Source of the DNA: Bacteroidota bacterium
GTDB lineage: Bacteria > Bacteroidota > Bacteroidia > Chitinophagales > LD1
Assembly (NCBI GenBank): GCA_018267365.1
Contig: JAFDYQ010000012.1
Span: forward strand, 1 to 64,000
DNA: 64,000 nt
Direction: 5' to 3'
The translations under genes were made by a program, and so were the position numbers. This document shows, one piece after another, positions 1 to 64,000 of this stretch. Below the pieces are notes generated by a model. That model did no database searches and was not told the DNA's origin. It saw nothing but the letters and a program-made list of their open reading frames with translations. Position 1 is the stretch's first letter. Each line of letters begins with the position of its first letter.

Positions 1-37
1 CCGAGGACCTGAAAGTTTATTAATTAACCTGTCAACT

Positions 38-45
38 TATTTTAG
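38..45 (+). promoter_or_regulatory. Candidate -7 promoter box (TATTTTAG) before the VCBS-repeat gene
   Basis: TATTTTAG is identical to the box five bases before the rsmG start codon at 21199. It fits the Bacteroidota -7 consensus TAnnTTTG at six of eight positions. It would place a transcript start near base 50, just before the codons that encode the signal peptide of the next gene. No clear -33 element was seen. Confidence 0.35.
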
Positions 46-89
46 GACGATACATCATATTACTGGCAGGCAGCATCCTGCTATCGGTA

Positions 90-2291
90 GTGCTCGTGGC
101 GCAGAGCCTGTATCAGATCAGCGGAGTGCCGGTGAGCAAAGGTGGTATACCTCTGAGCAATGGCTGGAGTGGCGGTTTTAATAATCCAGTGATCTCTCAG
201 ATCGATCTCAATGCAGATAACCTGATGGACCTCTTCATCTATGATAAAGCAGGATGGAAGGCACAGGCGTTTGTGAATATTGGGACGACAGGTAATCCCG
301 GATTCAGGTATGCTCCCGAGTACGATGCCACATTCCCGGATGGTATGCAGGACTGGGCACTGGCCCGAGACTATGACAGGGATGGAGTGCCGGATATTTT
401 TGCCTACACGGGCATCAGCAATATCACGGTCTATCATGGGCGCAGGATAGCAGGTGGCGGCCTGGCATTCGATCTGGTGTGTCCCCGCCTCACCTACGCT
501 TTTGGTGTGGCAGGAGTAGATGGTGTATTTGTCAATGCTGACAATATGCCCGTGCTGGCCGATGTGGACTATGACGGCGATATGGATATACTCTCTGCTG
601 ATATGACAGGATCGCGCATCAATCTGTACAGAAACAGATCCGCCGAACTAGGTTACGGAGCAGACTCTCTCATATACGTGCAGGGTGATGGCTGCTGGGG
701 CAATATTTATATGAATAGCGGCTGCGGCGTATCTTTCTTTTCCTGTAAAACAGGAGCCGAAGCTCCGATGGATCATGGACCGAGGGCACCAAGAGATGGT
801 GGCGGTACTCTTTATGCCTTTGACTACGAGGGCGACCATGATATGGATGTGCTGCTGGCAGACATGTCGTGCAGTACCATCAAGTTCTTTCGCAATGATG
901 GGGATTCTATGAATCCTGTGGTAGTATATACTGATACATTATTCCCCAGCTATGATCACTCGGTGAAAATGCCTGTCTATCCCGCTGCCTATGGGGCTGA
1001 TGCAGACAATGACGGTTTTGTAGATATGCTCATAGCACCTTTTGCGGGCAACAACCTGTACCTGATGAAATCAGAAGATGTGCAGTGCCTCCAGTATTAT
1101 CACAATGACGGCTCTAGCCCTCCCCTCAATAGATTTCACTACATGGGTGACAGTCTGATCACGACGACTATGATGGATGCAGGCACAGAATCGCATCCTG
1201 TCTTTTTTGACTACAACGGGGATGGTCTGATAGATATGGTCGTGGGGCGCTATGGGCGCTACAGGGCATGGCCTCAGCTAGCTCTATTTGTAAATACGGG
1301 GACTATAGATAGCCCGGCATATGCAGAGATGGCTACCGACTGGTGTGGCCTTAACGCATTTGCGCTATCCGGGGCTTATCCTGCCTTTGGAGATATGGAT
1401 GGGGATGGGCACGCCGATATGCTCATAGGGACGCAGACGGGTGAGCTGGACTATTTTCGTAATGCCGGTGCGGATACAGCTAGTTTCCCGGCTATGACAC
1501 AGCCGTCATGGTTTGGTATCAATGCGGGTACAGGGGCGGCGCCATTCATCTACGACCTGAATGGAGATAGCCTGAATGACATTCTGGTAGGCGGCACTGG
1601 CGGAAACATCAAATACTATTGGAATTTTGGCACTCGAGCGGTGCCACTTTTTTCTCCTGACTCTGTGGTCACATCCCTGGGACATATCTATATGCACAGC
1701 ACTCCTGTGCAAACTCTGGAATATAGCAGTCCATACGTACAGGATGAGCTGGGCGTACTGTATCTGTATACAGGCTCCAGAGAGGGTCGGATATCGAAGT
1801 ATAAGGTGGACAAGGACAGCATCCGGCATGGTACATTTGCACTGGTCAAAAATGATGTGATAGGTATATCACCGGGGCAGCACAGCACTGTATCCATTGC
1901 TGACATCAACCATGATGGAGCCAATGACTATCTGACTGGTAATATACGCGGCGGTATCATGTTGTTTTCTGATACGCACTGGGGCACGGGCATTACACTG
2001 CCTAATGGCATCGAGCAAGCCTCATCTGATGGTGCGTCAGTGATAGTCTATCCTGTGCCTGCAGCAGATGTCCTGCACATCAAGCCTGTGTCTACGGATG
2101 TCCATCTCTCCGCAGCAACTCTATATGACATGGATGGAAGAATAGTAGCTCTCGGCGAGTCCAATCGTGCAGAACTGACGATCACGGTGGAAAGTATCTC
2201 CTCAGGTATGTATACCCTGATCACTGTGGATGATAAACAGCATATCTACAGAACGCGTGTCACTGTGCTCAAATGGTCAGGCATCAAGTAG
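90..2291 (+). CDS. Secreted FG-GAP/VCBS-repeat protein with T9SS C-terminal sorting domain
   Basis: Nine calcium-loop repeats of the D-x-D-x-D-G-x-x-D-[IM]-L type (for example DVDYDGDMDIL and DMDGDGHADML) run through the protein, as in the FG-GAP/VCBS integrin-like beta-propeller family. The last ~80 residues (IVYPVPAADVLHI..., then YDMDGRIVALGES and ISSGMYTLI) form a T9SS type A sorting domain, so the protein is expected to be exported and anchored or released at the cell surface. The coordinate given is the first canonical start (GTG). The real N-terminus is probably upstream: the frame is open from base 24 and bases 48-107 encode a good signal peptide (RYIILLAGSILLSVVLVAQS), but no ATG, GTG or TTG occurs there in any frame. 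The 3' end overlaps the convergent DinB gene by 15 bp. The ligand is unknown; adhesion or glycan binding is a guess from the family. Confidence 0.85.
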   Translation: MLVAQSLYQISGVPVSKGGIPLSNGWSGGFNNPVISQIDLNADNLMDLFIYDKAGWKAQAFVNIGTTGNPGFRYAPEYDATFPDGMQDWALARDYDRDGVPDIFAYTGISNITVYHGRRIAGGGLAFDLVCPRLTYAFGVAGVDGVFVNADNMPVLADVDYDGDMDILSADMTGSRINLYRNRSAELGYGADSLIYVQGDGCWGNIYMNSGCGVSFFSCKTGAEAPMDHGPRAPRDGGGTLYAFDYEGDHDMDVLLADMSCSTIKFFRNDGDSMNPVVVYTDTLFPSYDHSVKMPVYPAAYGADADNDGFVDMLIAPFAGNNLYLMKSEDVQCLQYYHNDGSSPPLNRFHYMGDSLITTTMMDAGTESHPVFFDYNGDGLIDMVVGRYGRYRAWPQLALFVNTGTIDSPAYAEMATDWCGLNAFALSGAYPAFGDMDGDGHADMLIGTQTGELDYFRNAGADTASFPAMTQPSWFGINAGTGAAPFIYDLNGDSLNDILVGGTGGNIKYYWNFGTRAVPLFSPDSVVTSLGHIYMHSTPVQTLEYSSPYVQDELGVLYLYTGSREGRISKYKVDKDSIRHGTFALVKNDVIGISPGQHSTVSIADINHDGANDYLTGNIRGGIMLFSDTHWGTGITLPNGIEQASSDGASVIVYPVPAADVLHIKPVSTDVHLSAATLYDMDGRIVALGESNRAELTITVESISSGMYTLITVDDKQHIYRTRVTVLKWSGIK

Positions 2292-2729
2292 CCTCCTGTG
2301 ATAATTGACCTGGCCCAGATGATAGGCAAGGTGCCCATAGAGATGTATCATAAAGTGCCCCGTCGTTTCATGCTTATCATGCTTCATGATAGGGAAGATC
2401 TGCTCCAGTGAAGCGTTGTCGAGGTTGGCAAACGTAGCCTGCATCATGGCAATAGCCTTGTCCAGATCACTGATCAGCATGGTCCGAGGCACATCTCTGG
2501 TAGAAAACTCCAGATCGCGCTGGCGCACATAGCCGGTGTTTCCCAGCGAGGCACCAAAGAAATGATTGAGATTGCCTATGAGGTGCAGCGTGAGCGTGCC
2601 GGCAGAGTTGCTGATCTGCCTATCCGTTTTCCAGATGTTGGCTTCATTCTGATAGGCATTGAGTTCTTCTTTGAGCTTATTGAGATCTCGGATAAAGAAA
2701 TCTAAAAACTGGGCGCTATAGTTGATCAT
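2277..2729 (-). CDS. DinB-family four-helix protein
   Basis: At 150 residues this has the DinB/YfiT-like layout: histidines in an early helix (TLTLHLIGNLNHFFG), a TRDVPR-type stretch after it, and a late HLAYHLGQVNYHR motif. The family binds a metal through three histidines; many members are thiol-dependent S-transferases (for example with bacillithiol), others are uncharacterised. The histidines at about residues 49, 133 and 137 could supply the site. No signal peptide or membrane segment is visible, so it should be cytoplasmic. It converges on and overlaps the preceding T9SS gene by 15 bp. Family assignment is firm; substrate is unknown. Confidence 0.8.
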   Translation of the reverse strand: MINYSAQFLDFFIRDLNKLKEELNAYQNEANIWKTDRQISNSAGTLTLHLIGNLNHFFGASLGNTGYVRQRDLEFSTRDVPRTMLISDLDKAIAMMQATFANLDNASLEQIFPIMKHDKHETTGHFMIHLYGHLAYHLGQVNYHRRLLDA

Positions 2730-2780
2730 GTCCTGCGGTTTATAGGCGCAAGATAGGCAGATTGCATGATACAGGCCGTA

Positions 2781-4118
2781 TCAGAAAGTATACCTGATGG
2801 TAGCATTGGCCCCAAAATCAAATACACGGCTATGCTGCATCCTGATCGGTGCCAAGCTCATACGCATAGCAGGCTCTGCTGAGATGCTGATGCGGTGAGG
2901 TAGCAAAATATCTACTCCTATCGTATACATCATAGATGCATAATACCTCCTGCCGTTGCCGAGAGAGTAGTATTCCATCAATTGCCCGGTGGTGGCCGGA
3001 CTGCTGGCAATGTTAAGGTTGGCTACTGCCTTGCCAGGCTCAAAGCTATTCACACCAGGGAAATCAGCCACGGCCACAGGAACAAAGGTGGCAGGAGGAG
3101 ATTTGGGACTGAGCTGGTATGCAAATTTCTCGCTCATCTTTATGTGATTTACATAAGAGATCCCGGCACTCAACCTGATATGTCGGGAGGTGTAAGGGTA
3201 TATTTTGACGCCAAGAGGAATGGCTATCTCTTTGATCTGAGATGTGAAACTAATCAGGTCATTGTATTGATTGTCCGGGTAGGCCGGATGATCGATTTTA
3301 AAGTTAACCTCAGAATATAGAATGCTATTGGTGATTGCGAGATATTTACCGATATGCAGCTGCTGTGAGATACCGGCGGTCCATGTAGGGGTAGCGCCAA
3401 AGGTTTTTCTGGTGTAGGAAGCAAATATGCCGGACTCAGCTCCCAGCGCGTAGGACACGAGTATTTTGTGTTTATGATGCGCGGGGATCGATGCTGTGGG
3501 TGCACCATCAGGGTCAAGCTCGGCTTTGTCTTTATTCTCATAGAGCAGGCTTCCACGGTTGTGCATAAGGTCATCTGCGTACAGACCCGGGGCAAAAGTT
3601 GATTGCTCCTCTTTAGAGTTTTGTATCCTGTCACTCGGTCCGGATTTTTTTGATCCTGTCTTGCGCGTGAAAGTATTGCGCAACGGCGCAGCATTACTAA
3701 GAGGCGCACCGGAGTGAGTAGAAGTTCTCGAGATGTTTTCTTGCTGTGCAGCCGCAGATGTCGAGTTTTCGTTTGGACTGTGGCCATCCTCTATGATGTT
3801 GCCATGACCGTCTTTTGATGGGGCCTTGAAATCTACCGCAGCGACCGATTGGGTAGTCGTGCCGACAGTAGCAGGAGCAGATGGCCGCGCCAGTTTATGC
3901 TCCGATTCGATATGGATAGTAGCATAGTATACTCCGGCGCTCACCAGCAGGGCTATTGATACTGCCCCTGCAGATAACCACCACCAGAGCAGGCCGCGCC
4001 GCTTTTTGCGGTCCATCAGCTGCTCCATCGCTGCCCATGCGCCAGGATCGTACGCGTACTCTGCAGAGAGCAGTTTGTCGCGCAGGGCCTTATCGTTGGG
4101 ATTCTCTGCCATACTCAT
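2781..4118 (-). CDS. Membrane-anchored anti-sigma-like protein with C-terminal barrel-like domain
   Basis: The N-terminal ~40 residues are cytoplasm-like and charged (KALRDKLLSAEYAYDPGAWAAMEQLMDRKKRRG). One transmembrane segment follows at about residues 43-66, then a low-complexity Ser/Thr/Pro linker, and from about residue 215 a domain of alternating aromatic strands ending in a terminal Phe, like a PorT-type outer-membrane barrel. The gene starts 29 bp inside the upstream ECF sigma gene, so the two are translationally coupled. That context and the topology suggest it restrains the sigma factor; this is inference. MAENPNDK at residue 3 (4112) is an alternative start. The combination of an inner-membrane anchor and a barrel-like end is topologically odd. 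Similar proteins beside sigma factors are known in Chitinophagales but are poorly described. Confidence 0.75.
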   Translation of the reverse strand: MSMAENPNDKALRDKLLSAEYAYDPGAWAAMEQLMDRKKRRGLLWWWLSAGAVSIALLVSAGVYYATIHIESEHKLARPSAPATVGTTTQSVAAVDFKAPSKDGHGNIIEDGHSPNENSTSAAAQQENISRTSTHSGAPLSNAAPLRNTFTRKTGSKKSGPSDRIQNSKEEQSTFAPGLYADDLMHNRGSLLYENKDKAELDPDGAPTASIPAHHKHKILVSYALGAESGIFASYTRKTFGATPTWTAGISQQLHIGKYLAITNSILYSEVNFKIDHPAYPDNQYNDLISFTSQIKEIAIPLGVKIYPYTSRHIRLSAGISYVNHIKMSEKFAYQLSPKSPPATFVPVAVADFPGVNSFEPGKAVANLNIASSPATTGQLMEYYSLGNGRRYYASMMYTIGVDILLPHRISISAEPAMRMSLAPIRMQHSRVFDFGANATIRYTF

Positions 4119-4674
4119 CTGTTTTGACTGTTCTGTTTTCTTCTATCATTTTCCTCAGTTTCACTTTTGCCTTAGCCAGGTTAGATTTAGAGGTGCCCTC
4201 GCTGATGTCCAGTAGCCCCGCTATCTCGGGGTGCGTATACCCCTCCACCACGTAGAGATTAAATACCGCGCGGTAGGCCGGTGTGAGTGCATTGACCATG
4301 GCCATGATCTCATCTACTGTCAGATCGGACACCACATCGGCTGTATCCTCTATATAGATAGTATGATCTACCTCTGCGTGCCTGTGTCGTATCTCGGCGC
4401 GTAGATGATCTATAGCGGTATTGATCATGATCCGGTGCATCCATGCCTCGATGCCGGTATTATCTTGTTTTCTGTATTCTTTGATCGCGGTGAAAACCTT
4501 CAGGTACCCCTTATTCAATATCTCGGTGGCCTGGTCGCGATCGGCAGCATAGCGCATGCAGGTGCCCATCATACGCGGATAGAGGCGCTCATAGAGCAGC
4601 TTCTGCGCGGATCGCTCACCGCGTCTGCACCCCTCTATGATCTCATCCAGCATTTTGTGATAGGACACCTGCAT
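4090..4674 (-). CDS. ECF-type RNA polymerase sigma factor
   Basis: This 194-residue protein has sigma-70 region 2 at about residues 27-95 (YERLYPRMMGTCMRYAAD, then EAWMHRIMINTAIDHLR) and region 4 at about 120-175 (ALTPAYRAVFNLYVVEGYTHPEIA, GTSKSNLAKAKVKLR). There is no region 1 or 3, as in extracytoplasmic-function sigma factors. It would direct RNA polymerase to an envelope-related regulon. It lies 31 bp downstream of the LVIVD lipoprotein gene on the same strand and overlaps the downstream anti-sigma-like gene by 29 bp, so the three probably form an operon. Confidence 0.93.
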   Translation of the reverse strand: MQVSYHKMLDEIIEGCRRGERSAQKLLYERLYPRMMGTCMRYAADRDQATEILNKGYLKVFTAIKEYRKQDNTGIEAWMHRIMINTAIDHLRAEIRHRHAEVDHTIYIEDTADVVSDLTVDEIMAMVNALTPAYRAVFNLYVVEGYTHPEIAGLLDISEGTSKSNLAKAKVKLRKMIEENRTVKTDEYGRESQR

Positions 4675-4705
4675 CGCTACTAAGTTACAAAATCGCGTCT
4701 TCCGT

Positions 4706-5965
4706 TTATCTGGCTATGGCTATATGACCGAGCGGCGTGATATGCTGCGGATCACTATAGTCATATTCATACAGTCCGTTAGTACCGATCATGAGCAGCG
4801 TTTTATTCCATGCTATCACATCCTGAGATTGTATGGCTCCAAACTGCCCCAGTGAGTGACTGCTTATGCTCCGGACATCACCTGCGTCAAATACTTTCAG
4901 GCCCTCATCTCCATCGCAAATGAAGAGTGTAGCGCCATCTATACTGAGCCCGCGGGGGCTGTGCAGAGGATAGGTAGCTACTATGGTCGGAGCAGTGGTA
5001 TTAGATACATCTACTACTTCCAGTTCATTTACGGTGTTATTGCATGTCGTGCCGCTGTGCAGTGTCACGTAAGCATAGTGGTCCTGCACTATCACAGGAT
5101 CGCAGGACAGGGCATGAGTAAAGGTGGCATCATGCTGAGGGGCGAATGGGCTATTGAGATTAAATATCTGCATGCCTGTAGAGGTGCCGATATATAGATG
5201 GCTCTGATAGGCAAAGATCGTTTCAATATTCCAGCCTATCTGACTGCTGCCGGCAGATATGGGTGCCGCGGCATTGCTGATATTAAATACCCTGAGTGCC
5301 GACTGATCTACTATATAGAGCGCGCTGCGATCTATAGCAAACCGGCTGGTAGAGCCTGCAATGTTGGGTGAGGAGGGCACATTGGCCATAGCGCTGCCGG
5401 TGGAGGCCGCCGAGTTCATAGGCTTAGCCCAATCACCCTCCATCCATACTACGGGTCCGCCCGAGGCGCATGGCACTTTCTCCGTGACTCGTGCGGAGTC
5501 ATAGCCGGTCAACACTCCACTGCTGCCATCTGCAAAGCTCGTGTAGAGCGGAGGCAGGGCGTCGTACACTGTATTGGCCACTGAGGGGCTCGACGGGTCA
5601 GAGATATTCAGCGCTATCAGTGCGGTATAGCAATCGGCATACAGGATGTTATCCTTTACAGCCATATCTATGTTGCCCGGTATATTGATGAAGGCGACGT
5701 TTAGAGGAGCTGATGGATTGGCATTGTCTATCACATGTATCCCTTGCATGTATTCATTGATCAGAATATAGTGGCCCGTCAGAAAGATCTTACCGGTGTT
5801 CTTTAGAGGGGTCGGGGCCATAGTTTTCACATCCTGTACGATATCAGATATCTGCCGATAGCGCGGGGTGTACTTCCAGTAGGTTTGAGTCTGCTCGCAT
5901 TGGTCTTTTTTGCAGGAGGCAAGCAAACCTGCCAGCAGGATGATCGGTATGATTAGTTTTTTCAT
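4706..5965 (-). CDS. LVIVD-repeat lipoprotein
   Basis: The N-terminus MKKLIIPIILLAGLLASCKK is a lipoprotein signal with the lipobox LLAS-C and the modified Cys at residue 18. The rest is built of repeats in which a short strand such as GIHVIDNANPSAP, LIALNISDPSSP, LRVFNISNAAAP and ELEVVDVSNTTAP is followed by a turn. This is the LVIVD repeat pattern, which is expected to fold as a beta-propeller. It should be attached to the periplasmic face of a membrane or exposed on the surface. It is the first gene of the probable operon with the ECF sigma factor and its anti-sigma-like partner, which hints at a sensing or structural role in the same circuit (inference). 419 residues, intact. Confidence 0.85.
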   Translation of the reverse strand: MKKLIIPIILLAGLLASCKKDQCEQTQTYWKYTPRYRQISDIVQDVKTMAPTPLKNTGKIFLTGHYILINEYMQGIHVIDNANPSAPLNVAFINIPGNIDMAVKDNILYADCYTALIALNISDPSSPSVANTVYDALPPLYTSFADGSSGVLTGYDSARVTEKVPCASGGPVVWMEGDWAKPMNSAASTGSAMANVPSSPNIAGSTSRFAIDRSALYIVDQSALRVFNISNAAAPISAGSSQIGWNIETIFAYQSHLYIGTSTGMQIFNLNSPFAPQHDATFTHALSCDPVIVQDHYAYVTLHSGTTCNNTVNELEVVDVSNTTAPTIVATYPLHSPRGLSIDGATLFICDGDEGLKVFDAGDVRSISSHSLGQFGAIQSQDVIAWNKTLLMIGTNGLYEYDYSDPQHITPLGHIAIAR

Positions 5966-5997
5966 TCCGGTGTGTTTTGGGTGTAAAGAAATGTTTC

Positions 5998-6047
5998 AGG
6001 CAACGGTTGTCATTCGGAAAACGTTATGAACAAGGCAACGGTTGCCT
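5998..6047. promoter_or_regulatory. Candidate operator: repeated palindromic motif AGGCAACGGTTG(CCT)
   Basis: The 103-bp divergent intergenic region holds AGGCAACGGTTG at 5998-6009 and again at 6033-6047, where it extends to the perfect dyad AGGCAAC-G-GTTGCCT. The copies start 35 bp apart. It sits between the start of the LVIVD/sigma operon (minus strand) and the small barrel-protein gene (plus strand), where a shared regulator could bind. No regulator is identified. Confidence 0.4.
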
Positions 6048-6068
6048 CTACTCAAAAAATAATTCCAT

Positions 6069-6722
6069 ATGAGATATTTGATCATTCTGTACTGCATCCT
6101 CTCCGCGCTAGAAGGCAAAGCACAAAGCGACTCTAGCAGACACGAGATGGACGCCAAAGCTATATTGCGCGACTTTCATACCCACTACTATCGTCATGAT
6201 AGAGGATATAGGAATATGACAGAATTTCAACTATCCTATGGCACCCGTCCGGCAGACTATTATTATTATTCCGATAAAGCGGACGACATAGGACTCAGCG
6301 TGCATACGGTCAATGGCTATCAGATCTGGCCCTACCTTTTTGTAGGGGCAGGGGTAGGAGTAGACAGGCTCACCAGCTATCGTCAGACCTTTATCCCTGT
6401 TTATGGAAGGTTAGCTACAGAATTTCTGAAAAAGAGAGTGACTCCGTACATCTATGCGGACGGAGGCTACGCCTGGATGATAGCTGACAATGTCTCAAGC
6501 AGAGAAGTGTACAGTGCTTATCACCGGGAGGGTGGCGCCTATGTGACCGCAGGTGGTGGTGTCCGTATCTATACGCGTAGCCGCGCCTCTCTCATGATCA
6601 GTGCGGGCTACAGGAGGATGTATAGTCACGTGCGCTACAGCTATCAATACGACGGATCTACTGTTTATGATGTGCGGCGCACTTATCAGCGCATGGTCCT
6701 GGCTGTAGGTGTGTCCTTTTGA
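6069..6722 (+). CDS. Small outer-membrane beta-barrel-like protein, unknown function
   Basis: A signal peptide (MRYLIILYCILSALEGKAQ) is followed by ~195 residues rich in Tyr, Gly and alternating hydrophobic residues, ending in a terminal Phe (LAVGVSF), as in small outer-membrane barrels. Glycine-rich strands such as YLFVGAGVGVDRL and AYVTAGGGVRIYT fit barrel strands. I do not recognise a specific family. It is divergent from the LVIVD lipoprotein operon and shares the intergenic palindromic repeats with it; it may be co-regulated with the ECF sigma circuit (inference). Confidence 0.7.
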   Translation: MRYLIILYCILSALEGKAQSDSSRHEMDAKAILRDFHTHYYRHDRGYRNMTEFQLSYGTRPADYYYYSDKADDIGLSVHTVNGYQIWPYLFVGAGVGVDRLTSYRQTFIPVYGRLATEFLKKRVTPYIYADGGYAWMIADNVSSREVYSAYHREGGAYVTAGGGVRIYTRSRASLMISAGYRRMYSHVRYSYQYDGSTVYDVRRTYQRMVLAVGVSF

Positions 6723-6776
6723 TCCCCGGCATGCAAACGAGTGTTTTGGCTATCTTCACGGCATCAATCTCACTTT

Positions 6777-7934
6777 ATGCTCAGGAAAGTCCTCTATGTG
6801 CTCGCAGCGGTCATTGTGATCGTAGCTATTTTGTTCTTTGCTATCGTGCCCGGTCGTATAGATCACAGCCTCAATACTACTTTGCATAAAGCTAATCCTG
6901 ATCATCGTATCAGCTGGTACGATTCTATCCCATTCGTAGCTGATCTGCACTGTGATGAGCTGCTATGGCATCGCGACCTGCTGGCCCGCCATAGCTATGG
7001 GCATGTAGATGTGCCACGCATGCAGGAGGCCAATGTAGCGCTGGAAGTTTTCACGATAGTGAGTAAAACGCCCCGCCATCAAAACTATGATCATAACTCA
7101 GGCAAGACCGACCAGATCGCACTGTTATCCTTTGCGCAGCTCAGAGCACCCGGAGACTGGTTTAGCCTAAAATCCCGCGCACTGCACCAGTGCGATGATC
7201 TGCATGCATCGGCCGGGCGATCCGGTGGGACTTTTCGTGTGATCACTAGGCGCAGCGAGCTCGAGCAGTATATCCGGGACCGCAGTACAAACCGCAAACT
7301 GACCGCCGGCATGCTAGGCATAGAGGGGGCGCAGTGCCTGGAGAATGACGTCAATAATCTGGATGTATTTTATAAAGCGGGAGTGAGGTATATAGGCCTG
7401 GCTCATTTTTTTGATAATGAATGGGCGGGATCAGCCCACGGCATGAAAAAGGGCGGCCTGACCGCAAAGGGCAAAGAACTACTGCACCGCATGGAGCAGC
7501 TGCATATCATGATAGACCTGGCACATCAGTCTACCAGTACTATAGCTGACATATTTGCCAATACGAAGGGCACACTGATGGTATCTCATACCGGTGTGCG
7601 CGGCCTCTGTGATAATGGGCGCAACCTGACCGATGCGCAGATACAGGAGATAGGCCGGCGCGATGGGATCATAGGCATCGGCATGTGGGAAACGGCCATC
7701 TGCGGTACAGATGCTGCCGCTACGGCGCGCAGTATCAAATATGTGGCTGACAGGATAGGAGTAGAGCACGTGGCCATGGGGTCAGACTTTGACGGCGCGG
7801 TAGATGCTACGTATGATATCACAGGCTTCACAGAGGTGGTATATGAGCTGGTAAAGCTGGGCTACAGTCGTACTGATATAGAGAAGATCATGGGAGGCAA
7901 TGTGCGTGATTTCTGGCTACGAAACCTGCCGTGA
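6777..7934 (+). CDS. Membrane-anchored M19 (renal-type) dipeptidase
   Basis: Zinc-dependent dipeptidase of family M19. The metal ligands are visible in order: H-x-D in FVADLHCDEL, Glu in LGIEGAQCLE, His in IDLAHQST and His in VSHTGVRG; the late MGSDFDGA motif is also typical. The start is ATG 6777, since the 12 codons upstream from GTG 6741 do not look coding. The protein then opens with a single N-terminal membrane segment (LYVLAAVIVIVAILFFAIV), so the catalytic domain is probably periplasmic and tethered. Family members cleave dipeptides, including D-amino-acid-containing ones. The stop codon is 7 bp from the convergent DUF2490 gene. Confidence 0.92.
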   Translation: MLRKVLYVLAAVIVIVAILFFAIVPGRIDHSLNTTLHKANPDHRISWYDSIPFVADLHCDELLWHRDLLARHSYGHVDVPRMQEANVALEVFTIVSKTPRHQNYDHNSGKTDQIALLSFAQLRAPGDWFSLKSRALHQCDDLHASAGRSGGTFRVITRRSELEQYIRDRSTNRKLTAGMLGIEGAQCLENDVNNLDVFYKAGVRYIGLAHFFDNEWAGSAHGMKKGGLTAKGKELLHRMEQLHIMIDLAHQSTSTIADIFANTKGTLMVSHTGVRGLCDNGRNLTDAQIQEIGRRDGIIGIGMWETAICGTDAAATARSIKYVADRIGVEHVAMGSDFDGAVDATYDITGFTEVVYELVKLGYSRTDIEKIMGGNVRDFWLRNLP

Positions 7935-7941
7935 GTAGCGA

Positions 7942-8718
7942 TCAACGTTTTTTACGCGCGTCTATCTGAAAAAATGCCGATAAGATCATAGTGTGATTTG
8001 ACTCAGCCTGCGCACCATTGTTGCGCAATATGAGCTGATGCAGGTACCCGGCGGATACGACGGCCCATCGGTTGAAACGATAACCGAGGCCAACTTGTAT
8101 CCGGTTTTCCTCCGGGAAATGATAGGTCACGTCAGGGCCTACCGCGGCATACATCTCTTCCCATATATTTAGCGAGATAGTACGGGGCTGTTGCAGCGTT
8201 TTATGATTTAGGGCGATGTTGACCTGCACCCTTGTGCGGATCCGCGCTTTGAAGGCATAACCATTATTAAGGACCTCGCCTCCTGCATCCTTTGTTTGTC
8301 TCTGACGCCAGTTTTCCTCAGAGCGTATCCGGGCATTAAATCCGACGCGGCCCCAGTTATTGCGGTAGAGTATTTGCTGCCAGGTGCGGTGCTCATATTG
8401 TCTGCCAATAGCGGGAAATTTGCCATAAGGATAGTTTAAAAAGAAGCCGTAGGCCACCGGAGTGATGACGAAGCGGTCCCCTACATAGATGTCGCCGCCC
8501 AGGTGAAACTCATGTTGCTGACTGCGCTGGAAATCATTGAAGCGCAGTATAGTCTCCGTCTGCAGGCCAAAATATCTGGTGAGGCGCACCTGAGCACCAG
8601 TCCAAAGCCATAGACTGGACTGCTGTGCTGTGACACGTGCCGGTGTAGAGGCTCTACTACCCAGCGCACAGAGGCAAATAAGTGATATGAGAAATGTTAT
8701 CTTAACGTTAAGCAACAC
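7942..8718 (-). CDS. DUF2490 family protein, probable outer-membrane barrel
   Basis: The body (LWTGAQVRLTRYFGLQTETILR, then YEHRTWQQILYRNN and FNARIRSEENW) matches the DUF2490 pattern of amphipathic strands seen in Bacteroidota outer-membrane proteins; function is unknown. GTG 8718 was chosen because the following residues form a signal peptide (VKITFLISLICLCALGSRA) and this start clears the upstream lipoprotein stop at 8754. TTG 8715 or an ATG at 8775 (22-bp overlap with the lipoprotein gene) are alternatives. It is the last gene of an apparent operon with the lipoprotein and the sterol-methyltransferase-like gene. Confidence 0.8.
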   Translation of the reverse strand: MLLNVKITFLISLICLCALGSRASTPARVTAQQSSLWLWTGAQVRLTRYFGLQTETILRFNDFQRSQQHEFHLGGDIYVGDRFVITPVAYGFFLNYPYGKFPAIGRQYEHRTWQQILYRNNWGRVGFNARIRSEENWRQRQTKDAGGEVLNNGYAFKARIRTRVQVNIALNHKTLQQPRTISLNIWEEMYAAVGPDVTYHFPEENRIQVGLGYRFNRWAVVSAGYLHQLILRNNGAQAESNHTMILSAFFQIDARKKR

Positions 8719-8753
8719 TCCGCAAAGGAATGAAAAAGAAACAAAATACAGGT

Positions 8754-8993
8754 CTATCGGGTAAAGAATATACAACTATCCTCGGCTCCGTTGGTATTTG
8801 TGATATGACCGCCAGAGGCGAGCGTGCTATAGGCATTGCGGCCAGCGGCAGTTGTATCGTTTTCACAAACGTCTACCGAGGCATCTACCTGATGGGTATC
8901 TATGCAGCGATAGCATTTGCCTGTAGGGCGGTGGCATCCTGCAGTCAAGGCCAGAGTCGCTAGTGAGAATATCATAAATCTTGGCATGATCAT
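8754..8993 (-). CDS. Small Cys-containing lipoprotein, unknown function
   Basis: This 79-residue protein has a clear lipoprotein signal (MFIFSLATLALTAGC-type; lipobox LTAG-C at residue 20) and two further close cysteines in GKCYRCID, plus Cys in DVCEND and EDSCIFF. Its ATG overlaps the stop codon of the upstream methyltransferase gene as ATGA, so translation is coupled. No family is recognised. The CYRC pair could form a disulfide or bind a metal, but nothing more can be said. Confidence 0.7.
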   Translation of the reverse strand: MIMPRFMIFSLATLALTAGCHRPTGKCYRCIDTHQVDASVDVCENDTTAAGRNAYSTLASGGHITNTNGAEDSCIFFTR

Positions 8994-10009
8994 ACTTTGC
9001 GAGCTAGTACAAACAGCATTGGTGTAAAGATACCCAGCTCACCACCTGCTACCAGGCCATCTGCTGCTGTCTCCAGCACTTCATGCACCCTCGTGCTACC
9101 CTGTGGTATCAGGTGCAGGCGCTCCAGGCCGGATAGCGCCGTATGCATTACCCTGCGGCCTATGGGACTGGTGCGCAGCTGAGATATAGAGAAGCGGCCA
9201 TCTCCGCACAGTGGCTGGTACCATGGCGTCTGCGGGTCACACTCTGTAGCGCGGTCTTTGCATTCCATCACTTCAAAGCCTGCTGCCTGTAAGGAGTCAG
9301 TCACATCTGCTGCATCTGTGATGTCAGAAAGCCCGTCGCCTATTTCTATCTGGCGCTTGATCTCCTGGTGGCGAGGATCTGTTGCATCGTATTTCTCCGT
9401 CATGACCCACTCATAGGTGGCAAAGAGACCACCGGGGCTGAGCAGGCGGTGCACCTCGCGGAACAGCTCAGTACGCCTGCCGGCAGCATGGCAGGTGGCC
9501 TCTATACCGTAAGCCTTGTTAAAGGTCCCATCACGCATTGGCACTTTCATCCAGTCGCAGTAGAGGAAATTGCACTGGCTGCTGAGCCTTGCCTCACGTA
9601 CGAATTCTTGCCCCTTCTCTATCTGGTAGAAAGAGTTATTTATACCGGTAATGGAGACACCGGCGTATTTTGCTATATTGATCATAGGGCCACCTACGCC
9701 GCAGCCGAGATCCAGGCAGCGCTCACCAACATGGAGTTGAAGTTTGTCTGCAAGGTAGGTCTCATAGGCGAGTAGCGAATCCTGCATTGATTGCCCCTTT
9801 TGCCGGACTCCAAAGTGGAATAGCTTGCCCCAGCCGTGCAGGTAAAAGTCAGTGGCCAAGCCATAATATTCAGAGCTAAGAGCGGCGGCTTCTGCTATCC
9901 GGTCTTCAGGCCGGGCATGGCCGTGATCGAATCTATTTGCGTATTGGTTGAGGGTGTCTTGTACACCGGTACCGGTGAAAGCTGTTTTGAGGAGTTGAGT
10001 AGTACGCAT
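8990..10009 (-). CDS. Sterol C-24 methyltransferase-like SAM-dependent methyltransferase
   Basis: The protein follows eukaryotic Erg6/SMT along its whole length, not only in the SAM fold. Residues 48-66 read YYGLATDFYLHGWGKLFHF, the sterol-binding region (YY-x-L-x-TDFYE-x-GWG-x-SFHF). The SAM motif LDLGCGVGG is at 99-107, GIEATCHA at 168-175 and YEWVMTEKYD at 199-208. The C-terminal sterol-MT domain features AADGLVAGG (315-323) and GIFTPM (326-331) are present. SMTs move a methyl group from SAM to C-24 of a sterol side chain. At 339 residues it is slightly shorter than yeast Erg6. No sterol-synthesis gene (squalene monooxygenase, oxidosqualene cyclase) is in the window, so the true substrate may be a scavenged sterol or another polycyclic lipid. 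It heads an operon with a small lipoprotein and a DUF2490 protein. Confidence 0.85.
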   Translation of the reverse strand: MRTTQLLKTAFTGTGVQDTLNQYANRFDHGHARPEDRIAEAAALSSEYYGLATDFYLHGWGKLFHFGVRQKGQSMQDSLLAYETYLADKLQLHVGERCLDLGCGVGGPMINIAKYAGVSITGINNSFYQIEKGQEFVREARLSSQCNFLYCDWMKVPMRDGTFNKAYGIEATCHAAGRRTELFREVHRLLSPGGLFATYEWVMTEKYDATDPRHQEIKRQIEIGDGLSDITDAADVTDSLQAAGFEVMECKDRATECDPQTPWYQPLCGDGRFSISQLRTSPIGRRVMHTALSGLERLHLIPQGSTRVHEVLETAADGLVAGGELGIFTPMLFVLARKV

Positions 10010-10129
10010 ATTTTAGGTGTGTAAGGTGATGAATGGACTTTTTACTTACCAATGGAATGCCAATCAGGCAAGGCAAAGAGTATCAAAGCAGTTCGGGGCC
10101 ATCGCTGTGTAGGGCCATAATATTGTATG

Positions 10130-10365
10130 AGGAGTTTATGCCATGGTAAAATCAATCAGCATTGAAAGTCAATGCTGAGGTCGGTAGCTGAGATCATTGG
10201 CATAAGGATTGATAACACAATCTTAAGCTTCTGATCTGGGATGATCCAGTGAAAGGATCCGGGTTTGATCCCAATCCCAAACAAGCCATCGGATACTACC
10301 GGTGCTAATGGTCAGAAATTCAAGACCCTCTTCCTGATTTTTCGGGAAGGGGGTCTTTTATTTTT
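10130..10365 (+). ncRNA. Possible structured non-coding RNA ending in a terminator
   Basis: The 452-bp gap 10010-10461 has no credible gene. Its second half is packed with short stems: ATGCCA at 10138 pairs with TGGCAT at 10197; TCAGCATTGA-AAG-TCAATGCTGA near 10157 is a perfect 10-bp stem; GATTG..CAATC, CTGG..CCAG and GGATC..GATCC follow; the last element is a strong Rho-independent terminator. A weak -7 box (TAATATTG, 10118-10125) precedes it. The terminator serves no plus-strand coding gene, since the upstream gene points the other way, which argues for an independent RNA of about 230 nt. It does not match tmRNA, RNase P RNA, SRP RNA or tRNA by eye. The 5' end is uncertain. Confidence 0.35.
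10322..10365 (+). terminator. Rho-independent terminator
   Basis: AAGACCC..CTTCC pairs with GGGAAG..GGGTCTT across a T-rich loop and is followed by TTTATTTTT. It ends the putative structured RNA and lies upstream of the ABC-F promoter. Confidence 0.75.
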
Positions 10366-10403
10366 ATGGATTAGTGGGCTGCATGCAACTGCACTCGGTG
10401 TGC

Positions 10404-10435
10404 TTTGCTTACTAGCTGAAAAATGTGTACTTTTG
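10404..10435 (+). promoter_or_regulatory. Bacteroidota-type promoter for the ABC-F gene
   Basis: TTTG (10404-10407) and TACTTTTG (10428-10435) match the -33 and -7 elements TTTG / TAnnTTTG with a 20-bp spacer. The start codon is 26 bp after the -7 box. Confidence 0.65.
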
Positions 10436-10446
10436 CGGCCTCTTAA

Positions 10447-12084
<1,638 letters not shown>

Positions 12085-12113
12085 GACATCCTTAGGTTTG
12101 ATCATATTGACAG

Positions 12114-12144
12114 AGCCATCCTTTTGGGGTGGCTTTGTTATTTC
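12114..12144 (+). terminator. Rho-independent terminator of the ABC-F gene
   Basis: AGCCATCC (12114-12121) pairs with GGGTGGCT (12127-12134) around a TTTTG loop and is followed by TTGTTATTT. Confidence 0.65.
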
Positions 12145-12191
12145 AGGGAGGTGGAGTGACGAAGGGAATGGGTGACGAGGTGAGGTTGCGG

Positions 12192-12311
12192 CAAGTTTTC
12201 CGACTGGAGAGGCATTGGTGGCAGCGGCTGTGGGGGAGACCGATAAGCTCGCGGAGGATGGCGGGTCAATACATGCCGGTGACCAAGTTTTCCGACTGAG
12301 GAGGCATTGGT
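12192..12311. repeat. Two 28-bp direct repeats in a gene-free patch
   Basis: 12192-12219 and 12284-12311 share 26 of 28 bases; both begin CAAGTTTTCCGACTG and end GAGGCATTGGT, 92 bp apart. They lie in the 433-bp gap between the ABC-F and OmpA genes, where no ORF looks coding. Origin unknown; a decayed or miniature repeat element is possible. Confidence 0.6.
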
Positions 12312-12404
12312 ATCATTGGGTTTGAGAGAGGGTGGCAGGAATGGGGTAATATGAATGGGAATCCTGGCTAATCCCATATCAGTGATGGCTATCAAGATGA
12401 TACA

Positions 12405-12427
12405 TAAGGGTGGTCATACCACCCTTA
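12405..12427. repeat. Perfect inverted repeat (10-bp stem, 3-base loop)
   Basis: TAAGGGTGGT-CAT-ACCACCCTTA. It has no T-run on either side, so it is not an obvious terminator. It sits beside the ompA-like terminator structure. Confidence 0.5.
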
Positions 12428-12459
12428 TATAAGCTTCTGATGTTCATAGGGCTTTGAGT

Positions 12460-12494
12460 AAAAAAGAAAGCCCTATGCAGATGCTTAGGGCTTT
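12460..12494 (-). terminator. Rho-independent terminator of the OmpA-family gene
   Basis: On the minus strand AAAGCCCTA pairs with TAGGGCTTT (plus-strand 12486-12494 and 12467-12475) and is followed by CTTTTTT. The inner arm can alternatively pair with 12445-12455 in an 11-bp stem, so two exclusive hairpins are possible. Confidence 0.65.
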
Positions 12495-12517
12495 GCTGGT
12501 CAAAGAAGCGTTCGTGG

Positions 12518-13426
12518 TTATTTTACTTTGCTGGCTGCCTTGCTCGGATCGAGGAGGTCGTAGAACTGATTGAGGCGAGGCAGGAAGATGATGCGGGTAC
12601 GGCGGTTGGTAGCCATGTCTTCGGGGTTGTCGTTTGGTACGAGGGTATTGTATTCGCCGCGACCGGCTGCTATGAGTTTATTGGGGTCCAGATGATAGTC
12701 GTTTTGCAGGGTGCGGACCACGCTGGTGGCACGCTTGACGCTGAGGTCCCAGTTGTCATCTATACAGTTTGTTTTGATCTTGTTATTATCAGTATAGCCC
12801 TCTACCATCACGTCTACCTCTGGGCGCGAGGCGGCTATGGATGCTATCTTGGCCAGGACGGCACCGGCACGCTCGGTGATGGTATAGCTACCGGACTTGT
12901 AGAGCATTTTGTCAGAGAGATTGACATAAACAACGGTCTTATCCACTTTGATATCTACGTCCTTGTCATCGAGGCCTTCTTTGAGTACGCCTTTCAGGTT
13001 GACGGCCAGAGCGAGGTTGATGGAGTCGGCTTTATCCTTGGCGGCGAGGAGCATCTGGATGTAGCGGTCCTTGTCCTGCAGCTGGGCGAGGGTCTTGCCG
13101 ATGTTCTCGTTGGCTCCCTTGGAGAGGACTGTGAGGTCGCCTACGGCACTCAGTTGCTTGTCGCGCTGCTGCTGACAGTCTTTGAGCTGAGCCTGTAGCT
13201 GCTGGTATTGGTCGTTTTTGCCTCCTAGTGTGGTGCGGGACATAGCCAGATCGTTCTCACAACTGCTGAGGCGGCTAGTGAGTTTGTCTTTGATCTCATT
13301 GCAACTCAGGAGGTCGCTTTTGGCTTTGGAGAGTTCGCTCTCGAGAGCCTGGTATTTTTTCTTGGTCACACACGAGCTCAGTGAGAGGATGATGAGGACC
13401 GCAGTGATGGTGATGATGGATCTCAT
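12518..13426 (-). CDS. OmpA-family lipoprotein with coiled-coil stem
   Basis: A 302-residue protein with a lipoprotein signal (lipobox SLSS-C, Cys at residue 19), a Gln/Lys-rich coiled coil at about residues 22-125, and a C-terminal OmpA peptidoglycan-binding domain at about 165-285. The domain is recognised by VMVEGYTDNNKI, WDLSVKRATSVVRTL, AAGRGEYNTLVPND and TNRRTRI; the Asp and Arg that contact diaminopimelate are in place. It probably anchors the outer membrane to peptidoglycan. Single-gene unit with its own terminator. Confidence 0.9.
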   Translation of the reverse strand: MRSIITITAVLIILSLSSCVTKKKYQALESELSKAKSDLLSCNEIKDKLTSRLSSCENDLAMSRTTLGGKNDQYQQLQAQLKDCQQQRDKQLSAVGDLTVLSKGANENIGKTLAQLQDKDRYIQMLLAAKDKADSINLALAVNLKGVLKEGLDDKDVDIKVDKTVVYVNLSDKMLYKSGSYTITERAGAVLAKIASIAASRPEVDVMVEGYTDNNKIKTNCIDDNWDLSVKRATSVVRTLQNDYHLDPNKLIAAGRGEYNTLVPNDNPEDMATNRRTRIIFLPRLNQFYDLLDPSKAASKVK

Positions 13427-13692
13427 ATTGTGATGTATTGGTTTAGTTTTTTAGCTACCCATACGACCATAAATTCTGCGCCAAAGTGTGGAATTCCCCA
13501 AAATGGGATAGGTAATTGGCAAATTATGGCTGTGTGAATTGCGGGAGGGAAGAAAGGAAGGATTGCCGGAGGGGGAAATGATTTCTATCAGGTGCGGGAC
13601 AGATTTTGCTGGGTGAGAAAGTGCCGGAGAAGTATGTTAAACTATAGGCACTGTGAACAGCGGGTCATATCCCGAATGATCAATGTCGGAAA
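13427..13692. other. Gene-free stretch, nothing recognised
   Basis: Upstream region of the OmpA-family gene. No ORF looks coding, and no RNA gene or clear promoter was seen. Purine-rich patches only. The repeat cluster begins at 13693. Confidence 0.4.
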
Positions 13693-13847
13693 GGACGCTT
13701 GAACCTGCGGAGTAACTCATGGGCCAGCTTGTATGTTAAGCTGAAAGCTTAACTTATAATAGGTCTAAGCTGGAAGCTTAGACTAGGGGGGGAGCCAGGA
13801 CGCTTGAACCTGCGGGTGCGCTAGTTTGCAGGTCAGGCGACCTGCAA
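13693..13847. repeat. Cluster of hairpins and an 18-bp direct repeat (REP-like)
   Basis: GGACGCTTGAACCTGCGG occurs at 13693-13710 and 13798-13815. Between and after them are three near-perfect hairpins: TTAAGCT-GAA-AGCTTAA (13736-13752), GTCTAAGCT-GGA-AGCTTAGAC (13763-13783) and TTGCAGGTC-AGGC-GACCTGCAA (13826-13847). The first two share an AAGCT core. The arrangement resembles intergenic palindromic (REP/BIME) elements. No transposase (RAYT) is present in the window. Confidence 0.55.
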
Positions 13848-13883
13848 CGGCGAGAGAGAATATACTTCTGTCCTGCAAAACAA

Positions 13884-13913
13884 TTTGTGCTCAAAAAATA
13901 TCTCCTACCTTCA
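13884..13913 (+). promoter_or_regulatory. Bacteroidota-type promoter placed directly at the MFS start codon
   Basis: TTTG (13884-13887) and TACCTTCA (13906-13913), 18-bp spacer. Only five bases (TCGCC) separate the -7 box from ATG 13919, so the transcript should be leaderless or nearly so. Confidence 0.55.
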
Positions 13914-13918
13914 TCGCC

Positions 13919-15181
13919 ATGCCTGAAACACCACAAAAAGGCCGCCCGGCGGCGTTGGGATTTATATTTGTCACGCTGCTCGTGGATACGATCGGGCTGG
14001 CGATCATCATTCCTGTCTTCCCCAAGCTGATAGAGACGCTGATACATGGCTCGGTGAGCGATGCCTCGCGGTGGTCGGGGCTGCTGCTGGTGGCGTATGC
14101 GGTGATGCAGTTTCTCTGCGCGCCGCTGATAGGCAACCTGAGCGATAAATTTGGCCGCCGACCGGTGCTGCTCTTTTCGCTGCTGGGATTTGGGATAGAT
14201 TATCTGTTTCTCGCCTTTGCGCCGACCATCGGCTGGCTCTTTGTAGGGCGGGTGATAGCGGGCATCACGGGGGCGAGCTTTACTACGGCCTCAGCGTATA
14301 TAGCAGATGTGAGCCCGCCGGAGAAGCGCGCGCAGAACTTTGGGATGATAGGCGTAGCCTTTGGCCTCGGCTTTATCATCGGACCGGTGATAGGTGGCAT
14401 ACTGGGCCGGATGGATGTGCACTATCCCTTCTATGCAGCGGCTGCGCTGGCGCTGCTGAATGCGGCGTATGGTTTCTTCATCCTGCCGGAGTCGCTGCCG
14501 GTGGAGCACCGCCGCCCCATAGACTGGGCGCGCTGCAATCCGATGGGCACACTGCTGCAACTGCGCCGGTATCCCGCTGTGATAGGGCTGGCTGTGTCGC
14601 TCTTCATGCTCTACTTTGCGGCACACGCGGTGCAGTCGGTGTGGACTTTCTACACGATTCTGAAGTTTCACTGGAATGAAGATATGATCGGCTACTCGCT
14701 CGGATTTATAGGCGTGCTGATCGCTGTAGTGCAGGGCGGGCTGATCCGTGTCACTACACCGCGCCTGGGTTTTGAGCGTAGCGTATGGATAGGGCTGCTG
14801 CTATATGCCACAGGCATGGTGCTCTTTGGCCTGGCCACGCAGAGCTGGATGATGTTTGCCTTTATGGTGCCGTATGCGCTCGGTGGTATAGCAGGGCCTG
14901 CGCTGCAGGGCATCATGACCACTGAGGTGCCGCGCAATGAGCAGGGCGAGCTGCAGGGTGGGCTGACGAGCCTCATCAGCCTGAGCACCATCTTTGGCCC
15001 GTGGTTTATGACGTGGGTGTTTTACTTTTTCACGAGGAGCGGTGCGCCTGTATTCCTGCCAGGAGCGCCCTACTATGCAGCTGCCATACTACTGCTAGGT
15101 AGTGCCTTGCTGGCAGTGAGAAATTTCCGGAAGGTGCGGCACACTGCAAATGATAGTACTGCTGCCGAAGGTCAAAGCTAG
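13919..15181 (+). CDS. TetA-like MFS drug:H+ antiporter family transporter
   Basis: A 420-residue polytopic protein with the 12-helix plan of the TCR/Tet group. Helix 1 carries [15 protein letters not shown], matching the TetA motif with its key membrane Asp. The loop 2-3 motif A reads [12 protein letters not shown], helix 4 has [11 protein letters not shown], and [17 protein letters not shown] with [12 protein letters not shown] follows the motif C region. TetA-family pumps exchange drug-metal complexes for protons; environmental homologs often have other or unknown substrates, so tetracycline resistance cannot be inferred. ATG 13919 is preferred over the upstream TTG 13826, which lies in the hairpin repeat. 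The gene stands alone, 20 bp from the convergent tamB end. Confidence 0.88.
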
Positions 15182-15201
15182 ATCTAAGCAGGGTGTATAT
15201 A

Positions 15202-18200
15202 TTATCTATCACTCGGTTGCACCACAGGAGAAGGAGTTTCCTCTGGCTTGGCCGCAGGCGGTATAGGTGGTGGCGGTGTTTTCTTGCGACGCTTGAAGAG
15301 GTCCAGCCAGTTGTCAAAGTCCTTCCTATAGGATAGTCCAATACCTGTCTTATTACGATTGCGCTGGTTGAAGTTGTCGTAGTCGTTTTTGTTATAAGTC
15401 TTCGCCCGCCAGGAACCATTTTTATCCAGTACGTATTCTATCTGGAAGTCACCCGTCACATAGGCGTTGGGATTGCTGGTGTTGGTCACTGTATTGCTAC
15501 CGACACCCTTGTTATCGCCAAAATCAAAATTACCGCCGACATTGATGGATAGACGATTATTGAAGAATCGCTTAGTCAGTGCGAGCTGTAGCTCACGGCG
15601 TGTGTTGAGGTTGTCGGCAGAGTTGGTCCCCGTGCCTGTCCAGTCATCATACTGCTTGAAGTTGAAGTTGAAATCGAGGTCGTGTACATTGAGGTTGTCA
15701 AAGAAACTGCCCAGGTAGAGGGACAACTGAGAAGATAAGAACTCGCTCACGGTATTGGCCACCGATCCGCTGATGGAGCGCGTGCTCGTAGCATCGCCTG
15801 CAGCCAGGGAGTTGGTAGGCAGAAATTTGCCCATGACCAGCAGGCCGAAGACCTGCTTATTCATCTCTGCATCTGAGGTACGTATGAGCTGGATCTTATT
15901 ATCTATATAAGTACGTATCACAGGGTCCGGATTTTGCGGAGCGATATCAAAGGATATCTCAGGAGCAGAGAGCACGCCTTTCAGATTGAGCAGCAGGTTT
16001 ACTACTATCCGGTTTTTAGAGCGCGATATTGCTTCTTCGTTGTAGGTGGTGCTTACGGCATTGGCGCTGTAGATACCGAGCAGATCGGAAATCAGGTCAT
16101 ATGTAGAGGTCCGCACTTTGTAGATCGCATCTGCATTGAGCTGCGCATTGTAGACGTCACCATTGAAGGTGATGGTACCACCGGGATCGAGTGTAAAGCG
16201 CTTATTGATCACATTCTGCAGTGTAAAGAGATAGCTGCCGCGTGCAATGGTATAGGAGCCGCGTATATTAAAATCACCGCCCCGGAGGATCTCTATGCGC
16301 ATATTGCCGCTACCCGCGCTGGAGAGAATGTCTCCGGCTACAGGATCGAGTATGACATCTACCTGCGCATCGGGCGTCACGTCTACACTCACGGTGAAAT
16401 TGACTCCCGTAGGTGCCCGACTGCGGCGCGCTCGGGTCATCGTATCCTCCTGGCCGGGTGCTACGAAGCGGTAGAAGTTGTAGCGATTTGTTTCATATGA
16501 GTTATTGATCGGGATATGTATGTACGTACCTTTCTGCGTGGTGCAGCCGTATGCGCTGATATTCACATAGGGTATGGTGCCGGTGAAGTCTACATTACCC
16601 GCTGCCATGATCTGGCCGTAGAAAATCGGCTGATCTTTGACTGTAGTATTGAGAAACTCTGCCCGCTGTGTGGTGACGTGAAGATCAAGGGTGAATTTGC
16701 GGAAATGATCATGATAGATGCGGCCAGTGCCTAGCGCTGTATTGTTGAAACGGTCTACCACTCTGATCGTGCCCACATCAAAGTATCCATCACCCAGCTC
16801 TATATCTTCTTCTTTTAAGGTGTAGGCAGTATTCAGATAAGAGACTTTTACTTTAGCTTCATTGATGTGCAGGTTGCCTTGTGCTACCAGCGCTTTGACA
16901 GGGCCTTTCAGGTCTATATGGGCCCGCGCGGTACCGCTTACCTCCTTTACATACTTGATAAAAAGGGGATGGTTCAGGAAGTTAAGGTTCAGCGAGCGCA
17001 TGTCAATACCCATGCTGAGATTTTGCCCTAATATATCGTAGAAGCCAGTGAGGGCAATATCATTTTTATCTCCTTCTATACCACCGGTCACATTCACGCG
17101 ATGATTGATATTATCCAGTACGCTATTGATACGGAGCGTACCGATATTGATGTCTTTCATAGTCAGGTCGCGCGCCTCCACATTAGCCACTATGGCAGGC
17201 TTGTAAAAGATGTCCTCCACCTTTACCGTCCCATTCACGGTAGCTGTGATATCTTTCACCTTTCTGCTGAAAATATTGAGGAAGTCTGCCAGGGCAGCAT
17301 CTTTCAGTGTCAGATTGATACTGGTAGAGCTGTCACCCTTCAGGTAGGAGTCGAGACGTACGGATTGTTGTCCATTTACAAAGACGAGGCCGGATGAACT
17401 AGTCACAATCTTTTTGCCGCGTATGGTCAGGAGGTTGTCCGGCATAAAGCTCCAGTGATTGCCGCCCAGCAGGACCTCTGACGGGGTCATGCGTATTTCC
17501 ACACCTCCGGTCAGTGGTTTGATATAGGAGGTGATGTCAGCCTTATTGAACCCATGTGCATCTGATGCCATCAGGTCAAACCTGAACTCTTCCTTCTCCT
17601 TATTCAGTTTGGCTATCAGTGTATCTACCACGAGGCTATCTCCTATGTAAAAATTGTCTGCTGTGGTGCGCATGTCTACCTTGCCTTCGTGCGAATGCAG
17701 ATCGAAGTCAAATCGCTTTAATGTGTACTTGTCATAAACTATCTCAGGTACGGATACATTGAGGTTGAGTATTTCTTTAGCAGTATTAAACTCTCCCGAA
17801 ATCACCGAATTTCGGATCATGCGAAACTTAGGATCTATGACCCTGGTGATAGCTGAGGAATCGTAAAATCTGAAATTGAAGGTGAACTGCTGCGGATAAA
17901 CATATGCTGTATCCCGGTAGTCCTTTGTAAAAGTATAATTGAGATAGCGCGTCACGGCCCTGGCCATGCCTGAAAAAGTAAAACGGCCATCCATCTCACC
18001 TTCTGCCTTGTCAGACATGAGTGTGATCTTTTTGGACTGATCGGGATTGACAGTAGAGGTGAGGGTCAGGTTGTGCACCAGTACAGAATCCGATTTGCGC
18101 AGTACAAAGATATCCTGTGCGATGATCAGGCCGATCATATCGTCCGGCTTCTTGCCTATGAAATTTGCGGTGATCGAGCCGCGGATATTGACCGTATCTT

Positions 18201-20064
18201 TTGTGATGTTGAGATCGCGAAGCGATATATTGCGGATATCGGCGGTGAAGTTGTAGCGCGGCAATTTCTCCGTCAGGTCTACCAGTCCTCTGAAGTCCAT
18301 GTCGAGATTCTTGTCATGAGATATCAGCTCCCCGTTAAAGAATTTGCCTTTGATCACACCATTGACCTTCAGGCCCTGATACTCGTAGCCTTTGACGGTC
18401 AGGCTGCTGATCTCGCCATCCAGCTTTGCATGGACTGTCTCCAGTTTGATACCGTTGCCCACTATACGTGTATTCAGGCTGATCTTGCCTAGCAGCTGCT
18501 GCTGGCCAAACCATTTGCCCAGGTCAAAATTGGTCAGGGCCAGATCGCCGGAGTAGGAGCCTGTCTTTAGTGTAGGATTATACTTGAAGTTGATATCCGA
18601 CGAGGCGGAGCCCAGATCGGTATATAGGCGCCCTTGTGTCACAAAGTCTGTGAGGAAGCCGTCAAAATTTCCTGTGAAGCTGATATTGCCGAGGGTATTG
18701 AAATTAGCCGGGAAGGGAGCAGTCGGGTAGATGCGGCGGATATCATCAGCAGATGTGGTAAACTGGCTGATGCGCAGGTTTAGGAAGGTCTCATTGATAT
18801 CCGGAAGGCCGCTGGTATAAAAGTCGCCTTTAAGGATGGTATTGCGGCCTATGCTCAGTGCGATGCCCTTGCCCTGCAGGTCATTGATGCGTCCCTTCAC
18901 GTGGCCGGTGATGAATATCTTATTATGTGCCAGCGGGTCGAGGCGGCCTTTGGCAAAGTAATTCAGATCCTTGATCGATATATAGGCCTTATCAAGATCA
19001 GCTTTCAGCGTTATCTTTTCTATAAAATTGTTGAAGTCTTCATATGCGCCGAATGTGACACCTAGATAGTTATTGATACTGCTATTGGGCGTTTCCAGTT
19101 TGAGTTTGCTGAGGCTTACCTCCTTCTCTGTTGCTTTCACGATAGCTGTGAGGCCTTTGATGCTAAAGCCGCTTTTCTCGCTGGCCGTGAGGGTACGCAC
19201 ATCTATACCTATGGAGTCACGCGTGATGCCGGCCTGGCCAGTCTCAAAATTGATACCGGTGAATAAGATGTGCGAGAAATCTATCCCCCGCGGGCTGGAG
19301 GCCAGGTTAAGGTTGTCATAAGAAAACAGGGAATGAGTGATACCAGCCTGCTGCCAGCTGAGCTGCCAGCCCGGGGGCATGAAGTGGATGGCCTCTATAG
19401 GTTTGGACGCACTCGTATCCCTGATGCCGCCTATGATAGCGGCCTGCACACTGTCTATGTGTATAGACTGCAGGGCTATGAGTTTTTCCTTAAGAGAAAT
19501 TTGATTTACATCCACATCACAGGATGGAATGAGGACTTTGGTCAGTGATCTTTTTTTGTGATCCTCATAGCTGAAGTCGGTGTGGTAGATGCCGATAGTC
19601 TTGAGCTGGATCAGTACATCGAGGGATTTTGCTATGGTATCTTTCTGCGGTGTGACAATGGGGGTAGCAGGTTTATCGGAGGCGAAGAGTGCAGTAAGGT
19701 TAAGCTGGCCTGTGGTATCGCTCTGTAGCTTCACGCGCGCATGATCCAGCGTGATACCTTTGATCTTCACTTCCTTTTTGAAAAGACTCCAGTAGGAGAT
19801 GTTTGCATTCAGCGTACCGGCATAGATCAGCGTATCGCCCTGCCTATCTGCCATGTAGAACCCCTTAAGGTCTACATTGCGCAGCAGAGACCACTGGAAG
19901 CGATCTATAGATACCTTAGTGCCGAGGCGTTTGGAGAGATAATTTACAGCTATGTGGGCGATGTAATTTTGTACAGCAGGAATGCGCAGGGACAGGGTGA
20001 CACCGCCGCATAGCAATAGTACCAGCAGTATGATGATACCGAGTATCCTGAGCCCTTTTTTCAT
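15202..20064 (-). CDS. tamB: TamB-like translocation and assembly module protein
   Basis: A 1620-residue protein with one N-terminal membrane anchor (MKKGLRILGIIILLVLLLCGG), then a very long beta-rich AsmA-like body, and a C-terminal TamB (DUF490) domain at about residues 1130-1520. Recognisable there are VDVTPDAQVDVILDPVAGD, GGDFNIRGSYTIARGSYLFTL and PEISFDIAPQNP. The tail is Pro-rich. TamB bridges the periplasm and helps insert outer-membrane proteins and move phospholipids; Bacteroidota homologs are long like this one. ATG 20064 was chosen over GTG 20094 because the membrane anchor starts there. It is divergent from tsaD, 97 bp away. Confidence 0.93.
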   Translation of the reverse strand: MKKGLRILGIIILLVLLLCGGVTLSLRIPAVQNYIAHIAVNYLSKRLGTKVSIDRFQWSLLRNVDLKGFYMADRQGDTLIYAGTLNANISYWSLFKKEVKIKGITLDHARVKLQSDTTGQLNLTALFASDKPATPIVTPQKDTIAKSLDVLIQLKTIGIYHTDFSYEDHKKRSLTKVLIPSCDVDVNQISLKEKLIALQSIHIDSVQAAIIGGIRDTSASKPIEAIHFMPPGWQLSWQQAGITHSLFSYDNLNLASSPRGIDFSHILFTGINFETGQAGITRDSIGIDVRTLTASEKSGFSIKGLTAIVKATEKEVSLSKLKLETPNSSINNYLGVTFGAYEDFNNFIEKITLKADLDKAYISIKDLNYFAKGRLDPLAHNKIFITGHVKGRINDLQGKGIALSIGRNTILKGDFYTSGLPDINETFLNLRISQFTTSADDIRRIYPTAPFPANFNTLGNISFTGNFDGFLTDFVTQGRLYTDLGSASSDINFKYNPTLKTGSYSGDLALTNFDLGKWFGQQQLLGKISLNTRIVGNGIKLETVHAKLDGEISSLTVKGYEYQGLKVNGVIKGKFFNGELISHDKNLDMDFRGLVDLTEKLPRYNFTADIRNISLRDLNITKDTVNIRGSITANFIGKKPDDMIGLIIAQDIFVLRKSDSVLVHNLTLTSTVNPDQSKKITLMSDKAEGEMDGRFTFSGMARAVTRYLNYTFTKDYRDTAYVYPQQFTFNFRFYDSSAITRVIDPKFRMIRNSVISGEFNTAKEILNLNVSVPEIVYDKYTLKRFDFDLHSHEGKVDMRTTADNFYIGDSLVVDTLIAKLNKEKEEFRFDLMASDAHGFNKADITSYIKPLTGGVEIRMTPSEVLLGGNHWSFMPDNLLTIRGKKIVTSSSGLVFVNGQQSVRLDSYLKGDSSTSINLTLKDAALADFLNIFSRKVKDITATVNGTVKVEDIFYKPAIVANVEARDLTMKDINIGTLRINSVLDNINHRVNVTGGIEGDKNDIALTGFYDILGQNLSMGIDMRSLNLNFLNHPLFIKYVKEVSGTARAHIDLKGPVKALVAQGNLHINEAKVKVSYLNTAYTLKEEDIELGDGYFDVGTIRVVDRFNNTALGTGRIYHDHFRKFTLDLHVTTQRAEFLNTTVKDQPIFYGQIMAAGNVDFTGTIPYVNISAYGCTTQKGTYIHIPINNSYETNRYNFYRFVAPGQEDTMTRARRSRAPTGVNFTVSVDVTPDAQVDVILDPVAGDILSSAGSGNMRIEILRGGDFNIRGSYTIARGSYLFTLQNVINKRFTLDPGGTITFNGDVYNAQLNADAIYKVRTSTYDLISDLLGIYSANAVSTTYNEEAISRSKNRIVVNLLLNLKGVLSAPEISFDIAPQNPDPVIRTYIDNKIQLIRTSDAEMNKQVFGLLVMGKFLPTNSLAAGDATSTRSISGSVANTVSEFLSSQLSLYLGSFFDNLNVHDLDFNFNFKQYDDWTGTGTNSADNLNTRRELQLALTKRFFNNRLSINVGGNFDFGDNKGVGSNTVTNTSNPNAYVTGDFQIEYVLDKNGSWRAKTYNKNDYDNFNQRNRNKTGIGLSYRKDFDNWLDLFKRRKKTPPPPIPPAAKPEETPSPVVQPSDR

Positions 20065-20161
20065 CTTATGTGCACCAAACGCCTGGCCACGCACTAAAGT
20101 ATGGGTATGGCAGCGTTTTAAAAATCTTTAGTTCCTTATTCTTTCCTTTCTTTGCGGCGCG

Positions 20162-21160
20162 ATGCCTACTATACTAGCCATAGAATCAAGCTGTGACGAT
20201 ACATCTGCTGCGGTCTGTAAAGATGGCAAAATTCTTGCCAACGTGATCGCCTCACAGGCAGTACACGAAGCCTGGGGAGGCGTGGTGCCCGAGCTGGCCA
20301 GCCGTGCGCATATGAAAAGTATCATCGTGACCGTAGATACGGCCATGCAAAAAGCTGGTGTAAGGCAGTCCGACCTGGACGCTATCGCCTTTACCCGCGG
20401 TCCGGGACTGATAGGCTCGCTGCTGGTGGGGGTATCCTTTGCCAAGGGACTGGCCATGGCGCTGGATAGACCGCTCATAGAGGTCAATCACATGCAGGCG
20501 CACGTCATGGCAAATTTCATAGATGAGGCACCGGCCTATCCGCATATCTGCATGACGGTATCTGGTGGACACACCCAGATCATACTGGTGAAGGGCCCGC
20601 TCGATATGACGGTGATAGGAGAAACAATAGATGATGCGGCAGGGGAGGCCTTTGATAAATCTGCCAAGATACTCGGGCTGCCCTATCCCGGCGGGCCGCT
20701 GATAGACAAGCGCTCCAAAGAAGGAGACCCAAACCGTTTCTCATTTGCCAAGCCGCAGATACCGGAGTATAATTTCAGCTTCAGCGGGCTGAAAACTTCT
20801 ATTCTGTATTTCGTGCAGGCGGAGACGCGCAAAGACCCTGACTTTATCTCTAAAAATCTGAATGACCTTTGCGCCTCGATACAAAAGACCATAGTAGATA
20901 TCCTGCTGAAAAAGCTGGAGGCTGCTGTCATAGCGTATGGTGTAAAGGAGATAGCCCTGGCGGGTGGCGTATCGGCAAACTCTGAGCTGCGCGAACGCTT
21001 TGCCGCGCTCGGGGCCAAACATGGCTGGAAGACCTATATCCCTAAGTTTGAATACTGCACTGATAACGCCGGTATGATAGCCAAGGTAGCGGAATACAAG
21101 TATGCGCGTCAGGAATTTTGCGGGCTGGATGTAGAGCCGCTGGCCAGGTATGCGATGTAG
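20162..21160 (+). CDS. tsaD: tRNA N6-adenosine threonylcarbamoyltransferase
   Basis: TsaD transfers the threonylcarbamoyl group to A37 of tRNAs that read ANN codons, working with TsaB and TsaE (not in this window). Visible features are the N-terminal ILAIESSCDDTSAAV, the metal-binding HMQAHVMANF, the phosphate-binding TVSGGHTQI, DDAAGEAFDK, and the C-terminal LAGGVSANSELRERF with CTDNAGMIA. Length (332 residues) is normal. TTTG and GC-rich GCGGCGCG immediately precede the start, the near-leaderless arrangement seen at several genes here. Confidence 0.97.
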   Translation: MPTILAIESSCDDTSAAVCKDGKILANVIASQAVHEAWGGVVPELASRAHMKSIIVTVDTAMQKAGVRQSDLDAIAFTRGPGLIGSLLVGVSFAKGLAMALDRPLIEVNHMQAHVMANFIDEAPAYPHICMTVSGGHTQIILVKGPLDMTVIGETIDDAAGEAFDKSAKILGLPYPGGPLIDKRSKEGDPNRFSFAKPQIPEYNFSFSGLKTSILYFVQAETRKDPDFISKNLNDLCASIQKTIVDILLKKLEAAVIAYGVKEIALAGGVSANSELRERFAALGAKHGWKTYIPKFEYCTDNAGMIAKVAEYKYARQEFCGLDVEPLARYAM

Positions 21161-21185
21161 GCAGCTAGAGGAATCTGAAAAACCT

Positions 21186-21193
21186 TATTTTAG
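21186..21193 (+). promoter_or_regulatory. -7 box directly before rsmG
   Basis: TATTTTAG, then CCCGC, then ATG 21199. Only five bases separate the box from the start codon, predicting a leaderless transcript. Confidence 0.4.
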
Positions 21194-21198
21194 CCCGC

Positions 21199-21831
21199 AT
21201 GAATGAAGCGGGTGTTTCCCTGATCAAAAAATACTTTCCGGATATCACAGCGGAGCAGGAGGCAGCCTTTGCCAAACTGGGTCCTGTCTATGCTGAGTGG
21301 AATGAGAAGATCAATGTGATCTCGCGCAAGGATATAGAAAATCTCTATGAGCGCCATATCCTGCACTCTCTGGCTATAGCCAAATTCACTAGCTTCAAAG
21401 GAGGTACAAAGATCATGGATCTGGGTACGGGCGGTGGATTTCCAGGTGTGCCGCTGGCTATTATGTTTCCGGATTGCCGCTTCCACCTGGTAGACTCGAT
21501 AGGCAAGAAGCTGAAAGTGATAGAAGCGGCGAAGGAGGCTGCCGGACTGAAGAACCTGTTTACTTTTCACTCACGGGCCGAGGAAATGGCTTATGATTAT
21601 GATTTTGTGGTATCTCGCGCAGTAGCACCTATGCGCGAGCTGATGCAGTGGTCTACCAAGCGGTTTCTGCCGAAGCACCAGAATGAAAAGCGCAACGGCA
21701 TCATCTGCCTGAAGGGCGGTGACCTGACGGAGGAATTGGCCGGACTGAAAATGGTGCAGCTCACACCACTGTCCGAGTGGTATGAGGAGGATTTCTTCAA
21801 AGATAAATCTCTGGTGTACGCACCCAAATAA
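21199..21831 (+). CDS. rsmG: 16S rRNA (guanine-527-N7) methyltransferase
   Basis: RsmG (GidB) methylates N7 of G527 of 16S rRNA. The family markers are all visible: [17 protein letters not shown], the [10 protein letters not shown] helix, SAM motif [27 protein letters not shown], and [12 protein letters not shown]. 210 residues, normal length. The stop codon overlaps the following ATG as TAATG, so it is translationally coupled to the ABC ATPase gene downstream, although the two functions are unrelated. Confidence 0.96.
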
Positions 21832-22493
21832 TGATACTCGACGCGCAAAATATAACCAAAAGCTATGGCCCGCTACGGGTGCTGAACGGCGTATCGCTAC
21901 AGGTACAAAAGGGTGAGGTGATCTCGATAGTCGGTGCCTCGGGTGCGGGCAAGAGTACACTACTGCATATCATCGGTACGCTAGATAAACCAGATAGCGG
22001 CACGGTGACGATAGGTGGCGAAAGTATCTCCGGTAAAAAGGATAAGGCGCTGGCTGCTTTTCGCAATGCGAAGCTGGGTTTTATCTTTCAGTTTCACCAT
22101 CTGCTACCGGAGTTTACCGCGCTGGAGAATGTGTGTATACCGGCCTTTATAGCTGGTACTAAGACCGCTGTAGCAGAGAAGCGCGCCAAGGAGCTACTGG
22201 ACCTGCTCAAACTGGGCCACCGTACAGGTCATAAGCCAAACGAACTCTCGGGTGGCGAGCAGCAGCGAGTGGCTGTGGCCCGGGCCCTGATGAATAATCC
22301 CGCCATAGTAATGGCTGATGAGCCATCAGGTAATCTGGATTCGGACAATGCCCGCGATCTGCATAGGCTGTTCTTTGACCTCAGGGACCAGCTCGGCCAG
22401 ACCTTTATCATCGTGACGCATAATGAGGATCTGGCGCAAATGGCAGACCGCAAAATCGTGATGAAGGATGGGCGGATAGCGGATGCCCTCTAA
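21831..22493 (+). CDS. ABC transporter ATP-binding protein, LolD-like
   Basis: This 220-residue single-cassette ATPase has Walker [11 protein letters not shown]-loop [16 protein letters not shown], signature [15 protein letters not shown], Walker [13 protein letters not shown] and H-loop VTHN. The FHHLLPEF and TALENV stretches and DEPSGNLD are typical of LolD, the ATPase of the lipoprotein-releasing LolCDE complex and of the wider MacB-type group. The membrane partner (LolC/E) is not in the window, so LolD is the best guess but other MacB-like systems are possible. It starts inside the rsmG stop codon (1-base overlap). Confidence 0.88.
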
Positions 22494-22518
22494 GCTTGCC
22501 ATTCGGCTGAAATCTCAC

Positions 22519-22526
22519 TACACTTG
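22519..22526 (+). promoter_or_regulatory. -7 box close to the recQ start
   Basis: TACACTTG, eight bases before ATG 22535. One mismatch from TAnnTTTG. No convincing -33 element. Confidence 0.35.
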
Positions 22527-22534
22527 TCGGACTA

Positions 22535-24436
22535 ATGAAATCTCCCCACGACATACTATGGCAATACTGGGGCTACAATGCCTTTCGTCCGCTGCAGGAG
22601 GAGATCGTGCAGTCGGTGCTGGATGGGCATGACACGCTGGCGCTGCTACCCACAGGAGGGGGCAAGTCCCTATGCTTTCAGGTACCGGCCATGTGCATGG
22701 ATGGGCTATGCATAGTGGTATCACCGCTCATAGCCCTCATGAGGGATCAGGTGCAGAGCCTGCTGGCAAAAGGTATCAAGGCCATAGCAATTCACACGGG
22801 TCTGCCGCATGGTGAGATAGACCGGCTGCTGAATATGGCCATGTTTAGCGACCTGAAGTTTCTGTATATCTCACCGGAGCGTATCGCTACGGACGAGTTT
22901 CAGGCGCGTGTGGCCAATATGAATGTACGGTTGATAGCGGTAGATGAAGCTCACTGTATCTCGCAGTGGGGGTACGATTTTCGCCCAGCGTACCTGCGTA
23001 TAGCTGATCTGAGGGCACTGGTGCCGGATGTACCGGTCATCGCGCTGACAGCCACGGCTACTGCCCCTGTCGTGGAGGATATACAGGAGCGGCTGCAGTT
23101 TAGGGAGGGGCAGGTTTTTCAGAAGAGCTTTACCCGTAGCAACCTCAGCTATGTGGTGCGGCAGGCAGATGATAAAAATCTCCAGCTGCTGGATATACTC
23201 AAAAAAGTATATGGCTCTGCTATAGTCTATGTGCGCAACCGTCGCAAGACAAAAGAGATAGCAGACTTCCTGCGCCGGCATGGTGTCAAGGCAGACTTTT
23301 ATCATGCGGGGCTGGAGAGCGATGAGCGGCATAGACGGCAGGCGGACTGGGTGGCTAATAAAACACGCGTCATTGTCAGTACCAATGCCTTTGGTATGGG
23401 GATAGACAAACCGGATGTGCGTGTGGTGGTGCATATAGAACCCGCAGACTCGATAGAGGCATACTTTCAAGAGGCAGGCAGGGCTGGCCGCGATGAGCAG
23501 CGGGCATATGCCATACAGCTCATGACACGCAGTGATGAGAAGGATCTGCTAGAGAGTAAGGACAAAGATATACCTACATATCACGAGGTGCGTGAAATGT
23601 ATGACCAGATAGGAGGGGAGCTAAATATAGCATATGACTCAGGAGCACATCAGCCATATGATTTTGACCTATCCTCATTTGCAAAAAAACATCAGTATGG
23701 GCCGGTGAAAGTGATGAATGCGCTCAAGCTGATGGAGACACAAAACCTGCTGGAGGTGAGTGATGGATTTCAATCACAACCAAAGGTGAAAATTGTAGTA
23801 GGCAAAGATGTGTTGTATAAGTTTCAGGTGGAGCATCGCAAATATGAACCACTGATCAAAATGATACTGCGCACCTGTGCGGGAGTATTTGAGGATTACG
23901 TAGGTTTTAATGAGGTGGCAATAGCATCAAAAGTGCACCTGTCATACGAAGCGCTGGCTACTGATATGGAACAGCTGGATAAACTGGATATCCTCTCCTA
24001 TATACCGAGGCGGGACAAACCGCAGCTCATCCTCCGCCAGCCGCGTATGCGCCGTGATCATATCACGATGGACCGTCATTTTGTAGAGGCGCGTATAGCC
24101 GGAGCGAGAGAGCGGCTGGAGGCAGTTTATCAATATGTGACCAATAAGAGTATCTGCCGCAGCCGGTGGTTGGTAGCTTATTTTGGCGAGGCCGATGCCC
24201 CGGACTGCGGTATCTGTGATATATGTATAGGGCGAAAAAAGGAAACGCTGACTGCGCAGGATTTTGAAGAAATATCCGGCCGTATCCTGCAGAAAATAAA
24301 ACATCCGTGTACCATATCTGCCCTGGCCGATGGCCTTTCCCTTAGTCCGGATCGCGTAAATGAGGTGGTGCGCTGGCTGTCAGATCAAGGGAAGGTGGGC
24401 CGTACCGAAGACGGCAAGGTATTTGGCAAAGACTAA
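22535..24436 (+). CDS. recQ: RecQ-family ATP-dependent DNA helicase
   Basis: A 3'-5' superfamily 2 helicase of 633 residues. In order: the N-terminal Q-motif-like YNAFRPLQEEIV, Walker A LLPTGGGKSL, aromatic-rich loop and DEAH box (AVDEAHCISQWGYDFRP), motif III ALTATAT, and helicase C motifs including VSTNAFGMGIDKPDVR and QEAGRAGRDE. The zinc-binding cysteines are at SICRSRW and CGICDIC, followed by a winged-helix end. There is no HRDC domain, so the protein is of the shorter kind common in Bacteroidota, which often carry more than one RecQ. It acts in recombination repair and fork restart. Confidence 0.94.
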   Translation: MKSPHDILWQYWGYNAFRPLQEEIVQSVLDGHDTLALLPTGGGKSLCFQVPAMCMDGLCIVVSPLIALMRDQVQSLLAKGIKAIAIHTGLPHGEIDRLLNMAMFSDLKFLYISPERIATDEFQARVANMNVRLIAVDEAHCISQWGYDFRPAYLRIADLRALVPDVPVIALTATATAPVVEDIQERLQFREGQVFQKSFTRSNLSYVVRQADDKNLQLLDILKKVYGSAIVYVRNRRKTKEIADFLRRHGVKADFYHAGLESDERHRRQADWVANKTRVIVSTNAFGMGIDKPDVRVVVHIEPADSIEAYFQEAGRAGRDEQRAYAIQLMTRSDEKDLLESKDKDIPTYHEVREMYDQIGGELNIAYDSGAHQPYDFDLSSFAKKHQYGPVKVMNALKLMETQNLLEVSDGFQSQPKVKIVVGKDVLYKFQVEHRKYEPLIKMILRTCAGVFEDYVGFNEVAIASKVHLSYEALATDMEQLDKLDILSYIPRRDKPQLILRQPRMRRDHITMDRHFVEARIAGARERLEAVYQYVTNKSICRSRWLVAYFGEADAPDCGICDICIGRKKETLTAQDFEEISGRILQKIKHPCTISALADGLSLSPDRVNEVVRWLSDQGKVGRTEDGKVFGKD

Positions 24437-24459
24437 CCGTCTATTGTCCGGAAAAAACC

Positions 24460-24467
24460 TAGCTTCG
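24460..24467 (+). promoter_or_regulatory. -7 box directly before the first glycosyltransferase
   Basis: TAGCTTCG, then CCACT, then ATG 24473. Five-base spacing again predicts a near-leaderless transcript. Confidence 0.4.
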
Positions 24468-24472
24468 CCACT

Positions 24473-25567
24473 ATGCCTGGGCGCAGCGTTATCCTGACAG
24501 TCACCAATGATCTGACGTACGATCAGCGCATGCAGCGTATCTGTACCTCGCTGTCACAATCCGGGTATGCAGTGACGCTGGTAGGTCGCGAGCGGGCACA
24601 GTCACTCCCACTGGATGATTTTCCCTTTGAGCAGGTCAGGTTAAAGTGCTGGTTTGATAAAGGTAAACTATTCTATCTCGAGTATAATATCCGATTATTC
24701 CTTTATCTGCTCACTCACAGGCGCGATATAGTCTGCGCCATAGACCTGGATACCATTGTAGCGTGCTACTATGCTGCGCTGCTGCGCAGATCCTGGAAAG
24801 TATACGATGCGCATGAGTATTTTCCGGAGGTGCCGGAGGTCGTGCGCAGACCGCGTATACGCGCTATGTGGCAGTGGGTAGAGCGGACCTATGTTCCCAA
24901 GATGGATCTGGTTTATACTACCACTCAGAGTATTTCGGAAATACTAAGAAATAGTTATAAAAAAGAAGTGGCTACTATCCGCAATCTGCCCCTGACGAAT
25001 ACAGAGCAAACGAAAGCAAAAGAGCAAAAGCGCTACCTGCTCTATCAAGGTGCGCTGAATGAGGGGCGCGGACTGGAGCATCTGATAGATGCAGTAGCAG
25101 AAATGGATACAGAACTCTGGCTAGTGGGCGATGGTGATATGGCTGACGCACTCAAAGCCCGCGTAGCGGCAGTGGGAGCGGACCACAAGATCAAATTTAC
25201 CGGTTATGTCAAACCTGCAGATCTGAAAAAGATAACGGAGGATGCTCTCATAGGTATCAATCTGCTGGAGATGAAGGGACTGAGTTATTATTATTCGCTG
25301 GCCAATAAATTTCTGGACTATATTCAGGCGGGTGTGCCGCAAGTCTGTATTGACTTCCCGGAATATCAACGTATTAATGATCAATATCATGTAGCGCTAT
25401 TGGTAGACAACCTGGAGACGGATACGATAAAAAACGCGTTGAAACGTTTAACGGAGGATAAAGATTTCTACGCTAAAATGCAGGAGAATTGTTTGGTTTG
25501 CAGGCAGGAACTCACATGGCAAAAGGAGGAGAAAAAATTGATCGCGCTTTATGACCGGCTCTACTGA
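24473..25567 (+). CDS. GT4-type glycosyltransferase
   Basis: A 364-residue GT-B fold enzyme. The N-terminal acceptor domain begins ILTVTNDLTYDQRMQRI and includes the VYDAHEYFPEVPEV stretch typical of a Bacteroidota glycosyltransferase group. The C-terminal half holds LLYQGALNEGRGLEHLIDA, LWLVGDG and GINLLEMKGLSYYYSLANKF, the nucleotide-sugar side; the usual E-x7-E is replaced by a looser arrangement. Sugar and acceptor cannot be told. It overlaps the next glycosyltransferase gene by 17 bp, so the two form an operon, probably for a surface glycan or glycolipid. Confidence 0.85.
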   Translation: MPGRSVILTVTNDLTYDQRMQRICTSLSQSGYAVTLVGRERAQSLPLDDFPFEQVRLKCWFDKGKLFYLEYNIRLFLYLLTHRRDIVCAIDLDTIVACYYAALLRRSWKVYDAHEYFPEVPEVVRRPRIRAMWQWVERTYVPKMDLVYTTTQSISEILRNSYKKEVATIRNLPLTNTEQTKAKEQKRYLLYQGALNEGRGLEHLIDAVAEMDTELWLVGDGDMADALKARVAAVGADHKIKFTGYVKPADLKKITEDALIGINLLEMKGLSYYYSLANKFLDYIQAGVPQVCIDFPEYQRINDQYHVALLVDNLETDTIKNALKRLTEDKDFYAKMQENCLVCRQELTWQKEEKKLIALYDRLY

Positions 25568-26690
25568 CAGGCATCTGCATATTGTATCTTTTAATGTACC
25601 CTATCCGCCCGACTACGGCGGAGTGATAGATGTCTACTACAAAATAAAGGCCCTGCATGAGTTGGGTGTCAAGGTACACCTGCATTGCTTTCATTACGGC
25701 AGGGAGGAGTCTAAAGAGCTGGAGCAGATCTGTACGAGTGTCCAGTACTACGAGCGCAAGAAGTTTTACCAGGCCATTTATTCATCAGTGCCGTATATAG
25801 TAGGTTCACGAAAGTCTGACGAACTGCTGAGCACTCTGGCCGGTGATGCGCATCCCGTTTTATTTGAGGGTCTGCACACCTGCTTCTATCTGGGCCATCC
25901 GTCTATACGCCAAAAGATCAAGGCTGTGCGCATGCACAATGTAGAGTGGGAATATTATAAAAGCCTCAAAGAGGCAGAGCGAAACTTCCTGATCAAATAT
26001 TACTTTAATGTAGAGGCCAGCAGGCTGAAGAAATTTGAAGAGGAGCTGCGCCACGCAGACAGGATATTTGCCATCAGCAAGAGTGACTATGAATACTTGC
26101 GTCAGTCTCATGAAAATATAGATTTTGTATCAGCCTTCCACTCCAATGAGGAGGTGACGTCTAAGACTGGCCGGGGCAAATATGTGCTCTATCATGGCAA
26201 CCTGAGCGTGGTAGAAAATAATCAGGCGGCCATCTTTATAGTAAAGAAGATAGCCGCTGAGATGAATATTCCATTTATCATAGCAGGAAAAAATCCCACT
26301 GACGCGCTCAAGAAGGAAGTGGCCCGCTATCCTCATATAGAGATGGTGGAAAATCCTTCTTTTGAAAAGATAACCGAACTGCTGAGCGATGCACACATCA
26401 ATCTGCTGACCACCTTTCAGAATACCGGTATCAAGCTGAAGCTGCTCAACTCGCTCTACAGAGGGCGTTTCTGCCTGGTCAACTCTAAAATGGTCAATAA
26501 TACCGGACTGGAGTCTCTCTGTGTGATAGAAGACAATCCCAATGCCACCAGGCGCCTGATCACCGATATGATGAATCTGGATTTTGACCAGCATCACATC
26601 AATAAGAGGAAGCGGCTGCTCGACCACGAGTTTAGCAACAGGGCCAATGCGCAGAAGATCATAAAAGCTATCTGGGGTCAGGGGGAGTAG
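25551..26690 (+). CDS. Glycosyltransferase (GT-B fold), second of a pair
   Basis: This 379-residue protein starts HIVSFNVPYPPDYGGVIDVYYKIKAL, the typical N-terminus of family 4 glycosyltransferases with the Gly-Gly loop. Later come RMHNVEWEYYKSL, YVLYHGNLSVVENNQAA, FIIAGKNP and INLLTTFQNTGIKLKLLNSL, which carry the donor-binding features. The start lies 17 bp inside the preceding glycosyltransferase gene. The pair probably act in sequence on one glycan. No signal peptide; cytoplasmic or membrane-associated. Confidence 0.85.
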   Translation: MTGSTDRHLHIVSFNVPYPPDYGGVIDVYYKIKALHELGVKVHLHCFHYGREESKELEQICTSVQYYERKKFYQAIYSSVPYIVGSRKSDELLSTLAGDAHPVLFEGLHTCFYLGHPSIRQKIKAVRMHNVEWEYYKSLKEAERNFLIKYYFNVEASRLKKFEEELRHADRIFAISKSDYEYLRQSHENIDFVSAFHSNEEVTSKTGRGKYVLYHGNLSVVENNQAAIFIVKKIAAEMNIPFIIAGKNPTDALKKEVARYPHIEMVENPSFEKITELLSDAHINLLTTFQNTGIKLKLLNSLYRGRFCLVNSKMVNNTGLESLCVIEDNPNATRRLITDMMNLDFDQHHINKRKRLLDHEFSNRANAQKIIKAIWGQGE

Positions 26691-26749
26691 AGTATCTGAG
26701 TGAGATGGTCATAGATATGTCACATCTCATACTATTTATGTAAAACACT

Positions 26750-26757
26750 TACCTTTG
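26750..26757 (+). promoter_or_regulatory. -7 box for the small membrane protein operon
   Basis: TACCTTTG, an exact match to TAnnTTTG, 23 bases before ATG 26781. Confidence 0.5.
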
Positions 26758-26780
26758 GCATCTGTCATTAAAAATAACTG

Positions 26781-26996
26781 ATGGCGTCATTCCGCAGCAT
26801 TCTGACCAGCCCGATGGGCATACTGAAACTAGCTATAGCCCTGTGCTATATAGGCCTGGGTATCTACCTGATGGTATACAGCCAGCAGATATTGAGTTTC
26901 ATAGAGCCTACATACCGATCTATCCTTTCGTGGGTGTTTATCATTTACGGCGTATTCCGGCTGGTCAGGGCGCTGACAGACAGCCCCAATGCTTAA
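26781..26996 (+). CDS. Small two-helix membrane protein
   Basis: This 71-residue protein has two predicted membrane segments (about residues 14-35, LKLAIALCYIGLGIYLMVYS, and 46-64, ILSWVFIIYGVFRLVRAL). Such short proteins with the ending YGxFRxxRA are common in Bacteroidota just before a PstS-like lipoprotein gene. No function is known. An exact -7 box stands upstream, and the next gene starts 11 bp after its stop, so it heads a three-gene unit with the substrate-binding lipoprotein and TPR protein. Confidence 0.7.
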   Translation: MASFRSILTSPMGILKLAIALCYIGLGIYLMVYSQQILSFIEPTYRSILSWVFIIYGVFRLVRALTDSPNA

Positions 26997-27007
26997 AATA
27001 TCTGAAC

Positions 27008-27937
27008 GTGCAGTATCGTCCGCTCTATCTCATTGCTATTTTTTGTCTCAGCCTCATGGCCTGCGGCCGCCACCCGGATCAGGCGTCCCTGCCTCCGGCC
27101 GCTATGGAGCGCCCTATACATATAGACTCTATCACTGTGTATGCTGATGAGGCTTTCCGCTATATCGTAGACCAGGAGGTGCGGGTGTATGAGAATGATC
27201 AGCCGGATCAGCACCTGCAGGTCATATACCTGCCGGAGGCAGAGGTGCTAAGGCACCTCTATACTGATAGCTTCTCTACGGTAGTGATAGGCCGCCGGCT
27301 CAGGGAGTCCGAGCGTATCCAGCTTTTCAAGAAAAACCATATCACGCCTGATGAGAGCTGCTTTGCCCGAGATGGCATCGCGCTGGTGGCCCATAGCACC
27401 TTCCCGCAGGATACGCTCACCTATACACTGGTAGGGCAGCTGGTAGCAGGCAGGTCTGATCGGTATAAACTGGTCTTTGAAGGGAATGGCTCGGGAGTCT
27501 TGAGCTATATGTTTGGTCTCTTTTCGCAGAGCTCCAGACCTTCGGCTTTTGCAGTGAAGAATACGAATGAACTGGTAGACTATCTGCAAAAAGATACGAA
27601 GGCGATAGGCTTCCTGCCTTATGACAAGATCAGCGACGAGGATGTATCTGACGTGCGTGACCTGCTAAAGAAAGTTAAGCTGCTGTATGTGGCCAAGGCA
27701 GACTCTACAGGCAGGACAATAGTATCTACCGCCTCTCAGAGCGAGATAGCCGACGAATCTTATCCATTTGCCCGTCCGATCAACTTCATACAGCACAGTA
27801 TGGATCAGAAGGTCGGCACAGGGTTTGTTAATTTCCTGTACAAAGAAAGATCAGGTCGTATTATATTGAAGTCCGGTTTGGTGCCGGCTATCATGCCATC
27901 GCGCACGATCAACATCAATACGGACGGACTGAAATAA
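27008..27937 (+). CDS. PstS-like substrate-binding lipoprotein
   Basis: GTG 27008 is chosen because it opens a lipoprotein signal (QYRPLYLIAIFCLSLMAC, lipobox SLMA-C) and lies 11 bp after the previous stop; earlier starts would overlap that gene. The ~290-residue periplasmic part has the type 2 periplasmic-binding fold markers of phosphate-binding-like proteins: STVVIGRRLRESE, CFARDGIALVAH, LVFEGNGSGVLSYM and KAIGFLPYDKI. No PstA/B/C permease genes are nearby, so transport of phosphate is not supported. In Bacteroidota such genes often sit beside TonB/ExbBD and a TPR protein; here only the TPR gene follows, 48 bp downstream. Confidence 0.78.
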   Translation: MQYRPLYLIAIFCLSLMACGRHPDQASLPPAAMERPIHIDSITVYADEAFRYIVDQEVRVYENDQPDQHLQVIYLPEAEVLRHLYTDSFSTVVIGRRLRESERIQLFKKNHITPDESCFARDGIALVAHSTFPQDTLTYTLVGQLVAGRSDRYKLVFEGNGSGVLSYMFGLFSQSSRPSAFAVKNTNELVDYLQKDTKAIGFLPYDKISDEDVSDVRDLLKKVKLLYVAKADSTGRTIVSTASQSEIADESYPFARPINFIQHSMDQKVGTGFVNFLYKERSGRIILKSGLVPAIMPSRTININTDGLK

Positions 27938-27985
27938 TTGAAAAACGCTATCATTGCAAATCGTTAAAAAAAACCGGATAATAGG

Positions 27986-29614
27986 ATGAAAAGTATCAAG
28001 ATCGCAGCTGCTATGCTGTTATTGTCCTCTCAGGTATTCGCACAGTCTGCACTGGATGAGGGCAAAAAGCAACTGGAGAAGGAGAATTTTGCTACCGCCA
28101 AAAACATACTGAGAAAGGCACTGGCAGATGGGACCACCGACAAGGTGCAAACAGCATACTACCTGGGCAATACCTATCTGAAAATGGACGATCCCGATTC
28201 TGCCAAAATATGCTACAGAGTGCCCGGTTTTGAGAATAAGACTATATATGGTCTGCTGGCCAATGGCCGCCTCAGCCTGCTGAATGGAGATAAGGCCAAG
28301 GCCAAGCAATATTTCGAGCAGGCTGTGGTGTCCTCTAAGTTTAAGAATGCAGATGTGCTCAATCAGGTGGGTGATGCATGGTATAGGCCGAATATTGTAG
28401 ATCTGCAGGAGGCTATAAAGAACTTTGAAGATGCTTTTAAAATAGACCCTAAGAATACAAACAACGCACTGGAGCTGGGCGATGCCTATCTGGATAATAA
28501 TGAGGGTGGCAAAGCCATGAGCAAGTACGAGAGTGCAGCTGAGGTCAATCCAAAGCTGACCATGGCCTTCATCAAGATAGGCCGGCTCAATACACGGGCG
28601 CGCACCTATGATGATGCGATCAATGCGCTGCAAAAGGCTATCGCTCTGGAGCCAGACTATCCTGTGGCGCACTATGACCTGTTTGAAACCTACTTTCTGG
28701 CCAAAAAGTATGACCTGGCTAAGGCTGAGATCAAGAAATATATCGAACTGAATAAAGACGACGCAGAGGCTAAGACCAAGTTCCTCAGCTTCCTTTTTGC
28801 ATCAAAAGAATATGATCAGGTAGTGTCTGAGGGTATGAAGATGCTGGACGCAGATCCTACTAATATGGTAATATTGCGCGCGCTCTTTTATTCCAATTAT
28901 GAGCTGAAGCACTACAAAGAGGCCGGCGACTATATGCAGCGCTTCTGGGTGGCCGCCCCGGTATCGCGCGTACGTCCTATGGACTATGTATACAGTGCAA
29001 AGATCGCTAACAAAAACAACGATACTACCGCAGCGCTCAAGTATTTCAATACCGCACTCGCTGTAGATAGCAATAATGGTGAGCTGCTCTCTGACTATGC
29101 GCAGCTGATGTACACTACCAAGAGATACCCCGAGGCTGTAGCATCCTATAGCAAGCGCATAGCCAACTTCCCCAATCCTACTTTCTATGACTACTACTGG
29201 CTGGGCCGGGCTAACTACAATATAGCCCTGGGCTGGAATGCTAAAAAGGACGACAAGGCAGCGAAGGATTCTGCGGCCAAATACTTTCAGGCGGCTGATA
29301 CGGTTTTCTCAAACCTAACCACAAAATATGCTACTGTGCCTGATAGCTGGCAGTGGAGGGCAAAGGCAAACAGCTATCTCGATCCTGAAATGAAAACTGC
29401 TGCCTCCAAGCCTTACTATGAGCAGTTTATCAAGGTGGCTGAGGCAGGTACAGATCAGGCCCGGTACAAGAACTTTCTCATAGAGAGCTATCAGTATCTC
29501 GGTGCCTATTATCTCAATAAGGGCGATAAGGCTACTGCCGGGCCATTCATCAATAAGGCTAAAGAACTAGATCCCAATAATGAGCTGACCAAAGAGCTCC
29601 TGAAGAACCTCTGA
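27986..29614 (+). CDS. Secreted tetratricopeptide-repeat protein
   Basis: This 542-residue protein has a signal peptide (MKSIKIAAAMLLLSSQVFAQ) and about ten TPR units, for example AIKNFEDAFKIDPKNTNNALELGDAYL, AINALQKAIALEPDYPVAHYDL and AALKYFNTALAVDSNNGELL (each shown here only in part of its length). Being periplasmic, it likely scaffolds other proteins. It is the last gene of the unit with the small membrane protein and the PstS-like lipoprotein, and a strong terminator follows. The partner is unknown. Confidence 0.85.
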   Translation: MKSIKIAAAMLLLSSQVFAQSALDEGKKQLEKENFATAKNILRKALADGTTDKVQTAYYLGNTYLKMDDPDSAKICYRVPGFENKTIYGLLANGRLSLLNGDKAKAKQYFEQAVVSSKFKNADVLNQVGDAWYRPNIVDLQEAIKNFEDAFKIDPKNTNNALELGDAYLDNNEGGKAMSKYESAAEVNPKLTMAFIKIGRLNTRARTYDDAINALQKAIALEPDYPVAHYDLFETYFLAKKYDLAKAEIKKYIELNKDDAEAKTKFLSFLFASKEYDQVVSEGMKMLDADPTNMVILRALFYSNYELKHYKEAGDYMQRFWVAAPVSRVRPMDYVYSAKIANKNNDTTAALKYFNTALAVDSNNGELLSDYAQLMYTTKRYPEAVASYSKRIANFPNPTFYDYYWLGRANYNIALGWNAKKDDKAAKDSAAKYFQAADTVFSNLTTKYATVPDSWQWRAKANSYLDPEMKTAASKPYYEQFIKVAEAGTDQARYKNFLIESYQYLGAYYLNKGDKATAGPFINKAKELDPNNELTKELLKNL

Positions 29615-29636
29615 TCAGCTATCAATTTTTAATAAT

Positions 29637-29670
29637 AACGGCCTCCCCATCAGGAGGCCGTTTTATTTTT
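29637..29670 (+). terminator. Rho-independent terminator after the TPR gene
   Basis: CGGCCTCC (29639-29646) pairs with GGAGGCCG (29653-29660), followed by TTTTATTTTT. Confidence 0.8.
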
Positions 29671-29723
29671 CAGTGAATAGCAGGGATGACTATGAGCAGC
29701 TTTTTTAGTATCATGCATACCGT

Positions 29724-30242
29724 ATGGAGTTTAAATGTACAAAAACGCTACACCATCCTCTGCCGGTGGTATGGGAGACCGTCCGGGACAGGCTGCCGGA
29801 GATAGCCGCCATGCAGGATGACATGCAGTACGTAAAGGTGATCAAAAGAACAAAGAAGAAACCTGATGGAGTGCACGTGATCAGTCAGTGGCAGGCTGCC
29901 CCGCCTCTGCCTGCTATGCTCAAAAACCTGATCAAGCCTGAGATGATGCTCTGGACCGAAGATGCCCTCTGGGATAATGAGACACACTCCAGTCAGTTTT
30001 CGATAGAGACACACTACAAGGTGGAAGATATCTCCTGTATAGGCTCAATAGCCTGTACCAAGGCAGGCAAGGGTACTAAAGTGACATTCAGTGGCACCTT
30101 TACTATCAGGAAAACGGCAAAATCTTCCATTTTTCTGACCGGGTTCATCTTATCTGCTATAGAGGCCCTGGCTGGCCGGCTTATTCCTCACAATTTCTCT
30201 AAGGTGATCAAATCTCTGGATGATGCCATCAGGGATCACTAG
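29724..30242 (+). CDS. SRPBCC-fold protein, DUF2505-like
   Basis: This 172-residue soluble protein opens with a strand and helix typical of the START/SRPBCC fold (FKCTKTLHHPLPVVWETVRDRL) and ends in a long amphipathic helix (SKVIKSLDDAIRDH). The core (MLWTEDALWDNETHSSQF, GTKVTFSGTFTIR) resembles DUF2505 proteins. The fold binds hydrophobic ligands in a cavity. The ligand is unknown. Confidence 0.65.
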   Translation: MEFKCTKTLHHPLPVVWETVRDRLPEIAAMQDDMQYVKVIKRTKKKPDGVHVISQWQAAPPLPAMLKNLIKPEMMLWTEDALWDNETHSSQFSIETHYKVEDISCIGSIACTKAGKGTKVTFSGTFTIRKTAKSSIFLTGFILSAIEALAGRLIPHNFSKVIKSLDDAIRDH

Positions 30243-30307
30243 TGCAGAGATTTCCTCAAGTCGGTATCGGTATGAATCTTGCGGCACTGTGCGTAAAGAA
30301 AAACACT

Positions 30308-30856
30308 ATGCCAAGGTCAATAGCCAACAAGAAGGTCGCCGTAGTGGCCACAGATGGAGTAGAGGAGTCTGAATTTACCGTGCCTATAGATGCGCTGAAG
30401 AAAGCAGAAGCTATAGTGGAAGTCATCTCTCTGAAACCAGGTAAAATAAAAGCGTGGAACCATACCGACTGGGGTGGTGAGTATCCCGTAGATAAAACAG
30501 TGGCAGAGGCACGCGCAGCTGACTATGATGCACTGGTCCTGCCCGGTGGGGTGATGAATCCGGATAAACTCCGCACAGATGCTGCTACAGTGGCGTTTGT
30601 CGCCACTTTTCTGGAAGAGGGCAAACCCATAGCCGCTATCTGCCACGGCCCGTGGACCCTGATAGAGACCGGGCATCTGAAGGGCCGGCATATGACATCT
30701 TACCCCTCTATAAAGTCTGATCTGATCAATGCCGGAGTAGACTGGAGTGACGAGGAGGTAGTAGTAGATAACGGTCTCGTGACCAGCCGCAAGCCGGATG
30801 ACCTGCCTGCATTTTGCGCGAAGATGATAGAGGAAATAGGAGAGGGGCAGCACTAA
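30308..30856 (+). CDS. DJ-1/PfpI family protein (type 1 glutamine amidotransferase-like)
   Basis: This 182-residue protein has the DJ-1/PfpI fold, with the nucleophile-elbow Cys in IAAICHGPWTLIE followed by the catalytic-type His, an acidic residue near the N-terminus in VEESEFTVPIDAL, and LVLPGGVMNPDKLR. Members are proteases, glyoxalases or protein/nucleotide deglycases; YhbO/PfpI-like stress proteins are the nearest type. ATG 30308 is preferred over GTG 30242, whose 22 extra codons look non-coding and begin in the previous stop region. Confidence 0.88.
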   Translation: MPRSIANKKVAVVATDGVEESEFTVPIDALKKAEAIVEVISLKPGKIKAWNHTDWGGEYPVDKTVAEARAADYDALVLPGGVMNPDKLRTDAATVAFVATFLEEGKPIAAICHGPWTLIETGHLKGRHMTSYPSIKSDLINAGVDWSDEEVVVDNGLVTSRKPDDLPAFCAKMIEEIGEGQH

Positions 30857-30891
30857 AGCAGGCACTATAGCGATTTCTTGTCCAGATCCGA

Positions 30892-30899
30892 TAGCTTTG
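30892..30899 (+). promoter_or_regulatory. -7 box for the AhpD-like gene
   Basis: TAGCTTTG, an exact match to TAnnTTTG, 28 bases before ATG 30928. Confidence 0.45.
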
Positions 30900-30927
30900 T
30901 TTGTCTATAGGCCAAAAAAAGCTTCAT

Positions 30928-31491
30928 ATGGATACATATCTCACACCCATAGAAAAACCGAACAGCTTTGTGATGAAGCTGGTCTACTATTTTACAGAAA
31001 AGCAGTTTGGCAAAGTGCTCACGCCATTAAAAGTATTTGGAGCGCGCATGCCACTGGCATTCGGACAATGGCAGGGAAAGATATCACAGCTCGATAAAAA
31101 GCTGACCTTGCCTGCAGCAACGGTGATGCTCGTACGCGAACAGGTAGCACATCTGAATGTATGCCTATTCTGTATAGATATAGGTCGCTCTATCGTCATC
31201 AAAAGCGCCATGGACGAGGCAAAGTTTGATGCACTGTCAGACTACCGCACCAGCCCATTATTCTCTGATGCAGAGCGTGCCATGCTGGACTATGTCACAG
31301 AACTGACCAGGGATAAAAAGGTCGAAGTAAACACATTCAAAAGACTGAAACAGTACTATACAGAACGGGAGATATGCGAGATAGTATATCTGGTAGCCTC
31401 TGAGCATGTGTACAATATGACAAATATCGGACTCAATATTCACTCTGACATGCTCTGCGATATCACGCTGAGCAAGGCAGGCAAACAGTAA
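30928..31491 (+). CDS. Carboxymuconolactone decarboxylase / AhpD-like protein
   Basis: This 187-residue all-helical protein has the AhpD-type core: a Glu in REQVAHLN, the redox pair C-x-x-C in NVCLFCIDIGRS, and a final helix with EREICEIVYLVASEHVYN and NIGLNI. AhpD-like proteins act as peroxidatic or thiol-disulfide partners in antioxidant systems; others are decarboxylases. The CxxC favours a redox role. ATG 30928 is preferred over TTG 30901, because the exact -7 box overlaps the upstream start. It follows the DJ-1/PfpI gene, which is also often stress related. Confidence 0.82.
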   Translation: MDTYLTPIEKPNSFVMKLVYYFTEKQFGKVLTPLKVFGARMPLAFGQWQGKISQLDKKLTLPAATVMLVREQVAHLNVCLFCIDIGRSIVIKSAMDEAKFDALSDYRTSPLFSDAERAMLDYVTELTRDKKVEVNTFKRLKQYYTEREICEIVYLVASEHVYNMTNIGLNIHSDMLCDITLSKAGKQ

Positions 31492-31570
31492 GATTTCAGG
31501 TTTTTGGGAGAAAAAATGATCGTGCTCCTGCATTGTTTTGCAGTAGTTATTCACTTCAAATCCCAACATC

Positions 31571-32851
31571 ATGAAAAAGCAACTACTCACTTTTTTGATA
31601 TCAGCAGTGATGGTACCTGTCCTGGCCCAGTGGCAGGCCACAAATCTAACCAGCCTGCCGTACCTGCCTATAGGCAATATGACAGTACATAAAGGCGATC
31701 TATATGCAGTATTGGTAGATCTGACCCCATCAAAGCTATATAAACTGGATGCGGGAGGTACCTCATGGACCATGGTCAATACAAGTGTGCCTGGGCCGCG
31801 TATAATACAGGATGCAGGAAATAAAATGTATATCGCTACACTCAATGGGCTAAACTGTCAGCTCTACTACTCCTATGATGGCGGCCAGACGCTGATCATA
31901 GATACTGCCGGCATCACACGGTACCAGAGTGGTATCTCGCTCGCTACAAACCTGCAGTATCACAACGGGAAGATATTGCTAGGCACTGATGACGCATACT
32001 TCATCAAAGATACTGGCGATGTGCAATGGCGAAATATTACGGATATGAATAGCAGTGCCTTATTCCCTCCATCGGATCCTATCACCTGGTATGGTGATAC
32101 GATGTATGCTTATAAGAATAATTTCCAAAAGCTTTTCATATCTGCAGACTACGGCGCTACCTGGATCCTGCGCAACACGGATCTGCCGGCAGACTTTCGT
32201 ACTACACGGATCATTACAGATGTATCCGGCAGTCGGCTGTATGTAGGCGGGTCTTATGGCAATGACAGCACCTCGGGCATCTGGTATTCAGACAATGGGG
32301 GAAGCCACTGGACCCTGGTCAATGACAATGGTCTGATAAATAAGGCCACTGATAATACACCACAGAAGATATTTGCGATGTACGCAGACGGACAGACTTT
32401 TTACGCTGCTATGAATAATAATCACAGCCCATCAGCGCCAGACGTGATCAGTACCACTACCGGGCTCGCGGATCTGGCATGGGATACGACCGGACTGCCT
32501 GCTACTGCAGACTATCAGACGTATGGAGACTACTTTATTCGATATAACAATGACATGTATTTGGCCTTAGACGTGATTGATATTTATAAGAAGGGAGCAC
32601 ATGCCAGTAGCATAGGAGATGTAGTGGTACAAACACTAACCTTATATCCTGATCCCGCCAGAGATAGACTCTATATCAGGCAGGATGCACATGTATCAGA
32701 GGTGACAGTAGTAAACCTTGCCGGTCAAAAGATGATGACCTCTCCATATACTCCTGACGGGATAGATATATCAGGATTGGCAGCGGGTATGTATGTGGTG
32801 GAGGTTTATACCACGGACAGCTTTGTACCTGTCAGGTTTATCAAAGAGTGA
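31571..32851 (+). CDS. Secreted T9SS protein with exo-alpha-sialidase/BNR-like repeats
   Basis: A signal peptide (MKKQLLTFLISAVMVPVLAQ) is followed by a ~310-residue region of Asp-box-like motifs (YYSYDGGQTLII, FISADYGATWIL, WYSDNGGSHWTLV), the beta-propeller signature of BNR/photosystem-assembly-like proteins. The last ~80 residues are a T9SS type A sorting domain (TLYPDPARDRLYI, VVNLAGQKM, ISGLAAGMYVVEV, VRFIKE). The protein is therefore expected on the cell surface or released. No sialidase catalytic set is visible, so no enzyme activity is claimed. Confidence 0.83.
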   Translation: MKKQLLTFLISAVMVPVLAQWQATNLTSLPYLPIGNMTVHKGDLYAVLVDLTPSKLYKLDAGGTSWTMVNTSVPGPRIIQDAGNKMYIATLNGLNCQLYYSYDGGQTLIIDTAGITRYQSGISLATNLQYHNGKILLGTDDAYFIKDTGDVQWRNITDMNSSALFPPSDPITWYGDTMYAYKNNFQKLFISADYGATWILRNTDLPADFRTTRIITDVSGSRLYVGGSYGNDSTSGIWYSDNGGSHWTLVNDNGLINKATDNTPQKIFAMYADGQTFYAAMNNNHSPSAPDVISTTTGLADLAWDTTGLPATADYQTYGDYFIRYNNDMYLALDVIDIYKKGAHASSIGDVVVQTLTLYPDPARDRLYIRQDAHVSEVTVVNLAGQKMMTSPYTPDGIDISGLAAGMYVVEVYTTDSFVPVRFIKE

Positions 32852-32897
32852 CACACCCGAAATGTGATGATGCGCGATAAGATGCTGGACTGTCTTA

Positions 32898-35111
32898 TCA
32901 GTTAAGGGTAAAGAAGAATGTTGCACCTTCCCCATCTTTGCCATCAGCCCATATCTCACCCCCATGCTTGGTGATGATACTATACACTATGGCCAAGCCT
33001 ATTCCGGTACCTTCAAACTGGCTCTTGTCATGGAGCCGCTGGAATGGACGGAAGAGCTTGTCCACATGCTTCATGTCAAAGCCCGCGCCATTGTCTTTGA
33101 CATAATAGACTGTTTTGCCATCCATCTTGTAGGCACCTATCTCTACTTTTGGCAAAGCCTTCTTGCGGGAGTATTTTACTGCATTGCCGATCAGGTTAGA
33201 AAAAACTTGCTTGATCAGCCCCTCATCGGCTACAGCTTCCGGCAGGGGCAGTATATTGATCTCAGTAGGTAGTTTAGGCTCGCTGTCTTTTATCTCGCGC
33301 AGTGTACTATTGGCCACCGCATACATATTGACCTCTTTCTTCTGGAGCTCTTGCCTGCCCAGCCGAGACAGATTGAGCAGATCATCTATCAGCTCACCCA
33401 TATGCCTGGCATTGTCTTTTATACTATTGAGAAACTCCTGGGCCTCATCGCTCAGCTCATGTGTGTGTTTCTTCAGTAGCAGGCCTGTATAGCCGCTGAT
33501 GATGCGCAGTGGGGCGCGAAGGTCGTGAGACACGGAGTAGCTGAAGGCTTCCAGACCTTTATTGGCCTCTTCCAGCTCTGCTGTCCGCTCCACTATTTTC
33601 TGCTCCAGTGATTCGTTCAGTTCTTGTATCTCGGCCTCGGCCCGTTTGCGCTCAGTGATATCGCGCAGATTGCACACGATCCCCTTTACTGCCTCCAGGT
33701 GATAGAGATTGGTAGCAGTACCCTCTACCCATACGTATCCGCCGTCTGCCTTGGGTAGCCGCATTTGCCCAAAAACAGGAAGACCGGGATTTTCAAGCAC
33801 TATTTTCAGCCGGTCACGTATGATCTCTATATCATCAGGATGCAGCATATCATACATTCCATACTTGAATGGATTGGTCTCATCAAATCCGAGAAGGTGA
33901 AACGCCGAAGGGCTGGCATATCGCACCATCAGCTCCCTGTCTATGATGTAGATCAGGTCGGCACCGTTTTCTATCAGCGCTCTGAATCGCATCTCGTGCT
34001 CCATCAGCGCGCGCTCTGCCCTGAGGCTTTTCAGCTCGCTCTCTACCTGCTGGAGTTTTACTTTTTGTAGTTCCCGTTCTTTCTTTTCATTCTCATACTT
34101 GGCCTGCACATCCAGTACGGTACGGCTCATCTCGCTGTCATACAGTTTTTTATAGTAGGTGATGTAGCGCTCGTAGGAGATAAGGGCTGCAGTAGGATTG
34201 CTTTCGGCCTTATGCAGGCGGGCACCCAGCTCGGCCAGATCCTTTTGGAGAATATCATTTTCCAGATTACCGGCTTCCCTTATTACTTCGTCATACAGTA
34301 GCCTGGCCTGCTCCAGATGGCCACGCTCTACAGCTACGAATGCGAGCTGAATGGACACGCTGAGCTGATCCAGCTGCATATTATTCTCTCTGGCCAGGCG
34401 CAGCGCTGCAGTATATTTTTCTTCTGCGGCCTCCCACTGCCGTTTATGCATCAGTATATCGGCCTGGTTGCAATAGGCCTTGGCCACTACCACAGCAGAG
34501 TTATACTCTTGGGCATATTTTATAGCCAGGGAATATTCTTCTACCGCCTTGTCAAAATTTTCTTCTCGCTTATACTGCATGCCCATAGCAAAGTGCCAAT
34601 GCATCAAGAGCTCGTGCTGGTCATACTTTTTGATCAGTTCTTCCGCAGTTTTCAGGGCTTCTTTGCCTGCCTGAAAATTTTCAATAAAAAAATGCAATGA
34701 GGATAGCTGAATAAAGCCGCGGGCCAGATCTTTGGTATTGCCCATAGCTTCTTTCAGCTCTATTGATTTCTGGAGGTATTCTATGGCATATCTATGCTGC
34801 TTTGTAGCTGAATAAACTGCAGCCAGATTATCGTACCTATTGTAGATATATCTCGACTCACCTATCTGGCGGGATAATATCAGAGATTTTAGAAAGTACT
34901 GCTCGGCAGGTCCAAATTCGCTTTGCTTGAAATGTATGTTGCCCCGCAGGTTTGAGCTCTTCATCTCCAGCAGGGTATCCGGAGCGTAGGCCAGCTCATT
35001 GTCTAACAGCGTTAGAATATTGAGAGCTTCTACAAAGTTATTGTTGTGATATGATACTTCTGCTTGAGAAAAAAGGAAAGATGTTGAAATATTCGTATGC
35101 TTTTTTTTCAT
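32898..35111 (-). CDS. Cytoplasmic TPR-PAS sensor histidine kinase (module 1)
   Basis: A 737-residue protein without signal peptide or membrane helix. About six TPR units occupy residues 10-310, then a coiled coil (~345-385), a PAS domain (~388-500, MEHEMRFRALIENGADLIYII to NLRDITERKRAEAE in part), a second coiled coil, and a HisKA/HATPase transmitter. H-box SYSVSHDLRAPLR places the phosphorylated His near residue 529; N-box NLIGNAVKYS, G1 VKDNGAGFD and G2 GTGIGLAI are intact. It is a full-length paralog of the kinase at 37733, and like it is divergent from a small secreted six-Cys protein gene, with 65 bp between start codons. Its cognate regulator is not fused; single-domain receivers lie at 40518 and 45058. 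Confidence 0.93.
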   Translation of the reverse strand: MKKKHTNISTSFLFSQAEVSYHNNNFVEALNILTLLDNELAYAPDTLLEMKSSNLRGNIHFKQSEFGPAEQYFLKSLILSRQIGESRYIYNRYDNLAAVYSATKQHRYAIEYLQKSIELKEAMGNTKDLARGFIQLSSLHFFIENFQAGKEALKTAEELIKKYDQHELLMHWHFAMGMQYKREENFDKAVEEYSLAIKYAQEYNSAVVVAKAYCNQADILMHKRQWEAAEEKYTAALRLARENNMQLDQLSVSIQLAFVAVERGHLEQARLLYDEVIREAGNLENDILQKDLAELGARLHKAESNPTAALISYERYITYYKKLYDSEMSRTVLDVQAKYENEKKERELQKVKLQQVESELKSLRAERALMEHEMRFRALIENGADLIYIIDRELMVRYASPSAFHLLGFDETNPFKYGMYDMLHPDDIEIIRDRLKIVLENPGLPVFGQMRLPKADGGYVWVEGTATNLYHLEAVKGIVCNLRDITERKRAEAEIQELNESLEQKIVERTAELEEANKGLEAFSYSVSHDLRAPLRIISGYTGLLLKKHTHELSDEAQEFLNSIKDNARHMGELIDDLLNLSRLGRQELQKKEVNMYAVANSTLREIKDSEPKLPTEINILPLPEAVADEGLIKQVFSNLIGNAVKYSRKKALPKVEIGAYKMDGKTVYYVKDNGAGFDMKHVDKLFRPFQRLHDKSQFEGTGIGLAIVYSIITKHGGEIWADGKDGEGATFFFTLN

Positions 35112-35128
35112 TCTACGAGCAGAGTGTA

Positions 35129-35136
35129 TATGTTTG
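35129..35136 (+). promoter_or_regulatory. -7 box for the six-Cys secreted protein (module 1)
   Basis: TATGTTTG, an exact match to TAnnTTTG, followed by CGCGC and 40 bases before ATG 35177. It lies in the 65-bp divergent region shared with the kinase gene. Confidence 0.45.
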
Positions 35137-35176
35137 CGCGCTAAATTTTTTTATCACCCCAAACAATTCAAAGCTA

Positions 35177-35545
35177 ATGAAAAAAACTTTGCTCTTCGTC
35201 TTTTGTGCTTCTATTCTTCTATGCGCTACCAGCGCTCATGCGCAGACAGCCCAGGCTTCTCAAACTACTACGCTCGATGCCAGCGGTATGATAGTACGCC
35301 CTATGGCAGGTACTGAGTATGGCGTGAGTATCGTAGTGACTGATCTCAAGGGAAATCCTAAGCAAGGGGTCTATGTGACTGCTCCATGTGCAGGTAGCGC
35401 CAAGTATACTGATGCTCATGGTGTGGCAGCGTGGTACGGCAGCGGTGTATGTCCTTGCAACAGTTCTCCGGCCACTGTGACTACCAGCGGCTGCGAGCTG
35501 TATCCAAAAGTGTCTTGCGGCACCAATAATGTAGTGTGTCCATAA
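35177..35545 (+). CDS. Small secreted six-cysteine protein (module 1), unknown function
   Basis: This 122-residue protein starts with a signal peptide (MKKTLLFVFCASILLCATSAHA). The mature part looks like a single Ig-like/carboxypeptidase-regulatory-like beta domain (VSIVVTDLKGNPKQGVYVTA) and ends in a Cys-rich tail. Cysteines are at 71, 92, 94, 106, 114 and 121. The paralog at 40013 has six at 78, 100, 102, 115, 123 and 130, with nearly identical spacing and shared AKYTD and C-P-C motifs. Three disulfides are likely. ATG 35177 is chosen since it begins the signal peptide; longer reading upstream overlaps the kinase. Followed by a strong terminator, so it is transcribed alone. Confidence 0.85.
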   Translation: MKKTLLFVFCASILLCATSAHAQTAQASQTTTLDASGMIVRPMAGTEYGVSIVVTDLKGNPKQGVYVTAPCAGSAKYTDAHGVAAWYGSGVCPCNSSPATVTTSGCELYPKVSCGTNNVVCP

Positions 35546-35598
35546 CGAGACGAACGCAAATCCGGCAATAGAACTTATTGCAAATGGTAAAGCAAAAG

Positions 35599-35640
35599 AT
35601 CAGGCAGATCCTCTCAGGAGGTCTGCCTGATTTAATTTTA
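35599..35640 (+). terminator. Rho-independent terminator after the six-Cys protein gene
   Basis: ATCAGGCAGATCCTC pairs with GAGGTCTGCCTGAT and is followed by TTAATTTTA. Confidence 0.75.
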
Positions 35641-35663
35641 TGAATATATACGGCGTACAGAAA

Positions 35664-35730
35664 GATCATTAATGAATTATTTTATTAACACAAAATTTAA
35701 TTTGTATATAGAAAAATTGCATTAATGATC
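35664..35730. promoter_or_regulatory. 11-bp inverted repeat upstream of the GCDS-repeat protein gene
   Basis: GATCATTAATG (35664-35674) and its exact complement CATTAATGATC (35720-35730) flank 45 AT-rich bases. The match extends to AATT on the inner side with one bulged base. It lies 70-135 bp upstream of ATG 35799; it could be an operator pair or a large hairpin in the leader. Confidence 0.4.
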
Positions 35731-35798
35731 GGTCCCCTGCAGATCATAGATACCCCATTTTTAAAAGTTCTATTTTTAGTGATCATTCCGTTTTAATT

Positions 35799-37727
35799 AT
35801 GCGTAACGTTTACCTCACTCTTGCATTTGCCTTTTGTTTGATCCATCAGGTGTACTCTCAGCAGCAGGCTACGGTTATCAGCAGATGTGGTGGTACTGAG
35901 ATAGTCACCATCCCCTCTATCACAGATATAGATCAGGATGGTATGGATGACCGCCTGGAGCAGAAGCTGCTGATGCAATTCATGCCCAAGATCATCCAGT
36001 TTAGTGATGAGTCGTGTCCGGGTCCGGCGCTGGATGGTACCGGTGACAGCAATCTGATAGCATGCCATATTTACCCTATACCGCAGCAGTATACGCGCGG
36101 CAGTAGCTATGATTCCATACTGGTACATCCGGTGGCACTGGTGCCGTCACATCAGCTCGTACCCGGTCTGATCTGGTACTACCCAAAGGTGAAAGTAAAC
36201 TGTGCAGTCCTTTATGGGCAGGACTGTGGTGCCCTGGGCCATACTGCAGATGTGGAAGGCTTCAATTTTTCCCTAAAGTATACCGGCCCTGACACTGCAG
36301 CCGGATGGATGTATGATACGGTGATGAGCCACTGGATGGGAGATACGATACAGACAGTCTCTCATGCCGGTACATTGTGTCAGCAGATCGAGACGCGACC
36401 TATGCGCAGTCTCTATGTATCGTGGGGAGCAGACTCTGTATATGCATCTCCTGACAAGCATGGCAACTATCTGACCATAGGTGGCTGCGGCTCCTCCATC
36501 ATCTGCAATCCGGGCTGTGGAGCTACCAAGCAGCTGAAGCATGTAAGACCTGTCAATCTGGGTGAACCGAATGCTACGATGGTCGCAGACCTCGGCAGCA
36601 TATATGCTGCCTACGCCGGCAATGATCCGTGGACTACCTCTAATTTTCTGAGCGCTCAGGGAGGCAATGCCGGGTCTATAAGGGATAAAATGCTGCTGCC
36701 TTTGAACTCTGATTTCATAAGTGGCCATGTACTCACTGCAGCTCAGATATGTCCCCTATATACACAGTGCTATGGCCAGCCCGGCTCTGCCTATAGTGAT
36801 CAGACGTGTGCGGGTGTACCTTATCATTTTCACAATCGTGTGCTGACTCAGTCAGGACGCTATAGCGATACACTGTCTGATAGTCATGGATGTGACAGTG
36901 TGATAGTCCTTACACTCCATGTTCTCTCAAAAGATACTTTCTCGTATGTGGGGGCTACCTGCGCAGGTAGTAGTTTTGCCTTTCACGGCCAGCAGCTCAC
37001 TACAGGTGGTACCTATAGAGATACGCTCACAGATCAGCACGGCTGTGATAGCATAGTCCGGCTGGATCTGATAGTATATACTGCCACTGCATCGTCATAC
37101 CATGCGGTCAGCTGCGATACCAGTTATACTTTTCATGGGCGGGTACTGACCGCTTCGGGTACATATACAGATACGCTATCTGATGCGCATGGCTGTGATA
37201 GTGTAGTAGCGCTGCACCTGACCATAGATACTGTAGCGCAGATCGTGTGGAGTGTCAGTTCTGATACGGTCATGGCGCATACCCATCCTGTACTGCTGGC
37301 AGTATCTCCGGGCGGAGGTCTATTCAGCGGTGCAGGTGTTAGCGGAAATTTATTTTTTGTGGACTCTGCGGGACCGGGATCACATCTATTGACCTACCTT
37401 TATACCGATCCCTATGGCTGTACTGCTACCGGATATCATACGATCACGGTACTCAGCCCTGCCGGCATCACAGATATAGATCTGCTGAGTATCGAGCTGT
37501 ATCCCAATCCGGTCTCAGACATACTCACCGCAGTGTCTTCATGCTTTGCCCATGACAAGGTAGATGTGAGATTTTATGACATAACCGGTCAGCAGATCAC
37601 AGTACCATATGTGCAAACCGGAGAAAGCATACGAGCAGACTGCAGTGCGCTGAGCCGGGGAGCTTATCTTGTCAGGTTTGAGTCTGAGAGCGGATACAGC
37701 TACAAGTGCTTTGTAAAAGGTGAATAA
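35799..37727 (+). CDS. Secreted T9SS protein with three GCDS repeats
   Basis: This 642-residue protein has a signal peptide (MRNVYLTLAFAFCLIHQVYSQ), an N-terminal ~300-residue region resembling Vps62-like/DUF946-type proteins only loosely (unassigned), then three ~58-residue repeats with the pattern C-x-G/D-x2-[YF]-x-F-H-G-x2-L-[TS]-x2-G-x-Y-x-D-T-L-[ST]-D-x-H-G-C-D-S-[IV]-V. A T9SS type A sorting domain closes it (IELYPNPVSDIL, FYDITGQQITV, LSRGAYLVRF). Each repeat carries two cysteines that could pair. The same repeat occurs in the truncated protein at 62971. Surface adhesion is plausible but not shown. It lies between the two kinase/six-Cys modules. Confidence 0.83.
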   Translation: MRNVYLTLAFAFCLIHQVYSQQQATVISRCGGTEIVTIPSITDIDQDGMDDRLEQKLLMQFMPKIIQFSDESCPGPALDGTGDSNLIACHIYPIPQQYTRGSSYDSILVHPVALVPSHQLVPGLIWYYPKVKVNCAVLYGQDCGALGHTADVEGFNFSLKYTGPDTAAGWMYDTVMSHWMGDTIQTVSHAGTLCQQIETRPMRSLYVSWGADSVYASPDKHGNYLTIGGCGSSIICNPGCGATKQLKHVRPVNLGEPNATMVADLGSIYAAYAGNDPWTTSNFLSAQGGNAGSIRDKMLLPLNSDFISGHVLTAAQICPLYTQCYGQPGSAYSDQTCAGVPYHFHNRVLTQSGRYSDTLSDSHGCDSVIVLTLHVLSKDTFSYVGATCAGSSFAFHGQQLTTGGTYRDTLTDQHGCDSIVRLDLIVYTATASSYHAVSCDTSYTFHGRVLTASGTYTDTLSDAHGCDSVVALHLTIDTVAQIVWSVSSDTVMAHTHPVLLAVSPGGGLFSGAGVSGNLFFVDSAGPGSHLLTYLYTDPYGCTATGYHTITVLSPAGITDIDLLSIELYPNPVSDILTAVSSCFAHDKVDVRFYDITGQQITVPYVQTGESIRADCSALSRGAYLVRFESESGYSYKCFVKGE

Positions 37728-37732
37728 GCAAA

Positions 37733-39949
37733 TCAGGCGTCCGGTCCGAGCGTAAAATAAAAAGTAGCGCCTTTTTCAGGTTCTGCCTCTGCCCAGATGC
37801 GGCCTTCGTGCATTTTGATAATGCGGTGCGCCAGAGCCAGTCCGACACCTATGCCGTCAAAATCTGAGCGGTCATGCAGCCTTTTGAATACGCCAAAGAG
37901 ATTATGTGCAAAGCGCATGTCAAAGCCTGCTCCATTATCCTTGATGAAATAAATGGTCTCATCATCCTGACGCAAAGTCCCTATCTCGATACACGGATTA
38001 GATTTTTTAGAAGAGTATTTTACGGCATTTGAAATAAGGTTTACCCAGACCTGCTTGATCAATGCGTGGTCCGCATAGGCCGGTGGCAGGTCGTGCAGTA
38101 TTATCTGCTGGGGGAGGTAGCCTATCGCCTTGTGCAGATCATCGAGTACGATGCTTATCATGGCTCTCATGTCCACCGGGCTTTTGAATAGGGCTTTGCG
38201 GCCCATTCGAGAAAAATTAAGCAGGTCATCGATCAGCTGCCCCATGCGCTTTGTATTATCGAGTATGATCTCTATGAATTCCTGCGCTTCCTCATTCAGC
38301 GATGGGGCATGATCGGATTGGATCAGCTTGGCATAGCCGGCTATGATCCTGAGGGGAGACCGCAGATCATGAGAAACGGAATAGCTGAATGCTTCCAGAT
38401 CTTTTACTACTTCTTCCAGCTCGGCGGTGCGCTCAGATACCAGAGTACCGAGGGATTTGTTCATTTCCTGTATGGCGCTTTCAGTTTGCTTGCGCTCAGA
38501 TACATCACGGAAATTGCACACTACGCCGCCTACCGCCGGGTCATCCAGCAGGTTGATACCCGTACCTTCTATCCACACGTATTCGCCACTTTTCTGAGGA
38601 AACCGGAATTGGCCGTGGATCGGTACACCCGGATTGGCCAGCACTGCGAGGCCCATTTCCGTGGCCTTGTCCTGATCATCAGGATGCACCATCGGAAAGA
38701 TGTCTACACCGGCTATCTCCTCTTCGGTGTAGCCCAATATTTTGGTGACATAGGGACTGATATATACCGGCTGCCGCATTGCTGTCATGATCACTATACC
38801 ATCAGTACTATTTTCTATCATGGTGCGAAACCTGCGCTCCGTAGTCTGAAGGTCATGCTCGGCCTTGAGCGCTTTGAGCTCGCTCTCTACCTGTAGCAGG
38901 CGGGATTCTTTCAGTTGTCTTTCCCCGCGCTCAGCCTCATACTTCGCTTGTATATTGACTATATTATGGCTCAGTTCATTGTCATATTGTTTTTTGTAAT
39001 GATCCATATACCGCTTGAAGGCGTTGAGGGCAGACTTATAGTCACCCTCTTCTTCATACATTAGCGCGGCTACACTTTCCAGATCCTTCAGTAGCAGATC
39101 ATCTCCGGATTCATAGATCTCTTCCCGGACTCGCAGATACATCTCTTTGCAGCGGGCTATATCTCCTAGTTTCAGGGCAGTCAGTGCCTGCTGTATACAG
39201 GTGTTTCGCTCATCGATGTTCAAGTTGTTTCTGGTAGATATCTCCAGGGACCGCTGGAAAGATTCCTGCGCTTTTACCCAATCTTCCATATGGACATAGA
39301 TGTCACCTTGATTGGTATAAGACCTGCTTTCTACGTGGGCAAAGCCGAGCGAGCGGGCCTTCTCTGCGGCCTTGTCATATTGATGCAGCGCTTCGTTATA
39401 TTTTTTCTCGCGCTTATACTGCATACCCAGCAGAAAATCAAAGTGCATACTGAGGCGCTCATCCGGCGGGTACCTCTCCATGATATCCGCAGCGCGTTTG
39501 ACTGTATCTTTCCCCGATTCCAGATTGTCTATGTAAAAGAAGAGCGCGGCCAGCTGTAGCAGGCCAGGTATCAGGTCCTGCTCATGCTGAGTAGTCTCCT
39601 TGAGCTCGATAGATCTCTGCAGATAGTCATGTGCCAGATGGTAGTCCTTGGTATAGGAATAGAGCGCCGCCAGATTATCATACCTTTTGAAAATGTAGAC
39701 AGGGTCTCCATATTTCTGTGCCAGCTCCAGCGACAGCAGATTGTATGTTTCTGCATTCTTGAGCTCGCCCAGATTCAGATATATCAGTCCTTTCAGACTG
39801 GTCAGCTTTACGCGTATCAGAAGAGACAGATTCTCTGTTTCCTCTTCCAATTGCGAGATCACGGTGAGTGCATCGCGAAAGGCACCTCTCGCATACATGG
39901 CATGCGCCTGATCCAGCTTTTTCTCATGTGCCTCTTCGGTTGGTAGCAT
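37733..39949 (-). CDS. Cytoplasmic TPR-PAS sensor histidine kinase (module 2)
   Basis: With the internal ATG 39949 (MLPTEEAHEKKLDQAHAM) this is 738 residues, one residue longer than its paralog at 32898, and the start sits 63 bp from the divergent six-Cys gene; the longer start at 40030 would overlap that gene. Domain order is the same: TPRs (RYDNLAALYSYTK, YLQRSIELKE, LLGMQYKRE are shared with the paralog), coiled coil, PAS (FRTMIENSTDGIVI), coiled coil, HisKA/HATPase. H-box SYSVSHDLRSPLR, N-box NLISNAVKYS and G1 IKDNGAGFD are intact; G2 is slightly altered (GIGVGLAL). No membrane segment. It converges with the GCDS-repeat gene, whose stop is 5 bp away. Confidence 0.93.
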   Translation of the reverse strand: MLPTEEAHEKKLDQAHAMYARGAFRDALTVISQLEEETENLSLLIRVKLTSLKGLIYLNLGELKNAETYNLLSLELAQKYGDPVYIFKRYDNLAALYSYTKDYHLAHDYLQRSIELKETTQHEQDLIPGLLQLAALFFYIDNLESGKDTVKRAADIMERYPPDERLSMHFDFLLGMQYKREKKYNEALHQYDKAAEKARSLGFAHVESRSYTNQGDIYVHMEDWVKAQESFQRSLEISTRNNLNIDERNTCIQQALTALKLGDIARCKEMYLRVREEIYESGDDLLLKDLESVAALMYEEEGDYKSALNAFKRYMDHYKKQYDNELSHNIVNIQAKYEAERGERQLKESRLLQVESELKALKAEHDLQTTERRFRTMIENSTDGIVIMTAMRQPVYISPYVTKILGYTEEEIAGVDIFPMVHPDDQDKATEMGLAVLANPGVPIHGQFRFPQKSGEYVWIEGTGINLLDDPAVGGVVCNFRDVSERKQTESAIQEMNKSLGTLVSERTAELEEVVKDLEAFSYSVSHDLRSPLRIIAGYAKLIQSDHAPSLNEEAQEFIEIILDNTKRMGQLIDDLLNFSRMGRKALFKSPVDMRAMISIVLDDLHKAIGYLPQQIILHDLPPAYADHALIKQVWVNLISNAVKYSSKKSNPCIEIGTLRQDDETIYFIKDNGAGFDMRFAHNLFGVFKRLHDRSDFDGIGVGLALAHRIIKMHEGRIWAEAEPEKGATFYFTLGPDA

Positions 39950-40012
39950 CGCGGTAGGTGTAACAAAAAGCAGTTGATTACGTAAATGCAAGTCAACCAA
40001 TATTTCAAATGT

Positions 40013-40411
40013 ATGAAAAAAATAATCCAAATTTTCGCAGCATCTGCACTGCTGCTAGCCAGCTCCACGACTTTTGCCGGTACTGACCGTCACCGGAAGC
40101 CCACCGACCCGGCACCGGAGTTTGCCAGTACGTTGAAAACTTCTATCAAGCCGATCAATCGCATAGGAGGGGAGGTCATACTGGTGGTGACCGTGATAGA
40201 CCGCAATAACAAGCCTGTATCAGGAGCTCTGGTCTCTGCACCATGTACCGGACAGAGCGCCAAGTATACAGATACCAAGGGGTCGGCCACATTTCAGCTG
40301 GGCACTACCTGTCCATGTAGTGATGATGATGTGACGGTCACTACTCAAAAGGGGTGCTTCCAGCAGCTCAAAGTCAGCTGCGGCCAGTACGTAGTAGAGT
40401 GCGATCAATAA
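40013..40411 (+). CDS. Small secreted six-cysteine protein (module 2), unknown function
   Basis: This 132-residue paralog of the protein at 35177 has a signal peptide (MKKIIQIFAASALLLASSTTFA) and one Ig-like/CarboxypepD-regulatory-like domain (VILVVTVIDRNNKPVSGALVSA). Six cysteines sit at 78, 100, 102, 115, 123 and 130; intervals 22-2-13-8-7 against 21-2-12-8-7 in module 1. Shared strings are APC, SAKYTD, CPC and VSCG. ATG 40013 begins the signal peptide. It is divergent from kinase 2, and a strong bidirectional terminator follows. Function unknown; the conserved arrangement suggests that the kinase controls it or senses its state (inference). Confidence 0.85.
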   Translation: MKKIIQIFAASALLLASSTTFAGTDRHRKPTDPAPEFASTLKTSIKPINRIGGEVILVVTVIDRNNKPVSGALVSAPCTGQSAKYTDTKGSATFQLGTTCPCSDDDVTVTTQKGCFQQLKVSCGQYVVECDQ

Positions 40412-40426
40412 ACTTCACAATGGTTC

Positions 40427-40470
40427 AAAAAGGAAGAGCCCACCGGATATCGGTGGGCTCTTCCTTTTTC
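40427..40470. terminator. Bidirectional Rho-independent terminator
   Basis: AAAAAGGAAGAGCCCACCG and CGGTGGGCTCTTCCTTTTT form a 19-bp perfect stem around GATAT. It separates the six-Cys gene from the convergent response-regulator gene. Confidence 0.9.
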
Positions 40471-40517
40471 TATTTTAAATGAAATTAGTTACAAGGAGTT
40501 TATTGTAAGTCCAAACG

Positions 40518-40976
40518 TCAAATGTGATGATCAGGCAATTTGAAAATGTATCGGTCACGATCACCCCGATGGAATCCCTGCTCACGATACAATTTGAATA
40601 GTCCCTTCAATATATCTTCCAACTCAATAAAATCCTGCGGTTTTTTGAGGTACATATCTGCGCCCAGTGCAAAGGTGTCTTCTATATCGCTTTTCTCATC
40701 AGAAGTAGAGTAGATGACGACGGGGATATCGCGCAGGCGCAGATCCTGGCGCATGTCGTGCAGACTTTCTTTGCCATTTTTGAAAGGCATATTGATATCC
40801 AAAAAAATGATGTGCGGCAGGTCACTTGCCTTAGATAATTTATTCAGCAGATCTTCACCATTTACGGCAGTAGAGACGGTGATAGATTTATCTATACCTT
40901 TGACAGTGTGAATAAAAAGAAAATGCTCGTCCGGGCTATCATCGGCCAGCATTGCATAAATTGGGTCAGACATCAT
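40518..40976 (-). CDS. Single-domain response regulator (receiver only)
   Basis: This 152-residue CheY/Rcp-like receiver has the acidic pair in LADDSPDEHF, the phosphorylated Asp in IIFLDINMPFKNG, the Thr/Ser switch in VVIYSTSDE and the conserved Lys in YLKKPQD. There is no output domain. Start ATG 40976 or 40973 (MMSDPIYAML) was chosen; codons upstream to 41120 look non-coding. Rcp-type receivers often serve PAS- or phytochrome-like kinases. Its position next to module 2 makes it a likely partner of the TPR-PAS kinases (inference). It converges on the six-Cys gene across a shared terminator. Confidence 0.9.
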   Translation of the reverse strand: MMSDPIYAMLADDSPDEHFLFIHTVKGIDKSITVSTAVNGEDLLNKLSKASDLPHIIFLDINMPFKNGKESLHDMRQDLRLRDIPVVIYSTSDEKSDIEDTFALGADMYLKKPQDFIELEDILKGLFKLYREQGFHRGDRDRYIFKLPDHHI

Positions 40977-41182
40977 GAGGCGCAAAAGGGTTTTATCTTG
41001 AGTCTCAAAAAGGTGCGCAAAGATAAATGTCAATTCCGGATTATTCAATAAGGTGGGCCTTAAACTTTTATGCTTTCTTGATTTTTTTCTCCGATTGGGT
41101 TTTTGTGGATAAAAGTACACGAGAAACTATATAATATTATCTATCAATAGATTATCTGTATAAATTGCAAGGAATATAGTAT

Positions 41183-42646
41183 ATGACTACGCACCGAGAG
41201 ATTATAATAGCAGGAGCAGGATTTGCAGGTATCTGTATGGCCATCCGGCTGCGTGAGGCTCACTGCACTGATCTGCTCATACTGGAGCGCAATAGCGCGA
41301 TAGGGGGCACATGGTATGACAACTCATATCCCGGCGCAGCCTGCGATGTGGAGTCGCATCTCTATTCATTTTCCTTTGCACCCAATCCTGCATGGAGTCG
41401 CCAGTTTGGGCCGCAGCAGGAAATACTGCGCTATATGGATCACTGTGTAGATGCCTATGGGCTGCGGGATAGCATTCGGCTGCAGTCAGAGGTTGCTTCC
41501 GCCACTTTTGAGGAGAGGACGGGGCTTTGGCATATAGCCACCACAGGAGGGCAGGACTATACGGCCCGCTTTTTTGTATCATGTTCCGGAGGCCTTAGTG
41601 ACCCGTCTTATCCTGCTATCCCCGGCATTGATACCTTTTCAGGTCATATATTCCACTCTGCACGGTGGGACCACAGCTACGACTACCGCGACAAGAGGGT
41701 AGCAGTGATAGGGACCGGAGCGAGCGCGATACAGATCATACCCGCTATAGTAGACCGGGTCAGAAAACTGGAAGTATTTCAAAGGACACCCGCCTGGGTC
41801 ATACCCAAGCCTGACAAGGCTATCTCATCCTTCCGCAAGGCCATGTATGAACGCCTGGGATTTATGCGCGCGCTATACAGGTGGCGGCTCTATTGGCAGC
41901 ACGAGCTCATGGCTATCGGCTTTGTGGTAAATCCCGGCCTGCTGCGCCTGTTTGGCAAAGTAGCTGCAAGACATATCAGGCGTGCAGTCCAGGATCCGGT
42001 TTTGCGCAAAAAACTGACACCCTCATATGTGATAGGCTGCAAGCGCATTTTGCTATCGAATGACTACTATCCTGCGCTCCAAAAATCAAATGTTTCGGTC
42101 GTGACCGATGGCATATCAGAAATAAACTCTACCGGCGTACGGACCGTAGATGGGGCGCAATATGATGTGGACCTGATAGTGCTGGCTACGGGCTTTCAGG
42201 CAGCGGAGAATATTACACGCTTTGTGGCTAAAGGACTGGGCGGGCGTGATCTGACTGAGGCCTGGCAGCATGGCGCAGAAGCGTATCTGGGCACCACAGT
42301 CAATGGCTTCCCGAATATGTTTCTGGTGGTAGGACCCAATACGGGTCTGGGCCACAGCAGCATGCTCCTGATGATAGAGGCGCAGGTAGGCTATATCGTA
42401 CAGGCCATACAGCAGGCCCGGCAGCGGTCTGCGATATACCTGAATGTAAAGAAGGATGTGCAGCAGGAGTATAACCGGAAACTACAGGACGAACTCTCAC
42501 ATTCCGTCTGGCAGTCCGGCGGCTGTCATAGCTGGTACCAAAATAAAGATGGAAAGAATGTGACCCTATGGCCCGGCTTTACATTTACATTTATGAAACG
42601 AACCAAGCATTTTGATCCTGACCAGTACGACTGGGCCACATCGTGA
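41183..42646 (+). CDS. Flavin-dependent monooxygenase, Baeyer-Villiger type
   Basis: A 487-residue class B flavoprotein monooxygenase. The FAD-binding Rossmann motif is IIIAGAGFAGICMA, followed by GGTWYDNSYPGAACDV typical of BVMOs. The BVMO fingerprint F-x-G-x3-H-x3-W-[PD] is present as FSGHIFHSARWD (about residues 152-163), and the NADPH-binding motif is VAVIGTGASAIQIIP. LATGFQAAEN and GPNTGLGHSSML follow. Such enzymes insert oxygen next to ketones or oxidise heteroatoms using NADPH and O2. The substrate is unknown. It is convergent with the DUF2804 gene; the two stop codons are one base apart. Confidence 0.93.
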   Translation: MTTHREIIIAGAGFAGICMAIRLREAHCTDLLILERNSAIGGTWYDNSYPGAACDVESHLYSFSFAPNPAWSRQFGPQQEILRYMDHCVDAYGLRDSIRLQSEVASATFEERTGLWHIATTGGQDYTARFFVSCSGGLSDPSYPAIPGIDTFSGHIFHSARWDHSYDYRDKRVAVIGTGASAIQIIPAIVDRVRKLEVFQRTPAWVIPKPDKAISSFRKAMYERLGFMRALYRWRLYWQHELMAIGFVVNPGLLRLFGKVAARHIRRAVQDPVLRKKLTPSYVIGCKRILLSNDYYPALQKSNVSVVTDGISEINSTGVRTVDGAQYDVDLIVLATGFQAAENITRFVAKGLGGRDLTEAWQHGAEAYLGTTVNGFPNMFLVVGPNTGLGHSSMLLMIEAQVGYIVQAIQQARQRSAIYLNVKKDVQQEYNRKLQDELSHSVWQSGGCHSWYQNKDGKNVTLWPGFTFTFMKRTKHFDPDQYDWATS

Positions 42647-42647
42647 T

Positions 42648-43601
42648 TCACCATTTGGCAAAGTGCTCCTCTACTACACCCTGACCGGTGAAATTATGAA
42701 GCACACCATCCAGCCTGACTGTACCGGCAAAAGTGCCAAAGGGCTGTTTAAACTTGCTCATCATGAGCAGGGCGTTGATATCCTCTCCACGTACACCGCA
42801 AGGAGTAAATTTCATATTGAGCGCCCCATCCAGCGTACTGATCTGCCAGGGGTTTTTATCTACCGGCCGCTCATAGCTAAAGGTGGCCTGGGATAGCTGA
42901 TGCACTTTGCCATTTACCCATAGTGCGTTTTCGATGCTGTTATTGAAATCCCCCACCAGGTTGACACCAAACTCGACCCCGTGATCTGTCACTGCATTCA
43001 TAGAAACCCAATTCCAGAAGGTATGCCTGGGAGGGTATCCCTTACTAAAGTCGAGTCCCCCTATTGTGCCATCAAATTGAATCGACGCTCCGTCTATCGT
43101 ACCTTCTACAGCCGCAGGTAGCAAGAGGTTCTTGTAGGTATGATGGAAGGGCCGCTCACCGGCAGGAGCGATGGTAGTACTGCCGTTGCCATTTTCGGTC
43201 AGAGATATATTGATACGGATGCGTTTGCCGGCAGAGGAACAAGTGATCCTGTCTCCGTCCGCCTTGATAGAAAAATCCTTTAACTGCCACCTGCTGCGCA
43301 GGTCCGGGTCAAAATCTGAGGCAAACCCTAATGGCACAGTTGTTTTCTCCTCTGCATACTGGCCGGTCTGCGTGTCAAAAACATAAACAAAAGCAGTAGC
43401 TACGAGCCCTGCATCAGCTATGGCGAAGCCCACACAATACCTGGTGCTGAAAGCGCTGGCAAACAGCCATGCTTTGCGCTGGGAGCGGCGCACATCAGAC
43501 CATGGAGTAGTGCTCATGTCTGCCACCTGGCCGGCATAGAGTCCGAACGGGATAGGCCCGGAGGCAAATGACTTCAATGATGTAGGGGCTTGTGTAAGCA
43601 T
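42648..43601 (-). CDS. DUF2804 family protein
   Basis: This 317-residue soluble protein shows the DUF2804 pattern: early RRSQRKAWLFASAFS, the central GGLDFSKGYPPRHTFWNWVSM, GVNLVGDFNNSIENALWVNG and the C-terminal FTPCGVRGEDIN with FKQPFGTFAGTV. The family is related in fold to lipocalin-like AttH/hydroxyneurosporene-synthase proteins that bind isoprenoid-like ligands, but DUF2804 itself is uncharacterised. No signal peptide. It faces the monooxygenase gene end to end. Confidence 0.82.
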   Translation of the reverse strand: MLTQAPTSLKSFASGPIPFGLYAGQVADMSTTPWSDVRRSQRKAWLFASAFSTRYCVGFAIADAGLVATAFVYVFDTQTGQYAEEKTTVPLGFASDFDPDLRSRWQLKDFSIKADGDRITCSSAGKRIRINISLTENGNGSTTIAPAGERPFHHTYKNLLLPAAVEGTIDGASIQFDGTIGGLDFSKGYPPRHTFWNWVSMNAVTDHGVEFGVNLVGDFNNSIENALWVNGKVHQLSQATFSYERPVDKNPWQISTLDGALNMKFTPCGVRGEDINALLMMSKFKQPFGTFAGTVRLDGVLHNFTGQGVVEEHFAKW

Positions 43602-43727
43602 GGGGCAGAGTATTTGATCTGGTATGAATGTACAGAATAACTGTCTAAACCTGATGTACCGGCCTATGCACTGATATGGTTTTAGTTAAATATTGCATAT
43701 TGCCGTGGCGATGGATCTGATATGCAT

Positions 43728-43735
43728 TAATTTTG
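43728..43735 (+). promoter_or_regulatory. -7 box for the DUF6600-like gene
   Basis: TAATTTTG, an exact match to TAnnTTTG, 18 bases before ATG 43754. Confidence 0.5.
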
Positions 43736-43753
43736 AAGTCACTAAAAGAGTTT

Positions 43754-44887
43754 ATGAAAGGAATATGGATAGCACTGCTTTTTATGGCCGGTGCTTTGGC
43801 TGTGCCTGCACAGGATGACCGCTACTATGAGAATAACAACGGCGGAGGGGATGATGTCTATACGGACAATACACAAACTGAAGAGCAGATGGATCAGTCT
43901 GCCACCAGCTACCAAACCTTTTACAATGACCTGGACCCGTATGGCCGCTGGATACAGAGCCCGGCGTATGGATACGTCTGGAGCCCGGCGCAGGCTGGCG
44001 CAGGATTTGAACCCTACCTGACCAATGGTCACTGGGAGTACACGGAGTACGGGTGGACCTGGGTCTCAGACTTTAGCTGGGGCTGGGCTACCTTTCACTA
44101 TGGCAGGTGGTATATGGACCCGGCATATGGCTGGGTATGGGTGCCGGGTTCTCTATGGGCGCCGGCATGGGTAGACTGGGGCCAGTATGAGGGTTACTAC
44201 TGCTGGGCGCCGCTTTGGCCCGGTGAGTATACCTCCACGCACTACGGCAGCAGAGATCACCACTGGTACTTTGCCCAGCAAAATCACATAGTAGATCACG
44301 ATCTCTCCGATCATGTGGTGAGCCAAACGGTGGTACGCCCTGAAGGAGGTAGCCTGGAGCAGCACATCATACGCATAGATCATGTGGGCAGTTTGGATGG
44401 TTCCAAATTTTTTGCTGGTCCGAAACTGAAAGAAGTGGAAAAAGAAGCAGGGCATACTATACCTCGCGCCACTCTCTCCTCAGCACCACGGCCCGAGGCT
44501 ACACATGTGAGCGATGGCCATATCAGCATCTACAGGCCTGCCATCAGGCCGGTGGCTAAACCCCAGGAGGCGCCCACCCGCACTACCAGCCCGGATAATA
44601 CAGAGCCGACTAGGGTAAACACGCCCCAGCGGCCGCCACAGCCGTCCGGTGGCCTATCTGAGCCAGTGCGGCAGCCCCGCGGCCAGACTGAGATATCACG
44701 CCCCTCAGCAGCCCCTCAGATACAGCGCACTGAGCCATCTTATCAGAGGGTAGAACCGGCACAGCGACCGGTGCGCAATCCTAGTCTGAACCCCGCCGGT
44801 GGGGGTGCCGCTCCGTCACAGCCACAGATACGTATGACACCTGCGCCAGTGCTATCTCCTGCTCGTGTGGGTGGCCCCAGACGATGA
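43754..44887 (+). CDS. Secreted Trp/Tyr-rich DUF6600-like protein with Pro-rich tail
   Basis: After a signal peptide (MKGIWIALLFMAGALAVPAQ) residues ~50-170 carry at least five Trp-rich repeats of the type YGRWIQSPAYGYVWSP, NGHWEYTEYGWTWVSD, YGRWYMDPAYGWVWVPG and EGYYCWAPLWPGEY, the DUF6600 pattern. From about residue 235 the sequence is Pro/Gln/Arg-rich low complexity (TRTTSPDNTEPTRVNTPQRP). Function unknown; periplasmic or outer-surface structural role is likely. ATG 43754 replaces the TTG at 43733, which lies inside the -7 box. Confidence 0.83.
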   Translation: MKGIWIALLFMAGALAVPAQDDRYYENNNGGGDDVYTDNTQTEEQMDQSATSYQTFYNDLDPYGRWIQSPAYGYVWSPAQAGAGFEPYLTNGHWEYTEYGWTWVSDFSWGWATFHYGRWYMDPAYGWVWVPGSLWAPAWVDWGQYEGYYCWAPLWPGEYTSTHYGSRDHHWYFAQQNHIVDHDLSDHVVSQTVVRPEGGSLEQHIIRIDHVGSLDGSKFFAGPKLKEVEKEAGHTIPRATLSSAPRPEATHVSDGHISIYRPAIRPVAKPQEAPTRTTSPDNTEPTRVNTPQRPPQPSGGLSEPVRQPRGQTEISRPSAAPQIQRTEPSYQRVEPAQRPVRNPSLNPAGGGAAPSQPQIRMTPAPVLSPARVGGPRR

Positions 44888-45057
44888 TGATCAGGGATTT
44901 GCACCTGATATATCAATAGTTTACCTTGTTAAACTCTTATTTCACAGGACTTTGATGGTTCTATGAAATTCTATATTATTAATTTGCATTACATTACAAT
45001 GAATAAATTGTGATTAACCTAGACCTGATTCGCACTGTATTCCGTATATAGTGTACT

Positions 45058-45489
45058 ATGACGGTTACTAGCAATAATGTAGAAAACGAAATGGCAATAC
45101 TCGACTTTCTAATAGTAGATGATAGTGATCCCTTCGTCAAGCTGACAAAAAGGACACTGCACAAATCGGGACTGGCGTGTACTATAAAGGAAGCGCCCAA
45201 TGGCAAATCTGCACTGGATCTGCTGGCAGATAAGGGTGCCTGTCCTGACGTAATACTATTGGATATGAATATGCCGGTGATGAATGGATTTGAATTTCTG
45301 GATCAATATATAGGTGAAGGCCGCTGCACCCATACTACACTCATATATATGCTCACATCGTCTGTGATGGAGCAAGACAAAATGAGGGCCAAGGGCTATC
45401 CTCAGATCAAGGCCTACTTTGAGAAGCCTCTCACTGTGCATAATATAGAGCAGATCATAGCGGACCTGGCTGCACGGGGCAGGGTATGA
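45058..45489 (+). CDS. Single-domain response regulator (receiver only)
   Basis: A 143-residue CheY-like receiver: acidic pair in FLIVDDSDPF, phosphorylated Asp in VILLDMNMPVMNGFEF, Thr switch in YMLTSSVME and Lys in AYFEKPLT. No output domain and no kinase beside it; the closest kinases are the two TPR-PAS proteins 5-10 kb upstream. ATG 45091 (MAILDFLIVDD) is an alternative start. A cysteine-containing loop (GACPD) is a minor oddity. Confidence 0.9.
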   Translation: MTVTSNNVENEMAILDFLIVDDSDPFVKLTKRTLHKSGLACTIKEAPNGKSALDLLADKGACPDVILLDMNMPVMNGFEFLDQYIGEGRCTHTTLIYMLTSSVMEQDKMRAKGYPQIKAYFEKPLTVHNIEQIIADLAARGRV

Positions 45490-45530
45490 CTGGCACAGTT
45501 TTTTATATCTGAGATTTCATATTTTGCAAT

Positions 45531-45902
45531 ATGAAAAAAGTCCTTCTCACTATTGGTCTCCTCATCCTTTCCAATACTTTCATGACTCTCGCGTGGTATG
45601 GCCACCTGAAATTTAAGGACATGAAAGGATTTAGCCAACTCGGTCTTATCAGTATCATTTTCATCAGCTGGGGTATTGCTTTATTTGAATACTGTTTTCA
45701 GGTGCCAGCAAACCGGATCGGATTTCAGGAAAATGGAGGTCCATTCAGCCTCTTGCAGCTAAAGGTGATACAAGAGGTGGTCACACTTTCTGTATTTACG
45801 ATTTTTTCTCTCATCGCTTTCCGCAATGAGACACTCCGGGTAAATCACTTCATAGGTTTTGGCCTGCTGGTGCTGGCCGTCTATTTCATTTTTAAAAAGT
45901 AG
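45531..45902 (+). CDS. DUF486 (DMT-like) four-helix membrane protein
   Basis: This 123-residue protein has four hydrophobic segments, with the DUF486 motifs NTFMTLAWYGHLKF, SWGIALFEYCFQVPANRIG, LQLKVIQEVVTL and FIGFGLLVLAVYFIF. The family belongs to the drug/metabolite transporter clan; the substrate is unknown. It would sit in the inner membrane, perhaps as a dimer. Confidence 0.9.
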   Translation: MKKVLLTIGLLILSNTFMTLAWYGHLKFKDMKGFSQLGLISIIFISWGIALFEYCFQVPANRIGFQENGGPFSLLQLKVIQEVVTLSVFTIFSLIAFRNETLRVNHFIGFGLLVLAVYFIFKK

Positions 45903-45935
45903 TTATACATTGTTTTTCAAGTGAAGCCATTTTTT

Positions 45936-45943
45936 TACATTTG
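45936..45943 (+). promoter_or_regulatory. Exact -7 box six bases before a start codon
   Basis: TACATTTG, then GCGTAT, then ATG 45950. The spacing predicts a leaderless mRNA for the DUF3857 gene. The alternative TTG start at 45941 lies inside the box. Confidence 0.5.
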
Positions 45944-45949
45944 GCGTAT

Positions 45950-47964
45950 ATGAAAACAGTCAGGTATGCTATTGCGATTTTGGTCGTTGTTATTAGTTCT
46001 TTAAAATCCCGGGCCGAAAACACAGAATGCCGGTTTGCTGAGTGGGGCCATGTGACCCAGGATGAACTCCGGATGACCGAATGCGCCTTTGAAAAAAAAG
46101 CAGATGCTATGCTGCTGCTCGATCTGGGTGAGGTACACTACAGGCGCGCTTCTGAGGATTTTACAGCCTCAGGATATTTTCGTATCAATACAGCCTACTA
46201 TCAGCGTTACAAAATTTTTGCACAGAGCGGCGCGCATCACACCGATAAAAAAATTCTGATCAGCACAGGCTCTACTCAGGAAAGGCTCAAAAATATTTAT
46301 GCAGTCTGCTACAATCTGGTGAATGGAGAAATAAAAAAGAGCATACTGCAGGAGGCCGACATTCACCGGACACAGCTGAGCGACGGTACAGAGCAGGTTT
46401 CCTTTGCGGTGCCTGGAGTCGTGGCCGGTAGTGTGGTAGAGATCGCATATGAGCGGGAGGAGTTTGTGACATATCATCTGCCTCGCTGGTATTTCACTCA
46501 GGATATACCATCCGCCAAAAGCAGCATTACTGTAGGCTACCTTGATGCCATGATCTATTATGTGGAGCAGCATCTCGTAGGAGATACACTGGAGATCCAC
46601 AAAGAGCCATTTACCTCTACCATCATGATCGCTCCGAGGGGTAGCTATATACAGCAGGCTCTGACAGGCGTGCGCCAAACCTACACCGCATATAATGTTG
46701 AATCCTATCAGGATGAGCCTTTCATCAATTCTTCGCGCAACTACAGGAGCTGGATCAGTTTTCAGTTGGCTATGTTTCAGCAGCCGCTGCCATATGACAA
46801 AAATCTTGTGTCATCATTCGACAAACTGTCTGAACAACTGTATACGTCCGAGAGATTTGTAGATGGACTGGAGGTGCATCCCATACCGCGCAAAGAATGG
46901 ATGGCGATGCTCAATGATAATATGTCGAAAGAAGTATTGGCGAAAACTATATATGAATATATCCGCGCCAATGTCACAGACAATGGCAATACCGGCTTCG
47001 CACCGCAAAACTCCAACACTAAAGTATGGAAAGACAGGACCGGATCTCAGACGGAGATCAATATGCTCCTGATCAGCGAACTCAGGGCATCGGGTATAGA
47101 GGCCTATCCTATACTGGTGAGTAGCAGGTATCAAGGTAATGTAAATCAGGATTATCCTATTCTCAATAACTATGAGGCCGTAGATGCCCTGGTCATGATC
47201 GATGGCAAAATGCGGTAGTCCTCGATGCCACCGAAAAAGAGCTTCCTTTTGGTGAACCCCCGCTACCACAGGTCAATACAACTGGCTGGGTGGTCAAGGG
47301 TGTCAATGAGCATTTCTGGTACGACATCAGAGAAAAAAGGCAAAGTCTGAAGGTAGTGAATATAAGTGCAGCACTCGATGAAGCCGGTACCATAGCTGGT
47401 ACCATAGACATCACATATACCAATCATAACGCAGAAAATCTCATACATAGACATAGGGCCGGTAAAAAGTCACTGATCTCCGAAGCGCTCAAAACTTCCC
47501 TCCCTAATATAAATATTGAAGCCGTATCTGACAGTATCGTAGGAGAGAAGTGTTACTATATTCAAAAAGTCAGGTTCACTACTGCTGCGAATACTGATAA
47601 TGATGGCAACGTATATATTTCGATAGCCAACATCTATGGTAGTTCAACTAATCCTTTTGTGAGCAGACGGCGGGTGGCGGATGTAGACTTTGGCTACACC
47701 GACCGTACTCTCATCAATATGAAGCTGGCCATACCTGCATCTTACACAGCTGATAGCATACTGCCGCGAGCCCAGCTGCGAATGAGTGATACCTCTGCTA
47801 GCTTTACCAATAGGACAGAGGTCAGTAATGGGCTGGTGACATGTGCACAGAAGCTCGACTTTTCCAGTTCTTTCTATCCGGCCAGGGCTTATCCTGCACT
47901 ATATGAGTTTGAGAGAGGATATTATGACCTCAGACAAAAGCCCTTGGTCCTGCATAAGAAGTAA
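45950..47964 (+). pseudogene. DUF3857/transglutaminase-like protein, frameshifted
   Basis: Two reading frames together encode one ~670-residue protein. The first (45950-47218) has a signal peptide, a DUF3857 domain (FRINTAYYQRYKIF, SFAVPGVVAGSVVEIAYE) and most of a transglutaminase-like domain, then ends MIDGKMR-stop. The second frame (open through 47290-47964) continues VVLDATEKELPFGEPPLPQV and the C-terminal beta domain. One extra A in the run at 47207-47210 would restore GKNAVVLDATEK. This may be a sequencing or assembly error, a real mutation, or a -1 slip. The usual transglutaminase Cys position reads GSQTEINMLL, with Gln in its place, so the domain looks catalytically dead regardless. 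The 3' end overlaps the intact paralog by one base (TAATG). Confidence 0.82.
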
Positions 47965-49868
47965 TGATGGCCAGGATCATTTCATTGCTGCTGGGTGTAT
48001 GGATAGCATCTTATAGCTATGCCGGTAGCCGGGATGACCTGGCTGTAGCCCTGATACCGGATTCCCTGCTGGCTGGCGCGCATAGTATCGTGAGGAGCGC
48101 AGATTATACTTTGGATATTAAAGATGTAGCTCATGCCGAATTTACTGTGCATCGGGTAGTGACCGTGATAGATGCCGCCGGAGCAGATGAACTGACCATA
48201 TATATACCATACAGCAAGTATCGCAAGATAAAGGACATACACTCCGCCACCTATGACTACGCAGGCCGCCAGATCAATAAGCATCAAAGCTATGAAATGG
48301 AAGATTTTGCTATGGTGACTGATGCCCTCTATAGTGACGAGCGGGTCAAATATCTTCGGACATCAGGCGGATCGTATCCTGTCACGATAGATGTCACCAC
48401 GGTGATGCTACTGGAAGGGATAATGGACTATCCCGACTGGCAGATACAGGGCATAGGAGAGGCTGTACAGCAAAGTAGCTACACTGTATCAGCGCCATCG
48501 CCCCGTATGGTCAGATACCGCGCGTACCATAGTACGCTGACTCCTGAGGTGTCTACGGATATGAAAACTAATAAGACGCTTTATCAATGGTCAGTAGCCG
48601 GCCTTCGCCAGCAGGCGGTACCCGTCAGCTCTTATTCTTCAAGGTATTTTTTACCTCGCATAGACTTTGCACCATCAGAGTTTGAGATAGATGGTTATAA
48701 GGGTTCATTAACCACCTGGAGTTCTTTTGCCGGTGCCATAGCCGCTATGTGGCAGGATAAGAAGACCCTGACACCGGAGATAAAGGCCGAGATACTCGGC
48801 CTGGTAAAAAATACTCATACGGATCATGAAAAAGTTGCTATTCTCTATGCTTACTTGCAGCATAATTTTCACTACGTGAGTATCCAGATGGGGATAGGAG
48901 GTATCATCCCATTTGATGCTACTACAGTGCACCGGTCACGATATGGAGACTGCAAAGCGCTGAGTAATTATATGTCGGCCATCCTCGAGGTAGCGGGTGT
49001 CAGGTCATACCCCGTTTTGATAAATAGCGGGGAGCGTACGGATGCGATAGATACAACCTTCCCCGGCAATAAATTTGATCATGTCATTCTCTATGTCATC
49101 TCAGATGGCGAACCCCAGTGGCTGGAGTGCACCAGCACTGCAATGGAGCCTGGTCTGCTTGGTACTTTTACCGAAAACCGCTATGGACTGACGATAGCTC
49201 CTGATGGCCGGCTGATCCGGACGCCATCCTCCGCTGCAGAGCGCAGTCGTCTGGTCATATCTCATGATATATCAATGCCAAAGGATGCAGACGTCTCGAT
49301 AAATGCATCAGTAGACATCTGTGGCGAATACCGGCTGGGGGGCATGGAGCACCTGATAGGAGGCAAAGAAAATGATCAGCTTAGCTATCTTTTTAAGTAT
49401 TTGAGTATAAGGCGTCCAGAACAAGTGGCACTGGCCGGGCCTGTAGATAGTGCCGGGCATATAACGCTCTCTTTCCATGGGCTGAGTACTCATGTATATG
49501 ACTTTCAAAATGGCTCTAAATTCTTTCTTCCTTCTACGTATATAGCTCGCTGGTATGCAAATCTTTCTTCCGATACATCAGCGAGGTATAATCTATTGTT
49601 AGGTTTCCCAAATGACAAATCAGAGGTGCTGACTTATCATCTTGCACCTGGAGATGTCAGCCTGCCGCCTGATGCAGATTTGGATAATGTCTTACTCTCA
49701 TTTCACCGGCAGTCTATCAAGGCTGCCGATAATACAGTGACTGTGCATACCGAGCTGAAAATGAAAGTGCACGTGCTGCACTACTCTGATATTGCGTTGA
49801 TGAAACGGTCGCTCCAGCAGGTTAGTAAATCACTTCAGCAGAGAGTAGTTTATACCGTCTTGGATTAG
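47964..49868 (+). CDS. DUF3857 and transglutaminase domain protein, intact paralog
   Basis: This 634-residue protein has a signal peptide (MMARIISLLLGVWIASYSYA), DUF3857 at about residues 40-210 (VTVIDAAGADELTIYIPYSK, SSYTVSAPSP), a transglutaminase-like core at about 280-400 and a C-terminal beta domain. The catalytic triad candidates are Cys in RYGDCKALSNYM, His in KFDHVILYV and the acidic WLECTS stretch. Secreted or periplasmic; Bacteroidota commonly encode such proteins in tandem pairs, with unknown substrates. Its ATG overlaps the stop codon of the frameshifted upstream paralog, so the two were translationally coupled. Confidence 0.87.
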   Translation: MMARIISLLLGVWIASYSYAGSRDDLAVALIPDSLLAGAHSIVRSADYTLDIKDVAHAEFTVHRVVTVIDAAGADELTIYIPYSKYRKIKDIHSATYDYAGRQINKHQSYEMEDFAMVTDALYSDERVKYLRTSGGSYPVTIDVTTVMLLEGIMDYPDWQIQGIGEAVQQSSYTVSAPSPRMVRYRAYHSTLTPEVSTDMKTNKTLYQWSVAGLRQQAVPVSSYSSRYFLPRIDFAPSEFEIDGYKGSLTTWSSFAGAIAAMWQDKKTLTPEIKAEILGLVKNTHTDHEKVAILYAYLQHNFHYVSIQMGIGGIIPFDATTVHRSRYGDCKALSNYMSAILEVAGVRSYPVLINSGERTDAIDTTFPGNKFDHVILYVISDGEPQWLECTSTAMEPGLLGTFTENRYGLTIAPDGRLIRTPSSAAERSRLVISHDISMPKDADVSINASVDICGEYRLGGMEHLIGGKENDQLSYLFKYLSIRRPEQVALAGPVDSAGHITLSFHGLSTHVYDFQNGSKFFLPSTYIARWYANLSSDTSARYNLLLGFPNDKSEVLTYHLAPGDVSLPPDADLDNVLLSFHRQSIKAADNTVTVHTELKMKVHVLHYSDIALMKRSLQQVSKSLQQRVVYTVLD

Positions 49869-49879
49869 TGGGGTCCTGT

Positions 49880-50959
49880 TTACGGTACCTGATAGTTGAT
49901 CTGTGTGGTCTGGCTGGCTGTGCCCGTGGCGGGCAATGTGAATGTGGTATTGGTGGCACTCACATAGTCTCCGCTGCTCATAGTATGATTGCCGTCTGCA
50001 TCATATATGGCATATACGTAGTATGTGCCGGGATGCATATAGGTGAAGGTATACGACCTGTCGCCGGAGGCCAGGATCACATAGCGCGATCTGGTTTTCA
50101 GACTCGCATAGTTGATAAAAAAACCGGATATCATAGGCTGCGTGGTGACAAACATCAGCACCGATTTATTGGGATCTGGTGCAGGCAGCACTGATGAGAA
50201 GGAGAAAGACAATGTAGACTGACCGAGGTAGGGCTGTGCTGACTCAGGATAGGGATCCCCATTCAAAGTATAAAAGATGCTCTCTGTGAGTCCAGCAAAA
50301 GTGGAAGAGAAGTTCTTGACCATTTCTTTCCTGGGATAGCCAAATGCTTGTCTGGCAGCCTGGCAGCTGCTTGTATCCTGGCGACCTGCCCGCCACTCCA
50401 TGTGTAGTACGGCAGAGGAGAGGCTGTTATTTTTATTGGTATAGCTACGCAATATCATGCTATCATCGTGAAAGATCACCTCAGACCAAGCGCGACGGGT
50501 GCCCTTTACGAAATCTGAAAAGCGGTAGTATGCCTGAGTGCCGGTCTCAGATACGCTATCTGCTATCAGGTATGATACTCGCTTCATGCCTGCAAAGCTA
50601 CCGCCATTGCGGAAGCATAGTTTATATTCTGAGCTGTCATATACTATAAAGAAGGACATAAAAATGTCATTCATCGTATCCAATTCATTTTTGGCAGAGA
50701 CCTGTCCGCCGCTGATCGGGCGGAAGTCTACGATCCACTCCGGATAGCCGCCCAGCGCTGTGGTAGAGGTGACGGGTCCGTCCCATATACCGGATATGCG
50801 GGATAGCAAGCCGTAGCCCTTTACTGTAGTAGATGATGTGATACTATCCGGTGGGGTGACGGGAGGATTGTTAGAGTTATCCTTGCCGGGCTTGTGGCAA
50901 CTGCTTGCAGAGACAAATATAACTATTAGGAGGGCTATGAGTCCGAAGGGTTTGTGCAT
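49880..50959 (-). CDS. Lipoprotein of unknown function
   Basis: This 359-residue protein has a lipoprotein signal (LIALLIVIFVSASSC, lipobox ASS-C at residue 21) and a Pro/Thr/Ser linker, then an unassigned region with lipocalin-like features (LSRISGIWDGPVTS, PEWIVDFRPISGGQ). The C-terminal ~90 residues (DPNKSVLMFVTTQP to THE end QINYQVP) form a beta-rich domain with HPGTYYVYAIYDADGNHTMSSGD, like a small Ig-type or carboxypeptidase-regulatory-like fold. The gene converges with the transglutaminase gene, 11 bp apart. Confidence 0.75.
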   Translation of the reverse strand: MHKPFGLIALLIVIFVSASSCHKPGKDNSNNPPVTPPDSITSSTTVKGYGLLSRISGIWDGPVTSTTALGGYPEWIVDFRPISGGQVSAKNELDTMNDIFMSFFIVYDSSEYKLCFRNGGSFAGMKRVSYLIADSVSETGTQAYYRFSDFVKGTRRAWSEVIFHDDSMILRSYTNKNNSLSSAVLHMEWRAGRQDTSSCQAARQAFGYPRKEMVKNFSSTFAGLTESIFYTLNGDPYPESAQPYLGQSTLSFSFSSVLPAPDPNKSVLMFVTTQPMISGFFINYASLKTRSRYVILASGDRSYTFTYMHPGTYYVYAIYDADGNHTMSSGDYVSATNTTFTLPATGTASQTTQINYQVP

Positions 50960-51083
50960 GTTCTATTGATGATTTAGGTAGCCCAAATATAAATGAAAGG
51001 TTAGAGACGATTTATGACCTACAGCATATGGCATAGAAATAGCTAAATTTGAATGCACATATCCTTCTCACCAAACCTACCGC

Positions 51084-52106
51084 ATGAAGATATTATACTA
51101 TTCTTTGTTTATTGCGAGCGCTTTTCTTTCCATACATGTCTATGCACAGCCCCAGATCACCAATGGGGGCTTTGAGGCATGGAGCGGGATAGATACGGCG
51201 CGCCCCGATGGCTGGGCCACTACCGAGCGCCTGCTGGGCCTGCCGGCGAATAAGTGGGTCACTCAGGAAATACGTCCGGCCTATGTACATGGAGGAGTGT
51301 CTGCCGTGAGGCTGGTGGCAGATACGCTGCATGGACGCGCCTGGGTCAATAGTGAGGCTTATGGCACATTCATTCATACTACAGGTATGGCTACAGATGG
51401 CAGGACAGGTGAGCATGCCACCGGAAACGATGGCTACACCTATATGCCTGGTGTGATAGCGGCGGGTACCGCCTCTCAGCCCCGAGGCTACTGGGTAGGA
51501 TCAGGAGTAGCGCTGGGCGCCCGGCCCTCTACCTTGAGTTTCTGGGTGCGGCTCAGCCATCCGGTGCCGGATACGGCCAGCGTCAGAGTACTGCTGACCC
51601 GGTGGAGTACCAACCGTGGTACACGCGATACAGTGGCTATAGACAGGCAGGATATCTGGCCGGATAGCACGGTGATGACTGGCTACGCACTCTTCACAGA
51701 CACGCTGGAATACCTCAACCTGGAGGTCCCCGATACGGCACGCATCACCATATACGGTGGCCGCACGCGCAATGTGGCCGCACGGGGCAATGAGACCTGG
51801 ATAGACGGGCTGGTATGGGGGTATGGTTTTCCACCTCCCGTACGTCCTGTAGTGCAGGCCGACTCTCTCTGGTTTATGCCCAATGTAGTAGAGACGGTCA
51901 TGAAGGTGAGGGCTGATAGCACGCTCCTGGGGTGCCGGATCATCATAGAGGCAGAGACCAGCGTGCTGGTAAAAGATATACCTATCTCCGGGCCTTTGCT
52001 AACCGTAGATATGACAGATGTACCTGTAGGCAACTATGCCTATGTACTCATAGATACCAATGGTAACAGGCTAAGGAAGGGTTATCTCTCGGTTCTCCGA
52101 AACTAA
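51084..52106 (+). CDS. Secreted PCMD/BT2081-like protein with diverged T9SS sorting end
   Basis: This 340-residue protein has a signal peptide (MKILYYSLFIASAFLSIHVYA), then PQITNGGFEAWSGIDTARPDGW, the N-terminal pattern of PCMD-type carbohydrate-binding proteins of Bacteroidota. Jelly-roll-like strands follow (STLSFWVRLSHPVPDTASVRV, NETWIDGLVWGYG). The last ~75 residues (PNVVETVMKVRADS, VDMTDVPVGNYAYVLI, GNRLRKGYLSVL) resemble a diverged T9SS sorting domain. A glycan-binding surface role is plausible from the family only. Confidence 0.75.
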   Translation: MKILYYSLFIASAFLSIHVYAQPQITNGGFEAWSGIDTARPDGWATTERLLGLPANKWVTQEIRPAYVHGGVSAVRLVADTLHGRAWVNSEAYGTFIHTTGMATDGRTGEHATGNDGYTYMPGVIAAGTASQPRGYWVGSGVALGARPSTLSFWVRLSHPVPDTASVRVLLTRWSTNRGTRDTVAIDRQDIWPDSTVMTGYALFTDTLEYLNLEVPDTARITIYGGRTRNVAARGNETWIDGLVWGYGFPPPVRPVVQADSLWFMPNVVETVMKVRADSTLLGCRIIIEAETSVLVKDIPISGPLLTVDMTDVPVGNYAYVLIDTNGNRLRKGYLSVLRN

Positions 52107-52267
52107 ACAAACACAGGAGCGGTTAGTTTCCGGTATCACTGCTAATCCCTGACGTGAAAATAAGGATAAGGCACTTCTGCTGACATTCGGGTTACGATTA
52201 GGGTTAAACAAATAAGTACTTGTTTATACGGAGGTTACAGACACGGGTTACAGGCTGCACTTTTTTG

Positions 52268-53116
52268 ATGCAAAATACTTTACCTTGGGCACTGATGGTG
52301 AGCGTCAAAGGCAATAGATTTGTACTGATTATACCGGTGCTAGTGGCAGTAGTGTCGATGCTGCTGTTTTTTATGGCCCTGGTATACGGATGGTTTGGAC
52401 CGGGAGGAGTCGTAGCGGGAGAGTTCTGCGAGGCATCTCGCCCCGGCCTGATCAAGCAACCTTACAATACCTGGTCCAATATCTCCTTTATCCTGTCCGG
52501 TATCCTCATCGCATGGCAGCTGATGCGTGGAGACTATGACACCAATGCCAATATTCTGACGCGAAAACCTTTCTATGCCGTCTTCTATGCCTCGCTGGTA
52601 GTACTACTGGGGCCGGGCTCTATGTGCATGCATGCTACCACATCTGATCTGGGCGGTTTTTTTGACATGTTATCCATGTATCTTGTGGCATCCTTTACGT
52701 GGGCTTATGCCTTGGAGCGCTTCTTCGGCTTGAGGGCGGTACACTTCGCAGTTTTGTTTTCCGTACTTCTTGCATTCTGTATCTGGGCCGATGGCCTCGA
52801 GGACATACACATCGGCTTCGATTTTTTTGGAGATACCGTATTTGCGGTCCTCATCGGGCTCACTATTGTCACGGAAGTATTGAATCGGTTTGTCCGTCAG
52901 ATGCACCATGATATCCGCTGGGCCGTAGCGGCATTTGGTGCGCTCATGCTGGCATTTTTTATCTGGAACATCAGCGGGACAGGCAGCTCCCTATGTGACC
53001 CGTACTCACCCCTGCAAGGTCATGCTGCATGGCACATACTCTGTGCCATATCCACGTATTGCCTTTTCAGGTTTTATGCCTCAGAGCACACGGAGGGTCA
53101 CTCTATATCTGCATAG
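52268..53116 (+). CDS. Ceramidase-family (CREST superfamily) membrane protein
   Basis: A ~282-residue protein with about seven membrane segments. The CREST/alkaline ceramidase motifs are visible in order: YNTWSNISFILSG (catalytic-type Ser), MHATTSDLGGFFDML (His and Asp), and GHAAWHILCA near the C-terminus (H-x3-H of the zinc site). Alkaline ceramidases hydrolyse ceramide to sphingoid base and fatty acid; Bacteroidota make sphingolipids, so an endogenous substrate is credible, but related CREST proteins have other roles. ATG 52268 is chosen; 52295 is an alternative. The 3' end overlaps the convergent ddl gene by 19 bp. Confidence 0.82.
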   Translation: MQNTLPWALMVSVKGNRFVLIIPVLVAVVSMLLFFMALVYGWFGPGGVVAGEFCEASRPGLIKQPYNTWSNISFILSGILIAWQLMRGDYDTNANILTRKPFYAVFYASLVVLLGPGSMCMHATTSDLGGFFDMLSMYLVASFTWAYALERFFGLRAVHFAVLFSVLLAFCIWADGLEDIHIGFDFFGDTVFAVLIGLTIVTEVLNRFVRQMHHDIRWAVAAFGALMLAFFIWNISGTGSSLCDPYSPLQGHAAWHILCAISTYCLFRFYASEHTEGHSISA

Positions 53117-54105
53117 TCAGCTTTAGCGGTAGATAGACAGGCATCTATAGAGTTGCCAAAGAGTTCTGTCAGCGTCAGGCCAAAGGCGCGCGCCTGCTGT
53201 GGTACTATGCTCTCCGCTGAGAGACCGGGTACGGAGTTGACCTCCAGCATGTAGTAGTAGCCATCACGTAGGATATAGTCTATACGGCACATCCCTTTGA
53301 AGTCAAGTTTCTCGTAGATAGCAGCGGAGGTTTCTTGTATCTTCCGGGCTATATCCGGGTCTATCTCCGCCGGGGTCACTTCCTTGGAGTGGCCCTCATA
53401 TTTAGCCTGATAGTCAAAAAAAGCATTTTTGCTGCGTATCTCTGTGAGCGGCAGCGGCGTCACACGGCCTTGATATCTTATCACGCCACAGGTCACCTCT
53501 GTACCTTTTATGTATTCTTCGGCCAGTATCTCATCGTCATAGTCAAAGGCGAGGCGGATAGCAGCCTCCAGGCCTTCAGCCGAATCTACTTTAGATGCGC
53601 CGTAGCTGGAGCCGTTTTTATTGGGCTTCACAAAAAGGGGATAGGTCAGTGCCTTATTGATGTTTTGAGTAAGCAGTGCTCGATCATCGTCTCTTTTTGC
53701 CACTATTGACTGTGCTGACAAAATGCCAAATGGCCTGAGATATTCCTTTGTACGGCTTTTGTCAAAAGTAAGTGCTGCCGTCATTACGCCGCAGCAATTG
53801 TACGGTACACCCATCATATCCAGATAGCCTTGTAGTTTGCCATCCTCTGCCGGAGTGCCGTGTATCGCTATGAAAACAGCGTTAAATTTCACTTTGGTCC
53901 CGGCTATCGTCACGCTGAAATCATTTTTATCTACTATAGACCTGATACCTTCATGATCAGCCACCCAGTCATTATCTTCTATTAGTACCTTGTAGACATT
54001 ATATTTTTCCTTATCCAGGTATTGGCATACAATGTCGCCGCTTTTCAGGGAGATACCAGCCTCTGCGCCGGGGCCACCGCACATGACAGCAATATTCTTT
54101 TTCAT
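53098..54105 (-). CDS. ddl: D-alanine--D-alanine ligase
   Basis: Joins two D-alanines with ATP for peptidoglycan precursor synthesis in the cytoplasm. This 335-residue ATP-grasp enzyme shows IAVMCGGPGAEAGISLKSG at the N-terminus, FIAIHGTPAEDGKLQGYLDMMGVPY, the ATP-binding YPLFVKPNKNGSSYGASKV, LAEEYIKGTEVTCGV, the omega-loop region YQAKYEGHSKEVTPA, and the C-terminal metal and ligand site MLEVNSVPGLSAESIVP. The tyrosine in the omega loop favours a D-Ala (not D-Lac) product. It overlaps the ceramidase gene end to end. Confidence 0.95.
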   Translation of the reverse strand: MKKNIAVMCGGPGAEAGISLKSGDIVCQYLDKEKYNVYKVLIEDNDWVADHEGIRSIVDKNDFSVTIAGTKVKFNAVFIAIHGTPAEDGKLQGYLDMMGVPYNCCGVMTAALTFDKSRTKEYLRPFGILSAQSIVAKRDDDRALLTQNINKALTYPLFVKPNKNGSSYGASKVDSAEGLEAAIRLAFDYDDEILAEEYIKGTEVTCGVIRYQGRVTPLPLTEIRSKNAFFDYQAKYEGHSKEVTPAEIDPDIARKIQETSAAIYEKLDFKGMCRIDYILRDGYYYMLEVNSVPGLSAESIVPQQARAFGLTLTELFGNSIDACLSTAKADYADIE

Positions 54106-54258
54106 ACTCTTGTGTTTTACTGTTTCAGCCTACGGCCGGTCTTTGTGCTGTAGGCATGTGTACTATAACGCTAATTAATAGATATTTGTATTCTGGTAGT
54201 GGGGATTCTTTCATCTGAGAGTAGATAAACCTGACCCACTGCCCAAATAGATAGACAA

Positions 54259-55287
54259 ATGCACCAAAGAATAGAGCAAAGGATCCATCATTTGGTCGCT
54301 CTGGCAGACAAAATGATGGACAGTGAACTGCTGGAAGCAGTGGTAACCCGCACAGCCACGATCAATCCTTTTTTTACAACTGATTTTATCCATGCTGCCA
54401 TCAGGGCTATAGCTGAAGAGATGCTGGACCGGCAAAAACTAAACACCTGGCTCGCAGCCTATGATCTGCCGGAGCATGACGCCGCAGCTACGGTGGGTAT
54501 CATCATGGCGGGAAATATTCCACTGGTCGGTTTCCATGATTTTCTATGCGTATATATACTGGGAAATCCAATGCAGATCAAACTCTCCGGCAAAGATGAC
54601 TTGCTTTTCCCGGTAGTCTTTGATATGCTGTGCAAACTGGATACCTCGCTCCCGACTCGTGCACAGATCGTAGAGAAACTGCATGACTACGACGCAGTGA
54701 TAGCTACCGGAAGCAATAACAGCTATCGCTACTTTGAATATTACTTTCGCGATAAACCGAAAATACTTCGCAAAAACCGCAACTCAGTGGCTGTGCTGAC
54801 TGGCGGGGAAAGTGATGCCGATCTCGCAGCACTCGCAGATGATATATTCATGTACTTTGGGTTTGGCTGTCGCAATGTATCAAAGCTCTATGTACCCGAA
54901 AATTATGATATTACAAGGTTGTTTCCGCATTTTGACAAGTATCAGTGGATGTTTCATCATACTAAATACATGAATAACTATGACTATAACAGGACTATCC
55001 TGCTGCTCAATAATACGCCTCACCTGGCCAATGAGATAGTGATGATACAGGAGCAGTCTGCAATAGCTTCACCCGTTTCCATGCTGTATTATGAAAGATA
55101 TAGCGACTTTACCAGTCTGAAGGAAACGCTGCATGAGCAGGGCGATCATATTCAGTGTGTAGTGGGTCCGGATACGATTCGACCATTGGTAGATTTGGAT
55201 ATGGTGCCTTTCGGCGCTTCACAAAAACCGTCGTTGGTTGATTATGCCGACGGTGTAGACATTTTAACGTTCCTAAAAGGCCTTTGA
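54259..55287 (+). CDS. LuxC-type acyl-CoA reductase
   Basis: This 342-residue protein of the LuxC/acyl-CoA reductase family has an aldehyde-dehydrogenase-like fold. It shows GIIMAGNIPLVGFHDFL near the nucleotide site, IKLSGKDDLLFP, DAVIATGSNNSYRYF, ILRKNRNSVAVLTGGES, and the active-site Cys in YFGFGCRNVSKLYVP at about residue 207. These enzymes reduce fatty acyl-CoA to the aldehyde with NAD(P)H. In other Bacteroidota a ferredoxin gene is often adjacent; none is here. The neighbourhood includes a ceramidase-like gene, so lipid metabolism is a reasonable context. Confidence 0.9.
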   Translation: MHQRIEQRIHHLVALADKMMDSELLEAVVTRTATINPFFTTDFIHAAIRAIAEEMLDRQKLNTWLAAYDLPEHDAAATVGIIMAGNIPLVGFHDFLCVYILGNPMQIKLSGKDDLLFPVVFDMLCKLDTSLPTRAQIVEKLHDYDAVIATGSNNSYRYFEYYFRDKPKILRKNRNSVAVLTGGESDADLAALADDIFMYFGFGCRNVSKLYVPENYDITRLFPHFDKYQWMFHHTKYMNNYDYNRTILLLNNTPHLANEIVMIQEQSAIASPVSMLYYERYSDFTSLKETLHEQGDHIQCVVGPDTIRPLVDLDMVPFGASQKPSLVDYADGVDILTFLKGL

Positions 55288-55352
55288 CCTTGCAGTATTA
55301 TGTATTAGTCCGTATTTTCATCTGATTATCCAAAAACACAAGTAAACCAGTC

Positions 55353-57035
55353 ATGTACAAAAAACTACTTTTTGCTGTGCTTTGTATGCCTGTTTCGGTA
55401 TTTGCCCAAAATACCTATGACATGGTATATACGACCCTGAATACGAAGTGCTCTAATGCAGGGTGCCATAGCTCTACTTCTGCAGAAGCATTAAAATTTG
55501 ATGGGTCATCTGCAGCGGTCTACGCAGCACTGGTCAATCAGCTTCCTGCCAATGCCGCCTCCCTGGCCAGAAATGAGAAGCTAGTATGGGTCAATCAGCC
55601 TTACGACAGCTATCTGCTCAAGAAGGCGGCGAGCTGGCTGGATACCGATCTCGACATACCGGCAGCAGAGGCAGACTCGGTACACGTCAATGCAGGTCTT
55701 CGCACAGAGGAGGCGGAGTATATCCGCCAGTGGATCATGTATGGTGCCGGCCAGACAGGCAACTATGTAGATACGAATGTGATCCATGCTTACTATAATG
55801 ATACTGCCCGTGCGGCATTTTATCCGAAGCCGGCCAAACCGGCACCGGGTACAGGTGTGCAGATACATATGGGGCCGATCTTTGTACCCGGTACAGGTAC
55901 CACAGAGGTAGAGTATTGCCTCAAGCATGAGGTGGATTTTGCGAGTAATGTAGAAGTGACAGCTACTGAGGGCAATATGAACCCGCAGTCTCACCACTTC
56001 CTGCTGTTCCGCTTTGACGACTCCGCATCTGCGGCAGCTATGCCTAATGGCATGAGAAGGATACTGCTTACCTCCGGCAATTCTTCTTTTGACGGCAATA
56101 AGGCATTGAGCAGTGCATGGCAGACCAGCCAGACCTACTCGCTGCCTACGCAGACTGCTTTCTTCTGGCCACAGAAGACATTTTTGGATCTCAACTACCA
56201 CATGAAGAACTACACGGCTCCGGGCACATCAGGCGTGCAGCCATTTGACTTTTATCTGAATGTAGCCACCACGCCTCACCTGCCTACATCTAATACGATA
56301 GAGATGAAGACCCGTCTGGTCAATAATCCGGGCCTTATCATATTTCCTCACTCTCCTGCGGACATACCATATGCCGATGGGGATAATGGGAATGGTGAAA
56401 TGCGATACATCTGGATGATGTCATCACACACACACAAGTATGGCACAGCCTACAATCTGTATGTGAATGATCCGTCAGCGCAGCATGGCTACAGCTCTGA
56501 TACGCTCTACAATGGCGACTATGAGTATGACCCTAGCGGTGCCACACTATTTGATCGTGGTTACTATGACTGGGAGCACCCATCTGTCAAGTATTTCGTG
56601 CCTCAGCGCGCTGTAGATTTCTCTAATGGCGGCGGCATCGTAGCGCAAACTACCTGGAATAACACCGGTGGCAACCTCATCCACTTTGGCTATACTACGG
56701 CAGATGAGATGCAGCTATTCTACTATATGTATACTACCCGGATAGCAGGTGCCAATGGTGTAAACGAAGCAAAGACCAGCGACGTGAAGTTTGCAGTGTA
56801 TCCTAACCCAATGACGGATCAGGGTACTATCATGTATACACTGGACAATGCCGCTACCGTGCGCGCTTCTATAGTAGACATCACAGGTAGCGAAATAGCT
56901 ACGCTGAAAGAGGAGCGCAATCAGGCCGGCACCTATACTATGGATATGGGTGCCAAGGCATTGGCAAAGGGAATCTACTTTGCACGCCTCAGTGTAGATG
57001 GTACTAACTATACCAGAAAGTTTGTAGTTCAGTAA
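55353..57035 (+). CDS. Secreted T9SS protein: C-x4-C-H motif plus copper type II monooxygenase-like domain
   Basis: This 560-residue protein has a signal peptide (MYKKLLFAVLCMPVSVFAQ), then KCSNAGCHS (Cys33, Cys38, His39), a C-x4-C-H motif like a cytochrome-c site with two extra residues. From about residue 160 it resembles peptidylglycine-monooxygenase-type copper domains: PQSHHFLLF (about 212), NYHMKN (about 281) and MSSHTHKYG (about 357) could supply the two copper sites. The last ~85 residues are a T9SS type A sorting domain (FAVYPNPMTDQGTIM, KGIYFARLSV, RKFVVQ). Surface-exposed redox enzyme is the likely class; substrate unknown. A terminator follows. Confidence 0.8.
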   Translation: MYKKLLFAVLCMPVSVFAQNTYDMVYTTLNTKCSNAGCHSSTSAEALKFDGSSAAVYAALVNQLPANAASLARNEKLVWVNQPYDSYLLKKAASWLDTDLDIPAAEADSVHVNAGLRTEEAEYIRQWIMYGAGQTGNYVDTNVIHAYYNDTARAAFYPKPAKPAPGTGVQIHMGPIFVPGTGTTEVEYCLKHEVDFASNVEVTATEGNMNPQSHHFLLFRFDDSASAAAMPNGMRRILLTSGNSSFDGNKALSSAWQTSQTYSLPTQTAFFWPQKTFLDLNYHMKNYTAPGTSGVQPFDFYLNVATTPHLPTSNTIEMKTRLVNNPGLIIFPHSPADIPYADGDNGNGEMRYIWMMSSHTHKYGTAYNLYVNDPSAQHGYSSDTLYNGDYEYDPSGATLFDRGYYDWEHPSVKYFVPQRAVDFSNGGGIVAQTTWNNTGGNLIHFGYTTADEMQLFYYMYTTRIAGANGVNEAKTSDVKFAVYPNPMTDQGTIMYTLDNAATVRASIVDITGSEIATLKEERNQAGTYTMDMGAKALAKGIYFARLSVDGTNYTRKFVVQ

Positions 57036-57055
57036 GGTAATAAATAACTTATCTC

Positions 57056-57088
57056 AAGGCCCTCGCTAGTGCGGGGGCTTTTTGTTTT
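57056..57088 (+). terminator. Rho-independent terminator
   Basis: AAGGCCCTCGC pairs with GCGGGGGCTT (some G-T pairs) around TAGT, followed by TTTGTTTT. Confidence 0.75.
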
Positions 57089-57132
57089 AAGACGGTTCCC
57101 GCAAAATCATAAATCGGGCAAGGCAAAACATC

Positions 57133-57140
57133 TATATTAG
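57133..57140 (+). promoter_or_regulatory. -7-like box before the M20 dipeptidase gene
   Basis: TATATTAG followed by CCGCC, 18 bases before ATG 57159. Six of eight matches to TAnnTTTG, with the GC-rich run after the box that recurs in this window. Confidence 0.3.
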
Positions 57141-57158
57141 CCGCCTCAATCTAAAGTC

Positions 57159-58529
57159 ATGGAAAAACTACGATCATACCTCGAGGCCAATAAACAACAA
57201 CATCTGGATGAACTGCTTGACCTGCTCCGTATACCATCGGTGAGCGCAGATGCGAAGTTTAAGGCAGACGTACTGCGTACCGCAGAATTTGTAAAGGAAA
57301 AACTGATCGCTGCCGGTGCGGACAATGTAGTGCTGGAGCAGACCGCAGGCTACCCTGTAGTGTACGGTGATAAGATCATCGATCCTAAGCTACCCACTGT
57401 GCTGGTGTACGGCCACTATGATGTGCAGCCTGCAGATCCATATGAACTATGGCACTCGCCACCATTCGAGCCGGTGATAAAAGACGGTAATATATATGCC
57501 CGCGGTAGTGCGGATGACAAAGGCCAGATGTATATGCATGTCAAGGCTTTTGAGGCAATGATGAAAAACAACGCCCTGCCTTGTAATGTGAAATTTATGA
57601 TAGAAGGAGAGGAGGAGATAGGCTCAGAAAATCTCGAAACATACGTCAAGGCTAATACTGCAAAGCTCAAGAGCGATGTAGTGCTGATATCAGACACTTC
57701 TATCATAGCTAATGATATCCCGTCCATCACTACCGGCCTGCGTGGCCTGGCGTACCTGGAGGTGGAGGTGACAGGGCCTAACCGCGACCTGCACTCGGGG
57801 GTCTATGGAGGCGCTGTAGCTAATCCCATCAATGTACTCTGCGATATGATATCCTCACTCCATGATGCGGACCGCAAGATCAATATACCTGGCTTCTATG
57901 ATGATGTAGAGGTCGTGTCTGATGCTGAGCGGGCAGAGATGGCCAAGGCACCATTCAGCCAGGAGGACTACAATAAAGACCTCGACATGGCCGAGGGACT
58001 GGGTGAGAAAGGCTACTCTACGCCTGAGCGTGTCTCCATCCGCCCTACACTGGATGTGAATGGCATCTGGGGCGGCTATATAGGTCAGGGTGCCAAGACC
58101 GTACTACCGTCTAAAGCATACGCCAAGATCAGCATGCGCCTCGTGCCTAATCAATCTTCAGAGAAGATCACGAAACTTTTTGAAGACCATTTCCTCAAGA
58201 TCGCACCGAAATATGTGAAGGTAAAGGTGACCAACCTGCACGGTGGTGAGGCAGCCGTGACCCCGACAGATACAGTAGCCTATCGCGCGGCGTCTAAGGC
58301 GATGGAGCGGACGTTTGGCAAGACGCCGATACCTCAGCGTACTGGCGGTAGCATCCCTATCGTCACTATGTTTGAGCGCGTACTGGGCACCAAGACTGTC
58401 CTCATGGGCTTTGGTCTGGACTCTGACGCTATCCACTCACCAAACGAGCACTACGGCCTATTCAACTACTACAAGGGAATCGAGACGATACCATACTTCT
58501 TTGAGTACTTTGCTGAGATGAGCAAGTAG
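57159..58529 (+). CDS. M20-family dipeptidase
   Basis: This 456-residue di-zinc peptidase has all expected ligands: His in VYGHYDVQPA, Asp in GSADDKGQMYM, the catalytic Glu pair in IEGEEEIGSEN, Asp in LISDTS and His near the C-terminus in DAIHSPNEH. The lid domain includes GPNRDLHSGVYGG. Members of this subgroup (peptidase V/carnosinase-like) cleave dipeptides in the cytoplasm. No signal peptide. It has its own terminators on both sides, so it is monocistronic. Confidence 0.93.
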   Translation: MEKLRSYLEANKQQHLDELLDLLRIPSVSADAKFKADVLRTAEFVKEKLIAAGADNVVLEQTAGYPVVYGDKIIDPKLPTVLVYGHYDVQPADPYELWHSPPFEPVIKDGNIYARGSADDKGQMYMHVKAFEAMMKNNALPCNVKFMIEGEEEIGSENLETYVKANTAKLKSDVVLISDTSIIANDIPSITTGLRGLAYLEVEVTGPNRDLHSGVYGGAVANPINVLCDMISSLHDADRKINIPGFYDDVEVVSDAERAEMAKAPFSQEDYNKDLDMAEGLGEKGYSTPERVSIRPTLDVNGIWGGYIGQGAKTVLPSKAYAKISMRLVPNQSSEKITKLFEDHFLKIAPKYVKVKVTNLHGGEAAVTPTDTVAYRAASKAMERTFGKTPIPQRTGGSIPIVTMFERVLGTKTVLMGFGLDSDAIHSPNEHYGLFNYYKGIETIPYFFEYFAEMSK

Positions 58530-58543
58530 ATTTCTACCGTCAT

Positions 58544-58586
58544 AAACAAAATGCCCGCTATGTAGCGGGCATTTTGTTTATTTTAT
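58544..58586. terminator. Bidirectional Rho-independent terminator
   Basis: AAACAAAATGCCCGCTA and TAGCGGGCATTTTGTTT form a 17-bp stem with a TG loop, T-rich on both sides. It lies between the convergent M20 peptidase and glmM-like genes. Confidence 0.9.
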
Positions 58587-58596
58587 AACATGATCT

Positions 58597-59982
58597 CTAC
58601 GACCTGCTAAACTCCTGCAGGTCCTTCATGATCTGGTTGGCTATATTGTCGGCAGTGGTCTCAGAGTTAGACTCTGCATAGATGCGGATGATAGGTTCCG
58701 TATTGCTGCGGCGCAGGTGCACCCAGTCTTTTTCAAACTGTATTTTCACACCATCTATCGTGCTCACTTCGTAGTTGCCGTATTTCTTCTCTACCTGATC
58801 GAATAGCGATTCGATATTGACCGAGGTATCCAGATCTATTTTCTTCTTACTGATATGGTAGCTCGGATAGGTAGAGCGCAGTATGGAGGCAGTCTTGCCT
58901 GACTTGGCCAGGTGCGTCAGGAAGAGAGCAATGCCTGCCAGTGCGTCACGGCCGTAGTGCAGCTCAGGGTAGATCACCCCTCCGTTGCCTTCGCCGCCTA
59001 TCACTGACTTTTCTTCTTTCATTTTTTGCACCACGTTCACCTCGCCTACGGCAGAGGCATGGTACTCGCAGCCGTATTTCTCCGTCACATCGCGTAGCGC
59101 ACGGGTAGACGACATATTAGACACGGTGCTGCCCTTTTTGTTTTGCAGCACATAGTCCGCTACTGCCACCAGCGTATACTCCTCGCCAAACATCTCACCA
59201 TTGTCACTCACCAGTGCCAGGCGGTCTACATCAGGGTCTACTGCTATGCCGAGGTCACATTTGTATTTGCGTACGGCATTGGCCAGATCGCCCAGATTCT
59301 CAGGCAGCGGCTCCGGGTTGTGCGGGAAGTGACCCGTAGGCTCCGTATAGAGCTCTATGACCTCCTCTACGCCCAGCGCCTTGAGCAGCTTAGGCAGGGC
59401 GATACCACCGGTAGAGTTGACACAGTCTATCGCTACTTTAAACTTCTTCGCTTGTATAGCCTTTACATCCACCAGCTTCAGGTCGAGTATCTTCTGTATG
59501 TGCTTCTCTATGTAGCCGTCTTTCACAGTATAGCTACCCAGAGAGTTGATGTCTTCATATTCCACGCTGCGCTCCTCTGCTATGCGCAGGACTTCTTCAC
59601 CTGCTTTCGCAGAGATAAACTCTCCTTGTGAGTTCAGCAGCTTCAGGGCATTCCATTGCTTGGGATTGTGGCTTGCCGTGATGATGATCCCACCGCCGGC
59701 CTTCTCATCATATACTGCCAGCTCTACCGTAGGGGTAGTAGAGAGGCCCAGGTCTACCACATCTATGCCTATAGACTGGAGCGTAGCAGCTACGATGCTC
59801 GATACCATCTGGCCTGAGATGCGGGCATCACGGCCTATCACTACCTTGCGCTGACCGCTGGTCTCTATGACCCAGTGGCCAAAAGCCGAGGTAAACTTCA
59901 TGATATCTTCCGGTGTGAGGTTCGCACCCGGGAATCCCCCTATGGTGCCTCTGATACCTGATATAGATTTGATGAGGGACAA
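58597..59982 (-). CDS. glmM: Phosphoglucosamine mutase-type phosphohexomutase
   Basis: A phosphohexomutase with the phosphoserine loop IIITASHNPKQWNALK, the metal-binding VDPDVDRLALV, the sugar-binding GEGNGGVI and the phosphate-binding RRSNTEPIIRIY. GlmM converts glucosamine-6-phosphate to the 1-phosphate for UDP-GlcNAc and so for cell-wall synthesis; GEGNGG and the overall pattern favour GlmM, but phosphomannomutase/phosphoglucomutase activity cannot be excluded. The protein proper begins SLIKSISGIRGTIGG, and the only nearby start codon is TTG 59982, giving 461 residues. An extended reading to 60099 adds 39 unconvincing residues. Confidence 0.88.
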   Translation of the reverse strand: MSLIKSISGIRGTIGGFPGANLTPEDIMKFTSAFGHWVIETSGQRKVVIGRDARISGQMVSSIVAATLQSIGIDVVDLGLSTTPTVELAVYDEKAGGGIIITASHNPKQWNALKLLNSQGEFISAKAGEEVLRIAEERSVEYEDINSLGSYTVKDGYIEKHIQKILDLKLVDVKAIQAKKFKVAIDCVNSTGGIALPKLLKALGVEEVIELYTEPTGHFPHNPEPLPENLGDLANAVRKYKCDLGIAVDPDVDRLALVSDNGEMFGEEYTLVAVADYVLQNKKGSTVSNMSSTRALRDVTEKYGCEYHASAVGEVNVVQKMKEEKSVIGGEGNGGVIYPELHYGRDALAGIALFLTHLAKSGKTASILRSTYPSYHISKKKIDLDTSVNIESLFDQVEKKYGNYEVSTIDGVKIQFEKDWVHLRRSNTEPIIRIYAESNSETTADNIANQIMKDLQEFSRS

Positions 59983-60112
59983 GTGTATATTTTTTGTTGC
60001 AACAAATATCCCAAACAGGAGATTATCCTTAACTTTGGGACGACGAATGTACGAAAAAAGGCCGCTCAAAAGATGCCAAAATATAAACATAAACGGCATT
60101 CATATATGACAA

Positions 60113-60847
60113 ATGGGTGATAAGAAATGGTTTGAAACTTGGTTTGATACACCGTACTATCACCTGCTGTATAGCAACCGTAACGACGAGGAGGCCCGCA
60201 CCTTTGTGTCCAATCTCATCAGGCATCTGCATATCCCTCAGGGCAGCCGTGTGCTGGATGTAGCCTGCGGCAAAGGTCGCCATAGCCGCTATCTGGCCAA
60301 ACTGGGCTATGACACTACCGGCCTCGATCTTTCACCACATAGTATAGCCGAAGCAAAGACCGATATGCTGCCCAATCTCCATTTCGAGGTATGGGACATG
60401 CGCAAAGTGTACAGGGAAAATTATTACTCACTCGTCGTAAATCTCTTTAGCAGTTTTGGCTACTTTGACAACGAGGCTGATGACCAGTCTGCCATCAGCG
60501 CCATGGCCGCTGACCTCATACCGGGAGGCACCTTGGTGCTGGACTACATGAATCCGGAGTGCACCTCCAAGCTACTCAAGGCGCGCGATATAGTAGATCG
60601 CGGCGCTGTCCAGTTTCATTTGCAAAAGAAGCTGGAGAATGGTTTCATCGTAAAGGACATCAACTTTATAGCCGACGGGGAGGAGCATCACTATCAGGAG
60701 CGGCTGAAGATGATCAAGCCGGAGCAATTCAGAAAACTTTTTGAAGGTGCCGGACTCACTATCACGGAGGTCTTTGGTAATTATGACCTGGCGCCGTTCA
60801 AACCGGGCGAGAGCAACCGGCAAGTGATAGTAGCCCAGAAAAAGTAA
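60113..60847 (+). CDS. Class I SAM-dependent methyltransferase
   Basis: This 244-residue Rossmann-fold methyltransferase opens KKWFETWFDTPYYHLLYSNRN, a start typical of a Bacteroidota methyltransferase group, then has motif I VLDVACGKGRHSRYLA, acidic strand end GLDLSPHSI, and motif IV-like LVVNLFSSFGYFD. The C-terminal half (MIKPEQFRKLFEGAGLTI) is the usual last strand-helix unit. The substrate is unknown. The PAP2 gene follows 19 bp downstream, suggesting an operon. Confidence 0.87.
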   Translation: MGDKKWFETWFDTPYYHLLYSNRNDEEARTFVSNLIRHLHIPQGSRVLDVACGKGRHSRYLAKLGYDTTGLDLSPHSIAEAKTDMLPNLHFEVWDMRKVYRENYYSLVVNLFSSFGYFDNEADDQSAISAMAADLIPGGTLVLDYMNPECTSKLLKARDIVDRGAVQFHLQKKLENGFIVKDINFIADGEEHHYQERLKMIKPEQFRKLFEGAGLTITEVFGNYDLAPFKPGESNRQVIVAQKK

Positions 60848-60866
60848 CTTCACTCAAAAGAGAGCC

Positions 60867-61424
60867 TTGGCCCCTCAGATAGATCACACGCTTTTTCATT
60901 TTATCAATCAGGATATGGCCAATCCTGTGTTTGATTTTCTGTGCCCCATCCTGCGAAACAGATTTACCTGGTTGCCCTTCTATATCATCGGAGGCATCTA
61001 CTTGCTCTATAAGTATAAGATGCAAGGCCTGCTGATCATCATCGGTGCTGGTCTTACCATCTTGTGCTGCGATCAGGCAGCCAATGCTATCAAGTGGAGT
61101 GTGCATCGCCTCCGCCCTTGTCATCTGGAGCCGGGTGTACGGCTACTCATAGATCAGTGCAGCAGTACTTTTAGTTTCCCGTCCAATCATGCTGCTAATC
61201 ACTTCGGACTGGCTGCGTTTATTTCTATTGTTTTTCGTCAGTATCGCTGGCTTATCGCCGCGCTTATCCTTTGGGCTGCCTCCGTTGCATTTTCGCAGGT
61301 CTATGTGGGTATACATTATCCCGCTGATGTAGCTGCAGGTGCTGTGTTGGGCAGTATGTTGGGCCTTATTGTAGCTGCTATTTATGTCTATGCGGCGGCA
61401 CGCCCGCATCAGTCCGGGCAGTGA
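60867..61424 (+). CDS. PAP2-family phosphatase
   Basis: This 185-residue membrane phosphatase has the three PAP2 motifs: K-x6-RP as KWSVHRLRP, PSNH as FSFPSNHA, and the third as SQVYVGIHYPADV, in which the usual Arg after Ser is Gln. Five or six membrane helices are visible. Members dephosphorylate lipid phosphates such as phosphatidic acid or undecaprenyl pyrophosphate. The start is TTG 60867; the first ATG would remove the conserved N-terminal IDHTLFHFIN. It follows a methyltransferase gene by 19 bp. Confidence 0.88.
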   Translation: MAPQIDHTLFHFINQDMANPVFDFLCPILRNRFTWLPFYIIGGIYLLYKYKMQGLLIIIGAGLTILCCDQAANAIKWSVHRLRPCHLEPGVRLLIDQCSSTFSFPSNHAANHFGLAAFISIVFRQYRWLIAALILWAASVAFSQVYVGIHYPADVAAGAVLGSMLGLIVAAIYVYAAARPHQSGQ

Positions 61425-61442
61425 TTTATTTCATTCCTTTTC

Positions 61443-61474
61443 TTTGCAGATTGAGATAATAAGCTGGTACTTTG
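61443..61474 (+). promoter_or_regulatory. Promoter for the BBP2 porin gene
   Basis: TTTG (61443-61446), a 20-base spacer, and GTACTTTG (61467-61474) followed by CGCCGC. ATG 61501 is 26 bases downstream; a three-codon ORF (ATG CAC GTA TGA) at 61492 overlaps the start. Confidence 0.5.
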
Positions 61475-61500
61475 CGCCGCAATTTTAAAATCATGCACGT

Positions 61501-62958
61501 ATGAAGCGATTCATTACGGTAGTTCTCTCAGTGATCCTGACTTACCCTGCCACTCTCAGCGCGCAGGATGTTTACATCAATACTCAAACCACGATCAGCC
61601 CGCACGCCAAGGCCAAAGATTTTGGCAAGCGCTTCGCAGACGGACTTCTGGATCGAAGGCATCACTATGTCAGAGATACCGGCTCCGGTGAGCCCTTCGC
61701 ACAGTATGACCTGACCTGGCTGAATGGCAATGACCGCCGCCATGAGGCACTGCTGGCTACGAAGTATTTCACCGGGTCTGCTATGCTGGATATCAACTAT
61801 ACCGCCTCCGGTCATCACCCTATAGACAATACAGTAGTCGGCTCCACTGCACTGGCGCGCAATAACGAGGTAGAACTTTCACTGGCTGCCTTTGGAGGAG
61901 AGTTTAACTATCACAACGTGCGCGCTAAGCTCATGATACAATTTGGTACACGCACCACGCTGGTACCGCGCAATGATGCCAGCTGGAATCGCGGCCAGGG
62001 CGACCTCAAGACTGCCTATCGCTATCTGAGTGAGGCATATGCCGGCTATCACTTCAATGCGATGAAAGGGATCAATCTCGATGCAGGACTCTTCATGTCT
62101 TACATTGGTATGAACTCGTACTACAATGCCGAGAACTGGGTCTATCAGCCATCATTCACCTCAGACAATACGCCCTGGTTTTTCAATGGTCTTCGCCTGC
62201 AGATGTTTCCTACTACCAAGATCAAAGTAGAGGTTTGGGTCATCAATGGCTGGCAGTCTTATGGCAAATTCAACAGCATGCCCGGACTAGGCTGCCAGTT
62301 CCTCTGGAGCCCCAAGGAGTATATCCGCGTCGTGACCAATGATTATTTCGGCACGGACGTAGGCAATAATCCGAAAGCTTTCCGCTTTCACTCAGACAAT
62401 AGTTTCCAGGTCCGGCTCTTCAATAAGCCGGAGGGCAAAGTCAGCAAGGAAGCGATCAGCCTGGCTGCCGATCTCGGCTTTCAGAAAGGCGGAGGTCTGG
62501 GTGGCTTTGGCCTCCTGAGCAGTGCAGCTCAGTCAAATTTTCTTAGCGTGATGGTGTATCACCGTTTGTGGTTTGGCAGGGATCATTTTGCCTGGACCGT
62601 AGGCGGGGGAGCGATGCACAACCCTGGCCGCTACCTCGTACTCGCGCCCGGCGGAGATGCCGATCCCAACATTAACCCTCAGACAGGCCAGACTGTAGGC
62701 ACGCACCCATATTCACTCAATCCCGGCGATCCATTCGACGGATGGGACGTATCTACCAATGTAGACTGGATCCCCAATGAACTGATCACGTTCCGCCTGG
62801 AGGTAGTACACCGCGAGGCATCTGTACCATACTTTGCCGGGCATGGTGGTGTCACCTCGCCGGATGGGTATAATGGTACGCCGATACCCGCGGGCTGGGC
62901 ACCTGACTTGGTTAAACAAGAGACTAGATTTATCGCTGCGCTGTTAGTCAGGTTTTAA
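61501..62958 (+). CDS. Outer-membrane porin, BBP2 (OmpL-like) family
   Basis: This 485-residue protein has a signal peptide (MKRFITVVLSVILTYPATLSAQ) and ends in a terminal Phe (AALLVRF), as outer-membrane barrels do. Alternating strands with aromatic girdles run throughout, and LSEAYAGYHFNAMKGINLDAGLFMSYIGMNSY with FFNGLRLQMFPTTKIKVEVWVINGWQSYG (shown in part) match the putative beta-barrel porin-2 pattern. It would form a diffusion channel; the solute is unknown. Good promoter upstream. Confidence 0.85.
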   Translation: MKRFITVVLSVILTYPATLSAQDVYINTQTTISPHAKAKDFGKRFADGLLDRRHHYVRDTGSGEPFAQYDLTWLNGNDRRHEALLATKYFTGSAMLDINYTASGHHPIDNTVVGSTALARNNEVELSLAAFGGEFNYHNVRAKLMIQFGTRTTLVPRNDASWNRGQGDLKTAYRYLSEAYAGYHFNAMKGINLDAGLFMSYIGMNSYYNAENWVYQPSFTSDNTPWFFNGLRLQMFPTTKIKVEVWVINGWQSYGKFNSMPGLGCQFLWSPKEYIRVVTNDYFGTDVGNNPKAFRFHSDNSFQVRLFNKPEGKVSKEAISLAADLGFQKGGGLGGFGLLSSAAQSNFLSVMVYHRLWFGRDHFAWTVGGGAMHNPGRYLVLAPGGDADPNINPQTGQTVGTHPYSLNPGDPFDGWDVSTNVDWIPNELITFRLEVVHREASVPYFAGHGGVTSPDGYNGTPIPAGWAPDLVKQETRFIAALLVRF

Positions 62959-62970
62959 TCATCGGGCAGA

Positions 62971-64000
62971 CTATTTCACAACTGTGAAACGTATGGAAGA
63001 CGTATAATGAGGGGACTTAGTATGTATTGTATAAACACCCGCCGGCGCATTTGATATATCCATGGATTGCCGGTCACGAGTTATTCTGTCTTGAGCCACC
63101 CCTCGTCCTATTATATCGTATATTACATAATCGTCATACTGCCCATCTGTGGCGATTACAAAGTGTCCATTATTAGGATTAGGATAAAGAGATACACCCT
63201 TAGAAGGCGTTGTTTCAGTCAATCCAACGGTGCATGCTGTCCTAACCAGAATATTCATAGTAGTTCCAGAGCAAGTAATCGTATCTAAAGATGTATAGTA
63301 GATAGTATCCGATATCCTGGCAGGATCAGCAAACGCAATGACCGTATGTAGAGTATCATTTATCACTCCTATGCCGGAGTAGTATCCGGGAGAGGGACTA
63401 CCGCCACGGAGCGGAATCAAAATGTCTTGTACTGAGTCACACCATTGCGCTAAGGAGCTATCTATGGCGGAAATCACGCCTGTCTGAATAAGACTATCCC
63501 AACTTAAGCTAACACTACTTGTACTCAATGCAAGCTGTAAAATACTGATACTATCACATCCATAAATACTTTGACCGGTGTCTGTATAGATACCAGAGGT
63601 AGTCAGATCTTGTCCTTTGTAGAAGTAGTGGTCACAGTTGACTCGTAGAGTCATTGTGTCTCTGTTGATAGGGTAGGTACTCAGAATAATTACCTGCCAT
63701 AAACTGTCGCAGCCTTGTGCCGTCCGGATAGTATCACTATAAATTCCAGCTGTGCTATATCCAATACCTTTAAAGACAAAGCTATCTCCTTCACAAATCA
63801 GTGAATAAATCGAATCACTATGCACTGTCTGCACTGTCAGGTTTAGTCTGATGATACTGTCGCAACCCCATGTTCTATGGAGGGTATCAGTGTATATTCC
63901 TGGTACAGACAGGCTGCGGCCGTAAAAGTATAAGAAATCCCCTGCGCATATATGTGCGCTTAGTTCTGTTAGCGTATCTGAGCAAGTCACAGTAGTTATA
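62971..64000 (-). CDS. C-terminal part of a T9SS GCDS-repeat protein (5' end outside the window)
   Basis: The frame stays open past the right edge, so only the last ~343 residues are seen. Three repeats of ~58 residues match those of the protein at 35799 (CAGDFLYFYGRSLSVPGIYTD...GCDS; CEGDSFVFKG...GCDS; CDHYFYKGQDLTTSGIYTD...GCDS), and a fourth ends at the edge. An unassigned ~100-residue domain follows, and a T9SS type A sorting domain ends it (VSLYPNPNNGHFVI, IYDIIGRGVAQD, APAGVYTIHT). The stretch reads more AT-rich than its neighbours (a sampled 60-base line at 63541 has 22 G/C). A surface adhesin-like role is plausible only. Confidence 0.82.
   Translation of the reverse strand, partial: ITTVTCSDTLTELSAHICAGDFLYFYGRSLSVPGIYTDTLHRTWGCDSIIRLNLTVQTVHSDSIYSLICEGDSFVFKGIGYSTAGIYSDTIRTAQGCDSLWQVIILSTYPINRDTMTLRVNCDHYFYKGQDLTTSGIYTDTGQSIYGCDSISILQLALSTSSVSLSWDSLIQTGVISAIDSSLAQWCDSVQDILIPLRGGSPSPGYYSGIGVINDTLHTVIAFADPARISDTIYYTSLDTITCSGTTMNILVRTACTVGLTETTPSKGVSLYPNPNNGHFVIATDGQYDDYVIYDIIGRGVAQDRITRDRQSMDISNAPAGVYTIHTKSPHYTSSIRFTVVK

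Follow-up and report, generated by a model that had tools for sequence, protein, structure and literature searches.

The window (the whole stretch of 64,000 nucleotides analysed here, from a Bacteroidota genome) carries on its reverse strand two overlapping genes, the upstream one for a sigma factor and the downstream one for a protein of 445 amino acids (Table 1). The original prediction had placed an ECF sigma gene overlapping an anti-sigma-type gene at this position, and both the coordinates and the Pfam matches to sigma regions 2 and 4 confirm it; in NCBIfam the sigma protein matches TIGR02937. The overlap marks the two genes, at the level of sequence, as translationally coupled. Neither Pfam nor NCBIfam has a family for the 445-aa protein, and homologues of it occur in 34 of the 99 related genomes, which indicates that this is not a chance open reading frame. 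It is a single-copy gene in its own 4.6 Mb genome, where the one further match, at E 0.55, falls short of significance. The protein may start at Met3 instead of Met1, as the majority of aligned relatives begin around there. A FecR-type pair was considered and dismissed because Pfam gave no FecR match.

Table 1. Features of the sigma/anti-sigma locus, in window coordinates.
Feature	Position	Strand	Basis or remark
ECF sigma factor (Das-like), 194 aa	4090..4674	-	Pfam Sigma70_r2 3.9e-12, Sigma70_r4_2 8e-16
Putative Dma-type anti-sigma protein, 445 aa	2781..4118	-	start perhaps Met3, 4112
Overlap of sigma and anti-sigma genes, 29 bases	4090..4118	-	
Residues 1-42, putative sigma-binding domain, two short helices	3993..4118	-	alignment A1, low-confidence model
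Residues 43-66, one membrane helix, RKKRR ahead (N-in)	3921..3992	-	hydropathy
Residues 67-220, low-complexity periplasmic tether	3459..3920	-	pLDDT 20-30, low identity
Residues 221-445, predicted 8-stranded outer-membrane barrel, Phe at end	2784..3458	-	model and fold matches
LVIVD-repeat lipoprotein gene	4706..5965	-	Pfam LVIVD 3.1e-7, lipobox LLASC
Divergent small secreted protein, 217 aa	6069..6722	+	signal peptide by crude rule
Candidate ECF promoter GGCAAC-N17-CGTT	6020..6046	-	54 bases before LVIVD gene
Mirror candidate promoter GGCAAC-N17-CGTT	5999..6025	+	43 bases before 217-aa gene

Only 31 bases upstream of the sigma gene lies that of an LVIVD-repeat lipoprotein, which is probably part of one operon with the sigma and anti-sigma genes. 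The divergent 217-aa protein beyond it had no Pfam match and is probably an outer-membrane barrel, to judge by its sequence. This neighbourhood recurs in the order, as the LVIVD gene is found upstream in 17 and the divergent gene in 19 of the 22 loci retrieved with larger flanks; among 20 phylum loci a single one (L118) has genes of both types, placed 3' of the anti-sigma gene. None of the papers found on LVIVD repeats dealt with sigma factors, judged by title and the start of the abstract. On the other side of the pair, a DUF1572/DinB-like gene (2277-2729) comes next after the anti-sigma gene, a position it keeps only within the genus (L032, L033, L080), and a gene for an FG-GAP repeat protein with a T9SS sorting tail (90-2291) is convergent with the operon.

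Domains of the 445-aa protein

Mean identity to three relatives from the genus is 89% over residues 1-42, 76% over residues 43-66, 30% over residues 67-220 and 71% over residues 221-445, i.e. two conserved ends stand either side of a freely varying tether, the length of which ranges from 133 to 260 residues in 20 homologues. In alignment A1, made from 21 homologues from related genomes, L16, W28 and M31 are invariant (21/21), and the Trp of the N-terminal domain is also invariant across 29 sequences from the phylum. A full-length AlphaFold model from four sequences (pLDDT 35, used for secondary structure only) places helices, with low confidence, at residues 7-17 and 25-70, and the best 19-residue hydropathy windows lie at residues 43-52 (values 1.6-1.8, maximum at residue 43). 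The N-terminal domain matched no known anti-sigma family in Pfam and no solved one in a PDB sequence search, where neither the whole profile nor the N-terminal 72 residues as query gave a meaningful match. From their position and the family to which the protein belongs, we infer that residues 1-42 form a putative sigma-binding domain.

The C-terminal domain had been predicted to be barrel-like, and the model of residues 215-445 alone agrees, with modest confidence. Of five models built from 4 sequences (pLDDT 58.5, 42, 29, 28 and 23) one is fair, and this best one (mean pLDDT 58.5) consists of eight long antiparallel strands, most of them with alternating hydrophobic and polar faces. When compared with known structures (Foldseek and VIA-align) its top match was OprF (4rlc; Z 13.2, 133 of 135 residues aligned, rmsd 2.7), followed by OmpA (1bxw, Z 12.8), NspA (1p4t, Z 12.4) and OmpW (Z 12), while photosystem PsbO and other folds trailed at Z of about 9 or less. 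The soluble fold that had been named beforehand as the contrary outcome did not appear, matches of the OprF/OmpA type being the ones that lead. Homologues point the same way: the chain ends in an aromatic residue in 16 of the 21 members of A1 (Phe in the window), and the family OMP_b-brl_2 (PF13568) is matched by 14/21 of them at E up to 1 and by 21/29 members from the phylum at E up to 0.01, in the C-terminal part wherever coordinates were given. A predicted outer-membrane barrel is thus the best reading of the modelled domain.

The domain might instead be a periplasmic barrel-like fold or beta-sandwich, which would make the protein a conventional single-pass anti-sigma factor whose sensor is soluble. 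In keeping with such a sensor, the window protein itself lacks a Pfam barrel match, the model is of modest confidence and three of the 29 phylum relatives (L051, L057 and L059), encoded beside the same class of sigma factor, are short proteins of 241-265 aa with no barrel apparent, so that a barrel does not always accompany this class of sigma factor. Yet the lead of the four outer-membrane proteins over PsbO and the like, the strand alternation together with the terminal Phe, and the OMP_b-brl_2 matches in most homologues of both sets all argue for the outer membrane, and we consider a periplasmic sensor improbable. The C-terminal ends of the three short proteins resemble one another.

Sigma adjacency and relationship to known systems

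The protein is widespread: 110 of the 392 phylum genomes searched contain a match to profile A1, families outside the class of the window included. The viral contigs scanned for further sequences yielded no relative. We retrieved 63 loci (L001-L063), 58 of them distinct once the window's own (L001, L034) and the re-fetched L031-L033 (contigs identical to L002-L004) were set aside. The survey of adjoining sigma genes that had been proposed gave a clear answer: in 57 of the 58 distinct loci, across the Bacteroidota, the gene immediately upstream, on the same strand, encodes a sigma factor, and the sole exception (L014) begins inside the gene at a contig end. Within the order (L001-L030) the two genes overlap in 28 of 30 loci, by 4-35 bases (upper values, since first start codons were used); L026 has a gap of 9 bases and L014 is not judgeable.

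Proteins that join such domains in one chain are known. Dma proteins were reportedly first described in 2024, in PNAS, from Bacteroides thetaiotaomicron, a gut bacterium. The architecture as such is therefore not new here, and the span across the envelope that had been called unusual does deserve the word in general but has not been novel since that description. According to the part of the published account available (PMC13088901, J Bacteriol 2026), members of the Dma family have an N-terminal sigma-binding domain, a membrane helix, a disordered tether and a C-terminal barrel, their gene adjoins an ECF21 sigma gene and they are "found solely among Bacteroidota"; the sections available also report increased vesiculation on deletion, and list the dma2 gene order as sigma, anti-sigma, DUF4943, DUF4858 and a nitronate monooxygenase-like gene (PMC13088901). 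The succession predicted for the window protein (sigma-binding-like segment, inner-membrane helix, disordered linker, barrel) agrees with this architecture as well as with the analyses above. The experiments on Dma described in the portions of the literature found concern B. thetaiotaomicron only, and our literature search found nothing on Dma1 in the context of Chitinophag- or Flavobacteri- taxa.

For a direct comparison we used the DUF4943 family, which turned up in 11 of the 396 genomes searched from the class. Three of these loci were fetched, and two (L203, L204) have sigma, anti-sigma and DUF4943 genes followed by two more in one common order, named by Pfam as DUF4858 and nitronate monooxygenase in L203, the only locus scanned for these names; the third (L205) did not show the dma2 order. 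By gene order alone, L203 and L204 were equated with Dma2. Their anti-sigma proteins match profile A1 (hhalign probability 96%, E 4.5e-9) over the barrel part only, a match to which the generic barrel fold could contribute. The whole A1 profile touches the N-terminus of these proteins too, the N-terminal domain profile alone did not match them, and L16 and W28 fall at the same residue numbers in both. The window sigma factor is 37% identical to that at the das2 position. Like the pairs Dma1/Das1 and Dma2/Das2, the window pair has this domain order, an adjoining ECF sigma gene and a Bacteroidota host. It differs from Dma2 in size (445 aa vs 351-356 aa at the dma2 position) and in its neighbours, with the LVIVD lipoprotein and the divergent 217-aa gene instead of DUF4943 and DUF4858. 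On the barrel-profile match, the positions of L16 and W28, the sigma identity and the gene order of L203 and L204, we file the window protein as Dma-type, a putative sigma binder with a tentative ECF21 partner.

Other systems are known or proposed to pass the state of the outer membrane to an ECF sigma factor. FecR-type systems do so through a single-pass anti-sigma protein, which touches a TonB-dependent transducer in the periplasm; barrel and anti-sigma are thus two separate proteins there, whereas they form one chain in the window protein. For SigX-CfrX-OprF of Pseudomonas aeruginosa, the available part of the source proposes that the OprF barrel informs an ECF sigma factor (PMC8999054). 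OprF is also the best match of the modelled barrel in the window, but CfrX is a separate soluble protein with no covalent link to the barrel.

A different relationship between the two genes would be that the 445-aa protein acts as an activator, or that it is an unrelated protein of the outer membrane which happens to be encoded in this operon. Sigma binding is putative and the N-terminal domain matches no known anti-sigma family, as set out above, which leaves room for such readings; against them stand the near-constant adjacency of a sigma gene (57/58), the conserved cytoplasmic segment of 42 residues with its invariant W28 and, in the published sections available, the requirement of Das2 for the Dma2 deletion phenotypes (PMC13088901). 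Taken together these make an activator or a bystander very improbable.

A candidate promoter and the proposed circuit

Both copies of GGCAAC-N17-CGTT in the window (2 found vs 0.05 expected) lie in the 103-base gap between the LVIVD gene and the divergent gene and share the central AACGTT. The spacing is specific: in 42 loci (471,797 bases) GGCAAC-N17-CGT occurs 41 times with a spacer of 17, vs 1-4 times with each of the spacers 12-16 and 18-22. Of the 17 loci where the LVIVD gene comes first, 16 have the motif ahead of that gene, 13 of them 24-57 bases away (for L083, L089 and L090 the start codon used, which is the first, falls before the end of the motif); it was not found in the remaining one (L094). 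The motif also stands before the divergent gene in 10/19 loci, at -8 to 93 bases, and directly before the sigma gene in 4 of 25 loci without an upstream LVIVD gene; the exact mirror pair is present in 8/17 LVIVD-first loci as well as in the window. With one mismatch allowed, the motif was found in 5 of 22 more distant upstream regions vs 0-3 at other spacers. The two dma2-position loci have no such motif before their sigma genes, a further difference from the window. We take GGCAAC-N17-CGT to have the form of an ECF promoter, and its place ahead of the sigma operon implies autoregulation. No related work on GGCAAC boxes and sigma factors in Bacteroidetes was found (by title and the start of the abstract), and by this literature search both the candidate promoter and the LVIVD link are unpublished.

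To look beyond the locus, GGCAACNNTT-N13-CGT was searched in 30 genomes with the reversed motif as a control. The seven genomes of the genus gave 29 matches vs 3 in the control, and the 23 others no excess (53 vs 58). All 19 genus matches outside the locus were fetched, and ten of them are followed within 60 bases by a gene with a signal peptide (in L174, L176, L177 and L178 distances were taken from a later start that provides this peptide). Among these ten are sites before orthologues of a 507-aa secreted protein in all five genus genomes with the locus; this protein has a PKD domain and a T9SS sorting tail, and its motif stands 44 bases upstream (L163:2001-3594, G000:C45). The other candidate targets are two further proteins with a T9SS tail, two lipoproteins and a barrel-like protein. 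Five matches (L162, L165, L172, L173, L180) had no support and were judged to be chance. All six candidate target types count as secreted, and given that the crude rule would count 18 of the 50 window genes as secreted, this is suggestive of an envelope regulon, not proof of one.

These sites could serve another sigma factor and say nothing on the output of this pair. A paralogue (G000:C75:126060-126563, locus L066), 38% identical to the window sigma factor, has counterparts in most related genomes, including those without this locus, and the window's 4.6 Mb genome has 15 sigma region-4 matches in total. One genome without an orthologue (G014) retains AGCAAC-N17-CGT, with one mismatch, before its homologue of the 507-aa gene, which is why the paralogue may read a similar box. 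Nevertheless, the motif stands before the sigma operon in nearly all LVIVD-first loci and directly before the sigma gene in the four loci mentioned, and the relatives without an orthologue (G002, G003, G010, G012 and G014, of which G003 is 73% and G012 87% complete) have only 1, 0, 0, 0 and 0 exact matches. Sole control by the paralogue was set aside as the main reading and kept as a rival, and it seems to us rather unlikely that the sites belong to another sigma factor.

We therefore favour, with a probability of roughly 0.8, a Das/Dma-type pair whose anti-sigma protein spans inner and outer membrane and whose output includes its own operon as well as the cell envelope. In this proposal the N-terminus would stay in the cytoplasm and hold the sigma factor, the tether would cross the periplasm and the cell wall, and BAM would put the barrel into the outer membrane, so that one chain would bridge both membranes. 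A trigger at the outer membrane, which might be a failure or change in barrel assembly, a partner at the surface or an altered secretion load, would lead to release of the sigma factor, probably through a cut in the exposed tether and then proteolysis within the membrane. The freed sigma factor would read GGCAAC-N17-CGT promoters, with the divergent symmetric pair driving the 217-aa gene one way and the LVIVD-sigma-anti-sigma operon the other, and further sites driving genes for T9SS cargo, lipoproteins and other secreted proteins. Since it would thus read the promoters of its own operon and of envelope genes, the circuit would be both autoregulated and directed at the envelope.

A more elaborate form of this proposal is a closed surveillance circuit for the outer membrane in this order of Bacteroidota, in which the membrane-bridging barrel anti-sigma protein is read out or tuned by the surface LVIVD lipoprotein and the small secreted barrel. 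A single mirror promoter with a shared palindromic -10 box would drive these two along with the anti-sigma and sigma genes, and the sigma factor would control T9SS cargo and surface lipoproteins. We offer this as a speculative possibility; if it is true, the load on secretion or on the outer membrane would in turn act back on transcription.

What is added to the Dma picture is the candidate mirror promoter, the conserved neighbourhood of lipoprotein and secreted protein and a small set of genes that are probable targets in the envelope, i.e. an environmental branch of the Dma kind with a conserved set of partners and a precise candidate promoter. The latter allows target genes to be predicted from sequence, while the sensing step becomes accessible through the LVIVD lipoprotein and the small secreted protein. 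The spread of the profile through the phylum suggests that this is a common Bacteroidota way to couple the outer membrane to transcription.

Four of the 19 genus matches, doubtful as promoter sites, lie 116-135 bases before a deacetylase gene (L164, L166, L171, L175). In these four genomes of the genus, a near-identical 26-base motif occupies the space between a gltX-like gene and the polysaccharide deacetylase gene (e.g. L164:2001-2856, G000:C74).
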